Shown piece by piece: positions 1 to 64,000 of a stretch of DNA of 64,000 nt (its first letter is position 1; the number at the start of each line of letters is the position of its first letter). This DNA comes from Segatella copri (GTDB taxonomy: Bacteria > Bacteroidota > Bacteroidia > Bacteroidales > Bacteroidaceae), in contig NZ_JAPDVG010000001.1 of the NCBI RefSeq assembly GCF_026015625.1, positions 248,001 through 312,000 of the forward strand, in the 5' to 3' direction. The notes beneath the pieces are model-generated. The model was given only the letters and a program-made list of their open reading frames with translations, had not been told where the DNA came from and did no database searches. A program made the position numbers and the translations under genes.

Positions 1-151
1 CACTCATCCTACTGATATCAAACTGGAGGGTGGCAAATATACGGTAGTAAATCTCATTGTAGGTCGTGACGAGATTACTCTTGGCAATGTAAGCATCGCT
101 GATTGGGGCGAAGGAGAAAACATCAATGGTGGTGAAGCGCAAACAGATTAA
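1..151 (+). CDS. Fimbrillin-like protein, 3' end only
   Basis: An open frame enters from the left edge and stops with TAA at 149-151, giving about 49 C-terminal residues. The tail reads as a beta strand followed by EITLGNVSIADWGEG, the kind of ending seen in Bacteroidota fimbrillin-family lipoproteins, where the last strand carries a D-W motif. The next two genes are in the same direction and of the same type, so this is probably the upstream member of a surface-fimbrillin operon. The N-terminus lies outside the window, so family membership rests on the short tail and on context. Confidence 0.6.
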   Translation, partial: THPTDIKLEGGKYTVVNLIVGRDEITLGNVSIADWGEGENINGGEAQTD

Positions 152-183
152 AAGATTTGTATAATATTTAAAATTATAAAGTC

Positions 184-1173
184 ATGAAGATAAATAAAAT
201 ATTAGTGGCAGCAGCAATGGCTCTTGGATTCGTTAGCTGCTCAAGTGAAGGAGAATTGACTCCTGCTATAGATACATTGAAAGATACTCCGTTGCAGATT
301 AATGCATCTGTAGCAGGTATGAAAACACGTGCAGGATATGATGCTAATAGCGTACCTAACCAATTCTATCTTAAGATAAGACAGGGGCTTAAAGAGCAAA
401 AAAAATATTGGTATGATGTTGTCATGAAACTGGAAAATGGCCAATGGGTTGCTTATAATGCTGAAAACAAGACTGAAACGGTTCAATTACTTCGAGCAGG
501 ATATAATATAACTTGCGATCTCTATTCTACTACATTTCCTGGATACGAACTGGATGAAAGCGGAAACCAGATTAAATCTATAGAATTAGAGGTTCTGGCA
601 GACCAAAGCTTAGATGCCAGTGTCAAGGCAAGTGACCATTTGTATGCCTTAAACAAAGATAAAAATATGGAGGTTAAGGCTATTGAGTTAAAATTGGAAC
701 ATCAAATGTCAAAACTCTCACTAGAGTTGACTTTGGGTAGTCAATATGAAGAGGAGCAAAATCCTGTCAAAGACATGCAGATTGTAGGAACTAAGAGAAA
801 AGTAAAATGGTCAGATGGACATTCGTTTGTTAGTGATGACGCTTCTGCAGAGCCAATTATACCATATCTTGCGGGTTACACCAAGCCTACGGATGATTCC
901 CCTAAAGCGAAAGTTTGTTATGAGGTGATTTTAGCTCCACAGACTGTTGAGGCAGGAAACTTTGGTGTTGAATTTAATGTTTTAGGCAAAACTTATCGTT
1001 GGTACAGTGATGCTGCTGTTAAATTGAAAGAAGGCACTCAATACACATTGCAACTGACGGCAGGAAAAGATCAGGCTAATCTTGTAGAAGTTACATCTAA
1101 GGCTTGGAATACAAAACACAAAAACGAAAATAATGAAAAAGTGGACAACAAGTCGGATATAGAAACCTTTTAA
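184..1173 (+). CDS. Fimbrillin-family lipoprotein
   Basis: This 329-residue protein begins with a lipoprotein signal peptide: K-rich start, hydrophobic run, then lipobox GFVSC with the acylated Cys near residue 19. The mature part has the layout of Bacteroidota fimbrillins: polar linker, then alternating beta strands, with a threonine/arginine site (KTRAG, about residues 47-51) where Rgp-type processing occurs in some relatives. It is predicted to be exported and lipidated, then either assembled into a surface fimbria or left as a minor tip or anchor subunit. It starts 32 bp after the preceding stop and its own stop overlaps the next frame, which indicates one transcript. The subfamily cannot be fixed by eye. 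Confidence 0.72.
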   Translation: MKINKILVAAAMALGFVSCSSEGELTPAIDTLKDTPLQINASVAGMKTRAGYDANSVPNQFYLKIRQGLKEQKKYWYDVVMKLENGQWVAYNAENKTETVQLLRAGYNITCDLYSTTFPGYELDESGNQIKSIELEVLADQSLDASVKASDHLYALNKDKNMEVKAIELKLEHQMSKLSLELTLGSQYEEEQNPVKDMQIVGTKRKVKWSDGHSFVSDDASAEPIIPYLAGYTKPTDDSPKAKVCYEVILAPQTVEAGNFGVEFNVLGKTYRWYSDAAVKLKEGTQYTLQLTAGKDQANLVEVTSKAWNTKHKNENNEKVDNKSDIETF

Positions 1174-1184
1174 TGACTAGAAGT

Positions 1185-2699
1185 ATGAAAATTATAAATA
1201 AATACATATTGGTGGCTGCAGCTTCTCTATCTGTTGTTGCGTGTAGCCAAGATGATGGCTTGTCAAATAGCTATCTTAAAGATTCGGATGCTGTTCACAT
1301 TACAGCCCAAGTGGGAAGTAATGAAGCTACAGGTGGCTTTATTTCTCGCTCCAATCCATTGGGTAGTGAAGTTGAGCAAGCAAAGTTTAATGAAGGCGAT
1401 GCCATTTCTGTTGTTGCAGATAACCAAGATGCCGTTATTTATTCTTATGATGGTACCAGTTGGAGTCCAAAAGAAAAAGGTCTGCACTTAGTTTGGAATA
1501 GTAACGAGATGAATTTTAAGGCTTTTTATCCTGCAAATGCTAATGATGCTTCTTTTACAGACTTCACACTACCTACTGCATACAATAGCTTAGCGGACTT
1601 GGCTTTGGGTGATTATATGACATTTAGTGGTAGCCGCAAGCGTAGTTCCGATAATGATGGCGTGAACTTGGAAATGGAGCGCAAAATGGTGCGCATCGTT
1701 GTCGGCCTAAGAGATGTTAATGTTTGGGGAGACACGATGGATGAAGGGTTGGAACTGACAGAAGTAACAATCCATCCTAATACAAATGGATATTCCAATG
1801 GTGAAGTTGTTCCCGCTGATTCAAAAGATGTTAGTGTGAAAGCGTACAAACACACTGATGGTAAGTTTTATGCGCTTATTACTCCGACAATGCCAGTGTC
1901 GGATATGTATAATTATTTGCTTTTCATGACAGTAAAGGTGGCAAAGCCTGATGGCACAGGTGAGCAAGAATTTGAAGTTAGGCGCATTCCACATACAGGT
2001 ACAGAAGCTGGTAGTAGCTACGAGTACTTTTTAAAGATTGGTAAGGACGAACTTGTTGTAGATAAAATTACAGTATCTGATTGGAAAACTGGTGAAGCGA
2101 TTCCTGGTGGCGAGGCTTTAGACGATGTGTCGTTTGTTAAAAAGACGATTGCAGATGCTTTGGCTGCAAATAAAACTGATATAGAATTAACATTGAATAG
2201 TTACAACAATAGTAGCGAGCTATCTGCTGCGATTAGAGATGCTCTAAAAACAACCACTGATGGAAGTGTCAATTTAACACTGAAGGGTATTACTTCCTTC
2301 CAAACAGGCTTAGATAATTTTATTAATCATTGTAATAAGTTGAAGTCAATTACTTTACCAGATGCTACAGAATTTAGCATGTGGGCATTTGCATCTTGTG
2401 ATAAGTTGGAGGAAATATATGCTCCAAACGTATCAGTGCTAGGATGTCAAGTTTTTAAGGGTTGTAAAGGATTGAAGAAGATTGCATTGGGAGCTCTTAC
2501 AAATGTGAATTTGGGGGATGATAGCGAAGCCTTTTTTGGTTTGAATACAGAAAATGTTGATTTGGTCTTGTCTGAATCGCAGAAACAGATGGAGAATCGA
2601 AATAATTGGTACTCTACCGAGGAGGATTATAAGTCTACTGATGATTATACGAAAAATATTTTTTTGGGAAGACAATTCAAGTCTGTGACTTTACAGTAA
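1185..2699 (+). CDS. Fimbrillin-like lipoprotein with leucine-rich-repeat tail
   Basis: The protein has about 504 residues from the ATG at 1185. An earlier in-frame ATG at 1173 overlaps the previous stop, but the signal peptide MKIINKYILVAAASLSVVAC starts at 1185 and mirrors the neighbouring gene. The lipobox is SVVAC. Residues about 30-320 look like a fimbrillin fold and end in a VDKITVSDWKTGE strand. The last 150 residues change character: ITLPDATEFSMWAFASCDKL and CQVFKGCKGLKKIAL are BspA-type (LRR_5) leucine-rich repeats. The combination suggests a surface pilin-like adhesin with a binding tip. The function is inferred from architecture only. Confidence 0.68.
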   Translation: MKIINKYILVAAASLSVVACSQDDGLSNSYLKDSDAVHITAQVGSNEATGGFISRSNPLGSEVEQAKFNEGDAISVVADNQDAVIYSYDGTSWSPKEKGLHLVWNSNEMNFKAFYPANANDASFTDFTLPTAYNSLADLALGDYMTFSGSRKRSSDNDGVNLEMERKMVRIVVGLRDVNVWGDTMDEGLELTEVTIHPNTNGYSNGEVVPADSKDVSVKAYKHTDGKFYALITPTMPVSDMYNYLLFMTVKVAKPDGTGEQEFEVRRIPHTGTEAGSSYEYFLKIGKDELVVDKITVSDWKTGEAIPGGEALDDVSFVKKTIADALAANKTDIELTLNSYNNSSELSAAIRDALKTTTDGSVNLTLKGITSFQTGLDNFINHCNKLKSITLPDATEFSMWAFASCDKLEEIYAPNVSVLGCQVFKGCKGLKKIALGALTNVNLGDDSEAFFGLNTENVDLVLSESQKQMENRNNWYSTEEDYKSTDDYTKNIFLGRQFKSVTLQ

Positions 2700-2730
2700 G
2701 TTAAAACGAGATTTACATATCGACTCCTAA

Positions 2731-2757
2731 GCTGGGCAGGAGTATAAGTTGCCCAGC
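2731..2757. terminator. Hairpin after fimbrillin operon
   Basis: The arms GCTGGGCA (2731-2738) and TGCCCAGC (2750-2757) pair perfectly, 32 bp after the last fimbrillin stop. No U-run follows, so intrinsic termination is uncertain; it may instead be a 3' stabilising hairpin. Confidence 0.4.
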
Positions 2758-2791
2758 AAACATATCCCCCCGCACCTCACGGGAAACGACA

Positions 2792-2832
2792 AGGGTCTAT
2801 ATGCCACGATGAACAGGTGGCATATAGGCCCT
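2792..2832 (+). repeat. 41-bp palindromic repeat, copy A
   Basis: The left arm AGGGTCTATATGCCAC and the right arm GTGGCATATAGGCCCT flank a 9-base loop (GATGAACAG), with one G-T wobble. Like copies C-F it is followed by a conserved stretch beginning ATTATATGGTGATATTCG. It lies at the 3' end of the decayed Rpn gene. There is no T-run on either side, so it is not a canonical terminator. Confidence 0.9.
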
Positions 2833-2856
2833 AAATTATATGGTGATATTCGTAAT

Positions 2857-3165
2857 CTACATCTCCGCTTTCAGCAGCTTTATCTCCTCTGCTGTCAGCC
2901 CCGTCATATCCATGATAGACGCTTCATCCATACCCTTTGCCAGCATCTTTCTGGCAATCTCAAGGCTTCGCAGGTTCATGCCTTCAGCTCTGCCTTCTTC
3001 TCTACCTTTCTCCATACCTTTTTCCATACCTTCCTTCATACCAATTTCCTTACCCTCAGCTATACCTTCACGCTTGGCGGTGTCAACGAAATTCTTGATG
3101 TCGCGATATGCCATCTTGCTGGTCTCAAAGCTGATATATCTTTCTTCTACCTGCTTCATAATCAT
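2857..3165 (-). pseudogene. Rpn-type nuclease, internally deleted remnant
   Basis: The remaining frame keeps the first 12 residues of the intact paralogues (MIMKQVEERYIS), then jumps directly to the C-terminal part starting FETSKMAYRD. Comparison with the copies at 6747-7670 and 9277-10188 shows loss of roughly 210 residues, including the whole PD-(D/E)XK core. The reading frame is preserved, so a protein of about 102 residues could still be made: a GxxxG-like charged repeat (KEGMEKGMEKGREEG) plus the conserved helical tail. The start is taken at 3165 because an upstream extension relies on a non-ATG codon inside the promoter -7 box. It is probably a non-nucleolytic relic; a regulatory role for the short product cannot be excluded. 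Confidence 0.75.
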
Positions 3166-3277
3166 CTGTATTAAAAATCCATGCCGCAAAGATACGGTTT
3201 TATTTTCATATCTGCAAGAGATTTCTGGGAAAAGTTTATGAAAAAGTAAGAGATTGCGTTTCTTATGTGACAGGACA

Positions 3278-3318
3278 AGGGTCTATATGCCACGATGAAC
3301 AGGTGGCGTATAGACCCT
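3278..3318 (+). repeat. 41-bp palindromic repeat, copy B
   Basis: The arms AGGGTCTATATGCCAC and GTGGCGTATAGACCCT flank the loop GATGAACAG. This copy lies upstream of the Rpn remnant. Unlike the others, it lacks the conserved ATTATATGGTGATATTCG stretch on its right side. Confidence 0.9.
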
Positions 3319-3399
3319 TCATTTGTGGCATGGAATGGCTATCTTTTATCTTTTAAAATACGGGAATCCAAATTTTCCCGAAACTTTTCTCCCGTTTTC

Positions 3400-3430
3400 T
3401 TTGCACTTTCAAAATAAAAGCTTATCTTTG
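3400..3430 (+). promoter_or_regulatory. Promoter for small gene pair
   Basis: A TTTG at 3400-3403 and a TATCTTTG at 3423-3430 are 19 bp apart, an exact match to the Bacteroidota -33/-7 consensus. Transcription would start near 3436, about 30 nt before the ATG at 3467. Confidence 0.7.
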
Positions 3431-3466
3431 CAACCAACAAGAAGTAGAACTTTAAAATGAATAAGT

Positions 3467-3610
3467 ATGGCTTTAAAAATTAAAACTCGTGAAGAAGCAA
3501 TTGCTGTATTACGAGATATGGTTAGACGTAAAAAAGAAATGGAAGCAAAGGCTCAAATAGACTTTGCTAAAGCACGAGAGGAGGCTGCAGACTGTTATGC
3601 ATGCCTTTAA
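3467..3610 (+). CDS. Small helical protein, 47 aa
   Basis: This short frame starts 37 bp after a consensus promoter and encodes a charged helical peptide (MALKIKTREEAIAVLRDMVR then a K/E/A-rich stretch). I do not recognise a family. It overlaps the next gene by 14 bp if that gene starts at 3597, which suggests translational coupling. The pair lies between palindromes B and C and runs opposite to the Rpn and ATPase genes. The layout (short basic/acidic helix plus a second small protein) resembles toxin-antitoxin operons, but nothing in the sequence proves that. Confidence 0.5.
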   Translation: MALKIKTREEAIAVLRDMVRRKKEMEAKAQIDFAKAREEAADCYACL

Positions 3611-3857
3611 CTTAACTCGCCTCAATTTTCATTCTCCTTATAAGGTCTGGATAGATAATGGATCATATAAGTTCTTAACAGATTATGGTGTTCAGTATCG
3701 AATAGAATATGTAGAAAACAATAATATTTGGGAGGATGAAAAAGCGTATGAATTCGGCATTCTCAATGAAAACAAGAAGAATTCTCCTAACGATTCTAAA
3801 GTTAAAGCAACTATACAATGTATTATAGAGGAATTCTTTCTTACAAATCTCGAATAA
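3597..3857 (+). CDS. Small protein, possibly truncated DUF6169-like
   Basis: From the ATG at 3597 the product is 86 residues (a start at 3564 would add 11). The pattern FNLTRLNFHS..YKFLTDYGVQYRIEY and the end KVKATIQCIIEEFF resemble the N-terminal part of DUF6169 proteins as I remember them. Those usually continue beyond the IIEEFF-type helix, so this copy may be cut short. The stop lies 31 bp before palindrome C. The function of the family is unknown to me. Assignment to DUF6169 is from memory and needs a profile search. Confidence 0.5.
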   Translation: MHAFNLTRLNFHSPYKVWIDNGSYKFLTDYGVQYRIEYVENNNIWEDEKAYEFGILNENKKNSPNDSKVKATIQCIIEEFFLTNLE

Positions 3858-3888
3858 TATAGTAAATCTGCAATTAACTTGGTTGGCA

Positions 3889-3929
3889 AGGGTCTATATG
3901 CCACGATGAAAAGGTGGCATATAGACCCT
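3889..3929 (+). repeat. 41-bp palindromic repeat, copy C
   Basis: The arms AGGGTCTATATGCCAC and GTGGCATATAGACCCT are perfectly complementary around the loop GATGAAAAG. The conserved ATTATATGGTGATATTCG tail follows, then 3' sequence of the first ATPase gene interrupted by the IS. Confidence 0.9.
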
Positions 3930-3978
3930 AAATTATATGGTGATATTCGTAATCTACCTGGCATCAAACCAAAGTAGT

Positions 3979-3987
3979 CATTTTCAG
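3979..3987 (+). repeat. Left target-site duplication of IS256-family element
   Basis: The 9 bp CATTTTCAG occur here and again at 5354-5362, immediately outside the terminal inverted repeats. The uninterrupted paralogue near 7880 has the same bases once. IS256-family elements usually duplicate 8-9 bp. Confidence 0.8.
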
Positions 3988-4047
3988 AGAGTGTAAACTA
4001 AACTGTGTCAAGCTACAATAAAAGTAGTTTAACACAGTTTTTATATT

Positions 4048-5253
4048 ATGGACAACTTAGAAATTGATTACAAGAAAGCAGCTCAGCAGTTGCGTAGTGG
4101 TGAAGCCTTATTTGGCAAGGACGGAGCATTAGCTCCATTGTTAGAGCGTATTCTCAACTCAGCTCTCGAAGGTGAGATGGACGCTCATTTAAGTGAAGAG
4201 GAACGCTCTTCCGGCAACCGTCGTAATGGTAAGATGAGTAAGAAGGTTCAAACAAAATATGGTGAGGTCACTATAGAGACTCCTCGTGACCGAGACGGAA
4301 CTTTCCAACCTGAGACCGTAAAGAAGCGTGAGACTATTCTTGCCAATGGCATGGCAGACCAGATTATTGAGATGTACGCCATGGGCACCAGCACACGTGA
4401 CATCAGCAGCTACTTTGAGCGTGAGTTCAACACAACTCTATCAGCCGATACTATCAGCTCTATAACAGACCGTGTATTACCCGAAATCACCGCCTGGAAG
4501 TCTCGCATGCTCGATCCTGTATATGCCATTTGCTGGCTTGATGCTATCCATTATAAGGTAAAGGATGAGAATGGCAGAGCTGTCACACGAGCCATTTACA
4601 ACATTCTTGGTATCAACAAGGAAGGCCAAAAAGAACTGTTAGGTATGTATGTGTCTAAGAGTGAAGGAGCTAACTTCTGGCTAGAAGTTCTTACGGATCT
4701 TCAGAACCGTGGTGTTCGAGACCTCTTGATTTGTTGTATTGATGGTCTCAAAGGCTTCCCAGATGCCATCCAAAGCGTATTTCCTGAGAGTTCTGTGCAG
4801 CTCTGTATTGTCCATCAGATACGCAATTCTATCAAGTATGTTGGCAGTAAGCATCAAAAGGAGTTTATCAAGGATTTAAGAACAGTATATGGTGCAGTAA
4901 ACAAAGACTCCGCTGCTGCTAATTTAGACCTGTTAGAGTCTAAGTGGGGAGAGATGTACCCAATTGTCATCAAGTCATGGCGTGACAATTGGGAACGTCT
5001 GACAGAGTATTTCCAATATACTCCAGCCATCCGTAAACTCATTTATACGACCAATACGGTTGAGGGGTATCACAGACAGGTAAGAAAGGTCACAAAGACT
5101 AAAGGGGTCTTTCCTACGGATAATTCTTTGGAGAAGCTTGTGTACTTAGCTTACCGCAACATCCGTAAGAAATGGACTATGCCACTGGCAAATTGGGGAC
5201 AACTTTCTCAACAATTGGCAATAAAATTTGGAGATAGATTTAAAATTATGTAA
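4048..5253 (+). CDS. IS256-family (Mutator-type) transposase
   Basis: This 401-residue protein has the usual size and motifs of IS256/MULE transposases. The catalytic DDE residues are likely D165 (WLDAIHYK), D232 (CCIDGLKGF) and E339 (TNTVEGYHRQ), with the C-x2-H signature CIVH at 253-256 between the second D and the E. The N-terminal region EGEMDAHLSEEE..NRRNGK is typical of the family. It would cut and rejoin the element ends through the terminal inverted repeats. The frame is intact, so the element may be active. The start ATG lies about 60 bp inside the left end. Confidence 0.95.
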   Translation: MDNLEIDYKKAAQQLRSGEALFGKDGALAPLLERILNSALEGEMDAHLSEEERSSGNRRNGKMSKKVQTKYGEVTIETPRDRDGTFQPETVKKRETILANGMADQIIEMYAMGTSTRDISSYFEREFNTTLSADTISSITDRVLPEITAWKSRMLDPVYAICWLDAIHYKVKDENGRAVTRAIYNILGINKEGQKELLGMYVSKSEGANFWLEVLTDLQNRGVRDLLICCIDGLKGFPDAIQSVFPESSVQLCIVHQIRNSIKYVGSKHQKEFIKDLRTVYGAVNKDSAAANLDLLESKWGEMYPIVIKSWRDNWERLTEYFQYTPAIRKLIYTTNTVEGYHRQVRKVTKTKGVFPTDNSLEKLVYLAYRNIRKKWTMPLANWGQLSQQLAIKFGDRFKIM

Positions 5254-5272
5254 CTTTGCAGCCGAAAAGGCT

Positions 5273-5302
5273 TCCCTGCTGGGGGCATGCCCCCAGCAGG
5301 GA
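5273..5302. terminator. 30-bp perfect palindrome inside the IS
   Basis: TCCCTGCTGGGGGCA and its exact complement form a GC-rich hairpin 20 bp after the transposase stop. It may end transposase transcription or block read-through from outside. No long T-run follows, so its termination strength is uncertain. Confidence 0.6.
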
Positions 5303-5338
5303 GTGGGAATGAAAGTTAAGAACAAGCCTTGACACAGT

Positions 5339-6556
5339 TTAAATTACACCCCCCATTTTCAGAAAATCTCGCAGATGAATGTGCTTAATGCCATCAATAT
5401 TGGTTTGACCATAAAGCCTATCCATAGAAATCACGTATTTGGGATGACTGTCTTTTATCAATTTCAAATTGCCGAATTCACGCTCTACCGTTTCCTCAGA
5501 AGCCAGCAGATAGGTAACTTGCACATACGCCACACTATCCGCTTTCTCGGCAACAAAATCAATCTCAGCCTTATACATCTGACCAACATATACTTTATAC
5601 CCCATCCTGCACAAATGGATATATACAGCGTTCTCCATCACCTTTTCGATATCAAAACGCCTGTTGCCACCTATAATATGATTCCTGATTCCCAGGTCTT
5701 CGAAATAGAACTTGTCGCCTAACTCGAAAAGTCGCTTGCCATGAATGTCGTATCTGTTAACTCGATCGATAATAAAAGCATTGCTTAAATACTCCAAATA
5801 CGTGAGAATCATCTTGGCAGACGTTTCGGTGTTCTGGCTTTTCAGAAATTTTACAATACTCGTTGCTGAGAATTGTTTACCGATATTATCGCTCACAAAC
5901 TTCAGCAGCGTTCGCAACAATGGTATGTTTCTGATGTTTTCTCGCTCTATGATATCACGAAGTACTATCGTATTATACACATTGTCAAGATAATCTTCTA
6001 CCAAATCCGTATTTTCCAATCCTAAACTGCGCAACTGAGGGAGCCCGCCATACTGCAGATACAGGTTCAAGGAAGCATCATCATCCTTCAGTTCATGGAA
6101 CGTCAGGAACTCTTCATAGCAGAGTCCTCTAATGCGATAAGCAATATATCTGCCTCTCAGGCGAGTTGCCAGTTCGCCCGAAAGCATCTTGGCGTTGCTG
6201 CCGGTAATCATAATCTGGCAGGTATCATCCGATTGGATACTGAGGAGTGCTTTCTCGAAATCAGAAATCTCCTGCACCTCATCGATAAACAGATAGTTTT
6301 CCTTACCCTCAACGATGTTGGCTGCTACATAAGCCTCCAGATCCTGATAGTTGGCTATCATATCAAATGAGGTTTTCTCCTTATCTATATAGATAACGTG
6401 ATTTTCTTCATTCTCAGCGATGTGATTATAAATTCGCCGCATCACACAACTCTTGCCGACACGCCTCTGGCCCGTCAATGCAATCATCATTCCACGTCCT
6501 AACATGCGTTCGATACGGTTGGAATACCCTAGTCTTTCTAATATTTTTTGTTTCAT
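5339..6556 (-). CDS. AAA+ ATPase with DUF4143 domain, copy 1 (3' end altered by IS)
   Basis: About 405 residues from the ATG at 6556, the start shared with copy 2. Residues about 24-35 form Walker A (TGQRRVGKS). Walker B is LFIDEVQEI, and a sensor-like ITGSNAKML follows. The C-terminal third is the DUF4143 region, with a nuclease-like EIDFVAE..AYVQV signature. Proteins of this class (AAA_14/DUF4143) are common and poorly understood in Bacteroidota. The IS at 3988-5353 replaced the last four residues: this copy ends KMGGVI, with its stop codon supplied by the IS end, whereas copy 2 ends KMTTLV. Otherwise I count four substitutions between the copies. It is likely still functional. Confidence 0.85.
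   Translation of the reverse strand: MKQKILERLGYSNRIERMLGRGMMIALTGQRRVGKSCVMRRIYNHIAENEENHVIYIDKEKTSFDMIANYQDLEAYVAANIVEGKENYLFIDEVQEISDFEKALLSIQSDDTCQIMITGSNAKMLSGELATRLRGRYIAYRIRGLCYEEFLTFHELKDDDASLNLYLQYGGLPQLRSLGLENTDLVEDYLDNVYNTIVLRDIIERENIRNIPLLRTLLKFVSDNIGKQFSATSIVKFLKSQNTETSAKMILTYLEYLSNAFIIDRVNRYDIHGKRLFELGDKFYFEDLGIRNHIIGGNRRFDIEKVMENAVYIHLCRMGYKVYVGQMYKAEIDFVAEKADSVAYVQVTYLLASEETVEREFGNLKLIKDSHPKYVISMDRLYGQTNIDGIKHIHLRDFLKMGGVI
5354..5362 (+). repeat. Right target-site duplication of IS256-family element
   Basis: A second copy of CATTTTCAG immediately follows the right inverted repeat and restores the coding sequence of ATPase copy 1. Confidence 0.8.
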
Positions 6557-6681
6557 ACGAGTAAAACTTTTCGCAAAGATGCTCTTTTTGTTTCGTATAA
6601 GTAACAAAAACGATAGATTTTTTGTTTTTATTACTTATAATTAACAGGTTTGGTACACATTGCACCTCACGGGAAACGACA

Positions 6682-6722
6682 AGGGTCTATATGCCACGAT
6701 GAACAGATGGCGTATAGACCCT
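6682..6722 (+). repeat. 41-bp palindromic repeat, copy D
   Basis: The arms AGGGTCTATATGCCAC and ATGGCGTATAGACCCT flank the loop GATGAACAG. It is preceded by GCACCTCACGGGAAACGACA, also present before copy A and nearly so before copy F, and followed by the conserved ATTATATGGTGATATTCG tail. It lies between the Rpn copy 1 stop and the ATPase copy 1 start. Confidence 0.9.
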
Positions 6723-6746
6723 TGATTATATGGTGATATTCGTAAT

Positions 6747-7670
6747 CTACATCTCCGCTTTCAGCAGCTTTATCTCCTCTGCCGTCAGCCCCGTCATATC
6801 CATGATAGACGCTTCATCCATACCCTTTGCCAGCATCTTTCTGGCAATCTCAAGGCTTCGCTGGTTCATGCCTTCTTCTATGCCTTCAGCTCTGCCTTTT
6901 TCCATGCCTTTCGCCATGCCTATTTCTATACCTTCACGCTTAGCGGTGTCTACGGAATTCTTGATGTCGCGATATGCCATCTTGCTTGTCTCGTACTCCC
7001 TCATTTCCTGCGGTGTAAACTTGGCTATTTCGGCTTCCTCAAAGAGACGGTCGAAGACTTTATCGCACAGCTCTTTAGGGCGCTGGGTAAGTTTATAGAG
7101 GTTCTTCAGTGCATAGAGCCACTTCTCGTAGAGCGTATCCAGTTCTTCCAGGGTTTTGTTGAACTTGGAAATCTCTACATAGATATATTCGAGTTTGTCG
7201 TAAAATACTTTGTGGGTAGCAGTGTCGCACAACTGTACATGATGGCGGATTTTCTCCTTGTCGAATGCATCCTCGTTCATGCTGAAGTTGAGCAGGGCTA
7301 CGGTATAGATATGATTGAGTTTGAAATCCCACTCATTCCCCTTGGGCGCCTGTTCTCGGATAGGGAAGGTGGAGTAGAAGAGGGCGCGATCCTTGAAATA
7401 CGTCTGGTAGGCATTCTGCATTTCTACGATGAACTTCTCGCCGTTTTCGCCCTCACAATATACATCAAAGATGGCTCTGCGGTCGGTATAGACATCTCCT
7501 ACGTGTTCTGGATTCAGATACGACACGTCCTTCACAACCTGTCTGCCATTAAACAAGCTGTTGAGGAAGCAAATGAGCAAATCCTTGTTCATCGCTGTTC
7601 CAAAAATTCGCTTGAAACCGAAGTCGGTCAGCAAGCTGATATATCTTTCTTCTACCTGCTTCATAATCAT
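6747..7670 (-). CDS. Rpn-family PD-(D/E)XK nuclease / putative transposase, copy 1
   Basis: About 307 residues from the ATG at 7670. A longer frame exists, but it would start with TTG inside the -7 promoter box. The fold is the Rpn/PDDEXK_2 class: conserved LLTDFGFKRIFG at the N-terminus, and a catalytic pattern with D69 (AIFDVY) and E83-x-Q85 (IVEMQ). Characterised E. coli Rpn proteins are DNA endonucleases that stimulate RecA-independent recombination. The C-terminal tail carries a variable GMxKG-type repeat (GIEIGMAKGMEKGRAEGIEE) and ends in a short helical motif shared by all three copies. A TAACTTTG -7 element lies at 7692-7699. Confidence 0.88.
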   Translation of the reverse strand: MIMKQVEERYISLLTDFGFKRIFGTAMNKDLLICFLNSLFNGRQVVKDVSYLNPEHVGDVYTDRRAIFDVYCEGENGEKFIVEMQNAYQTYFKDRALFYSTFPIREQAPKGNEWDFKLNHIYTVALLNFSMNEDAFDKEKIRHHVQLCDTATHKVFYDKLEYIYVEISKFNKTLEELDTLYEKWLYALKNLYKLTQRPKELCDKVFDRLFEEAEIAKFTPQEMREYETSKMAYRDIKNSVDTAKREGIEIGMAKGMEKGRAEGIEEGMNQRSLEIARKMLAKGMDEASIMDMTGLTAEEIKLLKAEM

Positions 7671-7691
7671 CTGTATTAAAAATCCATGCCG

Positions 7692-7699
7692 CAAAGTTA
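7692..7699 (-). promoter_or_regulatory. -7 element of Rpn copy 1
   Basis: The bottom strand reads TAACTTTG 22 bp before the ATG. The equivalent box is TATCTTTG for the remnant (3187-3194) and TAACTTTG for copy 2 (10208-10215). Confidence 0.55.
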
Positions 7700-7760
7700 C
7701 GACTTTATTTTCAAACCCGCAAGAGATTTTAGGGAAAAGTTGCTGAAAAAGTAAGAGATT

Positions 7761-7794
7761 GTTGAATGTTGAGTGTTGAATGTTGAGTGTTGAA
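7761..7794. repeat. 14-bp tandem repeat at module edge
   Basis: GTTGAATGTTGAGT occurs twice and continues for six more bases directly before palindrome E. Related GAATGTTGAG and AATGTTGAGTGTTGAATG motifs occur at the equivalent edge of the second module (10276-10311). This may mark the recombination boundary of the duplicated unit. Confidence 0.7.
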
Positions 7795-7834
7795 GGGTCT
7801 ATATGCCACGATGAAAAGGTGGCGTATAGACCCT
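7794..7834 (+). repeat. 41-bp palindromic repeat, copy E
   Basis: The arms AGGGTCTATATGCCAC and GTGGCGTATAGACCCT flank the loop GATGAAAAG, the same loop as copy C. Both C and E lie at the 3' end of an ATPase copy, whereas the GATGAACAG loop in A, D and F lies at the 3' end of an Rpn copy. Confidence 0.9.
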
Positions 7835-7868
7835 TGATTATATGGTGATATTCATAATCTACCTGGCA

Positions 7869-9086
7869 TCAAACCAAAGTAGTCATTTTCAGAAAATCTC
7901 GCAGATGAATGTGCTTAATGCCATCAATATTGGTTTGACTGTAAAGCCTATCCATAGAAATCACGTATTTGGGATGACTGTCTTTTATCAATTTCAAATT
8001 GCCGAATTCACGCTCTACCGTTTCCTCAGAAGCCAGCAGATAGGTAACTTGCACATACGCCACACTATCCGCTTTCTCGGCAACAAAATCAATCTCAGCC
8101 TTATACATCTGACCAACATATACTTTATACCCCATCCTGCACAAATGGATATATACAGCGTTTTCCATCACCTTTTCGATATCAAAACGCCTGTTGCCAC
8201 CTATAATATGATTCCTGATTCCCAGGTCTTCGAAATAGAACTTGTCGCCTAACTCGAAAAGTCGCTTGCCATGAATGTCGTATCTGTTAACTCGATCGAT
8301 AATAAAAGCATTGCTTAAATACTCCAAATACGTGAGAATCATCTTGGCAGACGTTTCGGTGTTCTGGCTTTTCAGAAATTTTACAATACTCGTTGCTGAG
8401 AATTGTTTACCGATATTATCGCTCACAAACTTCAGCAGCGTTCGCAACAATGGTATGTTTCTGATGTTTTCTCGCTCTATGATATCACGAAGTACTATCG
8501 TATTATACACATTGTCAAGATAATCTTCTACCAAATCCGTATTTTCCAATCCAAAACTGCGCAACTGAGGGAGCCCGCCATACTGCAGATACAGGTTCAA
8601 GGAAGCATCATCATCCTTCAGTTCATGGAACGTCAGGAACTCTTCATAGCAGAGTCCTCTAATGCGATAAGCAATATATCTGCCTCTCAGGCGAGTTGCC
8701 AGTTCGCCCGAAAGCATTTTGGCGTTGCTGCCGGTAATCATAATCTGGCAGGTATCATCCGATTGGATACTGAGGAGTGCTTTCTCGAAATCAGAAATCT
8801 CCTGCACCTCATCAATAAACAGATAGTTTTCCTTACCCTCAACGATGTTGGCTGCTACATAAGCCTCCAGATCCTGATAGTTGGCTATCATATCAAATGA
8901 GGTTTTCTCCTTATCTATATAGATAACGTGATTTTCTTCATTCTCAGCGATTTGATTATAAATTCGCCGCATCACACAACTCTTGCCGACACGCCTCTGG
9001 CCCGTCAATGCAATCATCATTCCACGTCCAAACATGCGTTCGATACGATTGGAATACCCTAGTCTTTCTAATATTTTTTGTTTCAT
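7869..9086 (-). CDS. AAA+ ATPase with DUF4143 domain, copy 2
   Basis: This is the intact paralogue of the ATPase at 5339-6556, 405 residues from the ATG at 9086. Walker A (TGQRRVGKS), Walker B (LFIDEVQEI), the sensor motif ITGSNAKML and the C-terminal DUF4143/nuclease-like region are all present. It ends in KMTTLV rather than the IS-derived tail. Only four internal substitutions separate the two copies (for example RMFGRG versus RMLGRG), which indicates a recent duplication or gene conversion. Its promoter has a consensus TATCTTTG -7 element (9104-9111), while copy 1 has CATCTTTG. The role is unknown; such ATPases are proposed to act in DNA transactions or defence. Confidence 0.88.
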   Translation of the reverse strand: MKQKILERLGYSNRIERMFGRGMMIALTGQRRVGKSCVMRRIYNQIAENEENHVIYIDKEKTSFDMIANYQDLEAYVAANIVEGKENYLFIDEVQEISDFEKALLSIQSDDTCQIMITGSNAKMLSGELATRLRGRYIAYRIRGLCYEEFLTFHELKDDDASLNLYLQYGGLPQLRSFGLENTDLVEDYLDNVYNTIVLRDIIERENIRNIPLLRTLLKFVSDNIGKQFSATSIVKFLKSQNTETSAKMILTYLEYLSNAFIIDRVNRYDIHGKRLFELGDKFYFEDLGIRNHIIGGNRRFDIEKVMENAVYIHLCRMGYKVYVGQMYKAEIDFVAEKADSVAYVQVTYLLASEETVEREFGNLKLIKDSHPKYVISMDRLYSQTNIDGIKHIHLRDFLKMTTLV

Positions 9087-9103
9087 ACGAGTAAAACTAC
9101 TCA

Positions 9104-9111
9104 CAAAGATA
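9104..9111 (-). promoter_or_regulatory. -7 element of ATPase copy 2
   Basis: The bottom strand reads TATCTTTG 17 bp before the ATG. The homologous box of copy 1 (6574-6581) reads CATCTTTG, a change of the conserved first T. Confidence 0.5.
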
Positions 9112-9211
9112 CTCTTTTTGTTTCACATAAGTAACAAAAACGATAGATTTTTTGTTTTTATTACTTATAATTAACAGGTTTGGTACACATTGCGCCTCAC
9201 GGGAAGCGACA

Positions 9212-9252
9212 AGGGTCTATATGCCACGATGAACAGATGGCGTATAGACCCT
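9212..9252 (+). repeat. 41-bp palindromic repeat, copy F
   Basis: The arms AGGGTCTATATGCCAC and ATGGCGTATAGACCCT flank the loop GATGAACAG, identical to copy D. It lies 3' of Rpn copy 2 and 5' of ATPase copy 2. Copies E and F are 1,418 bp apart, the same as C to D without the IS. Confidence 0.9.
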
Positions 9253-9276
9253 TGATTATATGGTGATATTCGTAAT

Positions 9277-10188
9277 CTACATCTCCGCTTTCAGCAGCTT
9301 TATCTCCTCTGCCGTCAGCCCCGTCATATCCATGATAGACGCTTCATCCATACCCTTTGCCAGCATCTTTCTGGCAATCTCAAGGCTTCGCAGGTTCATG
9401 CCTTCAGCTCTGCCTTCTTCTCTGCCTTGCTTCATGCCTATTTCTATACCTTCACGCTTAGCAGTGTCTACGGAATTCTTGATGTCGCGATATGCCATCT
9501 TGCTGGTCTCGTACTCCCTCATTTCCTGCGGAGTAAACTTGGCTATCTCGGCTTCCTCAAAGAGACGGTCGAAGACTTTATCGCACAGTTCTTTAGGGCG
9601 CTGGGTAAGCTTATAGAGATTCTTCAGTGCATAGAGCCACTTCTCGTAGAGTGTATCCAATTCTTCCAGGGATTTGTTGAACTTGGAAATCTCTACATAG
9701 ATATATTCTAGTTTGTCGTAAAATACTTTATGGGTAGCTGTGTCGCACAACTGCACATGATGGCGGATTTTCTCCTTGTCGAATGCGTCCTCGTTCATGC
9801 TGAAGTTGAGCAGGGCTACGGTATAGACATGATTGAGCTTGAAATCCCATTCATTCCCCTTTGGTGCCTGTTCACGGATAGGGAAGGTTGAGTAGAAAAG
9901 GGCACGATCCTTGAAATACGTCTGGTAGGCATTCTGCATTTCTACGATGAACTTCTCGCCGTTTTCGCCCTCACAATATACATCAAAGATGGCTCTGCGG
10001 TCGGTATATACATCTCCCACATGCTCCGGGTTCAGATACGACACGTCCTTCACAACCTGTTTGCCATTAAACAAGCTGTTGAGAAAGCAAATGAGCAAAT
10101 CCTTGTTCATCGCTGTTCCAAAAATTCGCTTGAAACCGAAGTCGGTCAACAAGCTGATGTATCTTTCTTCTACCTGCTTCATAATCAT
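9277..10188 (-). CDS. Rpn-family PD-(D/E)XK nuclease / putative transposase, copy 2
   Basis: A 303-residue paralogue of the copy at 6747-7670, with the same N-terminal core and catalytic D69 and E83-x-Q85. I see only three substitutions before the C-terminal variable segment. That segment differs: GIEIGMKQGREEGRAEGMNL here, against a longer GMAKGMEKG version in copy 1 and a still longer one in the remnant. The final 35 residues (LEIARKMLAKGMDEASIMDM and following) are shared by all. The nuclease is predicted to cut DNA and promote recombination. No palindrome copy is present upstream of this gene, so it is the outer end of the array. Confidence 0.88.
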   Translation of the reverse strand: MIMKQVEERYISLLTDFGFKRIFGTAMNKDLLICFLNSLFNGKQVVKDVSYLNPEHVGDVYTDRRAIFDVYCEGENGEKFIVEMQNAYQTYFKDRALFYSTFPIREQAPKGNEWDFKLNHVYTVALLNFSMNEDAFDKEKIRHHVQLCDTATHKVFYDKLEYIYVEISKFNKSLEELDTLYEKWLYALKNLYKLTQRPKELCDKVFDRLFEEAEIAKFTPQEMREYETSKMAYRDIKNSVDTAKREGIEIGMKQGREEGRAEGMNLRSLEIARKMLAKGMDEASIMDMTGLTAEEIKLLKAEM

Positions 10189-10331
10189 CTATATTAAAAT
10201 GCTAGCGCAAAGTTACGACTTTATTTTCAAACCCGCAAGAGTTTTCTAGGAAAAGTTTCGGAAAAAGTTAGAGAATGGTGAATGTTGAGAGGTAAATGTT
10301 GAGTGTTGAATGAAAGAAATATGACGACAAA

Positions 10332-10363
10332 GAAAAAGGGCGCATCGGATTGGGATGCGCCCT
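10332..10363 (-). terminator. Intrinsic terminator after amidase
   Basis: AGGGCGCATC (10337-10346) pairs with GATGCGCCCT (10354-10363). On the bottom strand the hairpin is followed by TTTTTC. It lies 60 bp beyond the amidase stop and fits as the end of the HU/smalltalk/amidase operon. The rest of the 10189-10423 gap holds only the module edge and a weak AGAGGG/CCCTCT hairpin at 10382-10411. Confidence 0.75.
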
Positions 10364-10423
10364 AACTTGTTAAATAAAATCAGAGGGATTCTGCTCTTGA
10401 AAAACCCTCTTAATGGAAGAGAA

Positions 10424-10873
10424 TCAGGAAGCATCCAGGAGGTACTGGAGCTTCGTGGCATCAAAACACGGACAGGCTTTCTGAACGCCAGGCAAATCGC
10501 GATGCCCCAGGATGGTACGGATGCCCGGGAAACGGTGGTGAAGATCCTGAATCAGATGCTTCATCGACTCCTTCTGCTTAGGAGTGCGGGTGTCGCTGAT
10601 GCAGCCCGATGGCGAAAGACCACCCTCGTAACAGATGCCTATGCTGTGCGCATTGTAACCGAGGGCATGAGAGCCCATACGCTCTACCGGGCGACAGGCA
10701 TGAACCACTCCATCCAGCGTGATGTAGAAATGGTAGCCGATGTCAGTCCAGCCGTTGTTATGAACATGGTCGTAGCGCAGCATCTTCATCGTATAACGGT
10801 GATCGCAGCGGCTACCGCTGCAATGCACAACTATCATATCGATATCTCTCATAGGCATCCTTCTAAAGTCCAC
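10424..10873 (-). CDS. N-acetylmuramoyl-L-alanine amidase (Amidase_2 / T7-lysozyme type)
   Basis: This 149-residue single-domain protein carries the zinc-amidase signatures: an N-terminal H (IVVHCSGS, about residue 17), central NNGWTDIGYHFYI, and a C-terminal HRDLPGVQKACPCFDA with the second His and the Cys ligand. It cleaves the MurNAc-L-Ala bond of peptidoglycan. No signal peptide is visible, so export or release by lysis would be needed. The ATG at 10873 overlaps the smalltalk stop by 11 bp; a start at MRDIDM further in is also possible. In Bacteroidota this amidase regularly follows HU-like and smalltalk genes and is often annotated as phage-derived. Confidence 0.88.
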   Translation of the reverse strand: MDFRRMPMRDIDMIVVHCSGSRCDHRYTMKMLRYDHVHNNGWTDIGYHFYITLDGVVHACRPVERMGSHALGYNAHSIGICYEGGLSPSGCISDTRTPKQKESMKHLIQDLHHRFPGIRTILGHRDLPGVQKACPCFDATKLQYLLDAS

Positions 10874-10967
10874 CTGCCGAAACGCCCAACGCCCCGAGGA
10901 GAGCTGTCAGTACGGTTACTGCAAACTTGATAATCTCATTCCATTTCTGCTTGTTCTTTTCTGTCAT
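10863..10967 (-). CDS. Smalltalk-type small protein, 34 aa
   Basis: The bottom strand encodes MTEKNKQKWNEIIKF followed by a hydrophobic segment rich in V, L, A and G and the end AGGL. The K/W-rich N-terminus plus one hydrophobic helix of about 20 residues is the pattern of the Bacteroidota smalltalk family, found between HU-like and amidase genes exactly as here. It is probably membrane-inserted. The function is unknown; a holin-like role with the adjacent amidase is my speculation. The start ATG at 10967 is 25 bp after the HU stop. Confidence 0.75.
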   Translation of the reverse strand: MTEKNKQKWNEIIKFAVTVLTALLGALGVSAGGL

Positions 10968-10992
10968 AATCTATTCTGTTTTAAAAGGTTAA

Positions 10993-11577
10993 TTATTCTA
11001 ATCCGTCTCCTGTGTCACCGTTGCCAGTGCTACCTGTTCCGCCAGTCTGTTCGCCAGAGGTGTTGCCACCCGTGGTATCGCCGCCTGAAGAAGCATTGTC
11101 CTTGGCAGGCTTTTTCTTAGCCTCCTCAATGTCGAGAGTCTTGGCACCCTCCTTCTCAGCCTTGAGGGCAGCCTTCTGTACGGCACGTGATGCAACCTGC
11201 TCAAACTCCATACCTACGAAGATGTTAGCAAGATCGCTGCCCGGGATAAACTGGATGTTCACACCCTTGATGTTGATGTCGCTCTTAAATTCGGCTGCGG
11301 TTGCAGCACCCTCACTGGTAAGCTGGAGGCGGAACTTGCCCAACTCGCCGAAATCAATCTGGTTGCCTCGCTGCAACTCGATGATCATGTTCTCCTGCAT
11401 ACTGACCAGAACGGCTGTTACATCCGCATAGGATACAGTGGTCTGCATAGAGATCAACTTCGCGAACTTCTTGAGCGAAATGGAGTCTTTCATCTGAGCA
11501 CGGGCGTAGAAAAGAGGAACTCCTGCTTTGTCACCAAATTTTGACGCAAGCTTTACTAAACTGTAATTAATTGCCAT
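10993..11577 (-). CDS. HU-family DNA-binding protein with Gly/Thr-rich tail
   Basis: From the ATG at 11577 the protein is 194 residues. The upstream in-frame extension overlaps promoter sequence and is rejected. Residues about 1-130 are the HU/IHF-like fold typical of this Bacteroidota subgroup (MAINYSLVKLASKFGDKAG, GDLGKFRL-like GELGKFRLQL). A Lys-rich helix and a low-complexity tail follow (ASSGGDTTGGNTSGEQTGG). It is expected to bind and bend DNA. A TATCTTTG -7 box lies at 11643-11650 on the same strand. The gene faces away from the Rep_3 gene across a 1.1-kb gap that contains direct repeats; HU/IHF proteins commonly assist iteron origins, so a functional link is plausible. Confidence 0.85.
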   Translation of the reverse strand: MAINYSLVKLASKFGDKAGVPLFYARAQMKDSISLKKFAKLISMQTTVSYADVTAVLVSMQENMIIELQRGNQIDFGELGKFRLQLTSEGAATAAEFKSDINIKGVNIQFIPGSDLANIFVGMEFEQVASRAVQKAALKAEKEGAKTLDIEEAKKKPAKDNASSGGDTTGGNTSGEQTGGTGSTGNGDTGDGLE

Positions 11578-11642
11578 AATACATAAAATTTTAAAATTGT
11601 GAATAATCATGTTGTGCACCGGTCTCTTCCCGAATGCTGATA

Positions 11643-11650
11643 CAAAGATA
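11643..11650 (-). promoter_or_regulatory. -7 element for HU/smalltalk/amidase operon
   Basis: The bottom strand reads TATCTTTG about 66 bp before the HU start. No good TTTG at -33 is visible, so the promoter is only half supported. Confidence 0.4.
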
Positions 11651-11758
11651 CAACATCGGCGGTGCCCCACTTGTCCACTTTGGTACGATAAGTACCAGTT
11701 GTGCTCTATTTGGCTCAATTATGTATACTTTTGCACGCAAGCGTATGCTGCAGAATAT

Positions 11759-11868
11759 TCAAGTGGCTCAGTTAACTTACTCAAGTGGCTCAGTTAACTT
11801 ACTCAAGTGGCTCAATCAGCTTACTCAAGTGGCTTTGTCAGATTACTCAAGTGGCTCAATCAGCGAGT
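11759..11868. repeat. 22-bp direct repeats (iteron-like), 5 units
   Basis: Five consecutive 22-bp units start TCAAGTGGCT: 11759, 11781, 11803, 11825 and 11847. The first two are identical and the others drift in the second half. Unit length and direct orientation match iterons of Rep_3-type replicons (commonly 19-22 bp). A Rep_3 gene lies 0.8 kb to the right. Confidence 0.85.
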
Positions 11869-12110
11869 CCAGCCGTCTGAGTAAGCGAATCCAGCCGTCT
11901 GCGTAACCCAGTGCAGCCATATCCTTAACCCAGCTCAGCCACATCAGTTGGTAAACGGAAGAACATCATTTGTTTACCTCATTTGAGTGCTCAATAACTA
12001 TCAGGGCGAATTAACCTTTTTTGATGACTACCAGAGCCAATAATAGGTACCATCAGGGCGAATAATATGCCTTCAGAGATGCCCGAATGACTACCAGGGC
12101 GAATCCTAAA
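11869..12110. repeat. Degenerate continuation of the 22-bp array
   Basis: After the first array come units starting CCAGCCGTCTG at 11869 and 11891 (22 bp apart), then GCAGCC and TCAGCC variants. Further on, five CAGGGCGAAT-like words start at 12002, 12032, 12054, 12074 and 12095, spaced 20-30 bp. The period is kept approximately while the sequence class changes. Confidence 0.6.
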
Positions 12111-12149
12111 AATAGAAGATATTGAATATCAGATAGTTAGGAGCTATTT

Positions 12150-12260
12150 TTTCTTCCCTACACTATACCAAGTATATTATATATATACATTTACATCTTT
12201 TACACTATACGTAATACGGGAGGTAAAAGATTTTTTTTTCAACAAATCAGCTATTAAAAT
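12150..12260. other. AT-rich stretch between repeats and rep gene
   Basis: The segment is strongly AT-rich, with runs such as TATTATATATATACATTTAC and a T9 run. The word ACACTATAC occurs twice (12160-12168, 12202-12210). In an iteron origin this would be the place for a DNA unwinding element. No DnaA box is obvious to me. Confidence 0.4.
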
Positions 12261-12280
12261 GCATTTTTTCTCTTCAAAAA

Positions 12281-12312
12281 TTTGCATAAGTCTGAAATAA
12301 ATATTACTTTTG
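12281..12312 (+). promoter_or_regulatory. Promoter of Rep_3 gene
   Basis: TTTG (12281-12284) and TACTTTTG (12305-12312) are 20 bp apart. The predicted start near 12318 leaves a leader of about 350 nt before the rep ATG at 12671. Confidence 0.7.
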
Positions 12313-12317
12313 CAACA

Positions 12318-12560
12318 TGAAAGCGCGGAGAATGCGATTCTTCTCCCGATGAAGGACACCGGGATATGCTTTCGGTTAAGGATTAGAACATAGCTCATTG
12401 AGTAGGATTTTCTGCCCCGAAAGGTGAGTGAACAAACGGTAATCCTTACAGGGCATTCTATGCCTGATAAATTTGATTATGATTTATCGGCATGGATGCG
12501 AAGTAAGGAACGTTTGTAAGTAAGAATGAACGGCAGAAATCTACCCATGCGGATAGATCG
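12318..12560 (+). ncRNA. Candidate structured leader RNA of rep gene
   Basis: The leader can form one long irregular hairpin between 12402 and 12544. Successive paired segments are GTAG with CTAC, ATTT and CTGCC with GGCAG and AAAT, ACAAACG with CGTTTGT, TCCTTAC with GTAAGGA, GCAT with ATGC, TATGCC with GGCATG, and GATAAAT with ATTTATC. A smaller GGAGAAT/ATTCTTCTCC hairpin precedes it (12328-12347). An alternative pairing of GGATTA (12380-12385) with TAATCC (12440-12445) would compete. No known riboswitch was recognised. It could be a replication-control leader, a counter-transcript target, or a structured DNA element. Confidence 0.5.
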
Positions 12561-12670
12561 TTTTATCTTATTTGTTTTCCTTACTCCAATTCCATGCCGG
12601 TTTTCAATAAACATTAACCAAGACTTGCCCCAATCGGTAGGCCACTAACGATTTAAACAGAAAAACGAAT

Positions 12671-13792
12671 ATGGAACAACGAAATCAACAGCCTCCGGGC
12701 GGACAGCAGTCCTTCCCTCAGACAAATCAACAAGAGAAACAACTGATAACCATCCTTGGCGTACAGGGATTGTCTTACCAGAACTATTCTGTGGTAGAAC
12801 TCAAAATCGTTCTACAGATTATCAAGCATGCCCAGAAAGCCATCTTGGGCTATGTTATCCCTTATCACGTAACTCCCCAGACCTTTAGTAATTTCACGGT
12901 AGAACAGAGAGCTGCAGGCCACACGGATGTCACCATGAAACTGTCTGAGTTTTCTTATGGAGCTCCCCATTATGCGCAATTGCGCGATGCCATCCAGCGT
13001 ATAGAATCCAAGCCCATCCAGCTGCCGTTCAAGCAGGGCGACCAGACCTACTACCGGAAATTTTCATGCCTGTTCAAGAGTGAGATATACCAAGACCGGC
13101 ACAAGAACTGGTTGGTAAAATTCCGCTTCGACAACAACGTGATGCGGTTTTTCTACAATTACGACAAGGGAGTCAGCCGTATCGACCTCAATGCCATCAA
13201 CCAATGCCGCAGTGCATCGAGCATCAAGTTATATCTCATCATGAACTGCTGGGCTGTAAAGGGATTCACCATCAGCAAAACGGCGCATATCCAGCAACTG
13301 ATGCATGGCAAGGAAGATTACTACAAGACCTGGTCGGAACTGGACAGAAAATGTCTGGCTTTCGCCTGCAAAGACCTCAAGCGCCTTTACCGGAACCACG
13401 TCATAGACCAGTATCTTACCTATAAGCCTTTCTTTCTGGAAGAGGGTGAAAAAGTGAAGCATCACCTGCCCGAGCACATCACCTTTACCCTGCACGACCG
13501 TCGCACTTCTGGCGAAACTGCGGAGGGTGCAGAAGTGAGCAGCGAACTGAGAGGGCAGCGGAGCAAACTGAAACTCCGGCTGCAATGCAATTATGATGTG
13601 AGCGAGAAGAAGGCTGAGCAGTTGAGCGGCTATCTCAGGTTAGATATGATTGGCGACCTAGAAGACTTCTTCCTGCGAAAGGATTATTACATAGCCAACT
13701 GCAGGCGTTCGAACAAGAAGATGAACACGGGTGGCTATATGACCACAGCCATGGTAGGTTTCTTTAAGGATCATGGTGTAGAAGGATTGTAA
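12671..13792 (+). CDS. Rep_3 / RepB-family replication initiator
   Basis: The 373-residue protein has the winged-helix initiator layout of Rep_3 proteins: a first WH domain with LSEFSYGAPHYAQLRDAIQR (about residues 95-120), FDNNVMRFFYNYDKGVSRID, then a second WH region with SSIKLYLIMNCWAVKGFTIS and KAFKDLKRLY-type helices (residues about 180-240). Such initiators bind directly repeated iterons and open an adjacent AT-rich origin. Here both features lie upstream. The first 25 residues are Gln/Pro-rich. It may mark an integrated plasmid or phage-like element, or a domesticated locus. Nothing else plasmid-like (partition, mobilisation) is visible. Confidence 0.82.
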   Translation: MEQRNQQPPGGQQSFPQTNQQEKQLITILGVQGLSYQNYSVVELKIVLQIIKHAQKAILGYVIPYHVTPQTFSNFTVEQRAAGHTDVTMKLSEFSYGAPHYAQLRDAIQRIESKPIQLPFKQGDQTYYRKFSCLFKSEIYQDRHKNWLVKFRFDNNVMRFFYNYDKGVSRIDLNAINQCRSASSIKLYLIMNCWAVKGFTISKTAHIQQLMHGKEDYYKTWSELDRKCLAFACKDLKRLYRNHVIDQYLTYKPFFLEEGEKVKHHLPEHITFTLHDRRTSGETAEGAEVSSELRGQRSKLKLRLQCNYDVSEKKAEQLSGYLRLDMIGDLEDFFLRKDYYIANCRRSNKKMNTGGYMTTAMVGFFKDHGVEGL

Positions 13793-13806
13793 AAAAAATA
13801 AAGCTT

Positions 13807-14031
13807 ATGAATTATCCCCAACGTATGTACAGCAAGACCGAACTCGGTCTGCTCTATTTTCCCGACACAACCGACGGGGCGACAGCGCGCCGTCATATCA
13901 TGGAATGGATCAAGCGTTGTGTGCCTCTCTGGAACGAGCTGCAACGTTTAGGCTACCAGAAGCGTAGCCAGTATTTCCCTCCCCGCCAGGTATCCACCAT
14001 CTTCGAATATCTGGGCGAGCCGGGGGCATAA
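13807..14031 (+). CDS. DUF4248-type small protein, 74 aa
   Basis: The sequence MNYPQRMYSKTELGLLYFPD followed by an A-RR-H helix and QYFPPRQVSTIFEYLGEP has the signatures of DUF4248, a short predicted DNA-binding helix-turn-helix-like family of Bacteroidota. The gene starts 14 bp after the Rep_3 stop and is surely cotranscribed. DUF4248 genes are often neighbours of HU-like and amidase genes, as here on the opposite strand. The role is unknown; replication copy control or a transcription regulator are possibilities. Confidence 0.75.
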   Translation: MNYPQRMYSKTELGLLYFPDTTDGATARRHIMEWIKRCVPLWNELQRLGYQKRSQYFPPRQVSTIFEYLGEPGA

Positions 14032-14052
14032 AGAGAATGTTGAAAAGGTAAA

Positions 14053-14109
14053 AAGGTAAAAAGAGCCTAGCGGAATGTAAGCTAGGGTGCTCTTTTTACC
14101 TTTTTTTTA
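14053..14109 (+). terminator. Intrinsic terminator after rep operon
   Basis: AAGGTAAAAAGAGC (14053-14066) pairs with GCTCTTTTTACCTT (14089-14102), with an inner CCTAGC/GCTAGG stem, followed by a T-run. It ends the Rep_3-DUF4248 transcript 21 bp after its stop. Confidence 0.85.
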
Positions 14110-14114
14110 GGGGA

Positions 14115-14133
14115 CCAGCGATGGAATCGCTGG
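14115..14133. repeat. Short hairpin CCAGCGAT-GGA-ATCGCTGG
   Basis: A perfect 8-bp stem encloses the loop GGA. A second hairpin with the same top (CGAT-GGA-ATCG) is at 55743-55763. Both lie in intergenic DNA and may belong to a small dispersed hairpin family. Confidence 0.5.
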
Positions 14134-14197
14134 GGACGGGGGCACGAAGGGGGGTAGGCTTTTTTACCTTTTTACCCTTTTACCCTTTAAAGATAGT

Positions 14198-14578
14198 TTA
14201 TTTCAATAACTTTTTGTAGTCCTTGTCAAATCCTTGAGGATGACGTCCGATGAAAAGGACATTGAGTAAGCAGTTGGCTGCCAGTTCTACATCATTGAGA
14301 TCAGCGCCTTTGCCCTTTTTGACTTCCTTTCCCAGGCATACATCCCATGTGGACTGGAAACAGCTATCATTTGCTCCAACAAACATATCATTTGAGTCAG
14401 GATCTTCCATCAGTTCAAACTTGATAACCTTTTTGGATGTGATAGGTTGGATATTGCAAAGCATATCGAATGCTTTTTCAAAAATATCGCGATGCAACTG
14501 TGCATTTGGAAACATCACATTGACTGTCGGAAAAATCTCTTCAAATTCAAACGACTGCAATAGCTGGTAGAGTTTCAT
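14198..14578 (-). CDS. Hypothetical protein, possibly DUF6557-like
   Basis: This 126-residue soluble protein starts MKLYQLLQSFEFEEIFPTVN and contains FELMEDPDSN and a Trp/Cys pair (STWDVCLGKEV). The N-terminal LxxxxFEEIFP motif recalls DUF6557, as I remember that family. It has no signal peptide or membrane segment. It stands alone between the Rep/DUF4248 unit (convergent) and ribH. I cannot assign a function. Confidence 0.65.
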   Translation of the reverse strand: MKLYQLLQSFEFEEIFPTVNVMFPNAQLHRDIFEKAFDMLCNIQPITSKKVIKFELMEDPDSNDMFVGANDSCFQSTWDVCLGKEVKKGKGADLNDVELAANCLLNVLFIGRHPQGFDKDYKKLLK

Positions 14579-14634
14579 ATGCTTATACCTTATTATATAT
14601 ATAACATTCAGTTTATCAACTCTCGTTGTGAAGA

Positions 14635-15111
14635 CTAGAACTTAGCCATCTTGATAGCATCTATAGCACACTCATCACCCTTGTTACCCAACTTACCGCC
14701 GCTACGATCCTTAGCCTGCTGCAGATCGTTGGTAGTCAAGAGACCATAGATAACAGGAATTTCCTGAGTAGCATTCAGACGGGCAATACCGTAGGTAACA
14801 CCCTCGCAGATGTAATCGAAGTGAGGAGTTTCACCACGTATCACACTACCTAAAATGATGACTGCATCATAGCCGCCATTCAAAACCATTTGATGGGCTC
14901 CATAGATAAGCTCAAAGCTGCCTGGAACAGTTTTCACATGGATGTTCTCAGTGAGTGCTCCATGTTTTTCGAGTGTTTTTACTGCTCCGTCGAGCAAAGC
15001 GCCCGTTATCTCAGGATTCCATTCTGCTACAACGATACCAAAGCACATGTTACTGGCGTCTGGTATTTTAGTAAAGTCGTATTCAGATAAATTATGAAGT
15101 GCTGTTGCCAT
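14635..15111 (-). CDS. ribH: 6,7-dimethyl-8-ribityllumazine synthase
   Basis: The 158-residue length and the motifs are standard. [10 protein letters not shown] binds the ribityl substrate, [10 protein letters not shown] is the family signature, and [14 protein letters not shown] carries the catalytic His (about residue 90). The enzyme condenses 3,4-dihydroxy-2-butanone 4-phosphate with the ribitylamino-uracil to give lumazine, the penultimate step of riboflavin synthesis, in a cytoplasmic oligomer. It starts 28 bp after the TPR gene and shares its direction, so the two are probably cotranscribed. No FMN riboswitch is visible upstream. Confidence 0.96.
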
Positions 15112-15139
15112 ATTGATTTCGAATAGTTATCAGTACAGA

Positions 15140-15835
15140 TTAGTTAGAAGCGCGCTCGATGTACTTGTCGATTTCGCCACTCTGTACGAGCATAGCGTTA
15201 ACATACTTCTTCTTAGCATCCTGATAAAGCTTCAAAGCTTCGTCTTTCTTACCCTGGCTTTCGAGAATCTCGCCAGCCTTGATCATGAATGTAGGAGAAA
15301 GACTGTTGTTTGTACCATCTTCGGCCTTGCTGTCAGCCATAGAAGCAGCCTTCTTGAAAGCATCTACAGCCTTGTCGAGCTGGTTGAGATGCGCATAAGC
15401 ATCACCTAAGGCAGCTTCAGCAGCAGGACTGATCATCTGGTCGTCTTCTGAAGAGAAAGCTTCCAGACTCTTCTGAGCTTCTGCCCATTTGCCGAGGTTT
15501 GCATAGCAAAGACCTGCATAGAGGTTTGCCAGGTTACCTGCATCTGTGCTGCTGTATTCGTCAGCAATCTTAGTAAAACCTACATAGCCAGCGCCATCAC
15601 CCTTCAATGCCTGCTCATACATCTGGTTAGCAAAGTAGGTCTGACCCTTAGCAAGCATAGTGCTAGCCTTGTCCTCACGAGGACCTGAGATCTGAGATAC
15701 ATAACCGAATACACCTGCAATGATAACAATGATAGCTACTACTGCAATGATAATTGCCTTCTTGTACTTCAAGAAGAAGGCCTCACGAATGTTTAGGCTC
15801 TCTGTTTCCTGAGCCTGTACGTTGTTGTTTGCCAT
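15140..15835 (-). CDS. Membrane-anchored tetratricopeptide-repeat protein
   Basis: The 231-residue protein has a cytoplasmic N-terminus, one membrane helix at about residues 27-49 (KKAIIIAVVAIIVIIAGVFG) and then TPR-like helical pairs: NLYAGLCYANLGKWAEAQKS, AALGDAYAHLNQLDKAVDAF and KAGEILESQGKKDEALKLYQ. The layout is like YfgM-type ancillary TPR proteins. It presumably scaffolds periplasmic or envelope proteins. The gene precedes ribH by 28 bp and diverges from recF. Function is inferred only from fold. Confidence 0.82.
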   Translation of the reverse strand: MANNNVQAQETESLNIREAFFLKYKKAIIIAVVAIIVIIAGVFGYVSQISGPREDKASTMLAKGQTYFANQMYEQALKGDGAGYVGFTKIADEYSSTDAGNLANLYAGLCYANLGKWAEAQKSLEAFSSEDDQMISPAAEAALGDAYAHLNQLDKAVDAFKKAASMADSKAEDGTNNSLSPTFMIKAGEILESQGKKDEALKLYQDAKKKYVNAMLVQSGEIDKYIERASN

Positions 15836-15989
15836 TTTTATTTTGCTTTTTTATTATTCTATACTTTTTCGTTTCTGGTTTTGGGGCAATCTGTTCAATA
15901 GAAAGTTAGCTTTCAAATTGTGGAATGCCGCTAAACTTCTGCAAATTTACTCAATTTTATTCAATTATTGAAATTTCTAGCCTATTTTT

Positions 15990-16020
15990 TTTGTTTTTTC
16001 CTCTTTTTCTGCTAACTTTG
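15990..16020 (+). promoter_or_regulatory. recF promoter
   Basis: TTTG (15990-15993) and TAACTTTG (16013-16020) are separated by 19 bp. The recF ATG follows at 16045. Confidence 0.7.
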
Positions 16021-16044
16021 CACTATAAAAGCAGAAAAGAGACT

Positions 16045-17142
16045 ATGATTTTAAAGAATATTTCCATTATTAACTTTAAAAATATAAAGAGCGCCAATCT
16101 GGAGTTGTCGCCCAAAATCAATTGTCTGATAGGACATAATGGCATGGGAAAGACTAATTTCCTTGATGCCATCTACTATCTCTCTTTCTGTAGGAGTGCC
16201 TATAATTCTATCGATTCCCAGATTATTACTCATGATGAGCCTTTCTTTATGCTGGAGGGAAATTATGATAACGATAAGGGGGAGATAGAGAATGTTTACT
16301 GTGGCATGAAACGGGGTACCAAGAAGCATTTCAAGAGAAACAAGAAGGAGTATAAGCGTCTTTCGCAACATATTGGGCTTATCCCTCTGATTCTGGTTTC
16401 TCCATCTGATGTTTCTCTGATAGAAGGGGGAAGTGAAGAGCGCAGAAAACTGATGGATGTGGTCATCTCTCAGTATGATTACTCTTATATAGAGGCTTTA
16501 TCCAACTATAATAAGGCTTTGCAACAGAGAAATGCTTTGCTGAAAATGGAGGAGGAGCCTGATATTACGCTGCTGGAACTTTGGGAACAGCAGATGGCGA
16601 GTAATGGTGAATTGCTGTACCGGAAACGGCAGGCTTTCGTTGACGAACTGGTTCCGCTGTTTCAGCAGATTTATCAGCAGATTTCGGGTGATAAGGAGCA
16701 GGTCCGTCTTCACTATGTTTCTCATTGCCAGAGAGGTCCTTTGCTGGATGTTATCCAGCGCGACCGGTTTAAGGATCGTGCTGTAGGGTATTCTCTGCAT
16801 GGTGTTCACCGTGATGATCTGGAGTTTTTGCTGGGTGATTATCCGATGAAGAGAGAGGGAAGTCAGGGACAGAACAAAACTTTCGTGATTGCCCTGAAAC
16901 TGGCTCAATTTACTTTCCTGCAGCGCACGAGTTCCAATACACTTCCTTTGCTCCTCTTAGATGATATCTTCGATAAGTTGGATGCACAGCGGGTTGAGGC
17001 TATTGTGAAACTGGTTGCCGGTGACCATTTCGGCCAGATTTTTATCACGGATACGAACCGTGATCATTTGGATAAGATTCTCCAGAACATGCAGGGAGAT
17101 CATACGATATTCTATGTAGAGAATGGGGAAATAATAAAGTAA
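16045..17142 (+). CDS. recF: DNA replication and repair protein RecF
   Basis: From the ATG at 16045 the protein is 365 residues, the usual RecF size; an upstream frame runs through the promoter and is not used. It has Walker A GHNGMGKT (about residue 30), the coiled region in the middle, the ABC-type signature region REGSQGQNKT, and Walker B LLLLDDIFDKLD near the C-terminus. RecF is an SMC-like ATPase that loads RecA at gaps with RecO and RecR. It is followed 4 bp later by the DUF721 gene, a common pairing in Bacteroidota. Confidence 0.95.
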   Translation: MILKNISIINFKNIKSANLELSPKINCLIGHNGMGKTNFLDAIYYLSFCRSAYNSIDSQIITHDEPFFMLEGNYDNDKGEIENVYCGMKRGTKKHFKRNKKEYKRLSQHIGLIPLILVSPSDVSLIEGGSEERRKLMDVVISQYDYSYIEALSNYNKALQQRNALLKMEEEPDITLLELWEQQMASNGELLYRKRQAFVDELVPLFQQIYQQISGDKEQVRLHYVSHCQRGPLLDVIQRDRFKDRAVGYSLHGVHRDDLEFLLGDYPMKREGSQGQNKTFVIALKLAQFTFLQRTSSNTLPLLLLDDIFDKLDAQRVEAIVKLVAGDHFGQIFITDTNRDHLDKILQNMQGDHTIFYVENGEIIK

Positions 17143-17146
17143 GAAT

Positions 17147-17437
17147 ATGTTTAGAAGAAAAGTTAAGTCAATAGCAGAACTCTTGCCTGAATTTCTGAGA
17201 AAGGAAGGCTTGGAGACTCCTTTACAGCAGAAACGCCTGATAATGAGTTGGGATTCTGTGGTAGGGGATAATATTGCTGCATATTGTGGTGATAAGTTTA
17301 TCAAGAACCAGACTCTCTATGTAAAGATAGAGAATGCTGCATTGAGGGCTGACCTCACGATGAGCCGTGCTACTCTTGTTCGCCGTTTGAATGAACAGGT
17401 TGGTGCACAGGTTATTGCAGATATACGCTTTTATTGA
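17147..17437 (+). CDS. DUF721 (DciA-like) protein
   Basis: This 96-residue protein has the DUF721 pattern: a short N-terminal helix, then MSWDSVVGDNIAAYCGDKFI, and a beta core TLYVKIENAALRADLTMSRA. DUF721 contains DciA, the ancestral loader or partner of replicative helicase DnaB, so a replication role is likely. It begins 4 bp after the recF stop and forms an operon with it. Whether this short form loads helicase alone is unknown. It converges with the folate gene. Confidence 0.85.
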   Translation: MFRRKVKSIAELLPEFLRKEGLETPLQQKRLIMSWDSVVGDNIAAYCGDKFIKNQTLYVKIENAALRADLTMSRATLVRRLNEQVGAQVIADIRFY

Positions 17438-17455
17438 TATTCCCCGCTCTATATG

Positions 17456-18001
17456 CTATATGATTTCGTCCATGCATATATCTGTAGGGGTAACAGGAAG
17501 GAGTCCTTCCTCTTTGATTTTCTGGAAGTCGAAACAGATGCCTATTTTGTATGCATGTGGAATCTGGGCAAGAAATCTGTCGTAATAGCCTTTTCCTCTT
17601 CCTAACCGGTTGCCTTTCATATCGAAACTCATACCTGGGATTACGGCAAGTTCTATCTCAGGATATTTCTCTTCCGGATAAATCTTACCTTTCGGTTCAA
17701 GTATATGATAGGCTCCTTCCTTCAGGTCTTGAACTCCGGAATATTCTCTCAGTTCCATATTCGTATCGTCCAGCACAACGGGCAGTATCACCCGTTTTCC
17801 CCTGGAAACAAGTTGGTCTATATAATGATGGGTGTCCACTTCATCAGGAAGCGAATAGTACATCAGTATGGTTTGGGCATTCTGAAGATGCGGGTTGGAA
17901 TCTAAACGTGATAATACAGAAAGCGACAGTTCCTCAAGTTGTCTTGAGGAATACTGTCGCTTTCTGTCTTTTATGATTTTTCTTAATTCTTTCTTGTCCA
18001 T
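17456..18001 (-). CDS. 5-formyltetrahydrofolate cyclo-ligase
   Basis: The 181-residue enzyme has the family motifs: basic N-terminus, YSLPDEVDTHHYID, PKGKIYP, VIPGMSFDMKGNRLGRGKGY (phosphate-binding GxGxGYYD) and a C-terminal PTDICMDEII. It converts 5-formyl-THF to 5,10-methenyl-THF using ATP, salvaging folate. It begins 3 bp after the S41 peptidase stop, so the two are cotranscribed. Confidence 0.94.
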   Translation of the reverse strand: MDKKELRKIIKDRKRQYSSRQLEELSLSVLSRLDSNPHLQNAQTILMYYSLPDEVDTHHYIDQLVSRGKRVILPVVLDDTNMELREYSGVQDLKEGAYHILEPKGKIYPEEKYPEIELAVIPGMSFDMKGNRLGRGKGYYDRFLAQIPHAYKIGICFDFQKIKEEGLLPVTPTDICMDEII

Positions 18002-18004
18002 GCC

Positions 18005-19738
18005 TTAAGCATTTGCTATCATACAATTATTATGGTGTAAGGAAGAATAGTTGTAGGGCGTATTCGCCATAGCTATCTTTTCTTTCTTCGCAGCGCCTTT
18101 TTTGGCTGGCTCTGGTTTCTTTGGAAATGCTGCATGGTTCTCAAATACATCCAGCGTCTTTTTGATGACTGGGTCATCAAGATTGATGTACTGGGTCCAT
18201 GCCTGCTCGTCCAACATATTGTAGATGATACGGCTGTCGATGACACGGTCTAACAGTTTGTGTGATTTCTTGATTAAAAGATTTCTACGTTTCAAACCAC
18301 GTTTATCAGCATAGCTGGCAAACTTTTCAACCATGTCCTGACTGTCAAGATAATCGGCAAGTTCCATCATCTCCTTGAAGTTGTTCAACTTCGGACGGTT
18401 ATCGTCTGTATAAGTGAAGGCAAACTGCAAGATGAGACCACTCAGACTGGCCTCCTTGAAATAGGATGTCATGCCGAGCGTATCTTCAGGAACAAAGATG
18501 TCTGGGGTGATGCCACCTCCGCCATAGACAATACGGCCGTTACCTGTATGATAAGCCGGTCCTGTATGCTTGATGCTATCCTGTGAGAAGAACTCTCCGT
18601 GCTGGTATCTGTCAAGCAAGTCTTGCTCATAATCCTTGTCATCTCCCAGCGTATATGGCTTCTGGATGCATCTTCCTGAAGGAGTATAGTAGCGCGCAAT
18701 GGTCAGACGGATGAGGCTGTGGTCAGGGAATTCTATCTGTTGCTGAACCAGTCCCTTACCAAACGAGCGTCGTCCGATGATGGTAGCACGGTCATTATCC
18801 TGCATGGCACCCGCAAAGATTTCTGCAGATGATGCAGAACCTTCATTGATGAGAACTACCATCGGAATCTTCTGGTAGGCACCCTTACCGTCACTCATAT
18901 AGTTATGTCTAGGCGATTTGCGTCCCTGTGTGTAAACGATGAGCTTCTTGTCTGGCAAGAATTCGTTTGCCATGTTTACTGCAGCCGTCAGGTAACCTCC
19001 TGAGTTATCACGAAGGTCAATACAGAGGTTGGTGAATCCCTGCTGTGAGAGTTTGGCCAGGGCAATCAGCATTTCCGGATAGGTGTTCTCGCCAAAGTTC
19101 TTGATACGGATATAGCCAGTTTTGTCGTTTAGCATGTAAGCTGCTGTAACACTCTTTGTCGGTATTTCACCTCGGGTTACGGTAAAGGTCTGAACCTTCT
19201 TGCTTCCATATCGTATAACTCCGATTTTCACCTTGGTATCCTTTGGACCCTTCAGGCGATGCATAGCCTCTTGGTTGGTTACAATCTTGCCAACAAAAGG
19301 TTTGCCGTCTACGGCTACAATCTTATCTCCTGCCAAAAGTCCGGCTTTCTCGGCAGGTCCATTCTGTATCACATTCTGTATATGTATCGTATCTTGGCGG
19401 ATGACAAACTCTACGCCTACACCCGAGAACGAGCCTTTCAGATCGTCGGTGGCCTGAGCAGCGTCTTTAGCACTGATATATACGGAATGTGGATCCAGTT
19501 CTGCTAAAATCTGTGGAATTGCCTTATCTACCAGCGAGTCGATGTTCACGGCATCTACATATTGGTCATCAATAAGATGGAGCAGGTTGTTCAGACGGTT
19601 GCTTCCACTATTGATAACGTTGAGGCGATTTCCAGAGAAATGGTTGGAAAAGAATGTTCCGATGATAATACCTATCACAACACAGAATGCCATGATGAAT
19701 GGCATAAAGCGGTTGGTCTTATTCTTACTCATGTTCAT
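18005..19738 (-). CDS. S41-family C-terminal processing peptidase
   Basis: The 577-residue protein has an N-terminal membrane helix (FMPFIMAFCVVIGIIIGTFF), a PDZ domain (VGVEFVIRQDTIHIQNVIQN through AGDKIVAVDG), and the S41 protease core with nucleophile Ser in GSASSAEIFAGA and catalytic Lys in RRSFGKG. The C-terminal helical part ends in a Lys/Ala/Pro-rich tail. Such proteases degrade or trim envelope proteins from their C-terminus. It follows the dCMP deaminase gene by 39 bp on the same strand. Confidence 0.92.
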   Translation of the reverse strand: MNMSKNKTNRFMPFIMAFCVVIGIIIGTFFSNHFSGNRLNVINSGSNRLNNLLHLIDDQYVDAVNIDSLVDKAIPQILAELDPHSVYISAKDAAQATDDLKGSFSGVGVEFVIRQDTIHIQNVIQNGPAEKAGLLAGDKIVAVDGKPFVGKIVTNQEAMHRLKGPKDTKVKIGVIRYGSKKVQTFTVTRGEIPTKSVTAAYMLNDKTGYIRIKNFGENTYPEMLIALAKLSQQGFTNLCIDLRDNSGGYLTAAVNMANEFLPDKKLIVYTQGRKSPRHNYMSDGKGAYQKIPMVVLINEGSASSAEIFAGAMQDNDRATIIGRRSFGKGLVQQQIEFPDHSLIRLTIARYYTPSGRCIQKPYTLGDDKDYEQDLLDRYQHGEFFSQDSIKHTGPAYHTGNGRIVYGGGGITPDIFVPEDTLGMTSYFKEASLSGLILQFAFTYTDDNRPKLNNFKEMMELADYLDSQDMVEKFASYADKRGLKRRNLLIKKSHKLLDRVIDSRIIYNMLDEQAWTQYINLDDPVIKKTLDVFENHAAFPKKPEPAKKGAAKKEKIAMANTPYNYSSLHHNNCMIANA

Positions 19739-19777
19739 AACAATTCTCTTTTTACTAACGTTTTATCTATCTTATCT

Positions 19778-20230
19778 CTAATCTTCTGAAGAAGATGTCT
19801 TTTCATCAGGATTGAGGTATTCTACCTTGATTCCTGCTCGTTGCATCAGTTTGATACCATCGTCCAGACGGTATTTCTCTGCATATACAACACGCTTGAT
19901 GCCCGACTGTATAATCAGTTTGGCACATTCTATACATGGAGAGGCGGTGACGTAAAGCGTACTTCCCTCACTGTTATTGCTGCTGCGAGCCAATTTCGTA
20001 ATAGCATTAGCCTCCGCATGGAGAACGTATGGCTTGGTTACGTTGTTATCCTCACAGACATTTTCAAATCCGCTCGGTGTACCGTTGTAGCCATCACTGA
20101 TAATCATTTTATCTTTTACAACCAGTGCACCTACCTGTCGGCGTTTGCAATAGCTGTTTTCAGCCCATATACGTGCCATTCGCAAATAGCGAAGGTCGAG
20201 CTTGGTTTGTTTGGAAAGTTCGTTTGCCAT
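19778..20230 (-). CDS. Deoxycytidylate (dCMP) deaminase
   Basis: The true start is the ATG at 20230 (150 residues), since the longer frame overlaps the M3 peptidase in a different frame. Zinc and catalytic motifs are HAEANAI and SPCIECAKLI, with GALVVKDKMIISDGYNGTPSG at the N-terminus typical of ComE/dCMP deaminases. It produces dUMP, the substrate of thymidylate synthase; thyX is in this window at 33083. The gene begins 4 bp after the peptidase stop. Confidence 0.93.
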   Translation of the reverse strand: MANELSKQTKLDLRYLRMARIWAENSYCKRRQVGALVVKDKMIISDGYNGTPSGFENVCEDNNVTKPYVLHAEANAITKLARSSNNSEGSTLYVTASPCIECAKLIIQSGIKRVVYAEKYRLDDGIKLMQRAGIKVEYLNPDEKTSSSED

Positions 20231-20234
20231 CCTC

Positions 20235-22322
20235 TTATCCTTTATTTTGTACCTTGATTTCGTTACGTTCCAGCAGTGCATCGATGGTTGGCTCTTGTCC
20301 ACGGAACCGTTTGTAGAGAACCATAGGATGCTCTGTTCCACCCTTAGAGAGTACGTTGTCACGGAAACTTTGAGCAGTCTTCTGGTCGAAGATTCCATTC
20401 TTCTTGAATACACTGAAAGCATCAGCATCCAATACTTCTGCCCATTTGTAGCTATAATATCCTGCGGCATAACCTCCTGCCATGATGTGTGAGAACTGTA
20501 CGGTCATGCAGGTTTCCTGCAACTGTGGCAATATCATCGTCTTTTTCCAGGCTTCCCTTTCATAAGGCATGATGTCGGCAGTAAATTCTTTCTTTTGGGT
20601 GTAGTATGCCATGTCAAGCAATCCGAAACTTACCTGGCGCAAGCAACCGTAGGCTGTCATGAAGTTGCGACTCTTCACGATGCGCTCTATGAGTTCATCT
20701 GGCAATGGTTCACCTGTCTGATAGTGGAAGGCAAATGTACGGAGAAAATCTTTCTCTATTGCATAATTCTCCATAAACTGTGATGGCAATTCTACGAAGT
20801 CCCACCATACGTTGGTTCCCGAAAGACTCTCGAAGCGGGTATTGGCAAACATGCCGTGAAGACTGTGACCAAACTCATGGAGGAAGGTTTCTACTTCTCC
20901 TAATGTCAAGAGAGCAGGCTTTTCCTCTGTTGGCTTGGTAAAGTTCATTACCACACTTACGTGAGGACGTATGTTGTTGCCCTTATGGTCTATCCACTGG
21001 CCCTGGAATTCTGTCATCCAGGCACCTCCTTGCTTACCCTTGCGAGGGAAGAAGTCGGCATAGAATACAGCCAGATAGCTTCCGTCTTTATCAAATACCT
21101 CGTATGCCTTGACGTCTGGGTGGTATACCGGTATCTCTTTGTTCTCCTTAAAGGTGATGCCATAAAGTTTGTTGGCGAGGCCGAACACACCGTCTATCAC
21201 TTTGTCCAGCTGGAAATAAGGGCGAAGCATTTCTGCATCGAGATTATATTTCTCCATCTGGAGTTTATGAGAATAGAAGCCGAAATCCCATGGCTTCATT
21301 TCGAAATCTTGACCTTCCAGCTTCTTGGCAAGGGCTTCCACTTCTTTCACTTCCTTTTCTGCCGTTGGCTTATAAGCATCTATCAGGTCGTTGAGAAGTT
21401 TATATACATGTTCTGTATTGCTTGCCATACGATGACGAAGAACATAGTCGGCATAGGTTTCGAAACCGAGCAACTGGGCGAGCTCTCTGCGCAGGTTTAC
21501 CAGTCGTTTGCAGATTTCCAGGTTGTTCTGCTCATTATCATGGGTACATACCGTATTGCGTGCCATATACATCTGTTTGCGGAGCTCACGCTGGGTAGAG
21601 TAGGTCATAAATGGAGAATAACTTGGATAATCGAGTGTGAAGATCCAGCCTTCTTTTTCCTGCTCTTTGGCGGTATGCGCAGCGGCAGCTTTTGCTGTTT
21701 CTGGAAGTCCGTCGAGCTGAGCTTCGTCTGTGATATGGAGCGTAAATGCCTTGTTTTCTTTTAAGAGATTCTGTGAGAACTGCAGAGTGAGCATACTGGC
21801 TTCTTCTGTAAGTTCGCGAAGTTTCTCTTTGCCTTCTTCATCTAAGAGTGCACCGCTGCGTACGAATCCGTCATAGCTGGTGTCCAGAAGCATCTTCTCT
21901 TCAGGAGTCAGTTCTCTGTTTGGATGATCGTGAACGAACTTGATGCGCTCGAAGAGTTTCTTGTTCAGCGTGATGTCATTTGCGTGCTTGGTGAGAATCG
22001 GACTCATCTTCTGCGCAATCTCTTCCATCTCATCGCAGGTTTCAGCACTCATCATGCAAGAGAAAACGTTAGATACACGGCTCAAGAGGTCGTAATAGTG
22101 TTCGCCCTTTTCGGTATCAACTCTTGCAATGGTATTCTCAAAGGTTGGTTCTGCCGGATCGTTTACAATCTTGTCTGTAGCCTCGTCATCACGGCGGATT
22201 CCCTCCATGAATGCTGGTTCATAATCTTCGAGACGGATTCGTTCGAATGGTACTGTATCGTGCGGTGTATTGTAAGGCACGAAGAATGGGTTGGTTCTAT
22301 TTTGTATTTTATTGTCTTGCAT
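20235..22322 (-). CDS. M3-family metallopeptidase (Dcp/oligopeptidase A type)
   Basis: The start at 22322 (MQDNKIQNRTNPFFVPYNTP) gives 695 residues; an ATG 30 bp upstream is less likely. The zinc motif is HEFGHSLHG, with the third ligand Glu downstream in the FVELPSQFMENYA region. M3 enzymes cut oligopeptides, either as dipeptidyl carboxypeptidase or oligopeptidase. No signal peptide is visible, so action is in the cytoplasm. A TAACTTTG -7 box (22341-22348, bottom strand) lies 19 bp before the start. Confidence 0.93.
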   Translation of the reverse strand: MQDNKIQNRTNPFFVPYNTPHDTVPFERIRLEDYEPAFMEGIRRDDEATDKIVNDPAEPTFENTIARVDTEKGEHYYDLLSRVSNVFSCMMSAETCDEMEEIAQKMSPILTKHANDITLNKKLFERIKFVHDHPNRELTPEEKMLLDTSYDGFVRSGALLDEEGKEKLRELTEEASMLTLQFSQNLLKENKAFTLHITDEAQLDGLPETAKAAAAHTAKEQEKEGWIFTLDYPSYSPFMTYSTQRELRKQMYMARNTVCTHDNEQNNLEICKRLVNLRRELAQLLGFETYADYVLRHRMASNTEHVYKLLNDLIDAYKPTAEKEVKEVEALAKKLEGQDFEMKPWDFGFYSHKLQMEKYNLDAEMLRPYFQLDKVIDGVFGLANKLYGITFKENKEIPVYHPDVKAYEVFDKDGSYLAVFYADFFPRKGKQGGAWMTEFQGQWIDHKGNNIRPHVSVVMNFTKPTEEKPALLTLGEVETFLHEFGHSLHGMFANTRFESLSGTNVWWDFVELPSQFMENYAIEKDFLRTFAFHYQTGEPLPDELIERIVKSRNFMTAYGCLRQVSFGLLDMAYYTQKKEFTADIMPYEREAWKKTMILPQLQETCMTVQFSHIMAGGYAAGYYSYKWAEVLDADAFSVFKKNGIFDQKTAQSFRDNVLSKGGTEHPMVLYKRFRGQEPTIDALLERNEIKVQNKG

Positions 22323-22340
22323 ATTGTTACTTTTTAGCTG

Positions 22341-22348
22341 CAAAGTTA
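22341..22348 (-). promoter_or_regulatory. -7 element of M3 peptidase gene
   Basis: The bottom strand reads TAACTTTG just upstream of the start codon. No clear TTTG is seen at the usual distance. Confidence 0.45.
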
Positions 22349-22417
22349 GCAAAAAAATGCGTTATTGCCTTGATAATAAACGTTTTTAACTTATATTTAT
22401 CGGTCGTTATACTTTCT

Positions 22418-23092
22418 TTAGCGTTTGATGAGATTTTCCAGTGCAGGGATATAGATTCTGCCTCGTTCTAGCTGGATAAGTCCTTCTGCCTGTAGTTCGT
22501 TGAGGGCTTTGGATACATAGATGCGCTTTACATTCATCTCTTCTGCTAAACGGGTCATCTTGATATGAAAGATTTTCTCGCCTGCCGGGCGGACGCTGTG
22601 GCTCTCGAAGAAACGGATCAGGCGCTCACTCAGTGTCTTGGCAGGAACTCTGAACAGTCTGCGGTTGTTCTTCTGGGATTGGGTGCAGACCAAGTTCAGA
22701 AGATTGATGCGGAATATTTCATATTCATCGGATAACTTCATGATCTCTTGCTTGCTGACTGACATGATGCTGCAGTTGTTCTTTGCCACATAAGTGTGGG
22801 TGAAACGCTGGGTAAGACCGAAAAGTCGTTCCAGCTGGAATGATTCCGGTGCCGAAATGTCTTCTTCTACCTGATAGCCGTAGTCATCTGCCTGGGTTAT
22901 CACCTTAATATCTCCACTGATTAAATAATATAGACGTGTACAACTGGTGCCTTCTTCAACTATAGTTTCACCCGCTTCCAGTTTTTGAAAGTCAAAACGG
23001 GTTTTACCAGCTACATTTTGGAAGTCATAGCAAGTCATTCCCAGGAATAATGGGAGTGATAATAAACTGTCGTATAGTCTATTGGTTGACAT
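22418..23092 (-). CDS. Crp/Fnr-family transcriptional regulator
   Basis: The protein has 224 residues: a cyclic-nucleotide-binding-like jelly roll (EAGETIVEEGTSCTRLYYLI, about 38-57), a dimerisation helix, and a C-terminal winged helix (MTRLAEEMNVKRIYVSKALN then LQLERGRIYI-like end). The CRP effector pocket R-S pair is not obvious and there are no N-terminal Fe-S cysteines, so the signal is unknown. It starts 6 bp after the apbE stop and is likely cotranscribed with it. Confidence 0.88.
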   Translation of the reverse strand: MSTNRLYDSLLSLPLFLGMTCYDFQNVAGKTRFDFQKLEAGETIVEEGTSCTRLYYLISGDIKVITQADDYGYQVEEDISAPESFQLERLFGLTQRFTHTYVAKNNCSIMSVSKQEIMKLSDEYEIFRINLLNLVCTQSQKNNRRLFRVPAKTLSERLIRFFESHSVRPAGEKIFHIKMTRLAEEMNVKRIYVSKALNELQAEGLIQLERGRIYIPALENLIKR

Positions 23093-23098
23093 GTAAGT

Positions 23099-24118
23099 TT
23101 ATTTATTTAATATCTTGTTTTTGAGAGACGGTGAATACCATATCTTGTTTTGTCCTTTCTCGTCAGCATAGATGAGATATGCACAGAGGTCCGGATGATT
23201 TTTCAGAATCTGTTTTGCGCCCTCCATTCCCATTACCATAAACGAGGTAGCATAGGCATCGGCTGTAGCACAGTTCTTGGCTAAAACCGTTGCAGATAAG
23301 ATGTTATGCTGTACAGGATAGCCTGTTTTTGGGTCTATGGTATGTGCATACTTCTTGCCGTTTTTATAATAGAAGTTTCTGTAGTTACCACTCGTAGCCA
23401 TGGCTATGTCGGTAATATCAAGTACATCCTGAATTTCCTGACTCGTATTGGTAGAATCGTCAGTTGGCTTGTTGATACCAATATGCCAAGGCACTTGTTT
23501 CTCGCTAACACCGTTTACTACGATTTCTCCACCAATCTCAACCATAAAGTTGCTGATACCTTTCTTTTTCAGGAATCTGGCAACAATGTCGCTGCCATAT
23601 CCTTTGGCGATAGCAGAACAGTCAAGCATGATCTTAGGATTTTGCTTGATGATGCGTCCCTTTTCCAAGGCTACTTTCTCATAACCAACCAGCGTTTTGA
23701 TACTGTCTATCTTGGCTTTCGTAGGAGGTACCCCCTGCTTGAATCCAAAGCCCCAGAGGTTTACCATTGGGGCAACCGTGATATCAAAGGCTCCATTGGT
23801 TTCTTTTGAGATGCTTTCTGCCATGCGGAATACTTCGGTAAACATTTCGTCTACTTCGATATCTTTACCTTGGTTTACCTGTGTGATGACAGAGGTCTTA
23901 TTGAAAGGAGACAAGGATTGGTCTACCTTCTTGAGTTCTGTTTCTATCTCTTGCTGGTAGTTGGTATCACTCTGATAGGTAATGTGATAGATGGTGCCAA
24001 AGATAAAGCCGGTATCTTTCTGATAGGGCGTATTATGCTGCTGGCGTATGATAACGATGGTACCAACGATAAGTATCAACAGAAATGGAATTTGCCAGAT
24101 AAGTTTCTTTTTATTCAT
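23099..24118 (-). CDS. apbE: FAD:protein FMN transferase (ApbE)
   Basis: The 339-residue protein has an N-terminal membrane anchor (IWQIPFLLILIVGTIVII) and the ApbE core: GTIYHITYQSD, SPFNKTSVITQVNQG, DCSAIAKGYGSDIVA, a GG-E FAD site (MVEIGGEIVVNG) and HTIDPKTGYPV. It attaches FMN to Thr of extracytoplasmic flavoproteins such as Rnf/Nqr subunits, none of which are encoded here. It is followed by the regulator gene 6 bp later. Confidence 0.94.
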   Translation of the reverse strand: MNKKKLIWQIPFLLILIVGTIVIIRQQHNTPYQKDTGFIFGTIYHITYQSDTNYQQEIETELKKVDQSLSPFNKTSVITQVNQGKDIEVDEMFTEVFRMAESISKETNGAFDITVAPMVNLWGFGFKQGVPPTKAKIDSIKTLVGYEKVALEKGRIIKQNPKIMLDCSAIAKGYGSDIVARFLKKKGISNFMVEIGGEIVVNGVSEKQVPWHIGINKPTDDSTNTSQEIQDVLDITDIAMATSGNYRNFYYKNGKKYAHTIDPKTGYPVQHNILSATVLAKNCATADAYATSFMVMGMEGAKQILKNHPDLCAYLIYADEKGQNKIWYSPSLKNKILNK

Positions 24119-24139
24119 TCTTTACACATTATGAAGTCT

Positions 24140-24835
24140 TTAAATCTCTAGGGTTACATTGAATGTTCCGCCAAGGCGTGAACCTCCCTGCTTACCGTAG
24201 CCTGGCACATACCAGGTGTTGCCTAATTCTCCATCGTTCTTGAAGAGGCGGCGTTTGTATCTGAAACTCCAACCCATACGGACGGGACCCCAGATTTTGG
24301 CATCAATACCTATTACGCCTTCCAGCCAATGATAGTTGCAGGAAATGCCGTTACCTCCATAGGGCGTTTCGCCGCCCCATACCGGGTCTGTAACGGGTGG
24401 GGCGCTCAGGTCATATTCATAATAGGTGCAGGCATAACGGAAACCGCCAAACAGACGGTAGTCGTCGTGTTTGTTCTTCAGAAGATTCCAGTCTACACCT
24501 AATCTGAAATAGGGAGCGCTGGTCTTGTAGGTGATTTTGGTTGCCTCATCGCTGGCATCTGCCTTTCCATAACCCAATTCGAAAACAGGATAATACTTGT
24601 CTTTCAGATTGATACGGAGAGATGCTTCGTACTGCCCATAGTCGCTAACCATCAACTGTACGGGACCTATCAGGTCAACTCCCACAGCCATACCTCTAAA
24701 AAAAGGTATGGTATCAGGCTGCTGCTCTATGATCTTCTTCTTGCTTTGGGCCTGACAGGGGAGAACAGCAAATAGGGATAGCATACTAGTTGCGGCTGCC
24801 AAAATATATGTAGAAATGTGCTTTGGATGCATCAT
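24140..24835 (-). CDS. DUF6048-like outer-membrane-type protein
   Basis: The 231-residue protein has a signal peptide ending AQA-type (LPCQAQS) and then amphipathic beta strands with alternating aromatic residues (RLFGGFRYACTYYEYDLS, ..GVIGIDAKIWGPVRMGWSFR), ending in VTLEI. This is the pattern of small beta-barrel proteins, and it resembles DUF6048. The start overlaps the end of the upstream DUF6452 gene by 50 bp, and the order DUF6452-DUF6048 is a recurrent Bacteroidota pair. The function is unknown. Confidence 0.75.
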   Translation of the reverse strand: MMHPKHISTYILAAATSMLSLFAVLPCQAQSKKKIIEQQPDTIPFFRGMAVGVDLIGPVQLMVSDYGQYEASLRINLKDKYYPVFELGYGKADASDEATKITYKTSAPYFRLGVDWNLLKNKHDDYRLFGGFRYACTYYEYDLSAPPVTDPVWGGETPYGGNGISCNYHWLEGVIGIDAKIWGPVRMGWSFRYKRRLFKNDGELGNTWYVPGYGKQGGSRLGGTFNVTLEI

Positions 24836-25265
24836 AATTTACCTCTTTTTGATTGATGACTATTGAGTCAATATAATTGTGAGTAGTCTTAACATCGGTT
24901 ATCGTATGGAAGAACGATGGACTGCAGTCTACCGACTCAAAATGAGAGCGGTTTTCCTTTGATACAGTCACGGTGTCCTTGAATACTTGCTTCGATAGGG
25001 TATGTATCTCGAAAAACAATACGTCTTCATCCAGGCTGTAACTCATAGGCAGACTGAAACTGTCTACGTTTACATCCTTATTGATCAGCACACTATCTGT
25101 TCCTGCTATCTTTTTCGTAGAAATCGTTAGCGTGTCTTTTAGCGTCTTATTGTCGCCCATCAACTTGTATTTGGTATATACAGTATTGTTGAGTGGGCAG
25201 TCGAGAGATGTACATCCCATCATGGCCAGAACCATGAAAACGACGAAAGGTATTATTTTCCGCAT
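24786..25265 (-). CDS. DUF6452-like lipoprotein
   Basis: The 159-residue protein has a lipoprotein signal peptide with lipobox MMGC at about residue 18, then CPLNNTVYTKYKL and beta-rich sequence with repeated DTLTIS/DSVLIN strands. This matches DUF6452 as I know it. It overlaps the GT2 gene by 13 bp and the next gene by 50 bp, so the three form a tightly coupled operon. Surface or periplasmic location is inferred. The function is unknown. Confidence 0.75.
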   Translation of the reverse strand: MRKIIPFVVFMVLAMMGCTSLDCPLNNTVYTKYKLMGDNKTLKDTLTISTKKIAGTDSVLINKDVNVDSFSLPMSYSLDEDVLFFEIHTLSKQVFKDTVTVSKENRSHFESVDCSPSFFHTITDVKTTHNYIDSIVINQKEVNYDASKAHFYIYFGSRN

Positions 25266-26224
25266 CTTATTTCTTTTTCTATTTGATAATCGTTACGGTT
25301 TGGGTTCTGGCGGCTGATAAGGTCGCCCAGGAATCCGGCAAGGAACAGCTGGCTACCCAAAACCATTGCTACAAGAGCAATGAAGAAGTAAGGTGAATCG
25401 GTAATGAGATGTCCGTAGATGCCGTTGTGCAGGTCGATGGCCTTGTCTATACCTAAGCCGATGAGCGATAGGAAGGCTATGAAGAATACGACGCTACCCA
25501 GGAAGCCGAATACGTGCATTGGCTTTTTGCCAAAATTGCTAAGGAACCAGAGAGTCATCAGGTCAAGATAACCATTTACAAAGCGGTTCCATCCCATGAA
25601 CTTTGATTTACCGAACTTTCTTGCCTGATGATGAACAGGCTTTTCGCCTATCTTGGCAAAACCTGCATTCTTGGCTAGATATGGGATATAACGATGCATC
25701 TCACCATATACCTCGATATTCTTAACTACGTCGAGGCGATAAGCTTTCAGACCGCAGTTGAAGTCGTGCAGATTGTGTATGCCGCTTACTTTGCGTGCAG
25801 TAGCATTGAAGAGTTTGGTAGGGATGGTCTTGCTCAGAGGATCTCCTTCTTTACGGTTCTGCTTGTAACCTGACACGAGGTCGTATCCCTCTTTCTTAAT
25901 CATCTGGTAGAGTCCCGGAATCTCGTCTGGAGAATCCTGCAGATCGGCATCCATGGTGATGACAACATCGCCCTGCGCTTCTTTGAAACCACAGAAGAGT
26001 GCTGGGCTCTTTCCATAATTTCTGCGGAATTTGATACCCTTCACTTGCTCGTTCTTCTCAGCAAGTTCTTCTATGACGTTCCATGAACGGTCGGTAGAAC
26101 CGTCGTTCACAAAGATGACTTCATAAGTAAAATCGTTTGAGTCCATTACTCGCTTTATCCAGGCGAAGAGCTCTGGTAACGACTCTTCCTCATTGAAAAG
26201 AGGAATTATTACTGAAATATCCAT
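25253..26224 (-). CDS. Family 2 glycosyltransferase, polyprenyl-phosphate type
   Basis: The 323-residue protein has the GT-A signatures VIIPLFNEEESLPEL, FVNDGSTDRSW, and MDADLQDSPDE (D-x-D-type metal site), followed by two C-terminal membrane helices (HVFGFLGSVVFFIAFLSLIG and FFIALVAMVLGSQLFLAGFL). This is the GtrB/DPM1 layout, which transfers a sugar from a nucleotide donor to undecaprenyl phosphate at the inner membrane. The recipient pathway (glycolipid or surface polysaccharide modification) is not evident. It follows the DUF4199 gene. Confidence 0.92.
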   Translation of the reverse strand: MDISVIIPLFNEEESLPELFAWIKRVMDSNDFTYEVIFVNDGSTDRSWNVIEELAEKNEQVKGIKFRRNYGKSPALFCGFKEAQGDVVITMDADLQDSPDEIPGLYQMIKKEGYDLVSGYKQNRKEGDPLSKTIPTKLFNATARKVSGIHNLHDFNCGLKAYRLDVVKNIEVYGEMHRYIPYLAKNAGFAKIGEKPVHHQARKFGKSKFMGWNRFVNGYLDLMTLWFLSNFGKKPMHVFGFLGSVVFFIAFLSLIGLGIDKAIDLHNGIYGHLITDSPYFFIALVAMVLGSQLFLAGFLGDLISRQNPNRNDYQIEKEIRCGK

Positions 26225-26259
26225 TATCTTGTATTTATCTGTTTGTTTCTTATTTATTG

Positions 26260-26874
26260 TTATTTTGTATGCTGTTGTTTATCCTTCTTTGCCATTACAG
26301 CAGCAATAATCGGACTGAGTACAGCACCTGCTACCAGGTCGGTAATCATAAACATGGAAGCCCAGGCTATCGGTTTCATCATACTGACGGCATCAAGAAG
26401 GGTTTTAGATTCCTCTGCAGTTAACTGATACGCTTGTGCTACTATCTGATAGTTGGTTTGCAGTTGGTTCATGAATAGACCCGTATCCATAAAACGGAAC
26501 CAAAGATATTGCACAAGGGTAAGCAGAAGGGTTGCATTGAAGAATGTCTGGATGCAATAGTAGAATGCATGACGGAAAGAGATATGTCCGTCTCTTGCAT
26601 AGTCACGGAATGCCTTCAGTCGCTTGGCCACAACAAATGGGGTTGCTATGATGAGAATGTTGGAAATGAATCCCAGCATCTGGTATTGCGGGTCTACTGC
26701 CAGCATGGTACATATGAAACTGACAATCCAGACAGCTCCGAGGATGGCACCATCTTGCCGGGCGAATGCTTTGGTTTGTCTTATCTTGCCTGTGTCGATG
26801 ATAATCGTTTTAACCTTATGCATTTGCTGGCTTGTCTTCTTTTCTTCCTGATTCTCGTTATTTTCTGTATTCAT
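26260..26874 (-). CDS. DUF4199 membrane protein
   Basis: The start at 26874 (MNTENNENQEEKK) gives 204 residues; the longer frame upstream is not supported. The protein has an acidic N-terminus and four membrane helices (AILGAVWIVSFICTMLAVDP, LGFISNILIIATPFVVAKRL, FFNATLLLTLVQYLWF, ASMFMITDLVAGAVLSPIIA), matching DUF4199. The family is found widely in Bacteroidota next to GT2 genes, as here. Its role is unknown; lipid-linked glycan handling is a guess from context. Confidence 0.85.
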   Translation of the reverse strand: MNTENNENQEEKKTSQQMHKVKTIIIDTGKIRQTKAFARQDGAILGAVWIVSFICTMLAVDPQYQMLGFISNILIIATPFVVAKRLKAFRDYARDGHISFRHAFYYCIQTFFNATLLLTLVQYLWFRFMDTGLFMNQLQTNYQIVAQAYQLTAEESKTLLDAVSMMKPIAWASMFMITDLVAGAVLSPIIAAVMAKKDKQQHTK

Positions 26875-27045
26875 TGTTTTTATTGTATTTCTACGGATGT
26901 AACATATCAATTTGCAAAAATACAACTTTTTTATTATATAAGGTGTAAAGGGTGGAAATATTTATATATAATTAAAGATAAATCCTCGTGAAATAGAGGT
27001 TTCAACTGTAATGTTATGAAATATAGAAGTAAAATGTATGTAAAT

Positions 27046-27081
27046 AAAAAAAAGGAACCTTCCAAAAGAAGATTCCTTTTT
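27046..27081 (-). terminator. Terminator of SRP RNA / tRNA-Thr unit
   Basis: On the bottom strand AAAAAGGAATC pairs with GGTTCCTTTTT around a TTCTTTTGGAA loop region and runs into a T-run directly after the tRNA 3' end. Confidence 0.75.
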
Positions 27082-27082
27082 G

Positions 27083-27156
27083 AGCCTCTTGTCGGATTCG
27101 AACCAACGACCCCGAGATTACAAATCACGTGCTCTGGCCAACTGAGCTAAAGAGGC
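27083..27156 (-). tRNA. tRNA-Thr (TGT)
   Basis: The bottom strand folds as a 74-nt cloverleaf. The acceptor GCCTCTT pairs with AAGAGGC, the D-arm reads AGCTCAGTTGGCCAGAGC, the anticodon loop TTTGTAA contains TGT, and the T-loop is GGTTCGAATCC. CCA is not encoded. It is immediately downstream of the SRP RNA. Confidence 0.95.
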
Positions 27157-27158
27157 GG

Positions 27159-27260
27159 GTGGACAAGCGATTCATATCGCACCGCTACAACCAAGTACCC
27201 TTGCTATGTTCCCATCCTGGGGGATTCCGAGGGAGCTGGTCGTATGAGACTTGTCCGTCT
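27159..27260 (-). ncRNA. ffs: Signal recognition particle RNA (small bacterial type)
   Basis: On the bottom strand the apical domain reads CAGG-ATG-GGAA-CAT-AGCA. This is the SRP domain IV signature: GGAA tetraloop closed by a short helix and flanked by the CAGG/AGCA symmetric loop that binds Ffh. The ends GGACAAG (27250-27256) and CTTGTCC (27161-27167) close a single long hairpin of about 100 nt with no Alu domain. It directly precedes tRNA-Thr, and the two share one promoter and one terminator. Confidence 0.9.
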
Positions 27261-27277
27261 CAATTTTTAAGCGGGTG

Positions 27278-27309
27278 CAAAGGTACGGTTTTTCTTTGAA
27301 CCCGCCAAA
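27278..27309 (-). promoter_or_regulatory. Promoter of SRP RNA / tRNA-Thr
   Basis: The bottom strand has TTTG (27306-27309), a 20-bp spacer and TACCTTTG (27278-27285). The start would be about 10 nt before the SRP RNA 5' end. Confidence 0.75.
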
Positions 27310-27348
27310 TGTTTTGCCGAAAAACTTCAGTTGTTTAACGTTTGTTTG

Positions 27349-29922
27349 CTAAAAATCAACTACCGTAATGCCTGATCCGCCAAATTGTACGTGTTCATCT
27401 GCATAATGGGTCACATTAGGCACACTACTCAGATATTGGCGAATGAGCTGTCTTAGGATACCATTTCCCTTTCCGTGAAGGATTCTGACTCTTGGCATTC
27501 CTACCAGGATAGCATCATCGATGAAGTATTGTACCGCATTAAGTGCTTCATCGCCTCGCATTCCGCGAACGTCCAGATCCTGGTGGAAGTTGGATTTATG
27601 TGAGTCAATGGTCTTTCTGGTTTCCTTACTGATACCGTATGAAGCCAGATTTTCCTTGCGCTCTTCAGTTTTGTCTGCATTTTCAACAGGAGTTGTGGCA
27701 TGCTCCAGACGGTTCAGGCGCATCTTGGTTCTCATTCCTCCAAATACGGCAGTTGCTGTATCTCCAGTAATGTTTTCTATCTTTCCGACAGTAGTCAGTC
27801 CCTTGATGCGCACCGTATCGCCAATCTGAATATCACGTTTACTATCTGCTTGAGTCTTGTTCTGTGCATTCCTCAGTGCAGCTGCAGCCTTCTCCTGATT
27901 CTCTTTCTTTTCAGCCTGGCGCTTGGCATGGCGCTCTTTGCGTTGTTGAATCTGGGCTATCTTGCGGGCAATTTTGTCATCGGTCTCCTTGGTATCAATT
28001 TCCTGAACCTCTTGCTTGAAGGTATCAAGTTCCTGACGGATTCGGCGGGTTTCTTCTTTTTCAGCCTGGCTTTCTTTGATTTCCCGGATGGCGTTTTCGA
28101 TTCTCTTGTTACTTTCTTTCAGAAGTTCTGCGGCTTCTTCTTTTGCCTTTTTGAGAATAGCCTTTCTGCTTCGCTCAATATCCTCTATGTCGTTTTCGTA
28201 CTTGGAGATTGTTTTCTCCATGTCTTTTTCACGCTGATGGATATTCTGGCGTTTGTTTTCCCAATATCGCTTGTCACGAACTATATCCTGAAGATACTTG
28301 TCGCTTTGAATGTATTCAGAACCAACGATATCTGAAGCTTCCTTGATTACTTCTTCGGGTAATCCTATCTTTCTTGCAATTTCGATAGCGAAAGAAGAAC
28401 CTGGTCTGCCGATAGCTAATTGGAAGAGGGCTTTCATCTCATGGCGGTCGTAGAGCATGGCGCCGTTAACCACTCCTTCATGGCTGTCGGCAAAATGCTT
28501 CAGGTTCTGATAGTGGGTGGTAATCACACCATAAGCTTGCTGCTTGCAGAACTTGTCGAGTACAGCTTCGGCGATAGCACCACCGATTCCTGGCTCTGTA
28601 CCTGTACCAAACTCATCTATCAGAATGATGGTCTCTCCATTGGCTGCCTTCATCATATTCTTCATGTTCAGAAGATGAGACGAGTAGGTACTCAAGTCAT
28701 TCTCCAGACTCTGTTCGTCACCGATATCAATCATGATGTTTTGGAAAACACCTGTCTTTGAACGCTCACTTACAGGGATGCTCAAACCGCATTGTAGCAT
28801 ATACTGTAATAATCCGACGGTTTTCAGACAGACAGATTTGCCGCCTGCATTTGGACCGGAGATGATAAGAATGCGTTTGTCCTGTGTAAGCATGATATCC
28901 AACGGAACTACTTTCTCGTTTTTTTTCTGTAGAGATAGCTGCAATAATGGGTGTATCGCACGGGTCCAGTCTATGTGTGGGTGGTCTTCTACCTCGGGTT
29001 CTATGGCTTTGAAGATATCAGCCAGTTTTTGCTTGGCTTGTATCAGGTCAATGATGGCAAGAAAGCGGTAACTGTCCAGAATTTCTTTGGAGTATGGGCG
29101 TACCTTGTTGGTGAAGTCGGTGAGGATGCGGATGATTTCTTTTCTCTCTTCACCCTCCAGTTCACGTACACGGTTGTTTGCCTCTACCACCTCGGTAGGT
29201 TCTATAAAGACTGTTTTACCTGTGGCACTCTCATCGTGTACGATACCTTTGATTTTGCGCTTCAGAGTAGGGATGACGGGAATAACCAGTCTGCCGTCAC
29301 GCAGGGTAGGGGTTACGTCTTTTTCTACGATGCCTTCACTTTGTGCCGAGCGCAATATACTATATAAGGTACGTGAGATGCTGCCCTCTGTCTTTGCCAG
29401 TTCTCTGCGAATCTGAAGAAGTTCAGGGGTTGCATTATCTCTTATCTTGCCGAATTTGTCAAGTATCTGGTCGATGCGCTGAATCAGTTGTGGAAAAGTA
29501 ACTACATCCTGCGAAAGGCGATGTAGGGCTGGGTAGGGATACTTTTTCTCTCTTTTCCATCCGTCTTCCGGCTCGTCATCGTCATCGCTGTGATTCAGTA
29601 TCTTTACCATATCTGCTATGGTAGATAGTGAACGTCGCAAGTCAAACAGCTCGTCCTCCTCCAGGTGACTGTTTTCTACACGGATACGGAGGATGCTCTC
29701 CCTTACATCATAGAAATATTGTAGGGGAAAGTCTTCTACTTCCTCCATCAGTCTGCGGAACTCACGCACCTGCATGAGCCATTCGTTAACTTGTTCTGCA
29801 TCGCTGCTGAATGCCATCTTGTCTACCTGTTCCTTTCCGAGTGGAGAGAGGCATCTTTCGCGCAGCATCTTGCGGATTTCATTGAATCCTATCTTATTTT
29901 CAAAATTATCTGGATATATCAT
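27349..29922 (-). CDS. mutS2: Endonuclease MutS2
   Basis: From ATG 29922 (MIYPDNFENKIGFNEIR, the conserved family start) the protein has 857 residues. It has the MutS core ATPase with Walker A GPNAGGKS and DEFGTGTEPGIGGA, a long charged coiled coil (about residues 500-640), a KOW-like segment, and a C-terminal Smr nuclease domain with DVRGMRGDEAL and HGKGNGILR. MutS2 lacks mismatch-recognition domain I. It suppresses homologous recombination and, in Bacillus, splits stalled ribosomes. Its promoter is so close that the mRNA may be leaderless. Confidence 0.95.
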   Translation of the reverse strand: MIYPDNFENKIGFNEIRKMLRERCLSPLGKEQVDKMAFSSDAEQVNEWLMQVREFRRLMEEVEDFPLQYFYDVRESILRIRVENSHLEEDELFDLRRSLSTIADMVKILNHSDDDDEPEDGWKREKKYPYPALHRLSQDVVTFPQLIQRIDQILDKFGKIRDNATPELLQIRRELAKTEGSISRTLYSILRSAQSEGIVEKDVTPTLRDGRLVIPVIPTLKRKIKGIVHDESATGKTVFIEPTEVVEANNRVRELEGEERKEIIRILTDFTNKVRPYSKEILDSYRFLAIIDLIQAKQKLADIFKAIEPEVEDHPHIDWTRAIHPLLQLSLQKKNEKVVPLDIMLTQDKRILIISGPNAGGKSVCLKTVGLLQYMLQCGLSIPVSERSKTGVFQNIMIDIGDEQSLENDLSTYSSHLLNMKNMMKAANGETIILIDEFGTGTEPGIGGAIAEAVLDKFCKQQAYGVITTHYQNLKHFADSHEGVVNGAMLYDRHEMKALFQLAIGRPGSSFAIEIARKIGLPEEVIKEASDIVGSEYIQSDKYLQDIVRDKRYWENKRQNIHQREKDMEKTISKYENDIEDIERSRKAILKKAKEEAAELLKESNKRIENAIREIKESQAEKEETRRIRQELDTFKQEVQEIDTKETDDKIARKIAQIQQRKERHAKRQAEKKENQEKAAAALRNAQNKTQADSKRDIQIGDTVRIKGLTTVGKIENITGDTATAVFGGMRTKMRLNRLEHATTPVENADKTEERKENLASYGISKETRKTIDSHKSNFHQDLDVRGMRGDEALNAVQYFIDDAILVGMPRVRILHGKGNGILRQLIRQYLSSVPNVTHYADEHVQFGGSGITVVDF

Positions 29923-29927
29923 GGGTG

Positions 29928-29958
29928 CAAAGGTAGTGCAAATCGAAGACAATACAAA
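29928..29958 (-). promoter_or_regulatory. mutS2 promoter, nearly leaderless
   Basis: The bottom strand has TTTG (29955-29958), 19 bp, then TACCTTTG (29928-29935). The ATG starts only 6 bp after the -7 box, so transcription probably starts at or next to the initiation codon. Confidence 0.7.
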
Positions 29959-30028
29959 ATAAAAAAGCATTTTTTTATTTTTATTGTTGAGATTCGGCCT
30001 GTCTTATTAGAAAGTAGTGTATTTCCCT

Positions 30029-30709
30029 CTACCAAATGTTTGAACTGTTAAGCGTATTCTTAGCATTTCCGGGTGTAAGTTTCTGCTTAATTACGGCAAG
30101 ATATTCCGTCCATTTTGCATCAGTTCTTCTGTTCCAGACGTCGCCTAAAAAAGCAGCTCCACCAAAGTTCCATGCTCTCAATTGTGGAATATATTCAGGG
30201 GTGACACCTCCCAATGCGACTACTCGCTCATTGATGATTCCATTGATGCCTGCTTCCTCTAAGTCTTTGTTAGAGAAGGAATGTTTGTAGCCTTTCTTTG
30301 AAATGCTGTCAAAGATTGGACTGAGGAAAACATAATGGCAGGCAGGCTTGAGAATCGCACTCTTTTCGTCTTTGTTCTTGGGTGATATAGTCTGGAGAGC
30401 TTGTTCTACTTCCTTAAAACTATGGCAGGATTGTGAGATGCTTCCTTGAAAGCCTTCTGGAATCTCGTGGTTTCTGCTGTTAAGATGAATACCATGAAGA
30501 TGAAATTCCTGACAAAGTTCGAAGTGATCGTGTACTACGATCTTTTTATGCCATTTCTTGTCGATTTCCTGTATCAGTCGCTTACATTCCTCTATATTTG
30601 ATTCTGGTTTGCGCAGATGTAGCAGGTCTATACCTGCTTTAAAGAGTTGGTTGATATAGGTTGATTCATTCTCTATAAAATCGGGCAGAGTGATTACTAT
30701 CCATTTCAT
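30029..30709 (-). CDS. Thiamine phosphate synthase-like (ThiE/TenI family)
   Basis: The 226-residue TIM-barrel protein has LLHLRKPESN at strand 2, KKIVVHDHFELCQEFHLHGI at the centre, ..LSPIFDSISKKGY, and a phosphate-binding end VALGGVTPEYIP..FGGAAFLGDVW. The family includes ThiE, which joins HMP-PP with thiazole phosphate, and TenI, a thiazole tautomerase. The GIHLNSRN motif (rather than the usual VHLGQxD) may favour a TenI-like role. It is next to thiD on the same strand; thiL is at 36498. Confidence 0.82.
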   Translation of the reverse strand: MKWIVITLPDFIENESTYINQLFKAGIDLLHLRKPESNIEECKRLIQEIDKKWHKKIVVHDHFELCQEFHLHGIHLNSRNHEIPEGFQGSISQSCHSFKEVEQALQTISPKNKDEKSAILKPACHYVFLSPIFDSISKKGYKHSFSNKDLEEAGINGIINERVVALGGVTPEYIPQLRAWNFGGAAFLGDVWNRRTDAKWTEYLAVIKQKLTPGNAKNTLNSSNIW

Positions 30710-30750
30710 ATTCGTTGTGACTTTATTTGTTTATATAAAGGTGTTGGCTG

Positions 30751-31572
30751 TTATTTGGTAAACAGTGCCTTGGGTTCATAGAAATGATTCACCGGACCAT
30801 GACCTTTTCCTATCTGTACATCTTTTCCTGCCAGAATTGCGCCTGAAAGATAGGTCTTTGCCATGGTGATAGCTGTATTCATATCCATTTCTCTTGCCAG
30901 ATAAGAAGTGATGGCTGAGGATAGGGTACAACCTGTACCGTGGGTATTGCGTGTGTTTACGCTAATGCCTCGATAACTGGTAATAGGTTTTCCGTCTTCG
31001 AAGAGGTAATCAATCTTTTCTGCTCCCTGGAAATGGCCGCCTTTGATGAGTACATATTTGCAGCCTAACTTACTGATGGCTAAAGCTGCGTTCTGGATGT
31101 CTTCCTTATTCTGTATCTTCATACCTGCCAGTATCTCTGCTTCCGGGATGTTAGGTGTTAGCAGGGTAGCTAGTGGTAATAACTCCTGTATGAAAATGCT
31201 GAGAGCGTCCTCCTGCATGAGTCTGCAACCACTGGTGGAAACCATCACTGGGTCTATGATAAGATGCTGGTATTCCCCTTGGTATCTCTTCAGGGTTTCT
31301 GCGATTGCTTGGATGGTGGCACGGTCGTTCACCATACCTACTTTGATGGCATCTGGGTGGATGTCGTCCATCACAGCTTCTATCTGGCCCTTTACTATTT
31401 CGGGGTTGATGTCTTGGATGGCATAAACTCCCAGGGTGTTCTGTACGGTAATGGCTGTAATGGCCGATGCGGCATATACGCCTAGTGCTGACATTGTCTT
31501 GATGTCAGCTTGTACGCCGGCTCCTCCGCAACTGTCAGATCCAGCTATTGTCATTGCTGTATAATATTTCAT
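30751..31572 (-). CDS. thiD: Hydroxymethylpyrimidine / phosphomethylpyrimidine kinase
   Basis: The 273-residue ribokinase-fold enzyme has the ThiD signatures AGSDSCGGAGVQADIKT at the N-terminus, DPVMVSTSG, LTPNIPEAEIL, and the anion-hole/catalytic NTHGTGCTLSSAI near the C-terminus. It phosphorylates HMP twice to HMP-PP for thiamine synthesis. It starts 8 bp after the radical SAM gene stop and is followed by the thiE-like gene. No TPP riboswitch is visible upstream. Confidence 0.95.
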   Translation of the reverse strand: MKYYTAMTIAGSDSCGGAGVQADIKTMSALGVYAASAITAITVQNTLGVYAIQDINPEIVKGQIEAVMDDIHPDAIKVGMVNDRATIQAIAETLKRYQGEYQHLIIDPVMVSTSGCRLMQEDALSIFIQELLPLATLLTPNIPEAEILAGMKIQNKEDIQNAALAISKLGCKYVLIKGGHFQGAEKIDYLFEDGKPITSYRGISVNTRNTHGTGCTLSSAITSYLAREMDMNTAITMAKTYLSGAILAGKDVQIGKGHGPVNHFYEPKALFTK

Positions 31573-31580
31573 AATTCCTA

Positions 31581-32483
31581 TTAACTTCTTGCTTTTCCTC
31601 TAAAACTGTTTCTTACCAGGGCTGATTCACAGGTCTCACAGAGATGTTCTGTGGCTTGATGGTGCTTGAAACCTTCTATCATGGCTTGGGCACGGGGTGA
31701 AGCCAGAATTTCTTCCAGCGATTGTTCAAGCAGGTTCCCAAGTGCTACATCTCCGTTGTGGTCCAAACAGCAGGGTACCAATGTTCCGTCTGCCAATACG
31801 CCTATCTGTTTGAGTAGGGCTTTACAGAAAACTTCTCTTTTTTCTTCTCTGATACCTGATTTCTGATTTCCTTTTATCATTTTCTTTTCTTCGATATGGT
31901 TATCAAAGTTGGGCCATTCGAATTTTCTGTCAAACTCCAGATAGAGATTATTGGCAAGTCTGTAACCGTCAGGTCGTTCTTTCCAGGGTTTGGGAACAAA
32001 TTTTTCGATGTGCTCCATTACTTCTTCATTTTCCCGGTCTTTTCCTCCTTGGTTCCAGAGTCTGAGAACTATGCAGGTTCCTTTCTCTGCTGCTTGGGTT
32101 GAAAAAGTCATCACCTCGTTCATGTAACTGGCAAGCTCTCCCTTGGCATTACTCTCGTGTGAGTGGAGCGAGAGCTGTATTTTGTGGGGAAGTGTGTCAA
32201 GGAGATCCATAGCTTTGGGTAGCAGAGTGCCGTTGGATGTAAGTACGGTTTTGAAACCTTTCTCTCTTGCCATATTGATAAACTCGGGTAGAAGAGGGTG
32301 TAGTAGGGGTTCGCCCATAATGTGGAAATATAGGAAACAGACCTTCCCGCGTATCTTGTCGGTGAGCAGGTCGAATTCCTCAGCACTCAACTGTCTTTTC
32401 TTCCTTGTATGTTTTGGACAGAAGTGGCAGTTGAGATTACATGTATTAGTGATTTCTATGTAACAGCGATCTATCATTGTCAT
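31581..32483 (-). CDS. Radical SAM / SPASM-domain protein
   Basis: The start at 32483 (MTMIDRCYIEITNTCNLNCH) gives 300 residues; the longer open frame would run through tRNA-Ser and is rejected. It has the radical SAM cluster CNLNCHFC (C-x3-C-x2-C) and a C-terminal SPASM-like Cys set (LVPCCLDHNGD, CETCES) that could bind auxiliary Fe-S clusters. SPASM proteins usually modify peptides or act in cofactor maturation. No precursor peptide is evident nearby. It is upstream of thiD in the same operon, but a thiamine role is not implied by its motifs. Confidence 0.88.
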   Translation of the reverse strand: MTMIDRCYIEITNTCNLNCHFCPKHTRKKRQLSAEEFDLLTDKIRGKVCFLYFHIMGEPLLHPLLPEFINMAREKGFKTVLTSNGTLLPKAMDLLDTLPHKIQLSLHSHESNAKGELASYMNEVMTFSTQAAEKGTCIVLRLWNQGGKDRENEEVMEHIEKFVPKPWKERPDGYRLANNLYLEFDRKFEWPNFDNHIEEKKMIKGNQKSGIREEKREVFCKALLKQIGVLADGTLVPCCLDHNGDVALGNLLEQSLEEILASPRAQAMIEGFKHHQATEHLCETCESALVRNSFRGKARS

Positions 32484-32623
32484 GTCTTTTCTTGCATATA
32501 GCTTACTTTTTAGCAAAGTTACATGTTTTCTTTGATATGACCAAATAATATAGCATAATTTTGCATTTGAAGTCTTCTTGTCGTGGATAGTGAATGAATA
32601 TGAAGGAAATATACAGATATGAA

Positions 32624-32660
32624 AAATAAAAAAGCCTTCTGAAATTTCTTTCAGAAGGCT
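32624..32660 (-). terminator. Terminator of tRNA-Ser
   Basis: AGCCTTCTGAAA (32633-32644) pairs with TTTCAGAAGGCT (32649-32660), followed on the bottom strand by a T-run. It lies 5 bp after the tRNA 3' end. Confidence 0.85.
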
Positions 32661-32664
32661 CTTG

Positions 32665-32749
32665 CGGAGAGAGAGGGATTCGAACCCCCGGTACCTCTCG
32701 GTACGACGGTTTTCAAGACCGTTGTAATCGACCACTCTACCATCTCTCC
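32665..32749 (-). tRNA. tRNA-Ser (TGA)
   Basis: The bottom strand gives an 85-nt class II tRNA. The acceptor GGAGAGA pairs with TCTCTCC, the anticodon loop CTTGAAA contains TGA, the long variable arm includes GTACCGAGAGGTAC, and the T-loop is GGTTCGAATCC. It has its own promoter and terminator. Confidence 0.95.
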
Positions 32750-32795
32750 ATTGTTTTAGTCTGGATGACTATAGCTTGGTTTTCTTAAGCGGTTG

Positions 32796-32827
32796 CAAAG
32801 GTACTACTATTTTCTGGTTCCACCAAA
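32796..32827 (-). promoter_or_regulatory. Promoter of tRNA-Ser
   Basis: The bottom strand has TTTG (32824-32827), 20 bp, then TACCTTTG (32796-32803), the same -7 octamer as the other tRNA promoters here. Confidence 0.72.
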
Positions 32828-32935
32828 TTTTTTGCCAACTTTTTTTTGTTTTTCTTCAAAAAAATGCGTTTTGGGGGCTAATAAGTGACAAAATCGGCAA
32901 AAAATAGAGAGGTAAGGCTGAAAAAGACAATAAAA

Positions 32936-32957
32936 AAGGGCTACCGCCGTAGCCCCA
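32936..32957 (-). terminator. Terminator after thyX
   Basis: GGGCTAC-CGCC-GTAGCCC forms a strong hairpin with a T6 run on the bottom strand. The rest of the 32750-33082 gap holds the tRNA-Ser promoter and an 18-codon ATG frame (32983-33039) that I do not consider a gene. Confidence 0.7.
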
Positions 32958-33082
32958 ATCTTGATAACCTTAAATCTAATACTATGAAAAACACACTGCA
33001 AAAATACAAAATATATCTATTCGTTATGTCAAAAGAATAGAAAATCTGTATTTTGAAAGGGTGCTTTAATATTTTTTAAACC

Positions 33083-33958
33083 TTATAGGTAACCTTTCTG
33101 CTTAAACTCTTCCATCAGTGGCAAGGCTAAAATCTTGGCATCAGGATGTGGTGCACCGGTAGTACCTAATGCGCGAAGGTCGAAGAAATGTTTCCAGTCA
33201 CTCACGAAAGCGGTATGAACCAGTTCTGTGTTGCAGTCCAATGGTAGGATGGCTCGTGCTTCCTGTGGTTTGCAACCTGCCTCTATCAGTTTCATGTAGG
33301 CATATTCGGCAGCCTGATTGGCGAATATCCAAGTAGTGAGTTTACTCCATTCAGCAGTTCTTCCTTCTGCAATGTCAGCACACATATCTTCTATTCGGTA
33401 GTCGCTGGGATCTTGTGAACCATCGAAGCCTTCTGCTTCTACCCATGTAGGCAGGTTGATGGTAATCTCGTTATCAAACTTATTCTTCGAATAGTTGCAG
33501 TATCGGGTACTCTGCTCTGCCATAGAGTTGGCACGATGACGGTTATATTCTCGGGTTATGGAAATCTGAGTAGTAAAATGAACGGTAATACGGAGTTCGT
33601 GCTTACCTTCTTCATAGTTGCTGAGGTATTTCAAATCATCCATCGCCTTGTTTTCTGCCAATACTCGGAGATTGGTTGTAATATAGTCTTTGCCGTCTAA
33701 AGTTTTCAGACGTGAGAACTTGTTGTGGGTATAAAGCGGCAACTCTCCATGTTTGCATACCAGATACACGGTTCCATGTTCCAGCATGGCAAAGTGTTCA
33801 CTCTGCACCATCCGATCCACGAAAGGTTTGGCAGAATTCACAGTGGTATTATTCTCACTTTTATAGCATACTCTTCCTGCTCGTTCTATCTGCTGGTAGA
33901 TACCGAGCTCACCTGGTTTCTGTAACCAGATTTCATACGATGGTCTTTGTATTTTCAT
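33083..33958 (-). CDS. thyX: FAD-dependent thymidylate synthase
   Basis: The start at 33958 (MKIQRPSYEIWLQKPGEL) gives 291 residues, placed 26 bp after the -7 box. The ThyX signature is present as NRHRANSMAEQSTRY, followed by a C-terminal CKPQEARAILP-type active-site region. It methylates dUMP using methylene-THF and FADH2. The dCMP deaminase at 19778 can supply dUMP. No thyA is seen in this window. Confidence 0.95.
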   Translation of the reverse strand: MKIQRPSYEIWLQKPGELGIYQQIERAGRVCYKSENNTTVNSAKPFVDRMVQSEHFAMLEHGTVYLVCKHGELPLYTHNKFSRLKTLDGKDYITTNLRVLAENKAMDDLKYLSNYEEGKHELRITVHFTTQISITREYNRHRANSMAEQSTRYCNYSKNKFDNEITINLPTWVEAEGFDGSQDPSDYRIEDMCADIAEGRTAEWSKLTTWIFANQAAEYAYMKLIEAGCKPQEARAILPLDCNTELVHTAFVSDWKHFFDLRALGTTGAPHPDAKILALPLMEEFKQKGYL

Positions 33959-33983
33959 TTCTTTTTGTTTTTTGTTCTGTCTG

Positions 33984-34014
33984 CAAAGGTACATTATTTT
34001 GTGCATACGGCAAA
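33984..34014 (-). promoter_or_regulatory. thyX promoter
   Basis: The bottom strand has TTTG (34011-34014), 19 bp, and TACCTTTG (33984-33991). Confidence 0.72.
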
Positions 34015-34069
34015 ATAATTCATGCCTTTTTTCGTCTTATATATAATTAAGGTGTAATAATTAGTAAAT

Positions 34070-34750
34070 ATGGAGATAAAACCAATAGCATATTTTCGTT
34101 CTCCCTTCAGTAGTAAGTTTGGCATCCCCAAACAGGCTGGATTGGTAGCAGAACTGGAAGGACAGATTGTTTTTGAACCCGAATTTCGTAACCCTGATGC
34201 GCTGCGTGGCATGGAGGGCTTTGATTATCTTTGGCTGATTTGGGAATTTTCTGCCAATAGGCACAAAGCGCACAGTCCGGTTGTTCGTCCTCCTGTGTTG
34301 GGAGGCAATGAGAAAGTGGGTGTCTTTGCCACTCGAAGTCCTTTCCGTCCCAATAATATAGGTCTTTCATCGGTAAAAATTTCTCATATCGAATGGGAGA
34401 CTCCTCATGGTCCTGTCATTCATGTTAAGGGAGCTGATCTTATGGACAAAACACCGATATTTGACATCAAGCCGTATGTGGTGTATGCCGATTCTCATCC
34501 TGGGGCAAGGAGCGGTTTTGTTGATGACCGCAAATGGCAGAAACTTGATGTAGAGATTTCTGAAGATGTAGACAGGCATCTGCGTCTGCAGGGATTGAAT
34601 GCAGAAAAGATTGAAATATTGAAAGAGGTACTTGCCCAAGATCCCCGTCCGCATTACCAGAAAGACCCTCATAAGGTCTATGGAATGCCTTATGAGGGTC
34701 TTGATATTCATTTCACGGTTTGCGATCATACGCTTACTGTTGTCAAGTAG
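34070..34750 (+). CDS. tRNA (N6-threonylcarbamoyladenosine) methyltransferase TrmO
   Basis: The 226-residue protein starts IKPIAYFRSPFSSKFGIPKQ and contains the TrmO/UPF0066 motif ATRSPFRPNNIGLS, with DLMDKTPIFDIKPYV in the beta-barrel part. TrmO uses SAM to methylate t6A37 in tRNA-Thr. It diverges from thyX and converges with the GH28 gene. Confidence 0.92.
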   Translation: MEIKPIAYFRSPFSSKFGIPKQAGLVAELEGQIVFEPEFRNPDALRGMEGFDYLWLIWEFSANRHKAHSPVVRPPVLGGNEKVGVFATRSPFRPNNIGLSSVKISHIEWETPHGPVIHVKGADLMDKTPIFDIKPYVVYADSHPGARSGFVDDRKWQKLDVEISEDVDRHLRLQGLNAEKIEILKEVLAQDPRPHYQKDPHKVYGMPYEGLDIHFTVCDHTLTVVK

Positions 34751-34775
34751 ACTTCTTGAATGTTGAGTAGAAAAT

Positions 34776-36179
34776 TTACTTTGCGAAACTTTCAAAACGT
34801 ACGTTTTCCAACAGAATTTTGCAGGCAGCATCGATATTCTTGGCTTCCTTGGTGTAGAAGATATTGGAGTTCTTGATGGTGATATCGTGTACCATACCTT
34901 CTGCACCATGTGCTTCAATACCTGTTTCGCAACCTCGTACGTAGATGTTGCTCATGTGGATATCCTGAAAGTTTGGCAGGAATTCCTGCTTTACGGGAGT
35001 TGTCTGCTTCTGGGCACCTACATGGTTGTCAAAATAAGTGGTCTCAAAGGTGATGGCTGCATCCTTGATATCGGTCATGTAGATATGGTCGATATAGATG
35101 TTCTCTGATGTTCCACCTCTCTTCACTGCACTTTTAAAGCGTAAACCGGTATCTGTTCCCTGGAAAGTATTGTTGCGAACAACAATATTCTTCATGCCGC
35201 CAGAGAACTCGCTGCCGATAACAAAACCTCCATGGGCATGGTATACGGTGTTGTCCTGGATATTGATGTTTTCACAAGGACCTGCTGCCACACCTGCTGC
35301 GCCTGCGCCACCCTTCATGCAGATACCATCATCACCTGCATCAATCACATTGTTTACGATGAGTACATCCTTACAGCTTGAGATATCAATCGCATCACCG
35401 TTCTGGGCATTCCATGGACATTTTACGGTGATTCCGTCGATAGTCACATTCTTGCATCGGGTAGGGATGATGTGAAACTTAGGGCTGTTCAGAAGTGTAA
35501 CACCCTGTACGAGCACATTCTCGCAACTGGTGAATCTGATCATGTGTGTTCGGGTTTTCTCCTGTGTATCCATATTCTCTGCCACGTTAGGTTGATGTTT
35601 CAGATTGAATGGATACCAGATGTCACCTTTTTCATTAAGAGTTCCGCCCATAGCCTGGAATTCTTTCCATTCTACGTCACTAACCTTACTGCGCTTTACC
35701 GGTCTCCACCATTCTCCGTTTCCGTCAATGGTGCCCTCGCCTGTGATAGAAATATTTTTTCTCTTGCTGGCATTGATGGCTGGAGTTGCACGGTTTTCTT
35801 TCTTTCCCGTAGTCTCGTCTATCTTGAAATGGTCGTTCTTGTCTTCTGAAAGAACGATGATGGCATTCTTTTCCAGATGCAGGTCAATATTGTCCTTCAG
35901 TGAGATGAGACCGGTGAGGTAGATACCTGCAGGCACATTAAGATGACCGCCGCCCATCTTGTTCAGTTTGCTGATGGCTTTGGCAAATGCCTGGGTATTC
36001 ATGGTGAGTCCGTCTCCATTACCGCCACATTCTAAGATACTGACATGATTGTCTGGGATGCTAGGCAATGTTGGTTGCTGCATCTGAACTGGTAAGTTCT
36101 GATAATACTTACTGTAATCTTTGGCATTGGCTGTCACAAATGAGAAACAGACCAATAAAGCTATTAAAATCTTCTTCAT
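34776..36179 (-). CDS. GH28 polygalacturonase-like glycoside hydrolase
   Basis: The 467-residue protein has a cleavable signal peptide (KKILIALLVCFSFVTANA) and the right-handed beta-helix of GH28. The active-site set is visible: NGDAIDIS, DAGDDGICMKGG, AHGGFVIGSE and GLRFKSAVKRGG. It hydrolyses galacturonic-acid linkages in pectin in the periplasm or at the surface. It stands alone, not in a visible polysaccharide utilisation locus with SusC/SusD. It ends 26 bp from trmO. Confidence 0.92.
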   Translation of the reverse strand: MKKILIALLVCFSFVTANAKDYSKYYQNLPVQMQQPTLPSIPDNHVSILECGGNGDGLTMNTQAFAKAISKLNKMGGGHLNVPAGIYLTGLISLKDNIDLHLEKNAIIVLSEDKNDHFKIDETTGKKENRATPAINASKRKNISITGEGTIDGNGEWWRPVKRSKVSDVEWKEFQAMGGTLNEKGDIWYPFNLKHQPNVAENMDTQEKTRTHMIRFTSCENVLVQGVTLLNSPKFHIIPTRCKNVTIDGITVKCPWNAQNGDAIDISSCKDVLIVNNVIDAGDDGICMKGGAGAAGVAAGPCENINIQDNTVYHAHGGFVIGSEFSGGMKNIVVRNNTFQGTDTGLRFKSAVKRGGTSENIYIDHIYMTDIKDAAITFETTYFDNHVGAQKQTTPVKQEFLPNFQDIHMSNIYVRGCETGIEAHGAEGMVHDITIKNSNIFYTKEAKNIDAACKILLENVRFESFAK

Positions 36180-36258
36180 AAGCTTTTTAAGTTTAGTTTG
36201 TTTAATAAATTCTATACTTTGTCTTGTTTGTAATATCTGTTACCTTAAGGTGTGGATA

Positions 36259-36301
36259 TAAAAAAAAGACGGCCCTAACCACAGTTAGTAACCGCCTTTT
36301 A
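36259..36301 (-). terminator. Terminator of tRNA-Phe
   Basis: On the bottom strand AAAAGGCGG pairs with CCGTCTTTT around an inner CTAAC/GTTAG stem, followed by a T8 run. It lies between tRNA-Phe and the GH28 start. Confidence 0.8.
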
Positions 36302-36313
36302 TGAAAGGAGGAG

Positions 36314-36386
36314 TGGTACCACCAGGAATCGAACCGGGGACACAAGGATTTTCAGTCCTTTGCTCTACCAACTGAGCTATGGCACC
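36314..36386 (-). tRNA. tRNA-Phe (GAA)
   Basis: The 73-nt bottom-strand cloverleaf has acceptor GGTGCCA paired with TGGTACC (one G-U), D-arm AGCTCAGTTGGTAGAGC, anticodon loop CTGAAAA (GAA) and T-loop GGTTCGATTCC. CCA is not encoded. Confidence 0.95.
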
Positions 36387-36405
36387 ATCTTGCTTTTTGC
36401 GGTTG

Positions 36406-36437
36406 CAAAGGTACAATAAATATTTTAATTGAGCAAG
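36406..36437 (-). promoter_or_regulatory. Promoter of tRNA-Phe
   Basis: The bottom strand has CTTG (36434-36437), 20 bp, and TACCTTTG (36406-36413). Confidence 0.65.
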
Positions 36438-36497
36438 AGAAAACGAAATATTTTCTCTTGCTTAATGTTTATTAACTAAATACCGCGTTGTTTGAAA

Positions 36498-37607
36498 TTA
36501 ATCTTTCAGCGGATTCCAACCTTGTGCTTTCAGTTCAAATTCCTGTCCGTCTCTGGTAATGAGGAACTTGCCCAGATTTTCTTTGGTGATGTAGCCAATC
36601 TGCCTTACACCCTCCATAGTCTCAATCTTCTCGTGGTCACCGATAGGTACGGTAAAGAGAAGTTCATAATCTTCGCCACCATTCATAGCACAGGTGGTAA
36701 GGTTCATATTGAATTCTTCTGCCTGCACGGCTGTCTGGTAGTCGATAGGTATGTTCTTCTCATATACTCTGCATCCGCAATGACTCTGTTCGCAGATGTG
36801 CATCAGTTCACTGCTCAGACCATCGCTCACATCCATCATGGCGGTAGGACGGATACCTGCCTCACGCAGTTGTGCTATCACATCTCCGCGTGCCTCAGGC
36901 TGCAGTTGTCTTTCCAAGAGATATTCCTTGCCGGCGAAATCTGGCTGGAAGTTGCGCATATTCTCTAAGTCTCTGTTCAGAAGAGCCAGTTTCTCGTTAT
37001 CACCATTTGCTTTAGCCTCAGCCATCTTCTTTCGGATATCTTCTATCTGTCCGTAGTATACAGCCTTTTCGCGTTCCAGCAGTTGAAGTCCCATATAGGC
37101 ACCGCCCAAGTCGCCCGACACACAGATCAGGTCTGTTTCCTTGGCTCCGTTGCGGTATACGATTTCTTCTTTTGCTGCTTCTCCGATACAAGTAATACTG
37201 ATGGCTAAACCGGTGAGTGAAGAGGTAGTATCACCTCCCACGATATCTACTCCCCATTTGTCACATGCCATTCGAAGACCCTTATAGAATTCATCAATGT
37301 CTTCTACTTTGAATCGTTTACTCAATGCTATGCTTACTACCATCTGACGTGGGGTTCCGTTCATAGCAAAGATATCACTGATGTTTACCATTGCACTCTT
37401 GTAACCCAAGTGAACCATGTCAATATAGGTAAGGTCGAAATGTACGCCCTCCATCAGCATATCTGTAGTCATGAGCACCTCCTTGTCAGGATAATGCATC
37501 ACGGCACAATCGTCGCCTACACCATAAACTGTAGACTCGTTTTTCTTTTCATAACCTTTGGTGAGATGGTTTATAAGACCGAATTCACCTAACTTTGAGA
37601 TATCCAA
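36498..37607 (-). CDS. thiL: Thiamine-monophosphate kinase
   Basis: The 369-residue enzyme has the ThiL/PurM-fold signatures: VGDDCAVM near residue 30, TTDMLMEGVHFDL, SDIFAMNGTPRQM, GGDTTSS, ISGDLGG-like VSGDLGGAYMG and MMDVSDGLSSEL. It phosphorylates thiamine monophosphate to the diphosphate cofactor. A charged insertion at about residues 185-215 (IRKKMAEAKANGDNEKLALL) makes it longer than E. coli ThiL. It follows the purine phosphorylase gene by 26 bp. Confidence 0.94.
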   Translation of the reverse strand: MDISKLGEFGLINHLTKGYEKKNESTVYGVGDDCAVMHYPDKEVLMTTDMLMEGVHFDLTYIDMVHLGYKSAMVNISDIFAMNGTPRQMVVSIALSKRFKVEDIDEFYKGLRMACDKWGVDIVGGDTTSSLTGLAISITCIGEAAKEEIVYRNGAKETDLICVSGDLGGAYMGLQLLEREKAVYYGQIEDIRKKMAEAKANGDNEKLALLNRDLENMRNFQPDFAGKEYLLERQLQPEARGDVIAQLREAGIRPTAMMDVSDGLSSELMHICEQSHCGCRVYEKNIPIDYQTAVQAEEFNMNLTTCAMNGGEDYELLFTVPIGDHEKIETMEGVRQIGYITKENLGKFLITRDGQEFELKAQGWNPLKD

Positions 37608-37633
37608 AATAAATAATAGTTTATAATTTATAC

Positions 37634-38443
37634 TTATGATCTGCGGATGATTTCTCGCATAATCTCTGTCATCTTAGGCTGTGCGGCATTGGCTGCAATC
37701 TGCACTTCCTCATGACTGACTTCTACAGGTACATCGAAACCGCCAAGATCGGTGATGATGCTGATGCCGAAAACCTTGATTCCGCAATGGCGGGCAACAA
37801 TCACTTCAGGTACAGTACTCATACCTACAGCGTCACCACCCAATATACGATACATGCGATACTCTGCCGGTGTCTCGAAGGTAGGTCCCTGAACGCCAAC
37901 ATATACACCATGCTTTGCATCAATTCCCTTCTCCTTAGCGATATCGTCGGCAAGGTCGCGGAGTTTCTTGTCGTATGCTTCGTGCATATCCGGGAAACGT
38001 GGACCGGTAGGGAAGTTCTTTCCGCGCAATGGATGTTCTGGGAAGAAGTTGATGTGATCATCGATAATCATCAGGTCTCCAATCTGGAATTCCGGATTCA
38101 TACCGCCCGAAGCGTTGCTTACAAAGAGGGTTTCAATGCCCAACTCGTACATCACACGTTCTGGGAAGGTTACAGCCTTCATGTCATATCCTTCATAGTA
38201 ATGGAATCTTCCTTCCATAGCCATGATATCTTTACCTCCTAACTTACCGAAAATCAGTTTGCCTGCATGACCTTGAACGGTAGATACTGGGAAGTTTGGT
38301 ATTTCACTATATGGAAATTCATAACTGTCAGTTATTTCTGAAGCTAATTGTCCGAGACCGGTTCCCAGTATGATTGCTGTCTTCGGACTTGTTGTCATCC
38401 TTTCTTTTAGCCAGGATGCTGTTTCTTGAATTTTTTCGTACAT
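37634..38443 (-). CDS. Purine nucleoside phosphorylase (trimeric type)
   Basis: The 269-residue enzyme matches PNP class II: AIILGTGLGQLAS phosphate site, VQGHAGKLIFG, GRFHYYEGYD, VSNASGGMNP, VQGPTFETPAEYRM and GGDAVGMSTVPEVI. It splits purine nucleosides with phosphate to release the base. The first 38 codons overlap the 3' end of lpxK in another frame, a 116-bp overlap. The N-terminal helix EKIQETASWLKERM is normal for the family, so a later start is unlikely. Confidence 0.94.
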   Translation of the reverse strand: MYEKIQETASWLKERMTTSPKTAIILGTGLGQLASEITDSYEFPYSEIPNFPVSTVQGHAGKLIFGKLGGKDIMAMEGRFHYYEGYDMKAVTFPERVMYELGIETLFVSNASGGMNPEFQIGDLMIIDDHINFFPEHPLRGKNFPTGPRFPDMHEAYDKKLRDLADDIAKEKGIDAKHGVYVGVQGPTFETPAEYRMYRILGGDAVGMSTVPEVIVARHCGIKVFGISIITDLGGFDVPVEVSHEEVQIAANAAQPKMTEIMREIIRRS

Positions 38444-39503
38444 AGCTAATGATTTTGTCGTTAAAATTATCTTCTTGTTCCAGCATGAAACTTACCTTGA
38501 TAGGCAGTTCGTATATGCTTTTCTTAACTATTTCATAGAGTCCCTCTGTCTCTTTTAGTCTCACGGCATCTTTCTCTGTCGTGATAATCAGACGGGGTTC
38601 TGGCATCTGTTCAAACGCCTCGTTGATGCGTGTGATGTCTTTATTCTTGAAGCGATGGTGATCACCGAAACTCAGCGACTGCATACTCTTGACCATTGGC
38701 TTCAGGTCGTGTTCCATCTGCTTAGGCGATGCGATACCAGTAACCAGCAGAGCATGGTAGTTTTTCAACTCCTCCTTGGCTATCTGCTGGTCTTCGAAAA
38801 CTCCCTTTGGCGTATCATAGTTGATGCAGGTGAAGTAGAGCTTCTGGAAAGGGTAAAGGTCCATAGCCTTGGTGAGTACTCGAAATTCCATTGGCTTCAG
38901 GTCCTTTGGACATTTAGTGATAATCACAATGTCTGCACGGTTCTTACCGCTTAGAGGTTCTCTCAGTCTTCCTGCTGGCAACATCTTGTCATAGATGATC
39001 AGACGGTGGTAATCTACCAGCAGAATGTTGATACCTGGCTTCACATAGCGATGCTGAAAGGCATCATCCAGTAATACAACATCTACATCCTTGGTCGGTT
39101 CTTCATTCTGCAACTTTTCGATTCCTCTCACACGCTTAGCGTCTACGGCTACGTAGATATCGTCAAACTTGCTGTGCATCTGGAAGGGTTCATCGCCAAT
39201 CTCTGACATTGTCGTATCTTTATCTGCCAGCACATAGCCACTGGTCTTTCTTTTGTAACCACGTGATAGCACAGCTATCTTTACCTTGTCGTGCAACAAG
39301 CGTATCAGATACTCCACATGGGGAGTCTTGCCCGATCCGCCCACCGTGATGTTACCCACAGAAATGATCGGGATTGAGAATGACTGACTCTTTTTCAGTC
39401 CGATATCGAAGAGCCAATTGCGAAATCTGACCATGCCGCCATAAATCCAACTCAGTGGTAGCAGCCAGTCGTTGATCTTGATAAGATCGCCTTCTGTTCT
39501 CAT
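38328..39503 (-). CDS. lpxK: Tetraacyldisaccharide 4'-kinase
   Basis: The 391-residue protein has the LpxK P-loop VGNITVGGSGKTPHV near residue 50, LSRGYKRKTSGY, DEPFQMHSKF, and DVVLLDDAFQHR. It phosphorylates the lipid A precursor on the inner membrane, which supports a Gram-negative host with lipid A. The end (RKNSRNSILAKRKDDNKSED and following) is longer than in E. coli and overlaps purine nucleoside phosphorylase by 116 bp. It is preceded by sppA (64 bp). Confidence 0.94.
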   Translation of the reverse strand: MRTEGDLIKINDWLLPLSWIYGGMVRFRNWLFDIGLKKSQSFSIPIISVGNITVGGSGKTPHVEYLIRLLHDKVKIAVLSRGYKRKTSGYVLADKDTTMSEIGDEPFQMHSKFDDIYVAVDAKRVRGIEKLQNEEPTKDVDVVLLDDAFQHRYVKPGINILLVDYHRLIIYDKMLPAGRLREPLSGKNRADIVIITKCPKDLKPMEFRVLTKAMDLYPFQKLYFTCINYDTPKGVFEDQQIAKEELKNYHALLVTGIASPKQMEHDLKPMVKSMQSLSFGDHHRFKNKDITRINEAFEQMPEPRLIITTEKDAVRLKETEGLYEIVKKSIYELPIKVSFMLEQEDNFNDKIISYVRKNSRNSILAKRKDDNKSEDSNHTGNRSRTISFRNN

Positions 39504-39567
39504 GTCTGTTTCCTTTCTCTTAACCGGTATGTCTATATATTAATGTACGCATACCTTATTATAAATG

Positions 39568-41352
39568 TTATTGTATGTTCAGTACGTAAGGAAGTGCAGC
39601 CTGTATAGGCTCTTTCTCCTTCATATTGCGTATCATGATGAATGGCTGGTAGAGATCACCCAATGCCAGACGCAACTGTTCGTCGAGATATGTTCCCTTG
39701 TTTCCGCCCGCCATATCCAGCAACTGTTCCATCCATCCAGCCAATGCCGGATATTCTACCGCCTGATAACTGCTGAGATGAGCCAATTCTGCAGCCTTGT
39801 CGATGGCGTCGCTCAAGCCGCCGAATCCATCAATTAACTTGATCTTCTTGGCGTCTGTACCCAGCCATACTCTTCCTTGAGCAATCTTCTCAACCTGTTC
39901 GGTACTCATTTTTCTGCCCTCAGCCACACGATTGCGGAAGAGGCTATATCCACGGTTCACATAGTTTTGCATGCTGGCAATCTCTTCTGCACTCCATGGG
40001 CGTGACATGCCTGCAGAGGCATAGGTACTGTTGCGGTTGGTCTTCACTTCATCATACTTGAAGCCTAACTTCTTTGTCATCAGGTCACTGAAATCTGGCA
40101 GGGCTCCAAAGATACCGATGCTGCCGGTCAATGTTGTAGGTTGTGCCATGATATATTGGGCACCCATACTCATATAATAAGCACCCGATGCTGCCATACC
40201 ACCCATCGAAACCACTACCGGCTTCTTTTTATTTAATTCTTTAACTGCTCTCCAGATCTGTTCCGAAGCATAGGCATCGCCACCGCCCGAATTGATACGC
40301 AGAACTACGGCCTTTACCTGACTGTTATCTGCAAGTTCCTGAAGGTCCTTGATGACCTTTGTACTTACTATCTGTTGCTCAGAATCATAGATGCTAGGAG
40401 TCTCCATCCTGACAATGGACCCCTGACAGTAGTATACGGCAATCTCTTCGCTCATCAGATTCGAGTCGTCTATAGTCATATCTACGTCGTTATAGTCAAC
40501 CTGATTGATGGTCTCGTCTGCCTTCAGTCCTAACTGTTTCTTTACCACGTCTCTGATTTCATCATAATAGCAGAATCCATCTACCATCTTTCGAGATTTC
40601 AGTAGCTTGGTATCATCAAACACCATCAGCCCGTCAGCATAGCGGTTCAGTGAATCCTTGCTGATGTTTCTGCTTTTGCTCACATCTCCCAACATCTGTA
40701 GCCAGAGTCCACTAATATAGCGTGAAACCTGCTCTCTGTTGGCATCCGACATTTTGTCTTCGGTGTATGTTTCAGTATAGCTTTTGTATTTGCCTACCTT
40801 CACTACCGTAAAGTGAACGCCAAATTTGGCTGCTACATCTTTGATATATTGTGGCTGCGATGCAATACCATGCCAGTCCACATTGCCTTCTGGGTTTACA
40901 TATACCTTGTTGGCAACCGAAGCCAGATAATATCCACCCTGTGAGAGAGCATCACCATATGCGATAATCCATTTGCCGCTCTTCTTGAAATCGGCAAGTG
41001 CATTTCTGATTTCCTGCAAAGTGGCATAATCTGTCTCCAAGATACCTGTTTCCAGATAGATGCCCTTCACTTTATCCTCATTCTTTGCCTTGCGGATAGA
41101 AGAGAGAATCCTGTTCATGCCTATGTTGTTAAACTGCTCGCCTGTCAGTTCGCCGAGCCAGTTGTCTTCAGTACGGTCTTCAATCTGTCCTTGTAGTTTC
41201 ATCACCATCACCGCATTGTCTTTCAGTGCCGGTTTACTGTTGCTCGATGCCACCATTCCGATGATACAGATGAAACCCAGGATGGTCATAATCAGCCCGA
41301 AGGCAAACAGTCCTACGATAGTGGCTGCCACGTTCTTGAAAAAATCCTTCAT
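39568..41352 (-). CDS. sppA: Signal peptide peptidase SppA, 67K type
   Basis: The 594-residue protein has one N-terminal membrane helix (IVGLFAFGLIMTILGFICII) and two S49 domains, as in E. coli SppA. The Lys of the dyad is expected in the first domain (GDALSQGGYYLAS region) and the Ser in the second (GGMAASGAYYMSMGA). It cleaves remnant signal peptides in the membrane. A promoter lies 92 bp upstream. lpxK follows in the same direction. Confidence 0.94.
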   Translation of the reverse strand: MKDFFKNVAATIVGLFAFGLIMTILGFICIIGMVASSNSKPALKDNAVMVMKLQGQIEDRTEDNWLGELTGEQFNNIGMNRILSSIRKAKNEDKVKGIYLETGILETDYATLQEIRNALADFKKSGKWIIAYGDALSQGGYYLASVANKVYVNPEGNVDWHGIASQPQYIKDVAAKFGVHFTVVKVGKYKSYTETYTEDKMSDANREQVSRYISGLWLQMLGDVSKSRNISKDSLNRYADGLMVFDDTKLLKSRKMVDGFCYYDEIRDVVKKQLGLKADETINQVDYNDVDMTIDDSNLMSEEIAVYYCQGSIVRMETPSIYDSEQQIVSTKVIKDLQELADNSQVKAVVLRINSGGGDAYASEQIWRAVKELNKKKPVVVSMGGMAASGAYYMSMGAQYIMAQPTTLTGSIGIFGALPDFSDLMTKKLGFKYDEVKTNRNSTYASAGMSRPWSAEEIASMQNYVNRGYSLFRNRVAEGRKMSTEQVEKIAQGRVWLGTDAKKIKLIDGFGGLSDAIDKAAELAHLSSYQAVEYPALAGWMEQLLDMAGGNKGTYLDEQLRLALGDLYQPFIMIRNMKEKEPIQAALPYVLNIQ

Positions 41353-41449
41353 TATTCTATGTCAATATTTTATAAGTGAGACTCCTAAATAAATGCCAGC
41401 GGCAGAAGAGAGATGTTTTCTCCGATTGCCGTTTACAGCAATTTTTCTG

Positions 41450-41480
41450 CAAATATAGCAAAAAAGAACCAATAATCAAA
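41450..41480 (-). promoter_or_regulatory. sppA promoter
   Basis: The bottom strand has TTTG (41477-41480), 19 bp, and TATATTTG (41450-41457). Confidence 0.7.
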
Positions 41481-41543
41481 GCGATTGGAACAAAAACACC
41501 AAAAAAAGAAGAAAAAATAACATAGGGTTAACGAAAAAATGCC

Positions 41544-41551
41544 TATCTTTG
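41544..41551 (+). promoter_or_regulatory. -7 element of esterase gene
   Basis: TATCTTTG lies 54 bp before the ATG at 41606. The -33 element is weak. Confidence 0.45.
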
Positions 41552-41605
41552 CATTATCTTAGCAAAACAGAATAAAGATATAAACAACAAAACAAAACAG
41601 AAAAA

Positions 41606-42427
41606 ATGAAAAAGGCAATGATTTTTTTTCTTCTGATGCTGACAGCAATATCAGCATCAGCGCAATCCACCGCTCGCAAGTTCGTATTGAAGAACAGTAG
41701 CGATGGACAGAGTGAACTCACCTGTTATCTTCCTAAGAATCCTTCAGGAAGAGCCGTAGTAGATTGTCCTGGAGGTGGGTATTCTCATCTTGCGATGGAC
41801 CATGAGGGGCATCAGTGGGCAGAATATTTCAACAAACAGGGTATCGCTTTCTTTGTCTTGAAATACCGTATGCCTAAGGGAAACCGCAATATTCCGTTGA
41901 GTGATGCCTATCAGGCGATGCGTACCGTTCGTGACAGTTCTGCAGTATGGAAAATAAACAAGGAAGATGTCGGTATCATGGGATTTTCTGCCGGTGGTCA
42001 TTTGGCTTCTTCCATCAGTACTCATGCTGAGGCGGCTGTGCGACCTGATTTCTCGATTCTTTTCTATCCGGTGATTTCAATGGATGAGCGTATCTCTCAT
42101 AAGGGATCATGTGTGAATTTCTTGGGTGAAGAGCGTAATACCAATAAGAAACTGGTAGAAGAGTGGTCTAACGACAAGGCTGTTCGTCCTAATCTTACCC
42201 CTCGTGCCATCATACTGATGTCTTTTGATGATAAGGTTGTTCCTCCTGTAACCAATGGCGTAGCCTATTATTCTGCCATGAGCAAGGCGGGCAACGAGTG
42301 TACCATGCACATCTATCCGACTGCCGGACATGGATGGGGGTTCCGCGATGCCGCTCATGGCTTCCCGTATCACGACCAAATGTTGAATGACCTTACCTGT
42401 TGGCTCAACAGGCTTCCGTCTAAGTAA
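41606..42427 (+). CDS. Secreted alpha/beta hydrolase (esterase-like)
   Basis: The 273-residue protein has a signal peptide ending SASAQ. The hydrolase fold shows DCPGGGYSHLAMDHEG (oxyanion HGGG-like), nucleophile Ser in GFSAGGHLASS (about residue 130), acid in SFDDKVVPP and His in TAGHGWGF. It belongs to the BD-FAE/Axe-type esterases that often remove acetyl groups from plant xylan. The substrate is not determined. The gene is monocistronic and followed by a terminator-like hairpin. Confidence 0.88.
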   Translation: MKKAMIFFLLMLTAISASAQSTARKFVLKNSSDGQSELTCYLPKNPSGRAVVDCPGGGYSHLAMDHEGHQWAEYFNKQGIAFFVLKYRMPKGNRNIPLSDAYQAMRTVRDSSAVWKINKEDVGIMGFSAGGHLASSISTHAEAAVRPDFSILFYPVISMDERISHKGSCVNFLGEERNTNKKLVEEWSNDKAVRPNLTPRAIILMSFDDKVVPPVTNGVAYYSAMSKAGNECTMHIYPTAGHGWGFRDAAHGFPYHDQMLNDLTCWLNRLPSK

Positions 42428-42454
42428 TCTAAGTAATAAGTAAAGAGAATACCT

Positions 42455-42495
42455 AAAAAGAGGGTGTGTCATAAGTTAATGATACACCCTCTTCT
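42455..42495 (+). terminator. Hairpin after esterase; left inverted repeat of array
   Basis: AAGAGGGTGTGTCAT pairs with ATGATACACCCTCTT with one G-U pair. The sequence AAAGAGGGTGTGTCATAAGTT recurs inverted at 42744-42772 (as AAAGAGGATGTGCCATAAGTT on the other strand), so this element both ends the esterase transcript and marks the left side of the repeat array. Confidence 0.7.
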
Positions 42496-42497
42496 TG

Positions 42498-42726
42498 TTG
42501 TTGGAAAAACTAGGATATGTTATTGAAAGAGCTAGTATATATTGTTGAAAGAGCTAGTATATGTTGTTGGAAAAGCTAGTATATCTAGTATATGTTGTTG
42601 GAAGAGCTAGTATATGTTGTTGAGACAGTTAGTATCTCCGGTCGCACAACAGCTGTTGTGCGCTTGCATAACAGCTGATATGCGCTTGCACAACAGCTGA
42701 TGTGCATGCGGTGACCAACTGGTGTG
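42498..42726. repeat. 22-bp-period array with two sequence classes
   Basis: Ten consecutive units fill the 370-bp gap between the esterase and the sugar phosphotransferase. Units 1-6 (42498-42638) are variants of TTGTTGGAAGAGCTAGTATA(TG); unit 4 is 31 bp because of a 9-bp internal duplication (CTAGTATAT). Units 7-10 (42639-42726) are variants of CGCTTGCACAACAGCTGATG(TG). All other units are exactly 22 bp, so the class changes without loss of phase. No spacers or cas genes are present. Confidence 0.85.
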
Positions 42727-42743
42727 CGCCAACTATTTTCCAA

Positions 42744-42772
42744 ACTTATGGCACATCCTCTTTTTTCTTTTT
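42744..42772 (-). repeat. Right inverted repeat of the array
   Basis: The bottom strand reads AAAAGAGGATGTGCCATAAG with further identity to the left copy. The pair bounds the 22-bp array like the ends of a small mobile element. Confidence 0.6.
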
Positions 42773-42798
42773 ATAGACTCCTAATAAGTTATAGACTC

Positions 42799-44226
42799 CT
42801 AATAAGCATTCTTGTCAGGGCAGATAATGCTCTTGGCTGTCATGAAGATAATCTTGATATCAAGCCAGAACGACCAGTTCTCTATATACCAGATATCACG
42901 GCGGATACGTTCCTCCATCTGCCAGAGCTCCTTAGTCTCACCACGGAACCCGGTAACCTGAGCCCAACCTGTGATACCCGGCTTGGAGAAGTGGCGAACC
43001 ATATACTTATCTATCAGGCTTCCATACACCTCTGTATGATGCAGCATGTGAGGGCGCGGACCCACAATACTCATGTCTCCCTTAAGAACATTGAAGAATT
43101 GAGGAAACTCATCTATGTTCGTCTTTCTCATAAAGTTGCCGAAAGCAAATTTACGTGGGTCGTTCTTTGTTGCCTGTGCCTTGTCTGCATCCTTGTTCAC
43201 ATGCATGGAACGGAATTTAAGACAGTAGAAGGTATCACCATTCAGACCCGTTCTTGCCTGTTTGAAGAAAATTGGACCAGGACTCTGAATCTTGATGATG
43301 AGAGCTATGAATGGAATGAATGGTAGAACGCACAAACATGCAAGCCCGCTCACCACGATGTCGAAGCTACGCTTGATAATGCGGTTTGACATGCTTGTTA
43401 GGGGTTCTATGCGGTTTGAATATACCGTCCTTCCCATAAAATTCTGGGCATCAAGATGCAATTTGTACTCACCAAACACACGTGGCAGGTAGTAGAAGTG
43501 TATCACATTCTTATCACAGAAGTGTATGATATTGATGATTTCAGGATCTTTATGCGACAGGCAGCAGAAAACCTCGTCAATATTGGAAGGTTCACCATTG
43601 ATGGTATCATTCATGGTAGAAGAGATAATCTCTTTGAGCTGTTTCATGTTTCCTATTCTTTTCAACCCTTCCGGATTATCTGTGATGTCTTCATCTGCAT
43701 AATATCCTTTTACGATATAACCTGCCGAGGGATCTTCTGTCATCGTCTTGTACATCTCGCTCACGGCAGGATCGTTACCTACAAAGACGACGGTGCGTGA
43801 GTTGCGGCCCTTAGAGCGGAAATACTTTAGTAATTTGAGTTCGCAGAGTCGGCTTATGATGAGAGACAGATAGAATGTTATGCCGAAGATAATGCTGAAG
43901 GAGAACATCTTTCCCCCGTGACCGAGTAGTCTTGAGAAGGTAAAGAAACAGAATGTTGTTGCTGCAGCCAGATATAAAGTACGCTTTGTAACCTGTAGGA
44001 ACCCGATCTTTCTGACATGAATGATGGTGGAATAGAAGTATTCGCCTAGGAACAAGGCAGCATTGGCAACAAAAAAGGTAATCTTTGTTGCTTTGTCGAA
44101 ATACGCAGGTATGAGTTCTTGACCATATTGGGTATAGAACAACAGTACGATGTTGAGAATAACGAAATCGGCACCTATCACCAGTCTCCTTATCATTTCA
44201 TTTCCTTTATAATGCTTGTTCGTCAT
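42799..44226 (-). CDS. Polyprenyl-phosphate sugar phosphotransferase (WbaP/WcaJ type)
   Basis: The 475-residue protein has an N-terminal set of membrane helices (about residues 10-110), a CoA_binding_3-type Rossmann segment (RTVVFVGNDPAVSEMYKTMT), then another helix and the C-terminal catalytic domain. That domain has PGPIFFKQARTGLNG, FRSMHVNKDAD, RKTNIDEFPQFFNVLKGDMS and VGPRPH. It transfers a hexose-1-phosphate to undecaprenyl phosphate to start exopolysaccharide or capsule synthesis. manC (44658) is divergent and supplies GDP-mannose. No further glycosyltransferases are adjacent. Confidence 0.93.
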   Translation of the reverse strand: MTNKHYKGNEMIRRLVIGADFVILNIVLLFYTQYGQELIPAYFDKATKITFFVANAALFLGEYFYSTIIHVRKIGFLQVTKRTLYLAAATTFCFFTFSRLLGHGGKMFSFSIIFGITFYLSLIISRLCELKLLKYFRSKGRNSRTVVFVGNDPAVSEMYKTMTEDPSAGYIVKGYYADEDITDNPEGLKRIGNMKQLKEIISSTMNDTINGEPSNIDEVFCCLSHKDPEIINIIHFCDKNVIHFYYLPRVFGEYKLHLDAQNFMGRTVYSNRIEPLTSMSNRIIKRSFDIVVSGLACLCVLPFIPFIALIIKIQSPGPIFFKQARTGLNGDTFYCLKFRSMHVNKDADKAQATKNDPRKFAFGNFMRKTNIDEFPQFFNVLKGDMSIVGPRPHMLHHTEVYGSLIDKYMVRHFSKPGITGWAQVTGFRGETKELWQMEERIRRDIWYIENWSFWLDIKIIFMTAKSIICPDKNAY

Positions 44227-44303
44227 TTGCTTATGTTTTTTATACTCCTATATTTATATATCTTTTTAAGTTATTTGAGGTATGCTTAAATGATATTTGG
44301 TCG

Positions 44304-44311
44304 CAAAGGTA
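44304..44311 (-). promoter_or_regulatory. -7 element of sugar phosphotransferase gene
   Basis: The bottom strand reads TACCTTTG 78 bp before the ATG. No TTTG is found at the proper distance. The 44227-44657 gap also holds a three-fold 10-bp repeat (AACCAACTTG-like, 44361-44390) and the manC promoter; I see no gene in it. Confidence 0.4.
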
Positions 44312-44491
44312 ATAATAATAGTTGAAAATCGGAAATAAATCAGCAAAAAAATATCGAAATAAACCAACTTGAACCAACTTGAACCAGCTTTTCTTGTTTT
44401 TAATCTGTTTAAATGATGGTTTTTCTTCCTTTTTACTTTCTTGCGCATATCTAGGTATTTTTATATAAATAGGTAGTTTTTTTAGAAATTG

Positions 44492-44523
44492 CTTGGTGGT
44501 CTCAAAAGAAAAACGTACTTTTG
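44492..44523 (+). promoter_or_regulatory. manC promoter
   Basis: CTTG (44492-44495) and TACTTTTG (44516-44523) are 20 bp apart. The leader to the ATG is about 130 nt. Confidence 0.55.
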
Positions 44524-44657
44524 CAGCCGGATTATCACGGATGATTCTTCTTTGAGACCTGTTGGTACAGGGAGTAAACTCCTGATGTGATGCAGTCTCT
44601 CATTGTTAATTTGTGAAATCTTAAGTATGAACAATAAACGATTTAGATAGTAATAAT

Positions 44658-46001
44658 ATGCAATTAATTTTATTATCGGGTGGCTCGGGTAAAAGGCTCT
44701 GGCCACTTAGCAATAATGCTAGAAGCAAACAGTTCTTGCCATTGCTCGAAAAGGAGAATGGGGAGATGGAAAGTATGGTTCAGCGCGTGGTACGTCAGGC
44801 TCAGGAAGCAAATCTGACCAACGATATTACGCTTGCTACAAACGCCAGTCAGCTGGATATCATCCAGAACCAGCTGGGAGAGCGGGTTTCTGTGGTTACC
44901 GAACCGGAGAGGCGTGATACTTTCCCTGCTATCGCTTTAGCTGCAAGTTATCTGAAACTGAAGAAGAAATGTGAGGATGACGAGGTTGTGGTTATTATGC
45001 CTTGTGATCCTTATACCGAGTTGGAATATTTCCATACCATAGCCCGTATGGTGGAATGTGTGGAGAAAAACGTCGCCGACCTCGTGCTGATGGGTATCAA
45101 ACCTACTTATCCAAGTGCAAAATATGGTTATGTGGTTCCTTTTGCTGAAGGAGAGAAGTTTCAGATAGTGAAGAGATTTACCGAGAAACCGGATGTGCCT
45201 ACAGCAGAGAAACTCCTGGAGGAGGGTGCTTACTGGAATGGTGGTGTCTTCGCTTTCCGTTTGGGCTATATGATGCAGATTGTACGTAAGTATATGCAGA
45301 GTGAGAACTTTGAAGATACTCGTGCAAGATATAGCGAATTTCCAAAAATCTCTTTCGACTACGAGGTGGCGGAGAAGGCTGAATCGGTAGCGGTAGTACC
45401 GTTTAATGGTGAATGGAAGGACCTGGGTACTTGGAATACACTCACTGATGAGCTGCACCATGCCAGCATCGGTAATGCGGTGATGGGAAGTCATTGCGAG
45501 AATACGCATGTCATCAACGAACTCCAGTTGCCTCTGTATGTGGATGGCTTGAAGGATGCAGTTGTTGCAGCGAGTCCTGATGGCATCTTCGTCTGTGCAA
45601 AGAAATATTCCGAGGACATCAAGAAGGCGGTAGAACATCTTACTCCGCGTCCGATGTATGAGGAAAGAAGGTGGGGTACTTATCGGGTGATTGACGATTC
45701 TGAGTATGCTGACGGCAATCATTCGCTCACCAAGAGTATTACCTTGAAGCCAGGTAAGAATATCAGTTATCAGCTTCATCACCATCGTTCTGAGGTGTGG
45801 ACATTCGTAGAAGGTGAGGGCATCTTTGTACTTGATGGTGAGGAGAAACATGTGAAGGCTGGTGATACCGTGGTGATTCCTCTGGAGCATTATCATGCCA
45901 TCAAGGCGATTACACAGCTGACTTTCATCGAAGTTCAGAATGGTAATCCACTGGTTGAGGAGGATATTGAAAGATTCGATTATCAATGGAAAATGAAATA
46001 A
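44658..46001 (+). CDS. manC: Mannose-1-phosphate guanylyltransferase with C-terminal cupin
   Basis: The 447-residue protein starts with the nucleotidyltransferase signature LSGGSGKRLWPLSN, continues with MPCDPYTEL, RFTEKPDVPTAEKLL and WNGGVFAF, and ends in a type II phosphomannose isomerase cupin (SLTKSITLKPGKNISYQLHH, HYHAIKA). It makes GDP-mannose from GTP and mannose-1-phosphate; the cupin may add isomerase activity. It provides sugar nucleotides for surface polysaccharide and is divergent from the polyprenyl transferase gene. Confidence 0.94.
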   Translation: MQLILLSGGSGKRLWPLSNNARSKQFLPLLEKENGEMESMVQRVVRQAQEANLTNDITLATNASQLDIIQNQLGERVSVVTEPERRDTFPAIALAASYLKLKKKCEDDEVVVIMPCDPYTELEYFHTIARMVECVEKNVADLVLMGIKPTYPSAKYGYVVPFAEGEKFQIVKRFTEKPDVPTAEKLLEEGAYWNGGVFAFRLGYMMQIVRKYMQSENFEDTRARYSEFPKISFDYEVAEKAESVAVVPFNGEWKDLGTWNTLTDELHHASIGNAVMGSHCENTHVINELQLPLYVDGLKDAVVAASPDGIFVCAKKYSEDIKKAVEHLTPRPMYEERRWGTYRVIDDSEYADGNHSLTKSITLKPGKNISYQLHHHRSEVWTFVEGEGIFVLDGEEKHVKAGDTVVIPLEHYHAIKAITQLTFIEVQNGNPLVEEDIERFDYQWKMK

Positions 46002-46034
46002 AACACAAGTTTTTGTGATATAATGTCAGTATTT

Positions 46035-46076
46035 AAACGTGTCAAAGTGTCAGTATGGATGCTTTGGCACGTTTTT
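46035..46076 (+). terminator. manC terminator
   Basis: AAACGTGTCAAAG (46035-46047) pairs with CTTTGGCACGTTT (46062-46074), followed by T residues. Confidence 0.85.
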
Positions 46077-46151
46077 CGTATACTGGCGGGGTGACGGGTA
46101 GCAATACCTGTTGGCAAAATAAATGTATAACAATTAAAATATTATAGAATC

Positions 46152-46424
46152 ATGAACATTAAACCATTAGCAGACAGAGTGCTGGTACTTCCTGCACCAG
46201 CTGAAGAAAAAGTAGGTGGAATTATTATCCCTGATACAGCAAAAGAGAAACCACAGCGCGGTAAGGTCGTTGCTACAGGTAAGGGTACGAAAGACGAAGA
46301 GATGATTCTCAAAGAAGGTGATACCGTACTCTATGGTAAGTACGCTGGCACAGAACTCGAATTCGATGGTACTAAATATATCATGATGCGTCAGAGCGAT
46401 GTACTCGCTGTAGTAGAAGAGTAA
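46152..46424 (+). CDS. groES: Co-chaperonin GroES
   Basis: The 90-residue protein begins [20 protein letters not shown], with the mobile loop [20 protein letters not shown], and ends VLAVVEE. It caps GroEL for protein folding. It is 77 bp upstream of groEL. No CIRCE element (TTAGCACTC-N9-GAGTGCTAA) is visible, so heat-shock control must use another mechanism. Confidence 0.97.
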
Positions 46425-46498
46425 TTCTTAAAGGTAAAAAAGTAAAAAGATAAAAAACTTTTTGCAGATATTTATTTAAACATTATTAGAAAGAATAG

Positions 46499-48130
<1,632 letters not shown>

Positions 48131-48195
48131 TAAGATGAATAATTTGAGCAAACAAAGCACATCGTAAGACTGCGAGTTTGCAAAGCGAAAATATC

Positions 48196-48234
48196 AAATA
48201 GGGGTGATTCTCAGCGAATTATCCCTATTTTTTT
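48196..48234 (+). terminator. groES-groEL terminator
   Basis: AAATAGGGG (48196-48204) pairs with TCCCTATTT (48222-48230) around an inner TTC/GAA stem, and a T-run follows. Confidence 0.85.
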
Positions 48235-48273
48235 GTTTTTTTAGTCATAAAGATGCAAAAAATAGCAAAATTA

Positions 48274-48305
48274 TTTGGTTCGAATAATCTTTTTTTGTAA
48301 CTTTG
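48274..48305 (+). promoter_or_regulatory. Promoter of candidate small RNA
   Basis: TTTG (48274-48277) and TAACTTTG (48298-48305) are 20 bp apart, well after the groEL terminator. Confidence 0.68.
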
Positions 48306-48310
48306 CATCG

Positions 48311-48433
48311 TAAATAAAAGAAAGTATCATCCTGAGGGATGGCAAAGATATTTTTTTGATTTGTTTTAGTAGATTAGTTTTTAAGTAGTTTGTTTTTGGA
48401 AATCGGTTGTCGTGAGACATCCGATTTTTTTTT
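48311..48433 (+). ncRNA. Candidate small RNA, about 120 nt
   Basis: A consensus promoter drives a segment with no plausible ORF that ends in an intrinsic terminator: AATCGG (48401-48406) with CCGATT (48421-48426), inner TGTC/GACA stem, then nine T. A second consensus promoter for the next gene starts at 48442, so this is a separate transcription unit. The body contains a short CATCCTGAGGGATGG hairpin near its 5' end and an AU-rich middle. It does not match 6S, tmRNA or RNase P RNA by eye. Confidence 0.55.
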
Positions 48434-48441
48434 GTTTTTAT

Positions 48442-48472
48442 TTTGTTTTCTCAATTTAATTGTGTAATTTTG
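48442..48472 (+). promoter_or_regulatory. Promoter of small membrane protein / AmgK-RapZ operon
   Basis: TTTG (48442-48445) and TAATTTTG (48465-48472) are 19 bp apart, 24 bp before the ATG at 48496. Confidence 0.68.
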
Positions 48473-48495
48473 CAGCATAATAGAAAATTCATAGC

Positions 48496-48711
48496 ATGAA
48501 CAATATTGATTGGAAAAAAGCAGTGGTCTTTCTGATTGTTATCGGAGGACTCATTTATATTACAAAGGCAGAGTTGGGAATGACTACTACAAACTCGTTC
48601 CTTACTACGCTGGGTATCTTATTGCTTCTCTTTATCGGAGATAACTTCGCACAGAAGATTGATGATGATCGGAAACGACGTAAACTGAATAATGATGGAA
48701 AAGCTGATTGA
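48496..48711 (+). CDS. Small membrane protein, 71 aa
   Basis: The protein has two hydrophobic segments (AVVFLIVIGGLIYI, about 9-22, and FLTTLGILLLLFIGDNF, about 35-51) and a basic tail KIDDDRKRRKL. I do not recognise a family. Its last 20 bp overlap the start of the kinase-RapZ fusion gene, so the two are translationally coupled. It may anchor or partner that enzyme at the inner membrane; this is inference from layout only. Confidence 0.75.
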   Translation: MNNIDWKKAVVFLIVIGGLIYITKAELGMTTTNSFLTTLGILLLLFIGDNFAQKIDDDRKRRKLNNDGKAD

Positions 48712-50239
48712 TCTATATAAGAAATGGGCGGGTGAAGAACCGGCTGATGTCATAAAATTGGCAGGGCAGGGGAGTAACCGGCAGTATTTCCGTATCATTG
48801 GGCATGATGGTGATACGGTAATTGGTGTGATAGGAACCAGTCGTGATGAGGATCATGCCTTTGTATATCTGGCTCAGCATTTCCAGCTCAGACAGTTGCC
48901 TGTTCCCCAGATTCTGGCGGTGAGCGATGATGAACTCTGCTATCTTCAGACAGACCTTGGCGGTACTTCGCTTTTCGATGCCATCAAGGGCGGACGAGAT
49001 GCGGGCGGACGTTACAATCAGAAAGAGAAGGAACTCCTTAAGAAAACCATTCGTGAACTTCCGAATATCCAGATTCGCGGTGCTAGAGGATTGGATTGGC
49101 AGAACTGCTATCCGCAGCCAGAATTCGATGTAGACAGTGTACTCTTTGACCTCAACTACTTCAAGTATTGTTTCCTGAAGCCTACCGATTTGGATTTTCA
49201 CGAACTGAAGCTCGAAGCCAACTTCCGGCTTTTTGCCAAGGATCTGACATCAGAACCGATGGATTGTTTCCTTTATCGCGATTTTCAGGCGCGCAATATC
49301 ATGCTGGATGATAAGGGAAATCCATACTTTATTGATTTTCAGGGTGGTAGAAAAGGACCGTTCTATTATGATCTCGCCTCATTCCTCTGGCAGGCATCTG
49401 CTAAGTATCCGTTCAAACTGCGCAGAGAACTGGTTTGGGAATACTACCAGTCATTGAAGCATTATACCGAGGTACCATCGGTGCGCCATTTTGTAAACCG
49501 GTTGAGTCTTTTTGTACTCTTCCGTACCTTACAGGTTTTGGGCGCCTACGGATTCCGCGGCTATTTCGAACGCAAGAAACATTTCATCGACAGTATTCCG
49601 CCAGCTATCCAGAATCTGCGAGATCTTCTGAAGATGGGTGACAAGGTGTTCCCTTATCCTTATATGATGGATATGTTGAGAAGACTGACCGAATTGCCAC
49701 AGTTCAAGGTGATAGAGAGTGTGGCGCTGAGTCGTGCAGACGGCTATAAGACTACCGACAACAATATCTATCGTGCGCATCCGCAGGACGGACCTGCCAC
49801 CTATTCTAAATATGATGGTAAGGGACCGCTGGTGGTAAGAGTGTATAGTTTTTCTTTCCGTAAGGGCATTCCAGAGGATCCGTCGGGCAATGGTGGAGGT
49901 TATGTCTTCGACTGCAGAAGTACCCATAACCCTGGCAGATACGAACCTTATAAGAAGTTGACGGGTCTGGATGAGCCTGTTATCCGATTCCTGGAGGATG
50001 ATGGTGAGATATTGAAGTTCCTGGATCATGTCTATGCACTTGCCGACCATCATGTAAACCGCTACATGCAGCGTGGTTTCACCTCTCTGATGTTCTGTTT
50101 CGGATGTACAGGCGGTCAGCATCGCAGTGTGTATTCTGCGCAGCATCTTGCCGAACATATTCACCGGAAGTTTGGTGTAGAAGTGCAGATTTGTCATCGT
50201 GAACAGCATATTGAACAGGTTTTGCCGGCAAAACAATAG
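48692..50239 (+). CDS. AmgK-like sugar kinase fused to RapZ C-terminal domain
   Basis: The 515-residue protein has two parts. Residues about 1-330 are an aminoglycoside-phosphotransferase fold with the catalytic loop LYRDFQARNIML and metal motif FIDFQGGRKGP, as in AmgK (anomeric MurNAc/GlcNAc kinase). Residues about 370-515 match the RapZ C-terminal domain: YVFDCRSTHNPGRYEPYKKL, LTGLDEPVI, and CFGCTGGQHRSVY then CHRE. In E. coli RapZ this domain senses glucosamine-6-phosphate and binds sRNAs. The RapZ N-terminal P-loop domain is absent. A MurU-like gene follows, so MurNAc recycling is the likely pathway. Substrate and sensing role are inferred. Confidence 0.85.
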   Translation: MMEKLIDLYKKWAGEEPADVIKLAGQGSNRQYFRIIGHDGDTVIGVIGTSRDEDHAFVYLAQHFQLRQLPVPQILAVSDDELCYLQTDLGGTSLFDAIKGGRDAGGRYNQKEKELLKKTIRELPNIQIRGARGLDWQNCYPQPEFDVDSVLFDLNYFKYCFLKPTDLDFHELKLEANFRLFAKDLTSEPMDCFLYRDFQARNIMLDDKGNPYFIDFQGGRKGPFYYDLASFLWQASAKYPFKLRRELVWEYYQSLKHYTEVPSVRHFVNRLSLFVLFRTLQVLGAYGFRGYFERKKHFIDSIPPAIQNLRDLLKMGDKVFPYPYMMDMLRRLTELPQFKVIESVALSRADGYKTTDNNIYRAHPQDGPATYSKYDGKGPLVVRVYSFSFRKGIPEDPSGNGGGYVFDCRSTHNPGRYEPYKKLTGLDEPVIRFLEDDGEILKFLDHVYALADHHVNRYMQRGFTSLMFCFGCTGGQHRSVYSAQHLAEHIHRKFGVEVQICHREQHIEQVLPAKQ

Positions 50240-50245
50240 AAAATA

Positions 50246-50291
50246 GCGTGCAAATTTGGCTATCTCGCAAAAAGTTAGTAAATTTGCACGC
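50246..50291. promoter_or_regulatory. 12-bp inverted repeat overlapping the murU-like promoter
   Basis: GCGTGCAAATTT (50246-50257) and AAATTTGCACGC (50280-50291) are perfect complements 22 bp apart. The left arm covers the TTTG (50255-50258) and the right arm covers the TAAATTTG (50279-50286) of a promoter with 20-bp spacing. A dimeric regulator bound here would block the promoter. A DNA or RNA hairpin is the alternative. Confidence 0.6.
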
Positions 50292-50315
50292 ACATTTAAA
50301 AATAGCTATTTAGCA

Positions 50316-51059
50316 ATGATGCAAGCAATGATATTCGCAGCAGGTTTGGGCACTCGCCTTAAGCCACTTACCGACCGCATTCCGAAGGCTCTGGTAAGTG
50401 TCGGGGGAGAACCTTTGCTCAAACGTGTCATCTTTCAGTTGAAGGATGCCGGTTTCACTCGCATTGTAGTGAACGTGCATCATTTCTCCCAACAAATTAT
50501 CGATTATCTCAGAGCACATGACAACTTCGGTATGGACATCCGTATCAGTGATGAGAGTGAAAAGCTGCTCGAAACGGGTGGAGGTATCCGGAAAGCATGG
50601 CCGCTCTTCAACCAGTCAGAGCCTATTCTTATCCACAACGTGGATATTCTGAGTAATGTAGATCTGAAGAAATTCTACCAGATGGAGAGCAGGGATATGA
50701 TTGCTGCCCGCCTGATGGTGAGCGAACGCAAGACCAAGCGCTATCTGCTCTTTGATGACAGCATGCGACTGGTGGGATGGACGAATATAGAAACGGGCGA
50801 GGTAAAGAGTCCTTATCCTGATCTTAATCCCAAAGATTATAAGATGTATGCTTTCTCGGGCATCCACATGGTTGCCCCATCGCTCTTTCCATTGATGGAG
50901 GAGGAACCGGACAAGTTCCCTATCATGGACTTCTATCTGAAGCATTGCGACAAGGTGCGCATAGAGGGATATGTAAAGAACGACCTCAAGCTGATGGATG
51001 TGGGAAAGCAGGAGACGCTGAAAGAGGCGGAAGCATTCCTGAAATCGTTAGGTAATTAG
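50316..51059 (+). CDS. Sugar-1-phosphate nucleotidyltransferase (MurU-like)
   Basis: The start is taken at 50316 (MMQAMIFAAGLGTRLKPLTD), downstream of the promoter; the frame is open further up but lacks support. It has 247 residues. The GT-A nucleotidyltransferase signature AAGLGTRLKPLTDRIPKALV, the sugar-binding ETGGGIRKA and the metal site HNVDILSN are present. The size and position directly after an AmgK-like kinase match MurU, which makes UDP-MurNAc from MurNAc-1-phosphate. Mannose- or glucose-1-phosphate specificity is an alternative. Confidence 0.85.
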   Translation: MMQAMIFAAGLGTRLKPLTDRIPKALVSVGGEPLLKRVIFQLKDAGFTRIVVNVHHFSQQIIDYLRAHDNFGMDIRISDESEKLLETGGGIRKAWPLFNQSEPILIHNVDILSNVDLKKFYQMESRDMIAARLMVSERKTKRYLLFDDSMRLVGWTNIETGEVKSPYPDLNPKDYKMYAFSGIHMVAPSLFPLMEEEPDKFPIMDFYLKHCDKVRIEGYVKNDLKLMDVGKQETLKEAEAFLKSLGN

Positions 51060-51140
51060 TTTATAGTTAATAGCGGCTATGCCGTATAGCAAGATTACTA
51101 TAAACTATAAATTGTAAACTGTAAATTAAAATTAGATATT

Positions 51141-52751
51141 ATGCAACAGAAGATTATTATTTTGGATTTCGGTTCACAGACCACACAGCTCATCGGCCGT
51201 CGTGTCCGTGAACTCGATACCTTCTGCGAGATCATGCCTTACAACAAGTTTCCAAAGGATGACCCATCAGTCATTGGTGTCATCTTGAGCGGTAGCCCTT
51301 ATTCCGTTCATGATCCGGAAGCTTTCAAGGTAGATCTGAGCCAGTTTATCGGCCGCATTCCTGTACTCGGCATCTGCTACGGTGCTCAGTTCCTTTCTTA
51401 CGCCCAGGGCGGTAAGGTGGAGGCTGCTGACAGCCGTGAGTATGGTCGTGCCAACTTGGAGCATTTCGATAAGGAGAATCCTTTGTTCAAGGGATTCATC
51501 GAGAACTCTCAGGTTTGGATGAGCCATGGTGATACCATCACTGCTATCCCTGATGATTACAAGTGCATCGCTTCTACTGCTAATGTGAAGTATGCTGCTT
51601 ATGCTTCTACCAAACAGCCTGTATGGGCAGTACAGTTCCACCCAGAGGTGTTCCACTCTTTGCAGGGTACACAGCTCTTGAAGAACTTCGTGGTTGATAT
51701 CTGCGGAAGTAAGCAGGACTGGAGTGCTGACTCTTTTGTTGAGACAACAGTTGCTGAGTTGAAGGAACAGTTGGGCGACGATAAGGTTATCCTCGGTCTT
51801 TCTGGCGGTGTTGACTCCAGTGTGGCTGCCGTTCTCCTGAACAAGGCTATCGGCAAGAACCTTACCTGTATCTTCGTAGATCATGGTATGTTGCGCAAGA
51901 ATGAGTTCCGTGACGTGATGGAAGACTACAAGTGTTTGGGCTTGAATGTAATCGGCGTGGATGCATCAGAGAAGTTCTTTGCTGACCTGGCTGGTGTTAC
52001 TGACCCTGAGAAGAAGCGTAAGATTATCGGCCGCGACTTCGTGGAGGTTTTCAATGCTGAGGCTAAAAAGCAGACTGGTGCCAAGTGGTTGGCTCAGGGT
52101 ACCATCTATCCTGACCGTATCGAGAGCTTGAATATCACCGGTAAGGTGATCAAGAGTCATCACAACGTAGGTGGTCTTCCTAAGGAGATGAACCTTCAGT
52201 TGTGTGAGCCTTTGAAGTGGCTGTTCAAGGATGAGGTTCGCCGTGTAGGTCGCTCTATGGGTATGCCAGAGCACCTGATTACTCGTCACCCATTCCCAGG
52301 TCCTGGTTTGGCTGTCCGTATCTTGGGCGATATCACTCCTGAGAAGGTACGTATCCTTCAGGATGCTGACGATATCTATATCCGTGGCTTGCGTGAGTAT
52401 AAGGTGAAGTTGAGTGGTGAGGAAGCTCGTCGCGTCCTGGCTGCCGGTGTTCCTGCTGACATGCAGAATGGCGAGATCGAGGTTTCTCTCTACGATCAGA
52501 TCTGGCAGGCTGGTACCGTATTGCTTTCTACTGTCCGTTCAGTAGGTGTGATGGGTGATGAGCGTACATACGAGCACCCGGTTGCCTTGCGTGCTGTAAC
52601 CAGTACTGATGCGATGACTGCTGACTGGGCACATCTTCCTTATGATTTCATGGCTAAGGTAAGTAATGAGATTATTAATAAGGTGAAGGGTGTAAATCGT
52701 GTATGTTATGACATCTCTTCAAAACCACCTTCGACAATTGAGTGGGAATAA
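51141..52751 (+). CDS. guaA: GMP synthase (glutamine-hydrolysing)
   Basis: The 536-residue enzyme has the class I amidotransferase with GICYGAQF (nucleophile Cys) and QFHPEVFHS, the ATP-pyrophosphatase with LSGGVDSSV, and the C-terminal dimerisation domain with KPPSTIEWE at its end. It converts XMP to GMP. It is preceded by an 80-bp AT-rich gap and ends at a bidirectional terminator. Confidence 0.97.
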
Positions 52752-52757
52752 ACAGAA

Positions 52758-52796
52758 TAAAAAAGTCGCCTTCAAAGAGGGCGACTTTTTTTTATT
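52758..52796. terminator. Bidirectional terminator guaA / mscL
   Basis: AAAAGTCGCC (52761-52770) pairs with GGGCGACTTTT (52780-52790). A-runs on the left and T-runs on the right serve both converging genes. Confidence 0.88.
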
Positions 52797-52797
52797 C

Positions 52798-53226
52798 TTA
52801 TTTCTGGTTCTTCAGGAGATCACGTATTTCCATGAGGAGTTTTTCTTCATTGCTTGGCTCCGGATCCTTAGGAGCTTCTGCCGGTTTTTCCTCTTCCTTC
52901 TTCTTGGAAATCTTGTTCACCACCTTGATGAGCATGAAGATACAGAAGGCAACGATGAGGAAGTCGAAACAGGTCTGGAGGAAGTTACCGTAGTTGATGG
53001 TAGCCGCCTTCAGTTCCTCACCTCCTACATTGACAGTAGGTAGGGTGAATTTGAGGTCGGCGAAATTCACGCCGCCAATCAGCCATCCTATAGGAGGCAT
53101 GATGACGTCATCAACAACGGAGCTCACGATTTTGCCAAAGGCACCACCGATGATAACACCGACAGCCATGTCGAGCACATTGCCACGCATGGCGAATTCC
53201 TTGAATTCATTCAAAAATTTACTCAT
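52798..53226 (-). CDS. mscL: Large-conductance mechanosensitive channel
   Basis: The 142-residue protein has the MscL N-terminal helix and first membrane span ([40 protein letters not shown]), the periplasmic loop and second span ([20 protein letters not shown]) and a charged cytoplasmic helix with the [12 protein letters not shown] end. It opens under membrane tension to release solutes. A bottom-strand -7 box (53430-53437) may drive it with a 200-nt leader. Confidence 0.96.
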
Positions 53227-53425
53227 ACTTTTATCTTTTTAATTATAACTATAGTTTGATTGTTTTTCTTTTTCTCTTTTCTTATATATATAATAAGGTA
53301 TAGAATGCTGAGTTTTTTCTTTGCTTTTTGCAATATGGAGTTGTCAGTATGGCATGTAATGAGTGAAAATAATGCCAATATTAAAGCTCTACTATTCTTT
53401 TTTAACTTATTTAATACTCATTCTG

Positions 53426-53458
53426 GTTGCAAAGTTAGAAAAAAATTAGTAACTTTGC
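53426..53458. promoter_or_regulatory. gapA promoter with overlapping divergent -7 box
   Basis: For gapA, GTTG (53426-53429) and TAACTTTG (53450-53457) are 20 bp apart. The segment is also an inverted repeat, GCAAAGTTA to TAACTTTGC, so the left arm presents TAACTTTG on the bottom strand facing mscL. The remainder of the 53227-53580 gap holds a leader of about 120 nt for gapA and no gene I can support. Confidence 0.6.
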
Positions 53459-53568
53459 GCTCGAAAAGAAGAAAAAATGCTCTAGGGCGTAAAATTTTGA
53501 ATGTTTCAGCATCGGATGAACGCTTGAAAGCAGTTAAAAAAGTAATTTTTATTAAACTTTTAATTTAA

Positions 53569-54612
<1,044 letters not shown>

Positions 54613-54641
54613 TTCGTTGCCTCTTAACGATTAAGTATATG

Positions 54642-54680
54642 GCCGTCCAGCATTTTTTCAATGCTGGACGGCTTTTTGTT
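54642..54680 (+). terminator. gapA terminator
   Basis: GCCGTCCAGCATT (54642-54654) and AATGCTGGACGGC (54660-54672) form a perfect 13-bp stem followed by a T-run. Confidence 0.92.
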
Positions 54681-54710
54681 TTTATAAGTGAGAATTTCTT
54701 TTCATTTTAT

Positions 54711-54741
54711 TTTGTTTTCTCAATAATTTCATTTAACTTTG
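54711..54741 (+). promoter_or_regulatory. miaA promoter
   Basis: TTTG (54711-54714) and TAACTTTG (54734-54741) are 19 bp apart. The first ATG is 5 bp after the -7 box, so the mRNA is leaderless or uses the second Met at 54758. Confidence 0.7.
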
Positions 54742-54745
54742 CGGC

Positions 54746-55714
54746 ATGAAATATTCGATGATAACCATATTGGGACCTACGGCGAGTGGTAAGACGAGTC
54801 TTGCTGCCGCTCTTGCAGCCAGGATCAATAGCCTGGGTGCCCATTTGTCGGGTACCCCTGCCAAGGGCGCTGAAATCATTAGTGCTGACAGCCGGCAGGT
54901 ATATCGCGGCATGGATATAGGTACGGGTAAGGATCTGGCTGACTATACTATTCATGGCAAGCAGATACCTTATCACCTTATTGACATCTGTGAGCCTGGT
55001 ACGAAATATAATCTCTTTGAATATCAGCAGGATTTTTATGATGCCTATCAGGATATTCAGAAGAGAGGGGCATTTCCGATATTATGTGGAGGTACAGGAC
55101 TCTATATTGAGTCGGTGCTGAAAGGTTATCATCTCTCACCTGTTCCGCAGAACCCGGAACTCCGTGAATCATTGGCTCATAAGAGTTTAGAGGAACTTAC
55201 GCTGATACTGAAAGAGCTGAAGGCGAAAACGGGTTCTAATATGCACAATCGCACAGACGTGGATACAGCACAGCGAGCTATCCGGGCGATAGAGATTGAA
55301 AGCTATAATCTGGAGCATCCGATGCCCGAACGTGAACTCCCTGCGGTTGATTCGCTGATTATCGGTGTCAGCATAGACCGGGACGCAAGAAGGGAGAAAA
55401 TTTCACGGAGACTGAAACAGCGATTGGATGAGGGAATGGTAGATGAAATCAAGGGACTGCTAGATCGTGGTATTCCTGCCGAAAATCTCATCTATTATGG
55501 TTTGGAATATAAGTTTATTACAGAATATGTAATCGGTAAGACTTCATACGATGAGATGTATCGCGGTCTGGAAATAGCAATCCATCAGTTTGCCAAAAGG
55601 CAGATGACGTGGTTCAGAGGTATGGAGCGTAGAGGCTTTACTATCCATTGGGTAGATGCATTGCAGCCAATGGAGAAAAAGGTGGAGACGGTTTTGGAGC
55701 TGATGAGGAGCTAG
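54746..55714 (+). CDS. miaA: tRNA dimethylallyltransferase
   Basis: The 322-residue enzyme has the P-loop GPTASGKTSLA, the ISADSRQVYRGMDIGTGK motif and GGTGLYIESVLKG. It adds dimethylallyl to A37 of tRNAs reading UNN codons, such as the Ser and Phe tRNAs in this window. A short insert (RINSLGAHLSGTPAKG, about residues 27-42) between the P-loop helix and the DSRQ motif is longer than in E. coli. The first ATG may be leaderless. Confidence 0.95.
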   Translation: MKYSMITILGPTASGKTSLAAALAARINSLGAHLSGTPAKGAEIISADSRQVYRGMDIGTGKDLADYTIHGKQIPYHLIDICEPGTKYNLFEYQQDFYDAYQDIQKRGAFPILCGGTGLYIESVLKGYHLSPVPQNPELRESLAHKSLEELTLILKELKAKTGSNMHNRTDVDTAQRAIRAIEIESYNLEHPMPERELPAVDSLIIGVSIDRDARREKISRRLKQRLDEGMVDEIKGLLDRGIPAENLIYYGLEYKFITEYVIGKTSYDEMYRGLEIAIHQFAKRQMTWFRGMERRGFTIHWVDALQPMEKKVETVLELMRS

Positions 55715-55742
55715 GCTGCGGTCTGGAATCTGGCTAGGGCTG

Positions 55743-55763
55743 GCATCCGATGGAATCGGATGC
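55743..55763. repeat. Short hairpin GCATCCGAT-GGA-ATCGGATGC
   Basis: A perfect 9-bp stem with GGA loop lies between miaA and the lipid kinase gene. Its top is identical to the hairpin at 14115-14133. Confidence 0.5.
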
Positions 55764-55820
55764 AATGGTGGCTAGGCGGAAGTGATATTTCTACAACTTT
55801 CAAATTACAAAGAAGAGACA

Positions 55821-56750
55821 ATGGTAAACGAGAATAAATGGGGGCTGCTTTATTGCCCTAGAGGAGGCTGGCGAAGTAACAAGCGCTGGGAAAAAATAGA
55901 GAAGGTGCTCAAGCAGCAGGGCGTGGATTACGACTTTGTGCAGAGCGAGAATCAGAAGAGCGTAGAACGGCTCATCAGAATGTTTATCAACAATGGTTAT
56001 AAGACCATTGTCATCGTTGGTGGAGATTCTGCGCTCAATGATGCCGTAAACTGTCTGATGCAAATAGATCCGAAAGAAAGAGAAGAGGTGGCACTGGGTG
56101 TTATTCCTAACGGACTGATGAACGACTTTGCCCACTTCTGGGGATTCAGCGACAGCGATATCGAGAAGACGGTGGCGTCGCTGAAAAAACGTCGTATCAG
56201 AAAGATTGACCTCGGTTGTATCCGCTATGTGAATAAGAAGGGGGAGAAATGCCGTCGCTATTTCCTCAACTGTATCAATATCGGACTCATTGCCGCCATC
56301 ATGAACCTGAGACGAAAAACCCATCATATCTTCGGTTCACGTACCCTGTCGTTTCTCTGTTCCTTCATCCTGATGATATTCCAGCGTCTGGACTATAAGA
56401 TGCATGTGAAAATCAATTCGGATGTTATCAAGCGTAGAGTGATGACGATGTGTATAGGCAATGGAACAGGATATGGACAGACTCCGAATGCTGTGCCATA
56501 TAACGGACTGCTCGATGTGTCGGTGGTATCTCATCCTAAGACAACCCAGCTTTTCGAGGGAATCTATCTTTTTGTGAAAGGTAAGTTCCTCAACCATAAG
56601 AGTGTGCATCCTTACCGTACCCGAGAGGTAGAGGTGCTCGATGCCCAGCATGCCCTGATAGGTATTGATGGCAGATTGATGAATACACCGGTAGGCCCAT
56701 TCCAGATTACTGTAATTCAGGAGGTTATCAACTTCCTGATACCCGTATAA
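55821..56750 (+). CDS. Diacylglycerol kinase-family lipid kinase
   Basis: From the ATG at 55821 (MVNENKWGLLYCPRGGWRSN) the protein has 309 residues; the frame upstream is probably untranslated. It has the DAGK catalytic fold: nucleotide site VIVGGDSALNDAVN (a variant of GGDGTxNE), GVIPNGLMNDFAHFWGF, and the C-terminal beta sandwich with IGIDGRLMNTPVGPF. Relatives phosphorylate diacylglycerol or sphingoid lipids; Bacteroidota make sphingolipids, so either is possible. The Ser-Ala in place of Gly-Thr in the glycine-rich motif is notable. Confidence 0.85.
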   Translation: MVNENKWGLLYCPRGGWRSNKRWEKIEKVLKQQGVDYDFVQSENQKSVERLIRMFINNGYKTIVIVGGDSALNDAVNCLMQIDPKEREEVALGVIPNGLMNDFAHFWGFSDSDIEKTVASLKKRRIRKIDLGCIRYVNKKGEKCRRYFLNCINIGLIAAIMNLRRKTHHIFGSRTLSFLCSFILMIFQRLDYKMHVKINSDVIKRRVMTMCIGNGTGYGQTPNAVPYNGLLDVSVVSHPKTTQLFEGIYLFVKGKFLNHKSVHPYRTREVEVLDAQHALIGIDGRLMNTPVGPFQITVIQEVINFLIPV

Positions 56751-56827
56751 CCAGTATGCCCGTAATAAGGGAAATGTATCAAGAAAAACGTATAATGTAA
56801 AACATATAAATAAAAAATAGCAGAACT

Positions 56828-57532
56828 TTATCCGAGTTCTGCTATTTTTATGATTTCTTCTTCCTGTAAGATTTTGATTTTTCTTCCTTCTGTATTGATG
56901 AGTTCTTCTGCCGTAAAGGCTGAGAGCGTACGGATGGCATTGCTCGTTGTCATATTACAGAGATTTGCCAGATCTTCACGACTCAATCGGATGTCAAGAG
57001 TTTTTCCGTCTTTTTCTAACCCATAAGAGTCTTTCAGAAATATCAGTCCCTCGGCAAGTCGGGCACGGATATGTTTCTGGGTGAGGTTCACGGTACGGTC
57101 GTCCGATTTACCTATTTCCACACTGAGATATTTGATAAAGAAGAAGCCGATGTTGAAACTCTTGGAGATCAGTTTCATGAGAACTGCCAGCGGGAACTGG
57201 GCAACGACGCAGTTTTCCAGCGACATGGCTGCCGTCTTGTATATCTCATCTGCAAAATAGGCTCTGAAACCAAAGAACTCAATCGGTTTGATAACACGGA
57301 TAATCTGGCTCTTGCCACCGATACCTTCTTTGTATATCTTCACTTTTCCCGCTATGAGACATAGTGCATATTCGGGAGTACCCTCGTTCTTGTAGATGAT
57401 TTCGTTCTTCTTATACTTCTTGATTTCCAGATGTTCTTTCAGTAAATCGAACTGGTCATCAGTGATGCCTCCCCATAGCTTAGCAATCAGCATTGCTATA
57501 TTTTCTTTATCGTATTTTCCTCTAGCTGCCAT
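56828..57532 (-). CDS. Crp/Fnr-family transcriptional regulator
   Basis: The start at 57532 (MAARGKYDKENIAMLIAKLW) gives 234 residues; the upstream frame passes through the promoter. It has an N-terminal cNMP-like sensor (KKNEIIYKNEGTPEYALCLI) and a C-terminal HTH (LSREDLANLCNMTTSNAIRT). No Fe-S cysteine cluster is seen. It diverges from the glycogen operon, so control of that operon is a reasonable hypothesis. It converges with the lipid kinase gene. Confidence 0.9.
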   Translation of the reverse strand: MAARGKYDKENIAMLIAKLWGGITDDQFDLLKEHLEIKKYKKNEIIYKNEGTPEYALCLIAGKVKIYKEGIGGKSQIIRVIKPIEFFGFRAYFADEIYKTAAMSLENCVVAQFPLAVLMKLISKSFNIGFFFIKYLSVEIGKSDDRTVNLTQKHIRARLAEGLIFLKDSYGLEKDGKTLDIRLSREDLANLCNMTTSNAIRTLSAFTAEELINTEGRKIKILQEEEIIKIAELG

Positions 57533-57564
57533 GTGTACAAATCTTTTAAACTGAAAACTGAGTG

Positions 57565-57596
57565 CAAAAGTAATGCTTTTTCTTGAAATAATCAAG
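57565..57596 (-). promoter_or_regulatory. Promoter of Crp/Fnr regulator
   Basis: The bottom strand has CTTG (57593-57596), 20 bp, and TACTTTTG (57565-57572). Confidence 0.6.
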
Positions 57597-57665
57597 CATT
57601 TTTGTCTAAAAATATGTTTTAAAACATAAAAAGGCAATTTTTTCTAAAAATGGCATACAAAAAAC

Positions 57666-57696
57666 TTTGTTATACCACAAAAAAGTGTTACCTTTG
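57666..57696 (+). promoter_or_regulatory. Promoter of glycogen operon
   Basis: TTTG (57666-57669) and TACCTTTG (57689-57696) are 19 bp apart, 48 bp before the first ATG. Confidence 0.72.
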
Positions 57697-57744
57697 AAAG
57701 CAATTAATTTAGTCAACAAAAATATAGAACCTTAATATAGATCT

Positions 57745-59688
57745 ATGAGTTATCTAAAATTCGAAAAGGCCCTTATGACGAATCTTCAAGAGTCGTTGCC
57801 TAAGGAGTTGTTGAGAACAAATCGCTCGGGTGCATATTCGTGCTCAACGATTGTAGACTGTAATACCCGCAAGTATCACGGATTACTTGTCGTGCCGGTT
57901 CCAGAACTGGACGATGAGAATCATGTGCTCTTGAGTTCGCTGGATGTTACAGTAATTCAGCATGGCGCTGAGTTTAATCTCGGCTTGCACAAGTACCAGG
58001 GCAACAACTATAGTCCGATGGGCCACAAGTACATTCGTGAGTTTGATTGTGATAAAGTGCCAACTACCCTTTATCGCGTAGGTGGTGTTATCCTGAAAAA
58101 GGAAGTTGTATTCCAGCATTATGAGAATCGCATTCTGATTCGCTATACGCTGGTAGACGGCCATTCGGCTACAACCCTTCGTTTCCGTCCATTCTTGGCT
58201 TTCCGCAGTGTCCGTCAGTTTACTCATGAGAATGCTACCGCATCTCGTGATTATGCTGAGGTAGATCATGGCATCAAGACCTGTATGTATGCAGGTTATC
58301 CTGATCTCTATATGCAGTTCTCCAAGAAGAACGAGTTTAAATTCTGTCCAGATTGGTATCGTGGCGTGGAATATCCGAAGGAGCAGGAGAGAGGTTATGC
58401 TTCTAACGAAGACCTCTATGTTCCTGGCTATTTTGAAATGGATATCAAGAAAGGCGAAACCATCGTCTTTGCTGCTTCTACCTCAGAAATCAAGGCGGTC
58501 AGCCTGAAGAAGCTCTTCGACAAGGAAGTGGATGAGCGTTCGCCTCGTGACAATTTCTTCCACTGTCTGGTCAATGCAGCTCATCAGTTCCATCGTCGTG
58601 AAAAGAACGATGACCGTTATATCCTGGCAGGTTACCCTTGGTTCAAGTGCCGTGCCCGCGATACATTCATCGCTCTTCCGGGTCTCACCCTCTCTATCGA
58701 GGAAGATGACTACTTCGAACTGGTGATGAAGACTGCCATGAAGGGATACTACGAGTTTATGGAAGGCAAGCCGGTCAGCGTTCATATTGCTGAGATAGAG
58801 CAGCCTGACGTGCCATTGTGGGCTGTCTGGGCTTTGCAGCAGTATGCCAAGGAAACCAGCAAGGAAGAATGCTTCAAGAAGTATGGACAGTTTATCAAGG
58901 ATGTTATCAGCTTTATCCAGGATAACAAGCATCCGAACCTGAAGCTCGAAGAGAACGGATTGCTCTATACCGATGGTAAGGACAAGGCTGTTACCTGGAT
59001 GAACTCTACTGCCAACGGCAGACCAGTGGTTCCACGTACCGGATATATCGTAGAGTTTAATGCTTTGTGGTATAACGCTTTGTGTTTCTGTGCTTCTCTT
59101 GCTGCAACAGTAGGCGAAGAAGACAGCCAGCAGAAACTCCTGGCTCAGGCTGAGCTGACCAAGCAGGCGTTCCTCGATACCTTCCTCAATGAATATGGCT
59201 ATCTCTACGATTATGTTGATGGAAATATGATGGACTGGAGCGTTCGCCCGAACATGATATTTGCAGTGGCTTTCGACTATTCTCCATTGTCGCAAGACCA
59301 GAAGAAGCAGGTTCTTGATATCTGTACACGCGAACTCCTTACTCCTAAGGGATTGCGTTCACTCTCGCCAAAGAGCGGTGGATATAATCCTGTTTATGTA
59401 GGTCCGCAGACCCAGCGCGACTATGCTTACCATCAGGGTACGGCATGGCCATGGCTCGGTGGCTTCTATATGGAGGCAAGTCTGAAACTCTATAAGCGTA
59501 CCCGTTTGAGCTTTATCGAACGCCAGATGGTAGGTTATGAGGACGAAATGTCTTCCCACTGTCTCGGTACCATCAGTGAACTCTTCGATGGAAACCCTCC
59601 ATTCGCAGGTCGTGGTGCCATCTCTTTCGCCATGAATGTGGCTGAGATTCTGCGTGCGCTCGAGTTACTTGAAAAATATCAATATTAA
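57745..59688 (+). CDS. Glycogen debranching enzyme (amylo-alpha-1,6-glucosidase)
   Basis: The 647-residue protein has the bacterial GDE layout: N-terminal beta domain with TNRSGAYSCSTIVDCNTRKY (STI..N-RKYHGLLV motif) and a C-terminal alpha/alpha toroid with GYPWFKCRARDTFIALPGLT, WMNSTANGRPVVPR and YHQGTAWPWLGGF. It removes alpha-1,6 branches during glycogen turnover in the cytoplasm. It is first in an operon with a GT4 and a GH57 gene. Confidence 0.92.
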   Translation: MSYLKFEKALMTNLQESLPKELLRTNRSGAYSCSTIVDCNTRKYHGLLVVPVPELDDENHVLLSSLDVTVIQHGAEFNLGLHKYQGNNYSPMGHKYIREFDCDKVPTTLYRVGGVILKKEVVFQHYENRILIRYTLVDGHSATTLRFRPFLAFRSVRQFTHENATASRDYAEVDHGIKTCMYAGYPDLYMQFSKKNEFKFCPDWYRGVEYPKEQERGYASNEDLYVPGYFEMDIKKGETIVFAASTSEIKAVSLKKLFDKEVDERSPRDNFFHCLVNAAHQFHRREKNDDRYILAGYPWFKCRARDTFIALPGLTLSIEEDDYFELVMKTAMKGYYEFMEGKPVSVHIAEIEQPDVPLWAVWALQQYAKETSKEECFKKYGQFIKDVISFIQDNKHPNLKLEENGLLYTDGKDKAVTWMNSTANGRPVVPRTGYIVEFNALWYNALCFCASLAATVGEEDSQQKLLAQAELTKQAFLDTFLNEYGYLYDYVDGNMMDWSVRPNMIFAVAFDYSPLSQDQKKQVLDICTRELLTPKGLRSLSPKSGGYNPVYVGPQTQRDYAYHQGTAWPWLGGFYMEASLKLYKRTRLSFIERQMVGYEDEMSSHCLGTISELFDGNPPFAGRGAISFAMNVAEILRALELLEKYQY

Positions 59689-59706
59689 TAATAGGAGGAC
59701 TGCTAT

Positions 59707-60975
59707 ATGAAAGTTTTAATGTTTGGATGGGAGTATCCTCCTCACGTATTTGGTGGTTTGGCAACTGCCAACTTTGGTATCTCCCAGGGACTTCATGCCC
59801 AGGGCGATGTTGATATCACATTGTGTCTGCCTCATCCTTTCGGTGATGAGGACCGCAGTGCCTGCAAGATTGTGGCAATGAACAGTGTGCCTATCGCCTG
59901 GCGAGATGTAAATCACGACTATGTGCAGCAGCGCGTAGGCAATATCATGAATCCGGACGATTATTTCCGCTACCGTGACCACATCTATGCCGATTTTAAT
60001 TATATGCATGTAAATGACCTCGGCTGTATGGACTTTGCCGGTGGTTATCCGTCAAATCTTCATGACGAGATCAACAACTATAGCATCATTGCCGGAGTTG
60101 TAGCCCGTTCTGAGGAATTTGATATTATCCATGCTCACGACTGGCTTACATTCCCAGCCGGAATTCATGCCAAGCGCGTGAGTGGCAAACCATTGTGCAT
60201 CCACGTTCATGCTACTGATTTCGACCGTAGCCGTGGAAAGGTGAACCCTACCGTTTACGCTATCGAGAAAGACGGTATGGATAATGCCGACTGCATCATG
60301 TGTGTATCCGAACTGACCCGCCAGACGGTGATTCACCAGTATCACCAGGATCCACGCAAGTGTTTCGCCATGCACAATGCCGTATATCCATTGAAGCAGG
60401 AGTGGCAGGATATTCCACGCCCAAATCATAAGGGCAAGGAGAAGGTAGTAACCTTCCTGGGACGTCTTACCATGCAGAAGGGACCTGAATATTTCGTTGA
60501 GGCTGCCAACATGGTATTGCACCGTACCCGCAATGTGCGTTTCTGTATGGCAGGTTCGGGCGATATGATGGATCAGATGATTTATCTCGCTGCCGAAAGA
60601 GGCATTGCCGACCGGTTCCACTTCCCTGGCTTTATGCGCGGCAAACAGGTTTATGAATGTCTGAAAGACAGTGATGTCTACGTGATGCCATCTGTGAGCG
60701 AGCCGTTCGGTATCTCACCTTTGGAAGCTATGCAGTGCGGCACACCAACCATTATCTCCAAGCAGAGTGGATGTGGAGAAATCCTGTCCAACTGTATCAA
60801 GGTAGACTACTGGGATATCCATGCCCTTGCCGATGCCATCTACAGCATCTGTCACAACGAGAGTCTTTTCGATTATCTCTCAGAGGAAGGCAAGAAAGAA
60901 GTAGACCAGATTACCTGGGAGAAAGTGGGAGCCCGCATCAAAGACCTGTACCTCAAGACCTTAGGGTGGAAGTAA
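59707..60975 (+). CDS. GT4-type glycogen synthase-like glycosyltransferase
   Basis: The 422-residue GT-B enzyme starts MKVLMFGWEYPPHVFGGLAT, has HAHDWLTFPAGI and the C-terminal donor site with FLGRLTMQKGPEYFV and SVSEPFGISPLEAMQCGTP (E-x7-E). These are typical of GT4 alpha-retaining transferases that replace GlgA in Bacteroidota glycogen clusters. It presumably elongates alpha-1,4-glucan from a nucleotide sugar. It starts 18 bp after the debranching gene. Confidence 0.9.
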   Translation: MKVLMFGWEYPPHVFGGLATANFGISQGLHAQGDVDITLCLPHPFGDEDRSACKIVAMNSVPIAWRDVNHDYVQQRVGNIMNPDDYFRYRDHIYADFNYMHVNDLGCMDFAGGYPSNLHDEINNYSIIAGVVARSEEFDIIHAHDWLTFPAGIHAKRVSGKPLCIHVHATDFDRSRGKVNPTVYAIEKDGMDNADCIMCVSELTRQTVIHQYHQDPRKCFAMHNAVYPLKQEWQDIPRPNHKGKEKVVTFLGRLTMQKGPEYFVEAANMVLHRTRNVRFCMAGSGDMMDQMIYLAAERGIADRFHFPGFMRGKQVYECLKDSDVYVMPSVSEPFGISPLEAMQCGTPTIISKQSGCGEILSNCIKVDYWDIHALADAIYSICHNESLFDYLSEEGKKEVDQITWEKVGARIKDLYLKTLGWK

Positions 60976-61012
60976 TGGGCAGTTAATAATTAAAAAATAA
61001 TAATTAATAATT

Positions 61013-62443
61013 ATGAAAACAATTTGTTTATATTTCGAGATACATCAGATTACCCATCTGAAACGCTACCGCTTCTTCGACATCGGTACCGACCATTATT
61101 ACTATGATGACTACGAGAACGACCGTAGCATCAACGAGATTGCTGAGCGCTCTTATATGCCAGCCTTGAATGCCCTTCAGGAGATGATTGAAAAGAACGG
61201 CAAGTATTTCAAGGTAGCTTTCTCGCTTTCGGGTGTGGGTATGGAGCAGTTGGAACTTCATGCTCCTCAGGTACTGGAGAAGCTTCAGCAGCTCAACAAT
61301 ACGGGTTGTGTAGAGTTCCTGGCTGAGCCTTACTCTCACGGACTTGCTTCTCTGGTTAATGAGGCAAGTTTCAAGGATGAGGTGATGCGCCAGTGCACCA
61401 AGATAGAGGAATATTTTGGTAAGAAGCCTACCGTATTGCGCAACTCTTCGCTCATCTACAGCGATGATATCGGTAACGATGTTGCCAACATGGGATTCAT
61501 TGGTATGCTCACCGAGGGTGCCAAGCACGTGCTCGGCTGGAAGTCTCCTCACTATGTTTACCATTGCGCCCTGAACCCTAAGTTGAAGCTCCTTTTGCGC
61601 GATGTGAACCTGAGCGATGATATCTCTCTGCGCTTCAGCAACAGCGATTGGGACGGTTATCCACTCTTTGCCGACAACTATATGAACCAGATTGCTGCCT
61701 TCCCAGAGGAGGAGCAGGTTATCAATATCTTCATGGTGCTTTCTGCTCTTGGTATTGCCCAGCCTCTGTCAAGCAACATCCTCGAGTTTATGAAGGCACT
61801 GCCTCAGTGTGCCAAGGACCGTGGCATCACCTTCTCAACACCTTCAGAAATCTGCAAGAAGATCAAGTCGGTAGGCGAGGTGAATGTGCCTGATACCTTG
61901 AGTTGGGTAGACGAGGAGCGTGATGTAAGTTCGTGGTTGGGTAACCCGATGCAGCGTGAGGCTTTCAACAAGCTTTACAGTGTGGCAGACCGTGTACGTA
62001 TCGCCAACGATCCACGTATCAATCAGGACTGGGATTACCTGCAGGCAAGCAACAACTTCCGCTTCATGACTACCAAGCCAAGCAATGTGGGTCTTGACAG
62101 AGGTATCTATTCAAGTCCTTTCGATGCTTTCACTAACTATATGAACATTCTTGGCGACTTCATCACCCGAGTAAACGACCTCTATCCTGCTGATGTTGAT
62201 AACGATCAGCTTGAGGGCCTGCTTACTACCATCAAGAATCAGGATGAAGAGCTTGAGATGAAGGACAAGGAGATTGTCCGTCTTCAGGCTAAGATTGAAA
62301 AGATAGAGAAGGAAACTGATAAACTGCGTGGTGAAAAGGCTACTAAGGCTCCTGCCAAGAAGGCCGCAGCTAAGTCTGCAGCCAAGAAGACTCCTGCCAA
62401 GAAAGCAACAAAGGCAGAGCCTACAGAAGAAAAGAAAGATTAG
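61013..62443 (+). CDS. GH57 alpha-amylase-type enzyme with Lys/Ala/Pro-rich tail
   Basis: The 476-residue protein has a GH57 (beta/alpha)7 core. CLYFEIHQITHLKRYRFFDI opens it, EFLAEPYSHGL carries the expected nucleophile Glu (about residue 103), and a RNSSLIYSDDIG segment follows. After about residue 400 come a coiled coil (MKDKEIVRLQAKIEKIEKET) and a tail of APAKKAAAK and TPAKKAT repeats resembling histone H1-like tails. GH57 enzymes cut or rearrange alpha-glucans; here glycogen is the likely substrate. The basic tail may bind polyanions or other proteins. It is 37 bp after the GT4 gene. Confidence 0.9.
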   Translation: MKTICLYFEIHQITHLKRYRFFDIGTDHYYYDDYENDRSINEIAERSYMPALNALQEMIEKNGKYFKVAFSLSGVGMEQLELHAPQVLEKLQQLNNTGCVEFLAEPYSHGLASLVNEASFKDEVMRQCTKIEEYFGKKPTVLRNSSLIYSDDIGNDVANMGFIGMLTEGAKHVLGWKSPHYVYHCALNPKLKLLLRDVNLSDDISLRFSNSDWDGYPLFADNYMNQIAAFPEEEQVINIFMVLSALGIAQPLSSNILEFMKALPQCAKDRGITFSTPSEICKKIKSVGEVNVPDTLSWVDEERDVSSWLGNPMQREAFNKLYSVADRVRIANDPRINQDWDYLQASNNFRFMTTKPSNVGLDRGIYSSPFDAFTNYMNILGDFITRVNDLYPADVDNDQLEGLLTTIKNQDEELEMKDKEIVRLQAKIEKIEKETDKLRGEKATKAPAKKAAAKSAAKKTPAKKATKAEPTEEKKD

Positions 62444-62468
62444 AATTTTTAGATTACTCATAAAGATT

Positions 62469-62511
62469 AATCCCCCTCGCTGCATTGATTTGCAATGAGG
62501 GGGATTTTTTT
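62469..62511. terminator. Bidirectional terminator, glycogen operon / GH43
   Basis: AATCCCCCTC (62469-62478) pairs with GAGGGGGATT around an inner CATTG/CAATG stem, and a T7 run follows on the top strand. It serves the glycogen operon and probably the converging GH43 gene. Confidence 0.85.
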
Positions 62512-62555
62512 GTTTCCCAAAATATTCTCTGAAATAACGTGTTAGCTGGAAAGCG

Positions 62556-64000
62556 TTATTTTTCGAAATGAATCCAGTCTACGTCGAAGAAGGCTGCATC
62601 GTTCTTTTTGGCTGTGCGGGTGTTGAAGAAACCGAGCTTGGCACCAATCCACTTGCCTTCACGCACAGTGAAGGGATTGCCTATCTTGGTGAATTTCTTA
62701 CCATCCAGACTGTAGCTCCATTCAGCGATAGCCTGTATCTGGTTGGCGATGCCTTCGCTATGAACCTTCACGCGAAGCCATACATCCTGGGTAGCGATGC
62801 GGGAAGAAGGAATATCATCTACGGCATACTTCACGGTGTAAGGTTGAGGCAGCTTGCTGGTCTTGATGGCCACTTGCTTTACCACCTTCTCAGCCTTTCC
62901 CTTCTCAGCCTTCTCGCAGGTTACATATTGCAATACAACCCCCTCTTCCTTGGTATCAACAAACTTGAGTGCCGCATAGTCCATGCCTTGCATGATCATG
63001 CCGGCGCTTTCGCCCAGTACCTTATCTTTCTCCTTGTAAGCCTCGGTGCGGTTAGGTATGAACTTCACCTTGGCAGTAGCAGTAAAGTTCTCGGTAGGGA
63101 GTTTCTGGAGCAGGAGGTTTGGCAAATCATACAGGTTCTTTACATCTTCTGCCTGCTGCACGCCATAGAGACGCAACTTGGAGTTCTTGGCATCACAGAA
63201 GTACCAGTACTGACTGTAAGGACCGTTCCACTGCCATTGCAGACCTAAATCTACGCTGTTGAAATCATCCGATTCCTTAGGCTGGAAGTTACCGCTTGAT
63301 GGCAGGTTTGGCTTCTTCCATTGCTGAACAGGATCTCCGCAGCCATCGCCATCCTTGTCGTCTCCGATAACGAGCCAGTCGTTTACCCATTTGGCGGGTT
63401 GCAGATGAACCACACGACCATAAGCGTGTTTGTCCTGGAAGTGGAGGAACCAGTCTTCGCCGTTCTGGGTATCTACCCATGCACCCTGGTGAGGGCCGTT
63501 TACCTTCTTATTCTTTCCCTGTGCCATACCTACATATTCCTCGTAAGGACCAAATGGATTCTTGGAACGCAGTTCTACCTGCCAGCCATACTTCACTCCG
63601 CCCGCAGGACTCATGATATAATAATATCCGTTGCGCTTGTAGAATTTGGTTCCCTCGATGGTTGGCTGGTCTTCATGCCCATCATATACGATGCGTGAAG
63701 GACCAATCACCTTGGTGCCGTCAGGTGACATCGGAGCTACGAAGAGCACTGACTTGATACCGGCTCTTGAACCGGCGCATCCATGCGAAAGATAAGCCTT
63801 GCCGTCTTCATCCCAAAGAGGGCAGCAGTCGATAAGACCTTTTTCCTTCATCACCCAGGTGATAGGTTCCCAAGGACCGCGTGGATCTTGTGTCTTGGTC
63901 ATGAAGAGTCCCTGGTCTGGATCACCACAGTAGATATAGAACCATCCGTCGTGATAGCGTATAGAGGGTGCCCACACATAGTTGCCATGCTGAACCTTCT
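62556..64000 (-). CDS. GH43-family glycoside hydrolase, 3' part
   Basis: The frame runs off the right edge without a start: codons upstream of VWAPSIRYHDG read KVQHGNY, so the GTG at 63977 is internal. About 481 C-terminal residues are visible. The five-bladed propeller part has WAPSIRYHDGWFYIYCGDPD, CPLWDEDGKAYLSHG and the Glu-containing TIEGTKFYKRNGYYYIMSPA. A C-terminal beta-sandwich (DDFNSVDLGLQWQWNGPYSQ through FFDVDWIHFEK) resembles the GH43 C2/DUF1349-like domain. It probably acts on arabinan or xylan. The N-terminus and any signal peptide lie outside. Confidence 0.88.
   Translation of the reverse strand, partial: KVQHGNYVWAPSIRYHDGWFYIYCGDPDQGLFMTKTQDPRGPWEPITWVMKEKGLIDCCPLWDEDGKAYLSHGCAGSRAGIKSVLFVAPMSPDGTKVIGPSRIVYDGHEDQPTIEGTKFYKRNGYYYIMSPAGGVKYGWQVELRSKNPFGPYEEYVGMAQGKNKKVNGPHQGAWVDTQNGEDWFLHFQDKHAYGRVVHLQPAKWVNDWLVIGDDKDGDGCGDPVQQWKKPNLPSSGNFQPKESDDFNSVDLGLQWQWNGPYSQYWYFCDAKNSKLRLYGVQQAEDVKNLYDLPNLLLQKLPTENFTATAKVKFIPNRTEAYKEKDKVLGESAGMIMQGMDYAALKFVDTKEEGVVLQYVTCEKAEKGKAEKVVKQVAIKTSKLPQPYTVKYAVDDIPSSRIATQDVWLRVKVHSEGIANQIQAIAEWSYSLDGKKFTKIGNPFTVREGKWIGAKLGFFNTRTAKKNDAAFFDVDWIHFEK

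Follow-up and report, generated by a model that had tools for sequence, protein, structure and literature searches.

Six copies of a palindrome lie among the genes of an Rpn nuclease and ATPase array in Segatella copri, and the question is whether these hairpins mark off units that move between genomes and, if so, what moves them.

Hairpins and genes of the array

In the 64-kb stretch of DNA analysed here (the window), the six copies are near-identical, run in one direction as the preliminary description had reported, and now measure 45 bp with their outer pairs, in the layout (C)AAGGGTCTATATGCCAC-loop-GTGGCGTATAGACCCTT(G). Judged by the loop, all 6/6 are alike in direction, again in agreement with that description. 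In 100 dinucleotide shuffles we found 0 hairpin copies, against 6 in the window. From left to right, the features of the array are:

1173..2789, + strand: fimbrillin-like gene with its 3' tail (ORF 1173-2699, Mfa_like_1); left edge of the array
2790..2834, + strand: hairpin 1 (core 2793), loop GATGAACAG, at an Rpn 3' end
2857..3189, - strand: Rpn remnant, its first ~20 codons fused in frame to a C-terminal antitoxin-like (RpnS-like) part
3276..3320, + strand: hairpin 2 (core 3279), loop GATGAACAG; flanking genes diverge
3467..3857, + strand: small gene pair, a 47-aa ORF (3467-3610) and a shortened DUF6169 copy (3564-3857, 97 aa)
3887..3931, + strand: hairpin 3 (core 3890), loop GATGAAAAG, at an ATPase 3' end
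3991..5349, + strand: IS256-family insertion sequence, transposase 4048-5253, terminal inverted repeats 3991-4012/5328-5349
5339..6607, - strand: AAA_14/DUF4143 ATPase copy 1, last codons altered by the insertion sequence
6680..6724, + strand: hairpin 4 (core 6683), loop GATGAACAG, at an Rpn 3' end
6747..7694, - strand: Rpn nuclease (PDDEXK_2, PF12784; TIGR01784)
7792..7836, + strand: hairpin 5 (core 7795), loop GATGAAAAG, at an ATPase 3' end; left edge of the recurring ATPase unit
7869..9104, - strand: AAA_14/DUF4143 ATPase copy 2 (PADLOC PDC-S01, E 6.3e-137)
9210..9254, + strand: hairpin 6 (core 9213), loop GATGAACAG, at an Rpn 3' end; right edge of the recurring ATPase unit
9277..10188, - strand: second full-length Rpn; its 5' side lacks a hairpin
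10291..10873, - strand: right edge; synteny with the nearest genome, G001 (L019), resumes at 10291; Amidase_2 gene 10424-10873

A palindrome had been said to separate every gene of this stretch. Six hairpins do lie between units, but the last Rpn gene (9277-10188) has none on its 5' side, and the IS256 element sits within the third unit. That unit (3890-6683) carries an IS256-family transposase gene besides the ATPase; ATPase copy 1 has this insertion in its 3' end, and direct reading found about 9 bp (CATTTTCAG) repeated on either side of the insertion. Rpn profile scores were above cut-off (242.1 bits against 27.4 for PDDEXK_2, and 105.2 against 52.1 for TIGR01784), and a PDB sequence search with Rpn and ATPase gave no match. 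Compared with the Rpn gene at 6747-7694, the remnant at 2857-3189 has no nuclease domain (no PF12784 match); its label 'RpnS-like' was assigned by position, after PMC10327210. The DUF6169 protein at another locus (L072) has 176 aa, against 97 aa in the window. The window's two full-length Rpn units are 94% alike, against 98.8% for its pair of ATPase units; a single simple tandem duplication therefore does not account for the 2530-bp period.

In the window the loop goes with the gene, as had been described, with GATGAAAAG at ATPase 3' ends and GATGAACAG mostly at Rpn 3' ends, but this link fails elsewhere: the hairpin at an ATPase 3' end has the GATGAACAG loop at L023, and the hairpin at an Rpn 3' end (8344 in L081) has the GATGAAAAG loop. 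By eye, the loop variants had no clear link to the left or right neighbour. At L046 and L071, in two genomes, the inner stem is altered on both sides, and at L071 a unit lies between two palindromes with common outer arms and a different inner part. A second palindrome, AAGGGTCTATACACC...GGTGTATAGACCCTT, was also noted. The outer AAGG or CCTT is absent at some outer edges (L018, L019, L020, L021 and L176). Hairpin direction had no pattern with respect to local GC skew, covariation between the arms was no better than in shuffles, and none of the 4227 models of Rfam 15 matched a hairpin, the single sub-threshold match sitting inside the IS256 gene.

Such stems could be terminators or insulators of selfish genes that spread along with them, in arrays that grow by plain duplication. 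The RNA fold energy of two window hairpins, -24.6 to -30.8 kcal/mol over both strands, indicates strong stems that would suit this reading, and the hairpins at L172 and L176 (8848) have a terminator-like look, ~8-14 bp past a stop codon and accompanied by A and T tracts; the L174 hairpin has such tracts too. However, on direct reading 0/6 window hairpins have a T-run behind the stem on either strand, as had already been pointed out, and at 3276-3320 in the window and at L171 the hairpin lies between diverging genes, where nothing ends. Terminators do not usually have 45 near-identical bases in common, which also counts against this reading. A terminator scan, which covers loops of 3-8 nt and is blind to the 9-nt loop, lists none at the window hairpins. 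We consider a terminator or insulator role quite improbable.

Unit content across genomes

The idea of a cassette array, put forward in the preliminary description, is well supported by bounded units, by variable content at one locus and by a whole unit that recurs elsewhere. The content does vary: at one locus, composed of a fimbrillin-like operon, the array and an amidase gene, different units are found in the window, in G001 and in G043. Further unit sets stand behind the same kind of tail at L171, L173, L178 and L179, where the right flanks are other or unknown. Taken from hairpin to hairpin (1461-1463 bp; window 7793-9253), one ATPase unit is 98.5-99.3% identical in window copy 2, G043, G001 and G192, four genomes in which it occupies three chromosomal neighbourhoods. 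Homology ends at both hairpin edges of this unit in G043 and G001, and the genes adjoining it in G043 are only ~75% identical to those of the window. In G192 the ATPase unit has its Rpn neighbour on the side where the window has it, so that two units can also move or be kept together.

Hairpins bound both sides of 22 units, in which gene direction is split 14 to 8 by our own count, the units of related genomes not being independent. Neighbouring hairpin pairs are direct in 22/22 cases, in 12 arrays with 34 hairpins, and single units with hairpins at both outer ends stand at isolated places (L022, L023 and L176). About seven gene types occur in units (Rpn, AAA ATPases, HigBA, zeta, DUF6169, a DUF2442-like gene just below the Pfam cut-off and an unassigned pair), and the contents mostly keep to one theme: Rpn, PDC-S01 and PDC-S27 ATPases, HigB with an HTH antitoxin (PD-Lambda-2-like), and a zeta-type toxin gene. 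Comparison shows that one locus holds different cassettes in different genomes, that a cassette, alone or together with the one next to it, is found again elsewhere and in other species, and that the breakpoints fall at hairpins. G043 has neither hairpins nor unit where G001 carries a hairpin-ATPase-hairpin block. No base-exact empty site was found, the clear empty orthologue (G043, L205) being too diverged for junctions, as is L176 against its G191 counterpart, and no excision circle was seen.

Whether the hairpins are scattered genome-wide beside unrelated genes, a concern of the preliminary description, was answered in favour of cassettes in G001, where 10/10 hairpins genome-wide, spread over 7 places, have a PF12784 or DUF4143 match no more than 900 bp away (random points as control: 0.6/13 within 1600 bp). 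In other genomes, however, a few hairpins stand alone behind fimbrillin-like operons; at L172, L177 and L244 the hairpin comes after a fimbrillin-like tail, and neither an Rpn nor a DUF4143 gene was noted next to it. Other genomes also have the fimbrillin-like 3' tail with a hairpin behind it, including at 3/3 places from one search, and flanks around hairpins are similar at many sites, up to 50 bp. Viral contigs yielded no hairpin. At the DNA level the ATPase unit had no counterpart in phages and the array none in plasmids; relatives of the ATPase occur on 237 plasmids, each <60% identical. Some Rpn genes in other genomes of the genus adjoin hairpins of different sequence, among which no family shared by gene and hairpin was seen. 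Look-alike hairpin pairs were noted between L084 and L195 and between L086 and L197, and in G120 a 115-nt hairpin repeat is common to L193 and L194. Searches of open-licence papers found no description of the hairpins of the array.

How cassettes would move

We propose that this stretch is probably an array of hairpin-bounded toxin-antitoxin and defence cassettes exchanged by recombination at the hairpins. A cassette would be one gene or gene pair, mostly toxin-antitoxin or phage-defence, with a direct 45-bp hairpin on each side. Recombination between two hairpins would release it, in circular or linear form, with one hairpin, and the freed cassette would enter by joining at another hairpin; exit and entry of this kind would leave all hairpins in one direction and the genes facing either way. 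The hairpin behind fimbrillin-like operons may serve as a common docking site.

As the catalyst we prefer, at somewhat short of an even chance, a trans-acting recombinase that targets the hairpin. No recombinase accompanying the arrays was found, and by eye none was seen among the ORFs of the 64-kb window; at L177 a phage-type tyrosine recombinase gene lies ~750 bp from a lone hairpin. Nearly as likely, and a serious rival, is RecA-dependent homologous recombination after conjugation or other DNA entry, in which the hairpins would be mere short repeats offering short homology (~45 bp plus up to 50 bp of flank). Repeats of 45 bp that are near-identical and have similar flanks at many sites offer homology enough for rare events, this route also predicts direct orientation, and a window with no visible recombinase gene fits it. 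So does the internal mosaicism of the Rpn units, which indicates that ordinary homologous recombination also acts in the arrays. However, homologous recombination leaves unexplained that about seven gene types are all bounded by one hairpin, that the repeat is palindromic, and that the palindromes around the L071 unit are alike in their outer arms but not inside.

Alternatively, a transposable element, either a MITE-like palindrome or a composite, could end in the hairpin, so that hairpin pairs move the DNA between them. Isolated single units with a hairpin at each outer end (L022, L023 and L176) and the hairpin-free orthologous site in G043 would be expected from such an element, but neighbours in an array use one common hairpin, always direct, and no target duplication was demonstrable. 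Moreover, PF01797 (Y1) matches occur in 4/6 hairpin-bearing genomes, above cut-off in 3, and are absent from G191 and G194, both drafts. We regard a transposon end as improbable. A Y1/RAYT transposase as mobiliser was rejected, given the lack of Y1 matches in G191 and G194 and the Y1 transposase gene at L024, which adjoins an Rpn gene and by eye has its own repeats.

The preliminary description suggested that Rpn, alone or together with the ATPase, shuffles the cassettes by recognising or cutting the hairpins. Some Rpn gene or remnant is present in the loci seen of the window and of 7/7 hairpin-bearing genomes inspected (in G193 and G195 as remnants or partial ORFs only, under the Pfam cut-off), a fragment of an Rpn 3' end stands at the start of some non-Rpn units, and overproduced Rpn relatives raise RecA-independent recombination, according to PMC5350276. 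However, most Rpn genes have no hairpin: 7/12 Rpn matches in G001 have none within 8 kb, nor do 39 Rpn loci from other genomes of the genus (partly overlapping, a subset of 58 loci). Many hairpin-bounded units, in turn, have no Rpn gene. The characterised relative RpnA is described in PMC5350276 as having shown no sequence specificity, and in PMC10327210 Zhong et al. hold it highly unlikely that Rpn proteins are transposases. Hairpin-free Rpn loci, the lack of specificity of RpnA and the transposase argument led us to reject Rpn as the shuffling enzyme in our main reading; the suggestion found no support and is very unlikely indeed. Rpn and ATPase are best seen as cargo.

Comparison with known systems

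The Rpn genes of the array resemble the published toxin-antitoxin and phage-defence genes (RpnL/RpnS) in PF12784/TIGR01784, a repeat-rich C-terminus, multiple copies and horizontal movement, as described in PMC10327210. The same paper reports that rpn genes have no identifiable terminal repeats and variable ends; this absence of fixed ends contrasts with the array, in which a hairpin sets the ends of some rpn units. REP/RAYT and IS200/IS605 systems are similar to the array in having hairpin sites in one direction. The hallmark of REP is a GTAG/GGAG foot 5' of the hairpin, which was found at 0/42 sites within 10 nt on the reading strand and at 0/42 within 14 nt on either strand. Xer (pdif) modules of Acinetobacter plasmids are small units with short recombination sites, served by an enzyme in trans, and their sites alternate. 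The array likewise has small gene units between short sites, but unlike pdif sites its hairpins are all direct, with a long stem, and a XerD-type half site (TTATGTTAAAT, up to 2 mismatches, within 40 nt) occurs at 1/42 sites.

Integron cassette arrays (attC, IntI) share with this array the hallmark of small tandem units between direct, foldable palindromic sites, as well as toxin-antitoxin/defence content, genome-dependent content and a strand-asymmetric fold. Sedentary chromosomal integrons are rich in toxin-antitoxin cassettes, and a folded attC site carries a core box at each end, RYYYAAC and GTTRRRY. The box pair was found within 40 nt, on either strand, at 0/42 hairpin sites (left box 0, right box 3). 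The array also differs from integrons in that its sites are near-identical in sequence and its genes face both ways. By eye, no IntI integrase gene was seen among the window ORFs. The fenced units appear to move one or few at a time, integron-like, without the integron site signature. We tentatively raise, as a rather unlikely possibility, a separate cassette class in which a recombinase, neither integron integrase nor XerCD, would recognise the outer arms of the folded AAGGGTCTATA...TATAGACCCTT hairpin and be used by the Segatella copri group to trade toxin-antitoxin and phage-defence genes, one or few at a time, docked behind fimbrillin-like operons. The cassette claim is directly testable in cultured strains; if true, a common human gut bacterium would have a defined transfer unit for defence and toxin-antitoxin genes, and integron-like cassette trading would be possible with a different site.

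Hairpins and the units between them

The preliminary description placed six palindromes in the array, and these were confirmed (0 in 100 shuffles). By aligning the window copies with other copies, we found that the hairpin unit is 45 bp long and reads AAGG, GTCTATATGCCAC, a 9-nt loop (GATGAAMAG in the majority of aligned copies), GTGGCGTATAGAC and CCTT. The strand reading GTCTATATGCCAC-loop-GTGGCGTATAGAC is the better folder because of one T.G step, which is conserved in 25 of the 28 distinct rows. On this strand the RNA folds of hairpins 4 and 5 reach -30.0 and -30.8 kcal/mol, versus -25.5 and -24.6 kcal/mol on the other, and the DNA folds -16.5 and -16.3 kcal/mol, versus -14.4 and -13.8 kcal/mol.

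The window array contains an Rpn remnant, a small gene pair, an ATPase gene (AAA_14/DUF4143) interrupted by an IS256 copy, an Rpn gene (PF12784), a second ATPase gene and a last Rpn gene. Hairpins had been described as separating every gene; the last Rpn gene has none on its 5' side. The IS256-family copy (3991-5349) interrupts the 3' end of the first ATPase gene (copy 1) and is flanked on either side by a repeat of about 9 bp. RpnS-like frames that lack most of the nuclease domain occur at window 2857-3189, L178 1233-1562 (Leyella), L199 4220-4459 and L201 2523-2783. In the window and Leyella frames the first ~20-25 codons run in frame straight into the C-terminal part, the junction differing between the two, as if the antitoxin part of Rpn alone had been kept twice. 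Simple repeats of the TGTTGAATGTTGAGTGTTGA type are found next to a number of hairpins or array ends (L018, L019, L021, window 7750-7795 and 10270-10330), and a 22-bp tandem repeat array (window 11734-11887) lies upstream of a replication-initiator gene (Rep3_N, 12671-13792).

Twenty-two units are flanked by hairpins at both ends, those of related genomes not being independent; relative to the hairpin, genes run one way in 14 and the other way in 8. For window unit 3 this count takes the ATPase rather than the IS, and for L081 it takes the DUF2442-like gene. Neighbouring hairpin pairs were direct in 22 of 22 cases in 12 arrays, the direction of the L019 hairpin at 9184 being set by its loop. 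Hairpins also lie between diverging genes, at window 3276-3320 and in L171, positions that leave a terminator without a transcript to stop. Since some copies resemble terminators, a terminator origin of the hairpin is possible.

Genomic neighbourhood and distribution

In G001, the nearest genome (58% of sampled words common with the window), a genome-wide pattern search found 10 hairpin copies at 7 places. Each of these has a PF12784 or DUF4143 match no more than 900 bp away; they are not scattered beside unrelated genes. By chance, a mean of 0.6 of 13 random points fell within 1600 bp (2000 trials), in an analysis that also took in three copies found otherwise. The converse fails: a hairpin is close by at 5 of 12 Rpn matches and at 4 of 30 DUF4143 loci in G001, one of these four having been found by scanning those loci, with 5 weaker DUF4143 matches excluded. 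Other genomes have exceptions. At L177 (G192), L244 (G043) and L172 (G191) a hairpin follows a fimbrillin-like tail, and neither an Rpn nor a DUF4143 gene was noted alongside; L172 has an AAA-ATPase_like/PDDEXK_9 gene beside it. At L177 (iA622) a tyrosine recombinase gene (1068-2363; PF00589, 65.4 bits), a candidate enzyme, lies ~750 bp from the lone hairpin.

The exact pattern occurs in 10 stretches of named contigs, the named carriers being Segatella copri Indica, iA622 and iAQ1173, Leyella stercorea An906, Prevotella sp. 885 and an uncultured Prevotella MAG. Allowing up to 3 mismatches, the hairpin was found in just 2 (G001 and G043) of 100 relatives, 60 of the genus and 40 others of the order. 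The genomes of further pattern-bearing contigs (G191-G195) were found via the hairpin itself and are therefore uninformative on frequency; several are drafts with contigs ending in arrays. A covariance model found no hairpin at 58 further loci, namely 39 Rpn loci of other genus genomes (some overlapping) and 19 matching the L023 query (18 via its flanking gene). One extra, diverged copy came to light at L046, where there is a DUF4143 gene, and the L244 copy was confirmed.

Gain, loss and transfer of units

As judged by genome comparison, the data show that hairpin-bounded units have been gained, lost and transferred with breakpoints at the hairpins. Variation of array content between strains had been proposed as a test, and one locus does hold different units in the window, G001 (L019) and G043 (L081). 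L019 has the window's left tail and its right flank (97% identity across 1446 bp) and contains hairpin-Rpn-hairpin-83-aa gene-hairpin; L081 has the window's neighbour order around Rpn, a DUF2442-like unit and an ATPase. Four other arrays follow a fimbrillin-like tail of the kind seen in the window, whole or partial: L171 (iAQ1173; DUF6169 gene, Rpn, HigBA), L173 (iA622; zeta-toxin unit), L178 (Leyella; Rpn remnant) and L179 (Rpn). With right flanks that differ where known, these four are not strict orthologues of the window locus. In iA622, the gene across the array from the fimbrillin side is one that adjoins another array (L022) in G001, which reflects either a rearrangement at hairpins or an assembly matter. 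Elsewhere in G001 a hairpin-ATPase-hairpin block, its left edge retaining a scrap of a DUF6169 unit, lies between two genes separated in G043 (L205) by a hairpin-free spacer of ~134 bp; the two genomes are too diverged for a base-exact junction at L205.

Counted from the AAGG of one bounding hairpin to the CCTT of the other, the ATPase unit spans 1461-1463 bp and is 98.5-99.3% identical across window copy 2, G043, G001 and G192. Two of these genomes carry it at the array locus; the other two have it at 2.80 Mb (G001) and on contig C31 (G192). Genes adjoining it in G043 show ~75% identity to their window counterparts (535 and 545 bp), and G043 and G001 share 90% and 76% identity over two stretches elsewhere. 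In both G043 and G001, homology of the unit ends at the hairpin edges on both sides. In G192 the unit is at a contig end, and because an Rpn unit lies on the side matching the window's, the pair may have moved or stayed together. Since the two full Rpn units of the window are 94% identical and its two ATPase units 98.8%, the 2530-bp period is, by these identities, not one simple duplication.

Beside the hairpins of locus L024 (5900-9900), an Rpn gene is duplicated in tandem, and there is a Y1 transposase gene that has its own repeats. By eye, several non-Rpn units to the right of hairpins in L171, L173 and L024 start with ~60 bp matching the Rpn 3' end, as if they had replaced an Rpn, and L175 has, between hairpins 1487 and 2555 (reverse complement), a hybrid Rpn with nuclease and C-terminal parts from different subfamilies.

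Cargo, possible recognition and known systems

Published work (PMC10327210) links Rpn to toxin-antitoxin function and phage defence. The ATPase cargo corresponds to PADLOC candidate types PDC-S01 and PDC-S27, and HigB with an HTH protein gives PD-Lambda-2-like scores. Other cargo comprises a zeta-type toxin gene accompanied by a 54-aa ORF, a DUF2442-like gene (23.2 bits, below the cut-off of 23.9), DUF6169 and a pair of 83/76 aa plus 175 aa that has no firm family assignment. All cargo may serve defence, a role that is putative for the last three. A 55-aa ORF at L081 9796-9963 is nearly identical to the small partner of the L173 zeta-type gene; no toxin gene was seen in the L081 unit that holds it. 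G120 carries a 115-nt repeat, which forms a strong hairpin, close to two Rpn loci (L193 3905-4019 and L194 5734-5848).

A second palindrome, differing from the main one in inner stem and loop, occurs in two genomes (L046 1232-1273, in G001, and L071 2675-2716); the L071 unit is bounded by the main palindrome on one side and by the second on the other. The second palindrome keeps the outer arms while its inner stem is changed on both strands, which hints that the outer arms are the recognised part. Against a specific enzyme acting on the hairpins, arm covariation in the set of 42 hairpins did not exceed that of shuffles, no recombinase was seen to accompany the arrays, and Rpn units are mosaic inside, which ordinary homologous recombination explains.

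Compared with known systems, the 42 sites had neither the attC box pair of integrons nor a REP foot, and a XerD-like half site at just one; Y1 transposase genes were not found in 2 of 6 genomes. Recombination between direct hairpins would be a route of unit exchange and would account for the constant hairpin direction.
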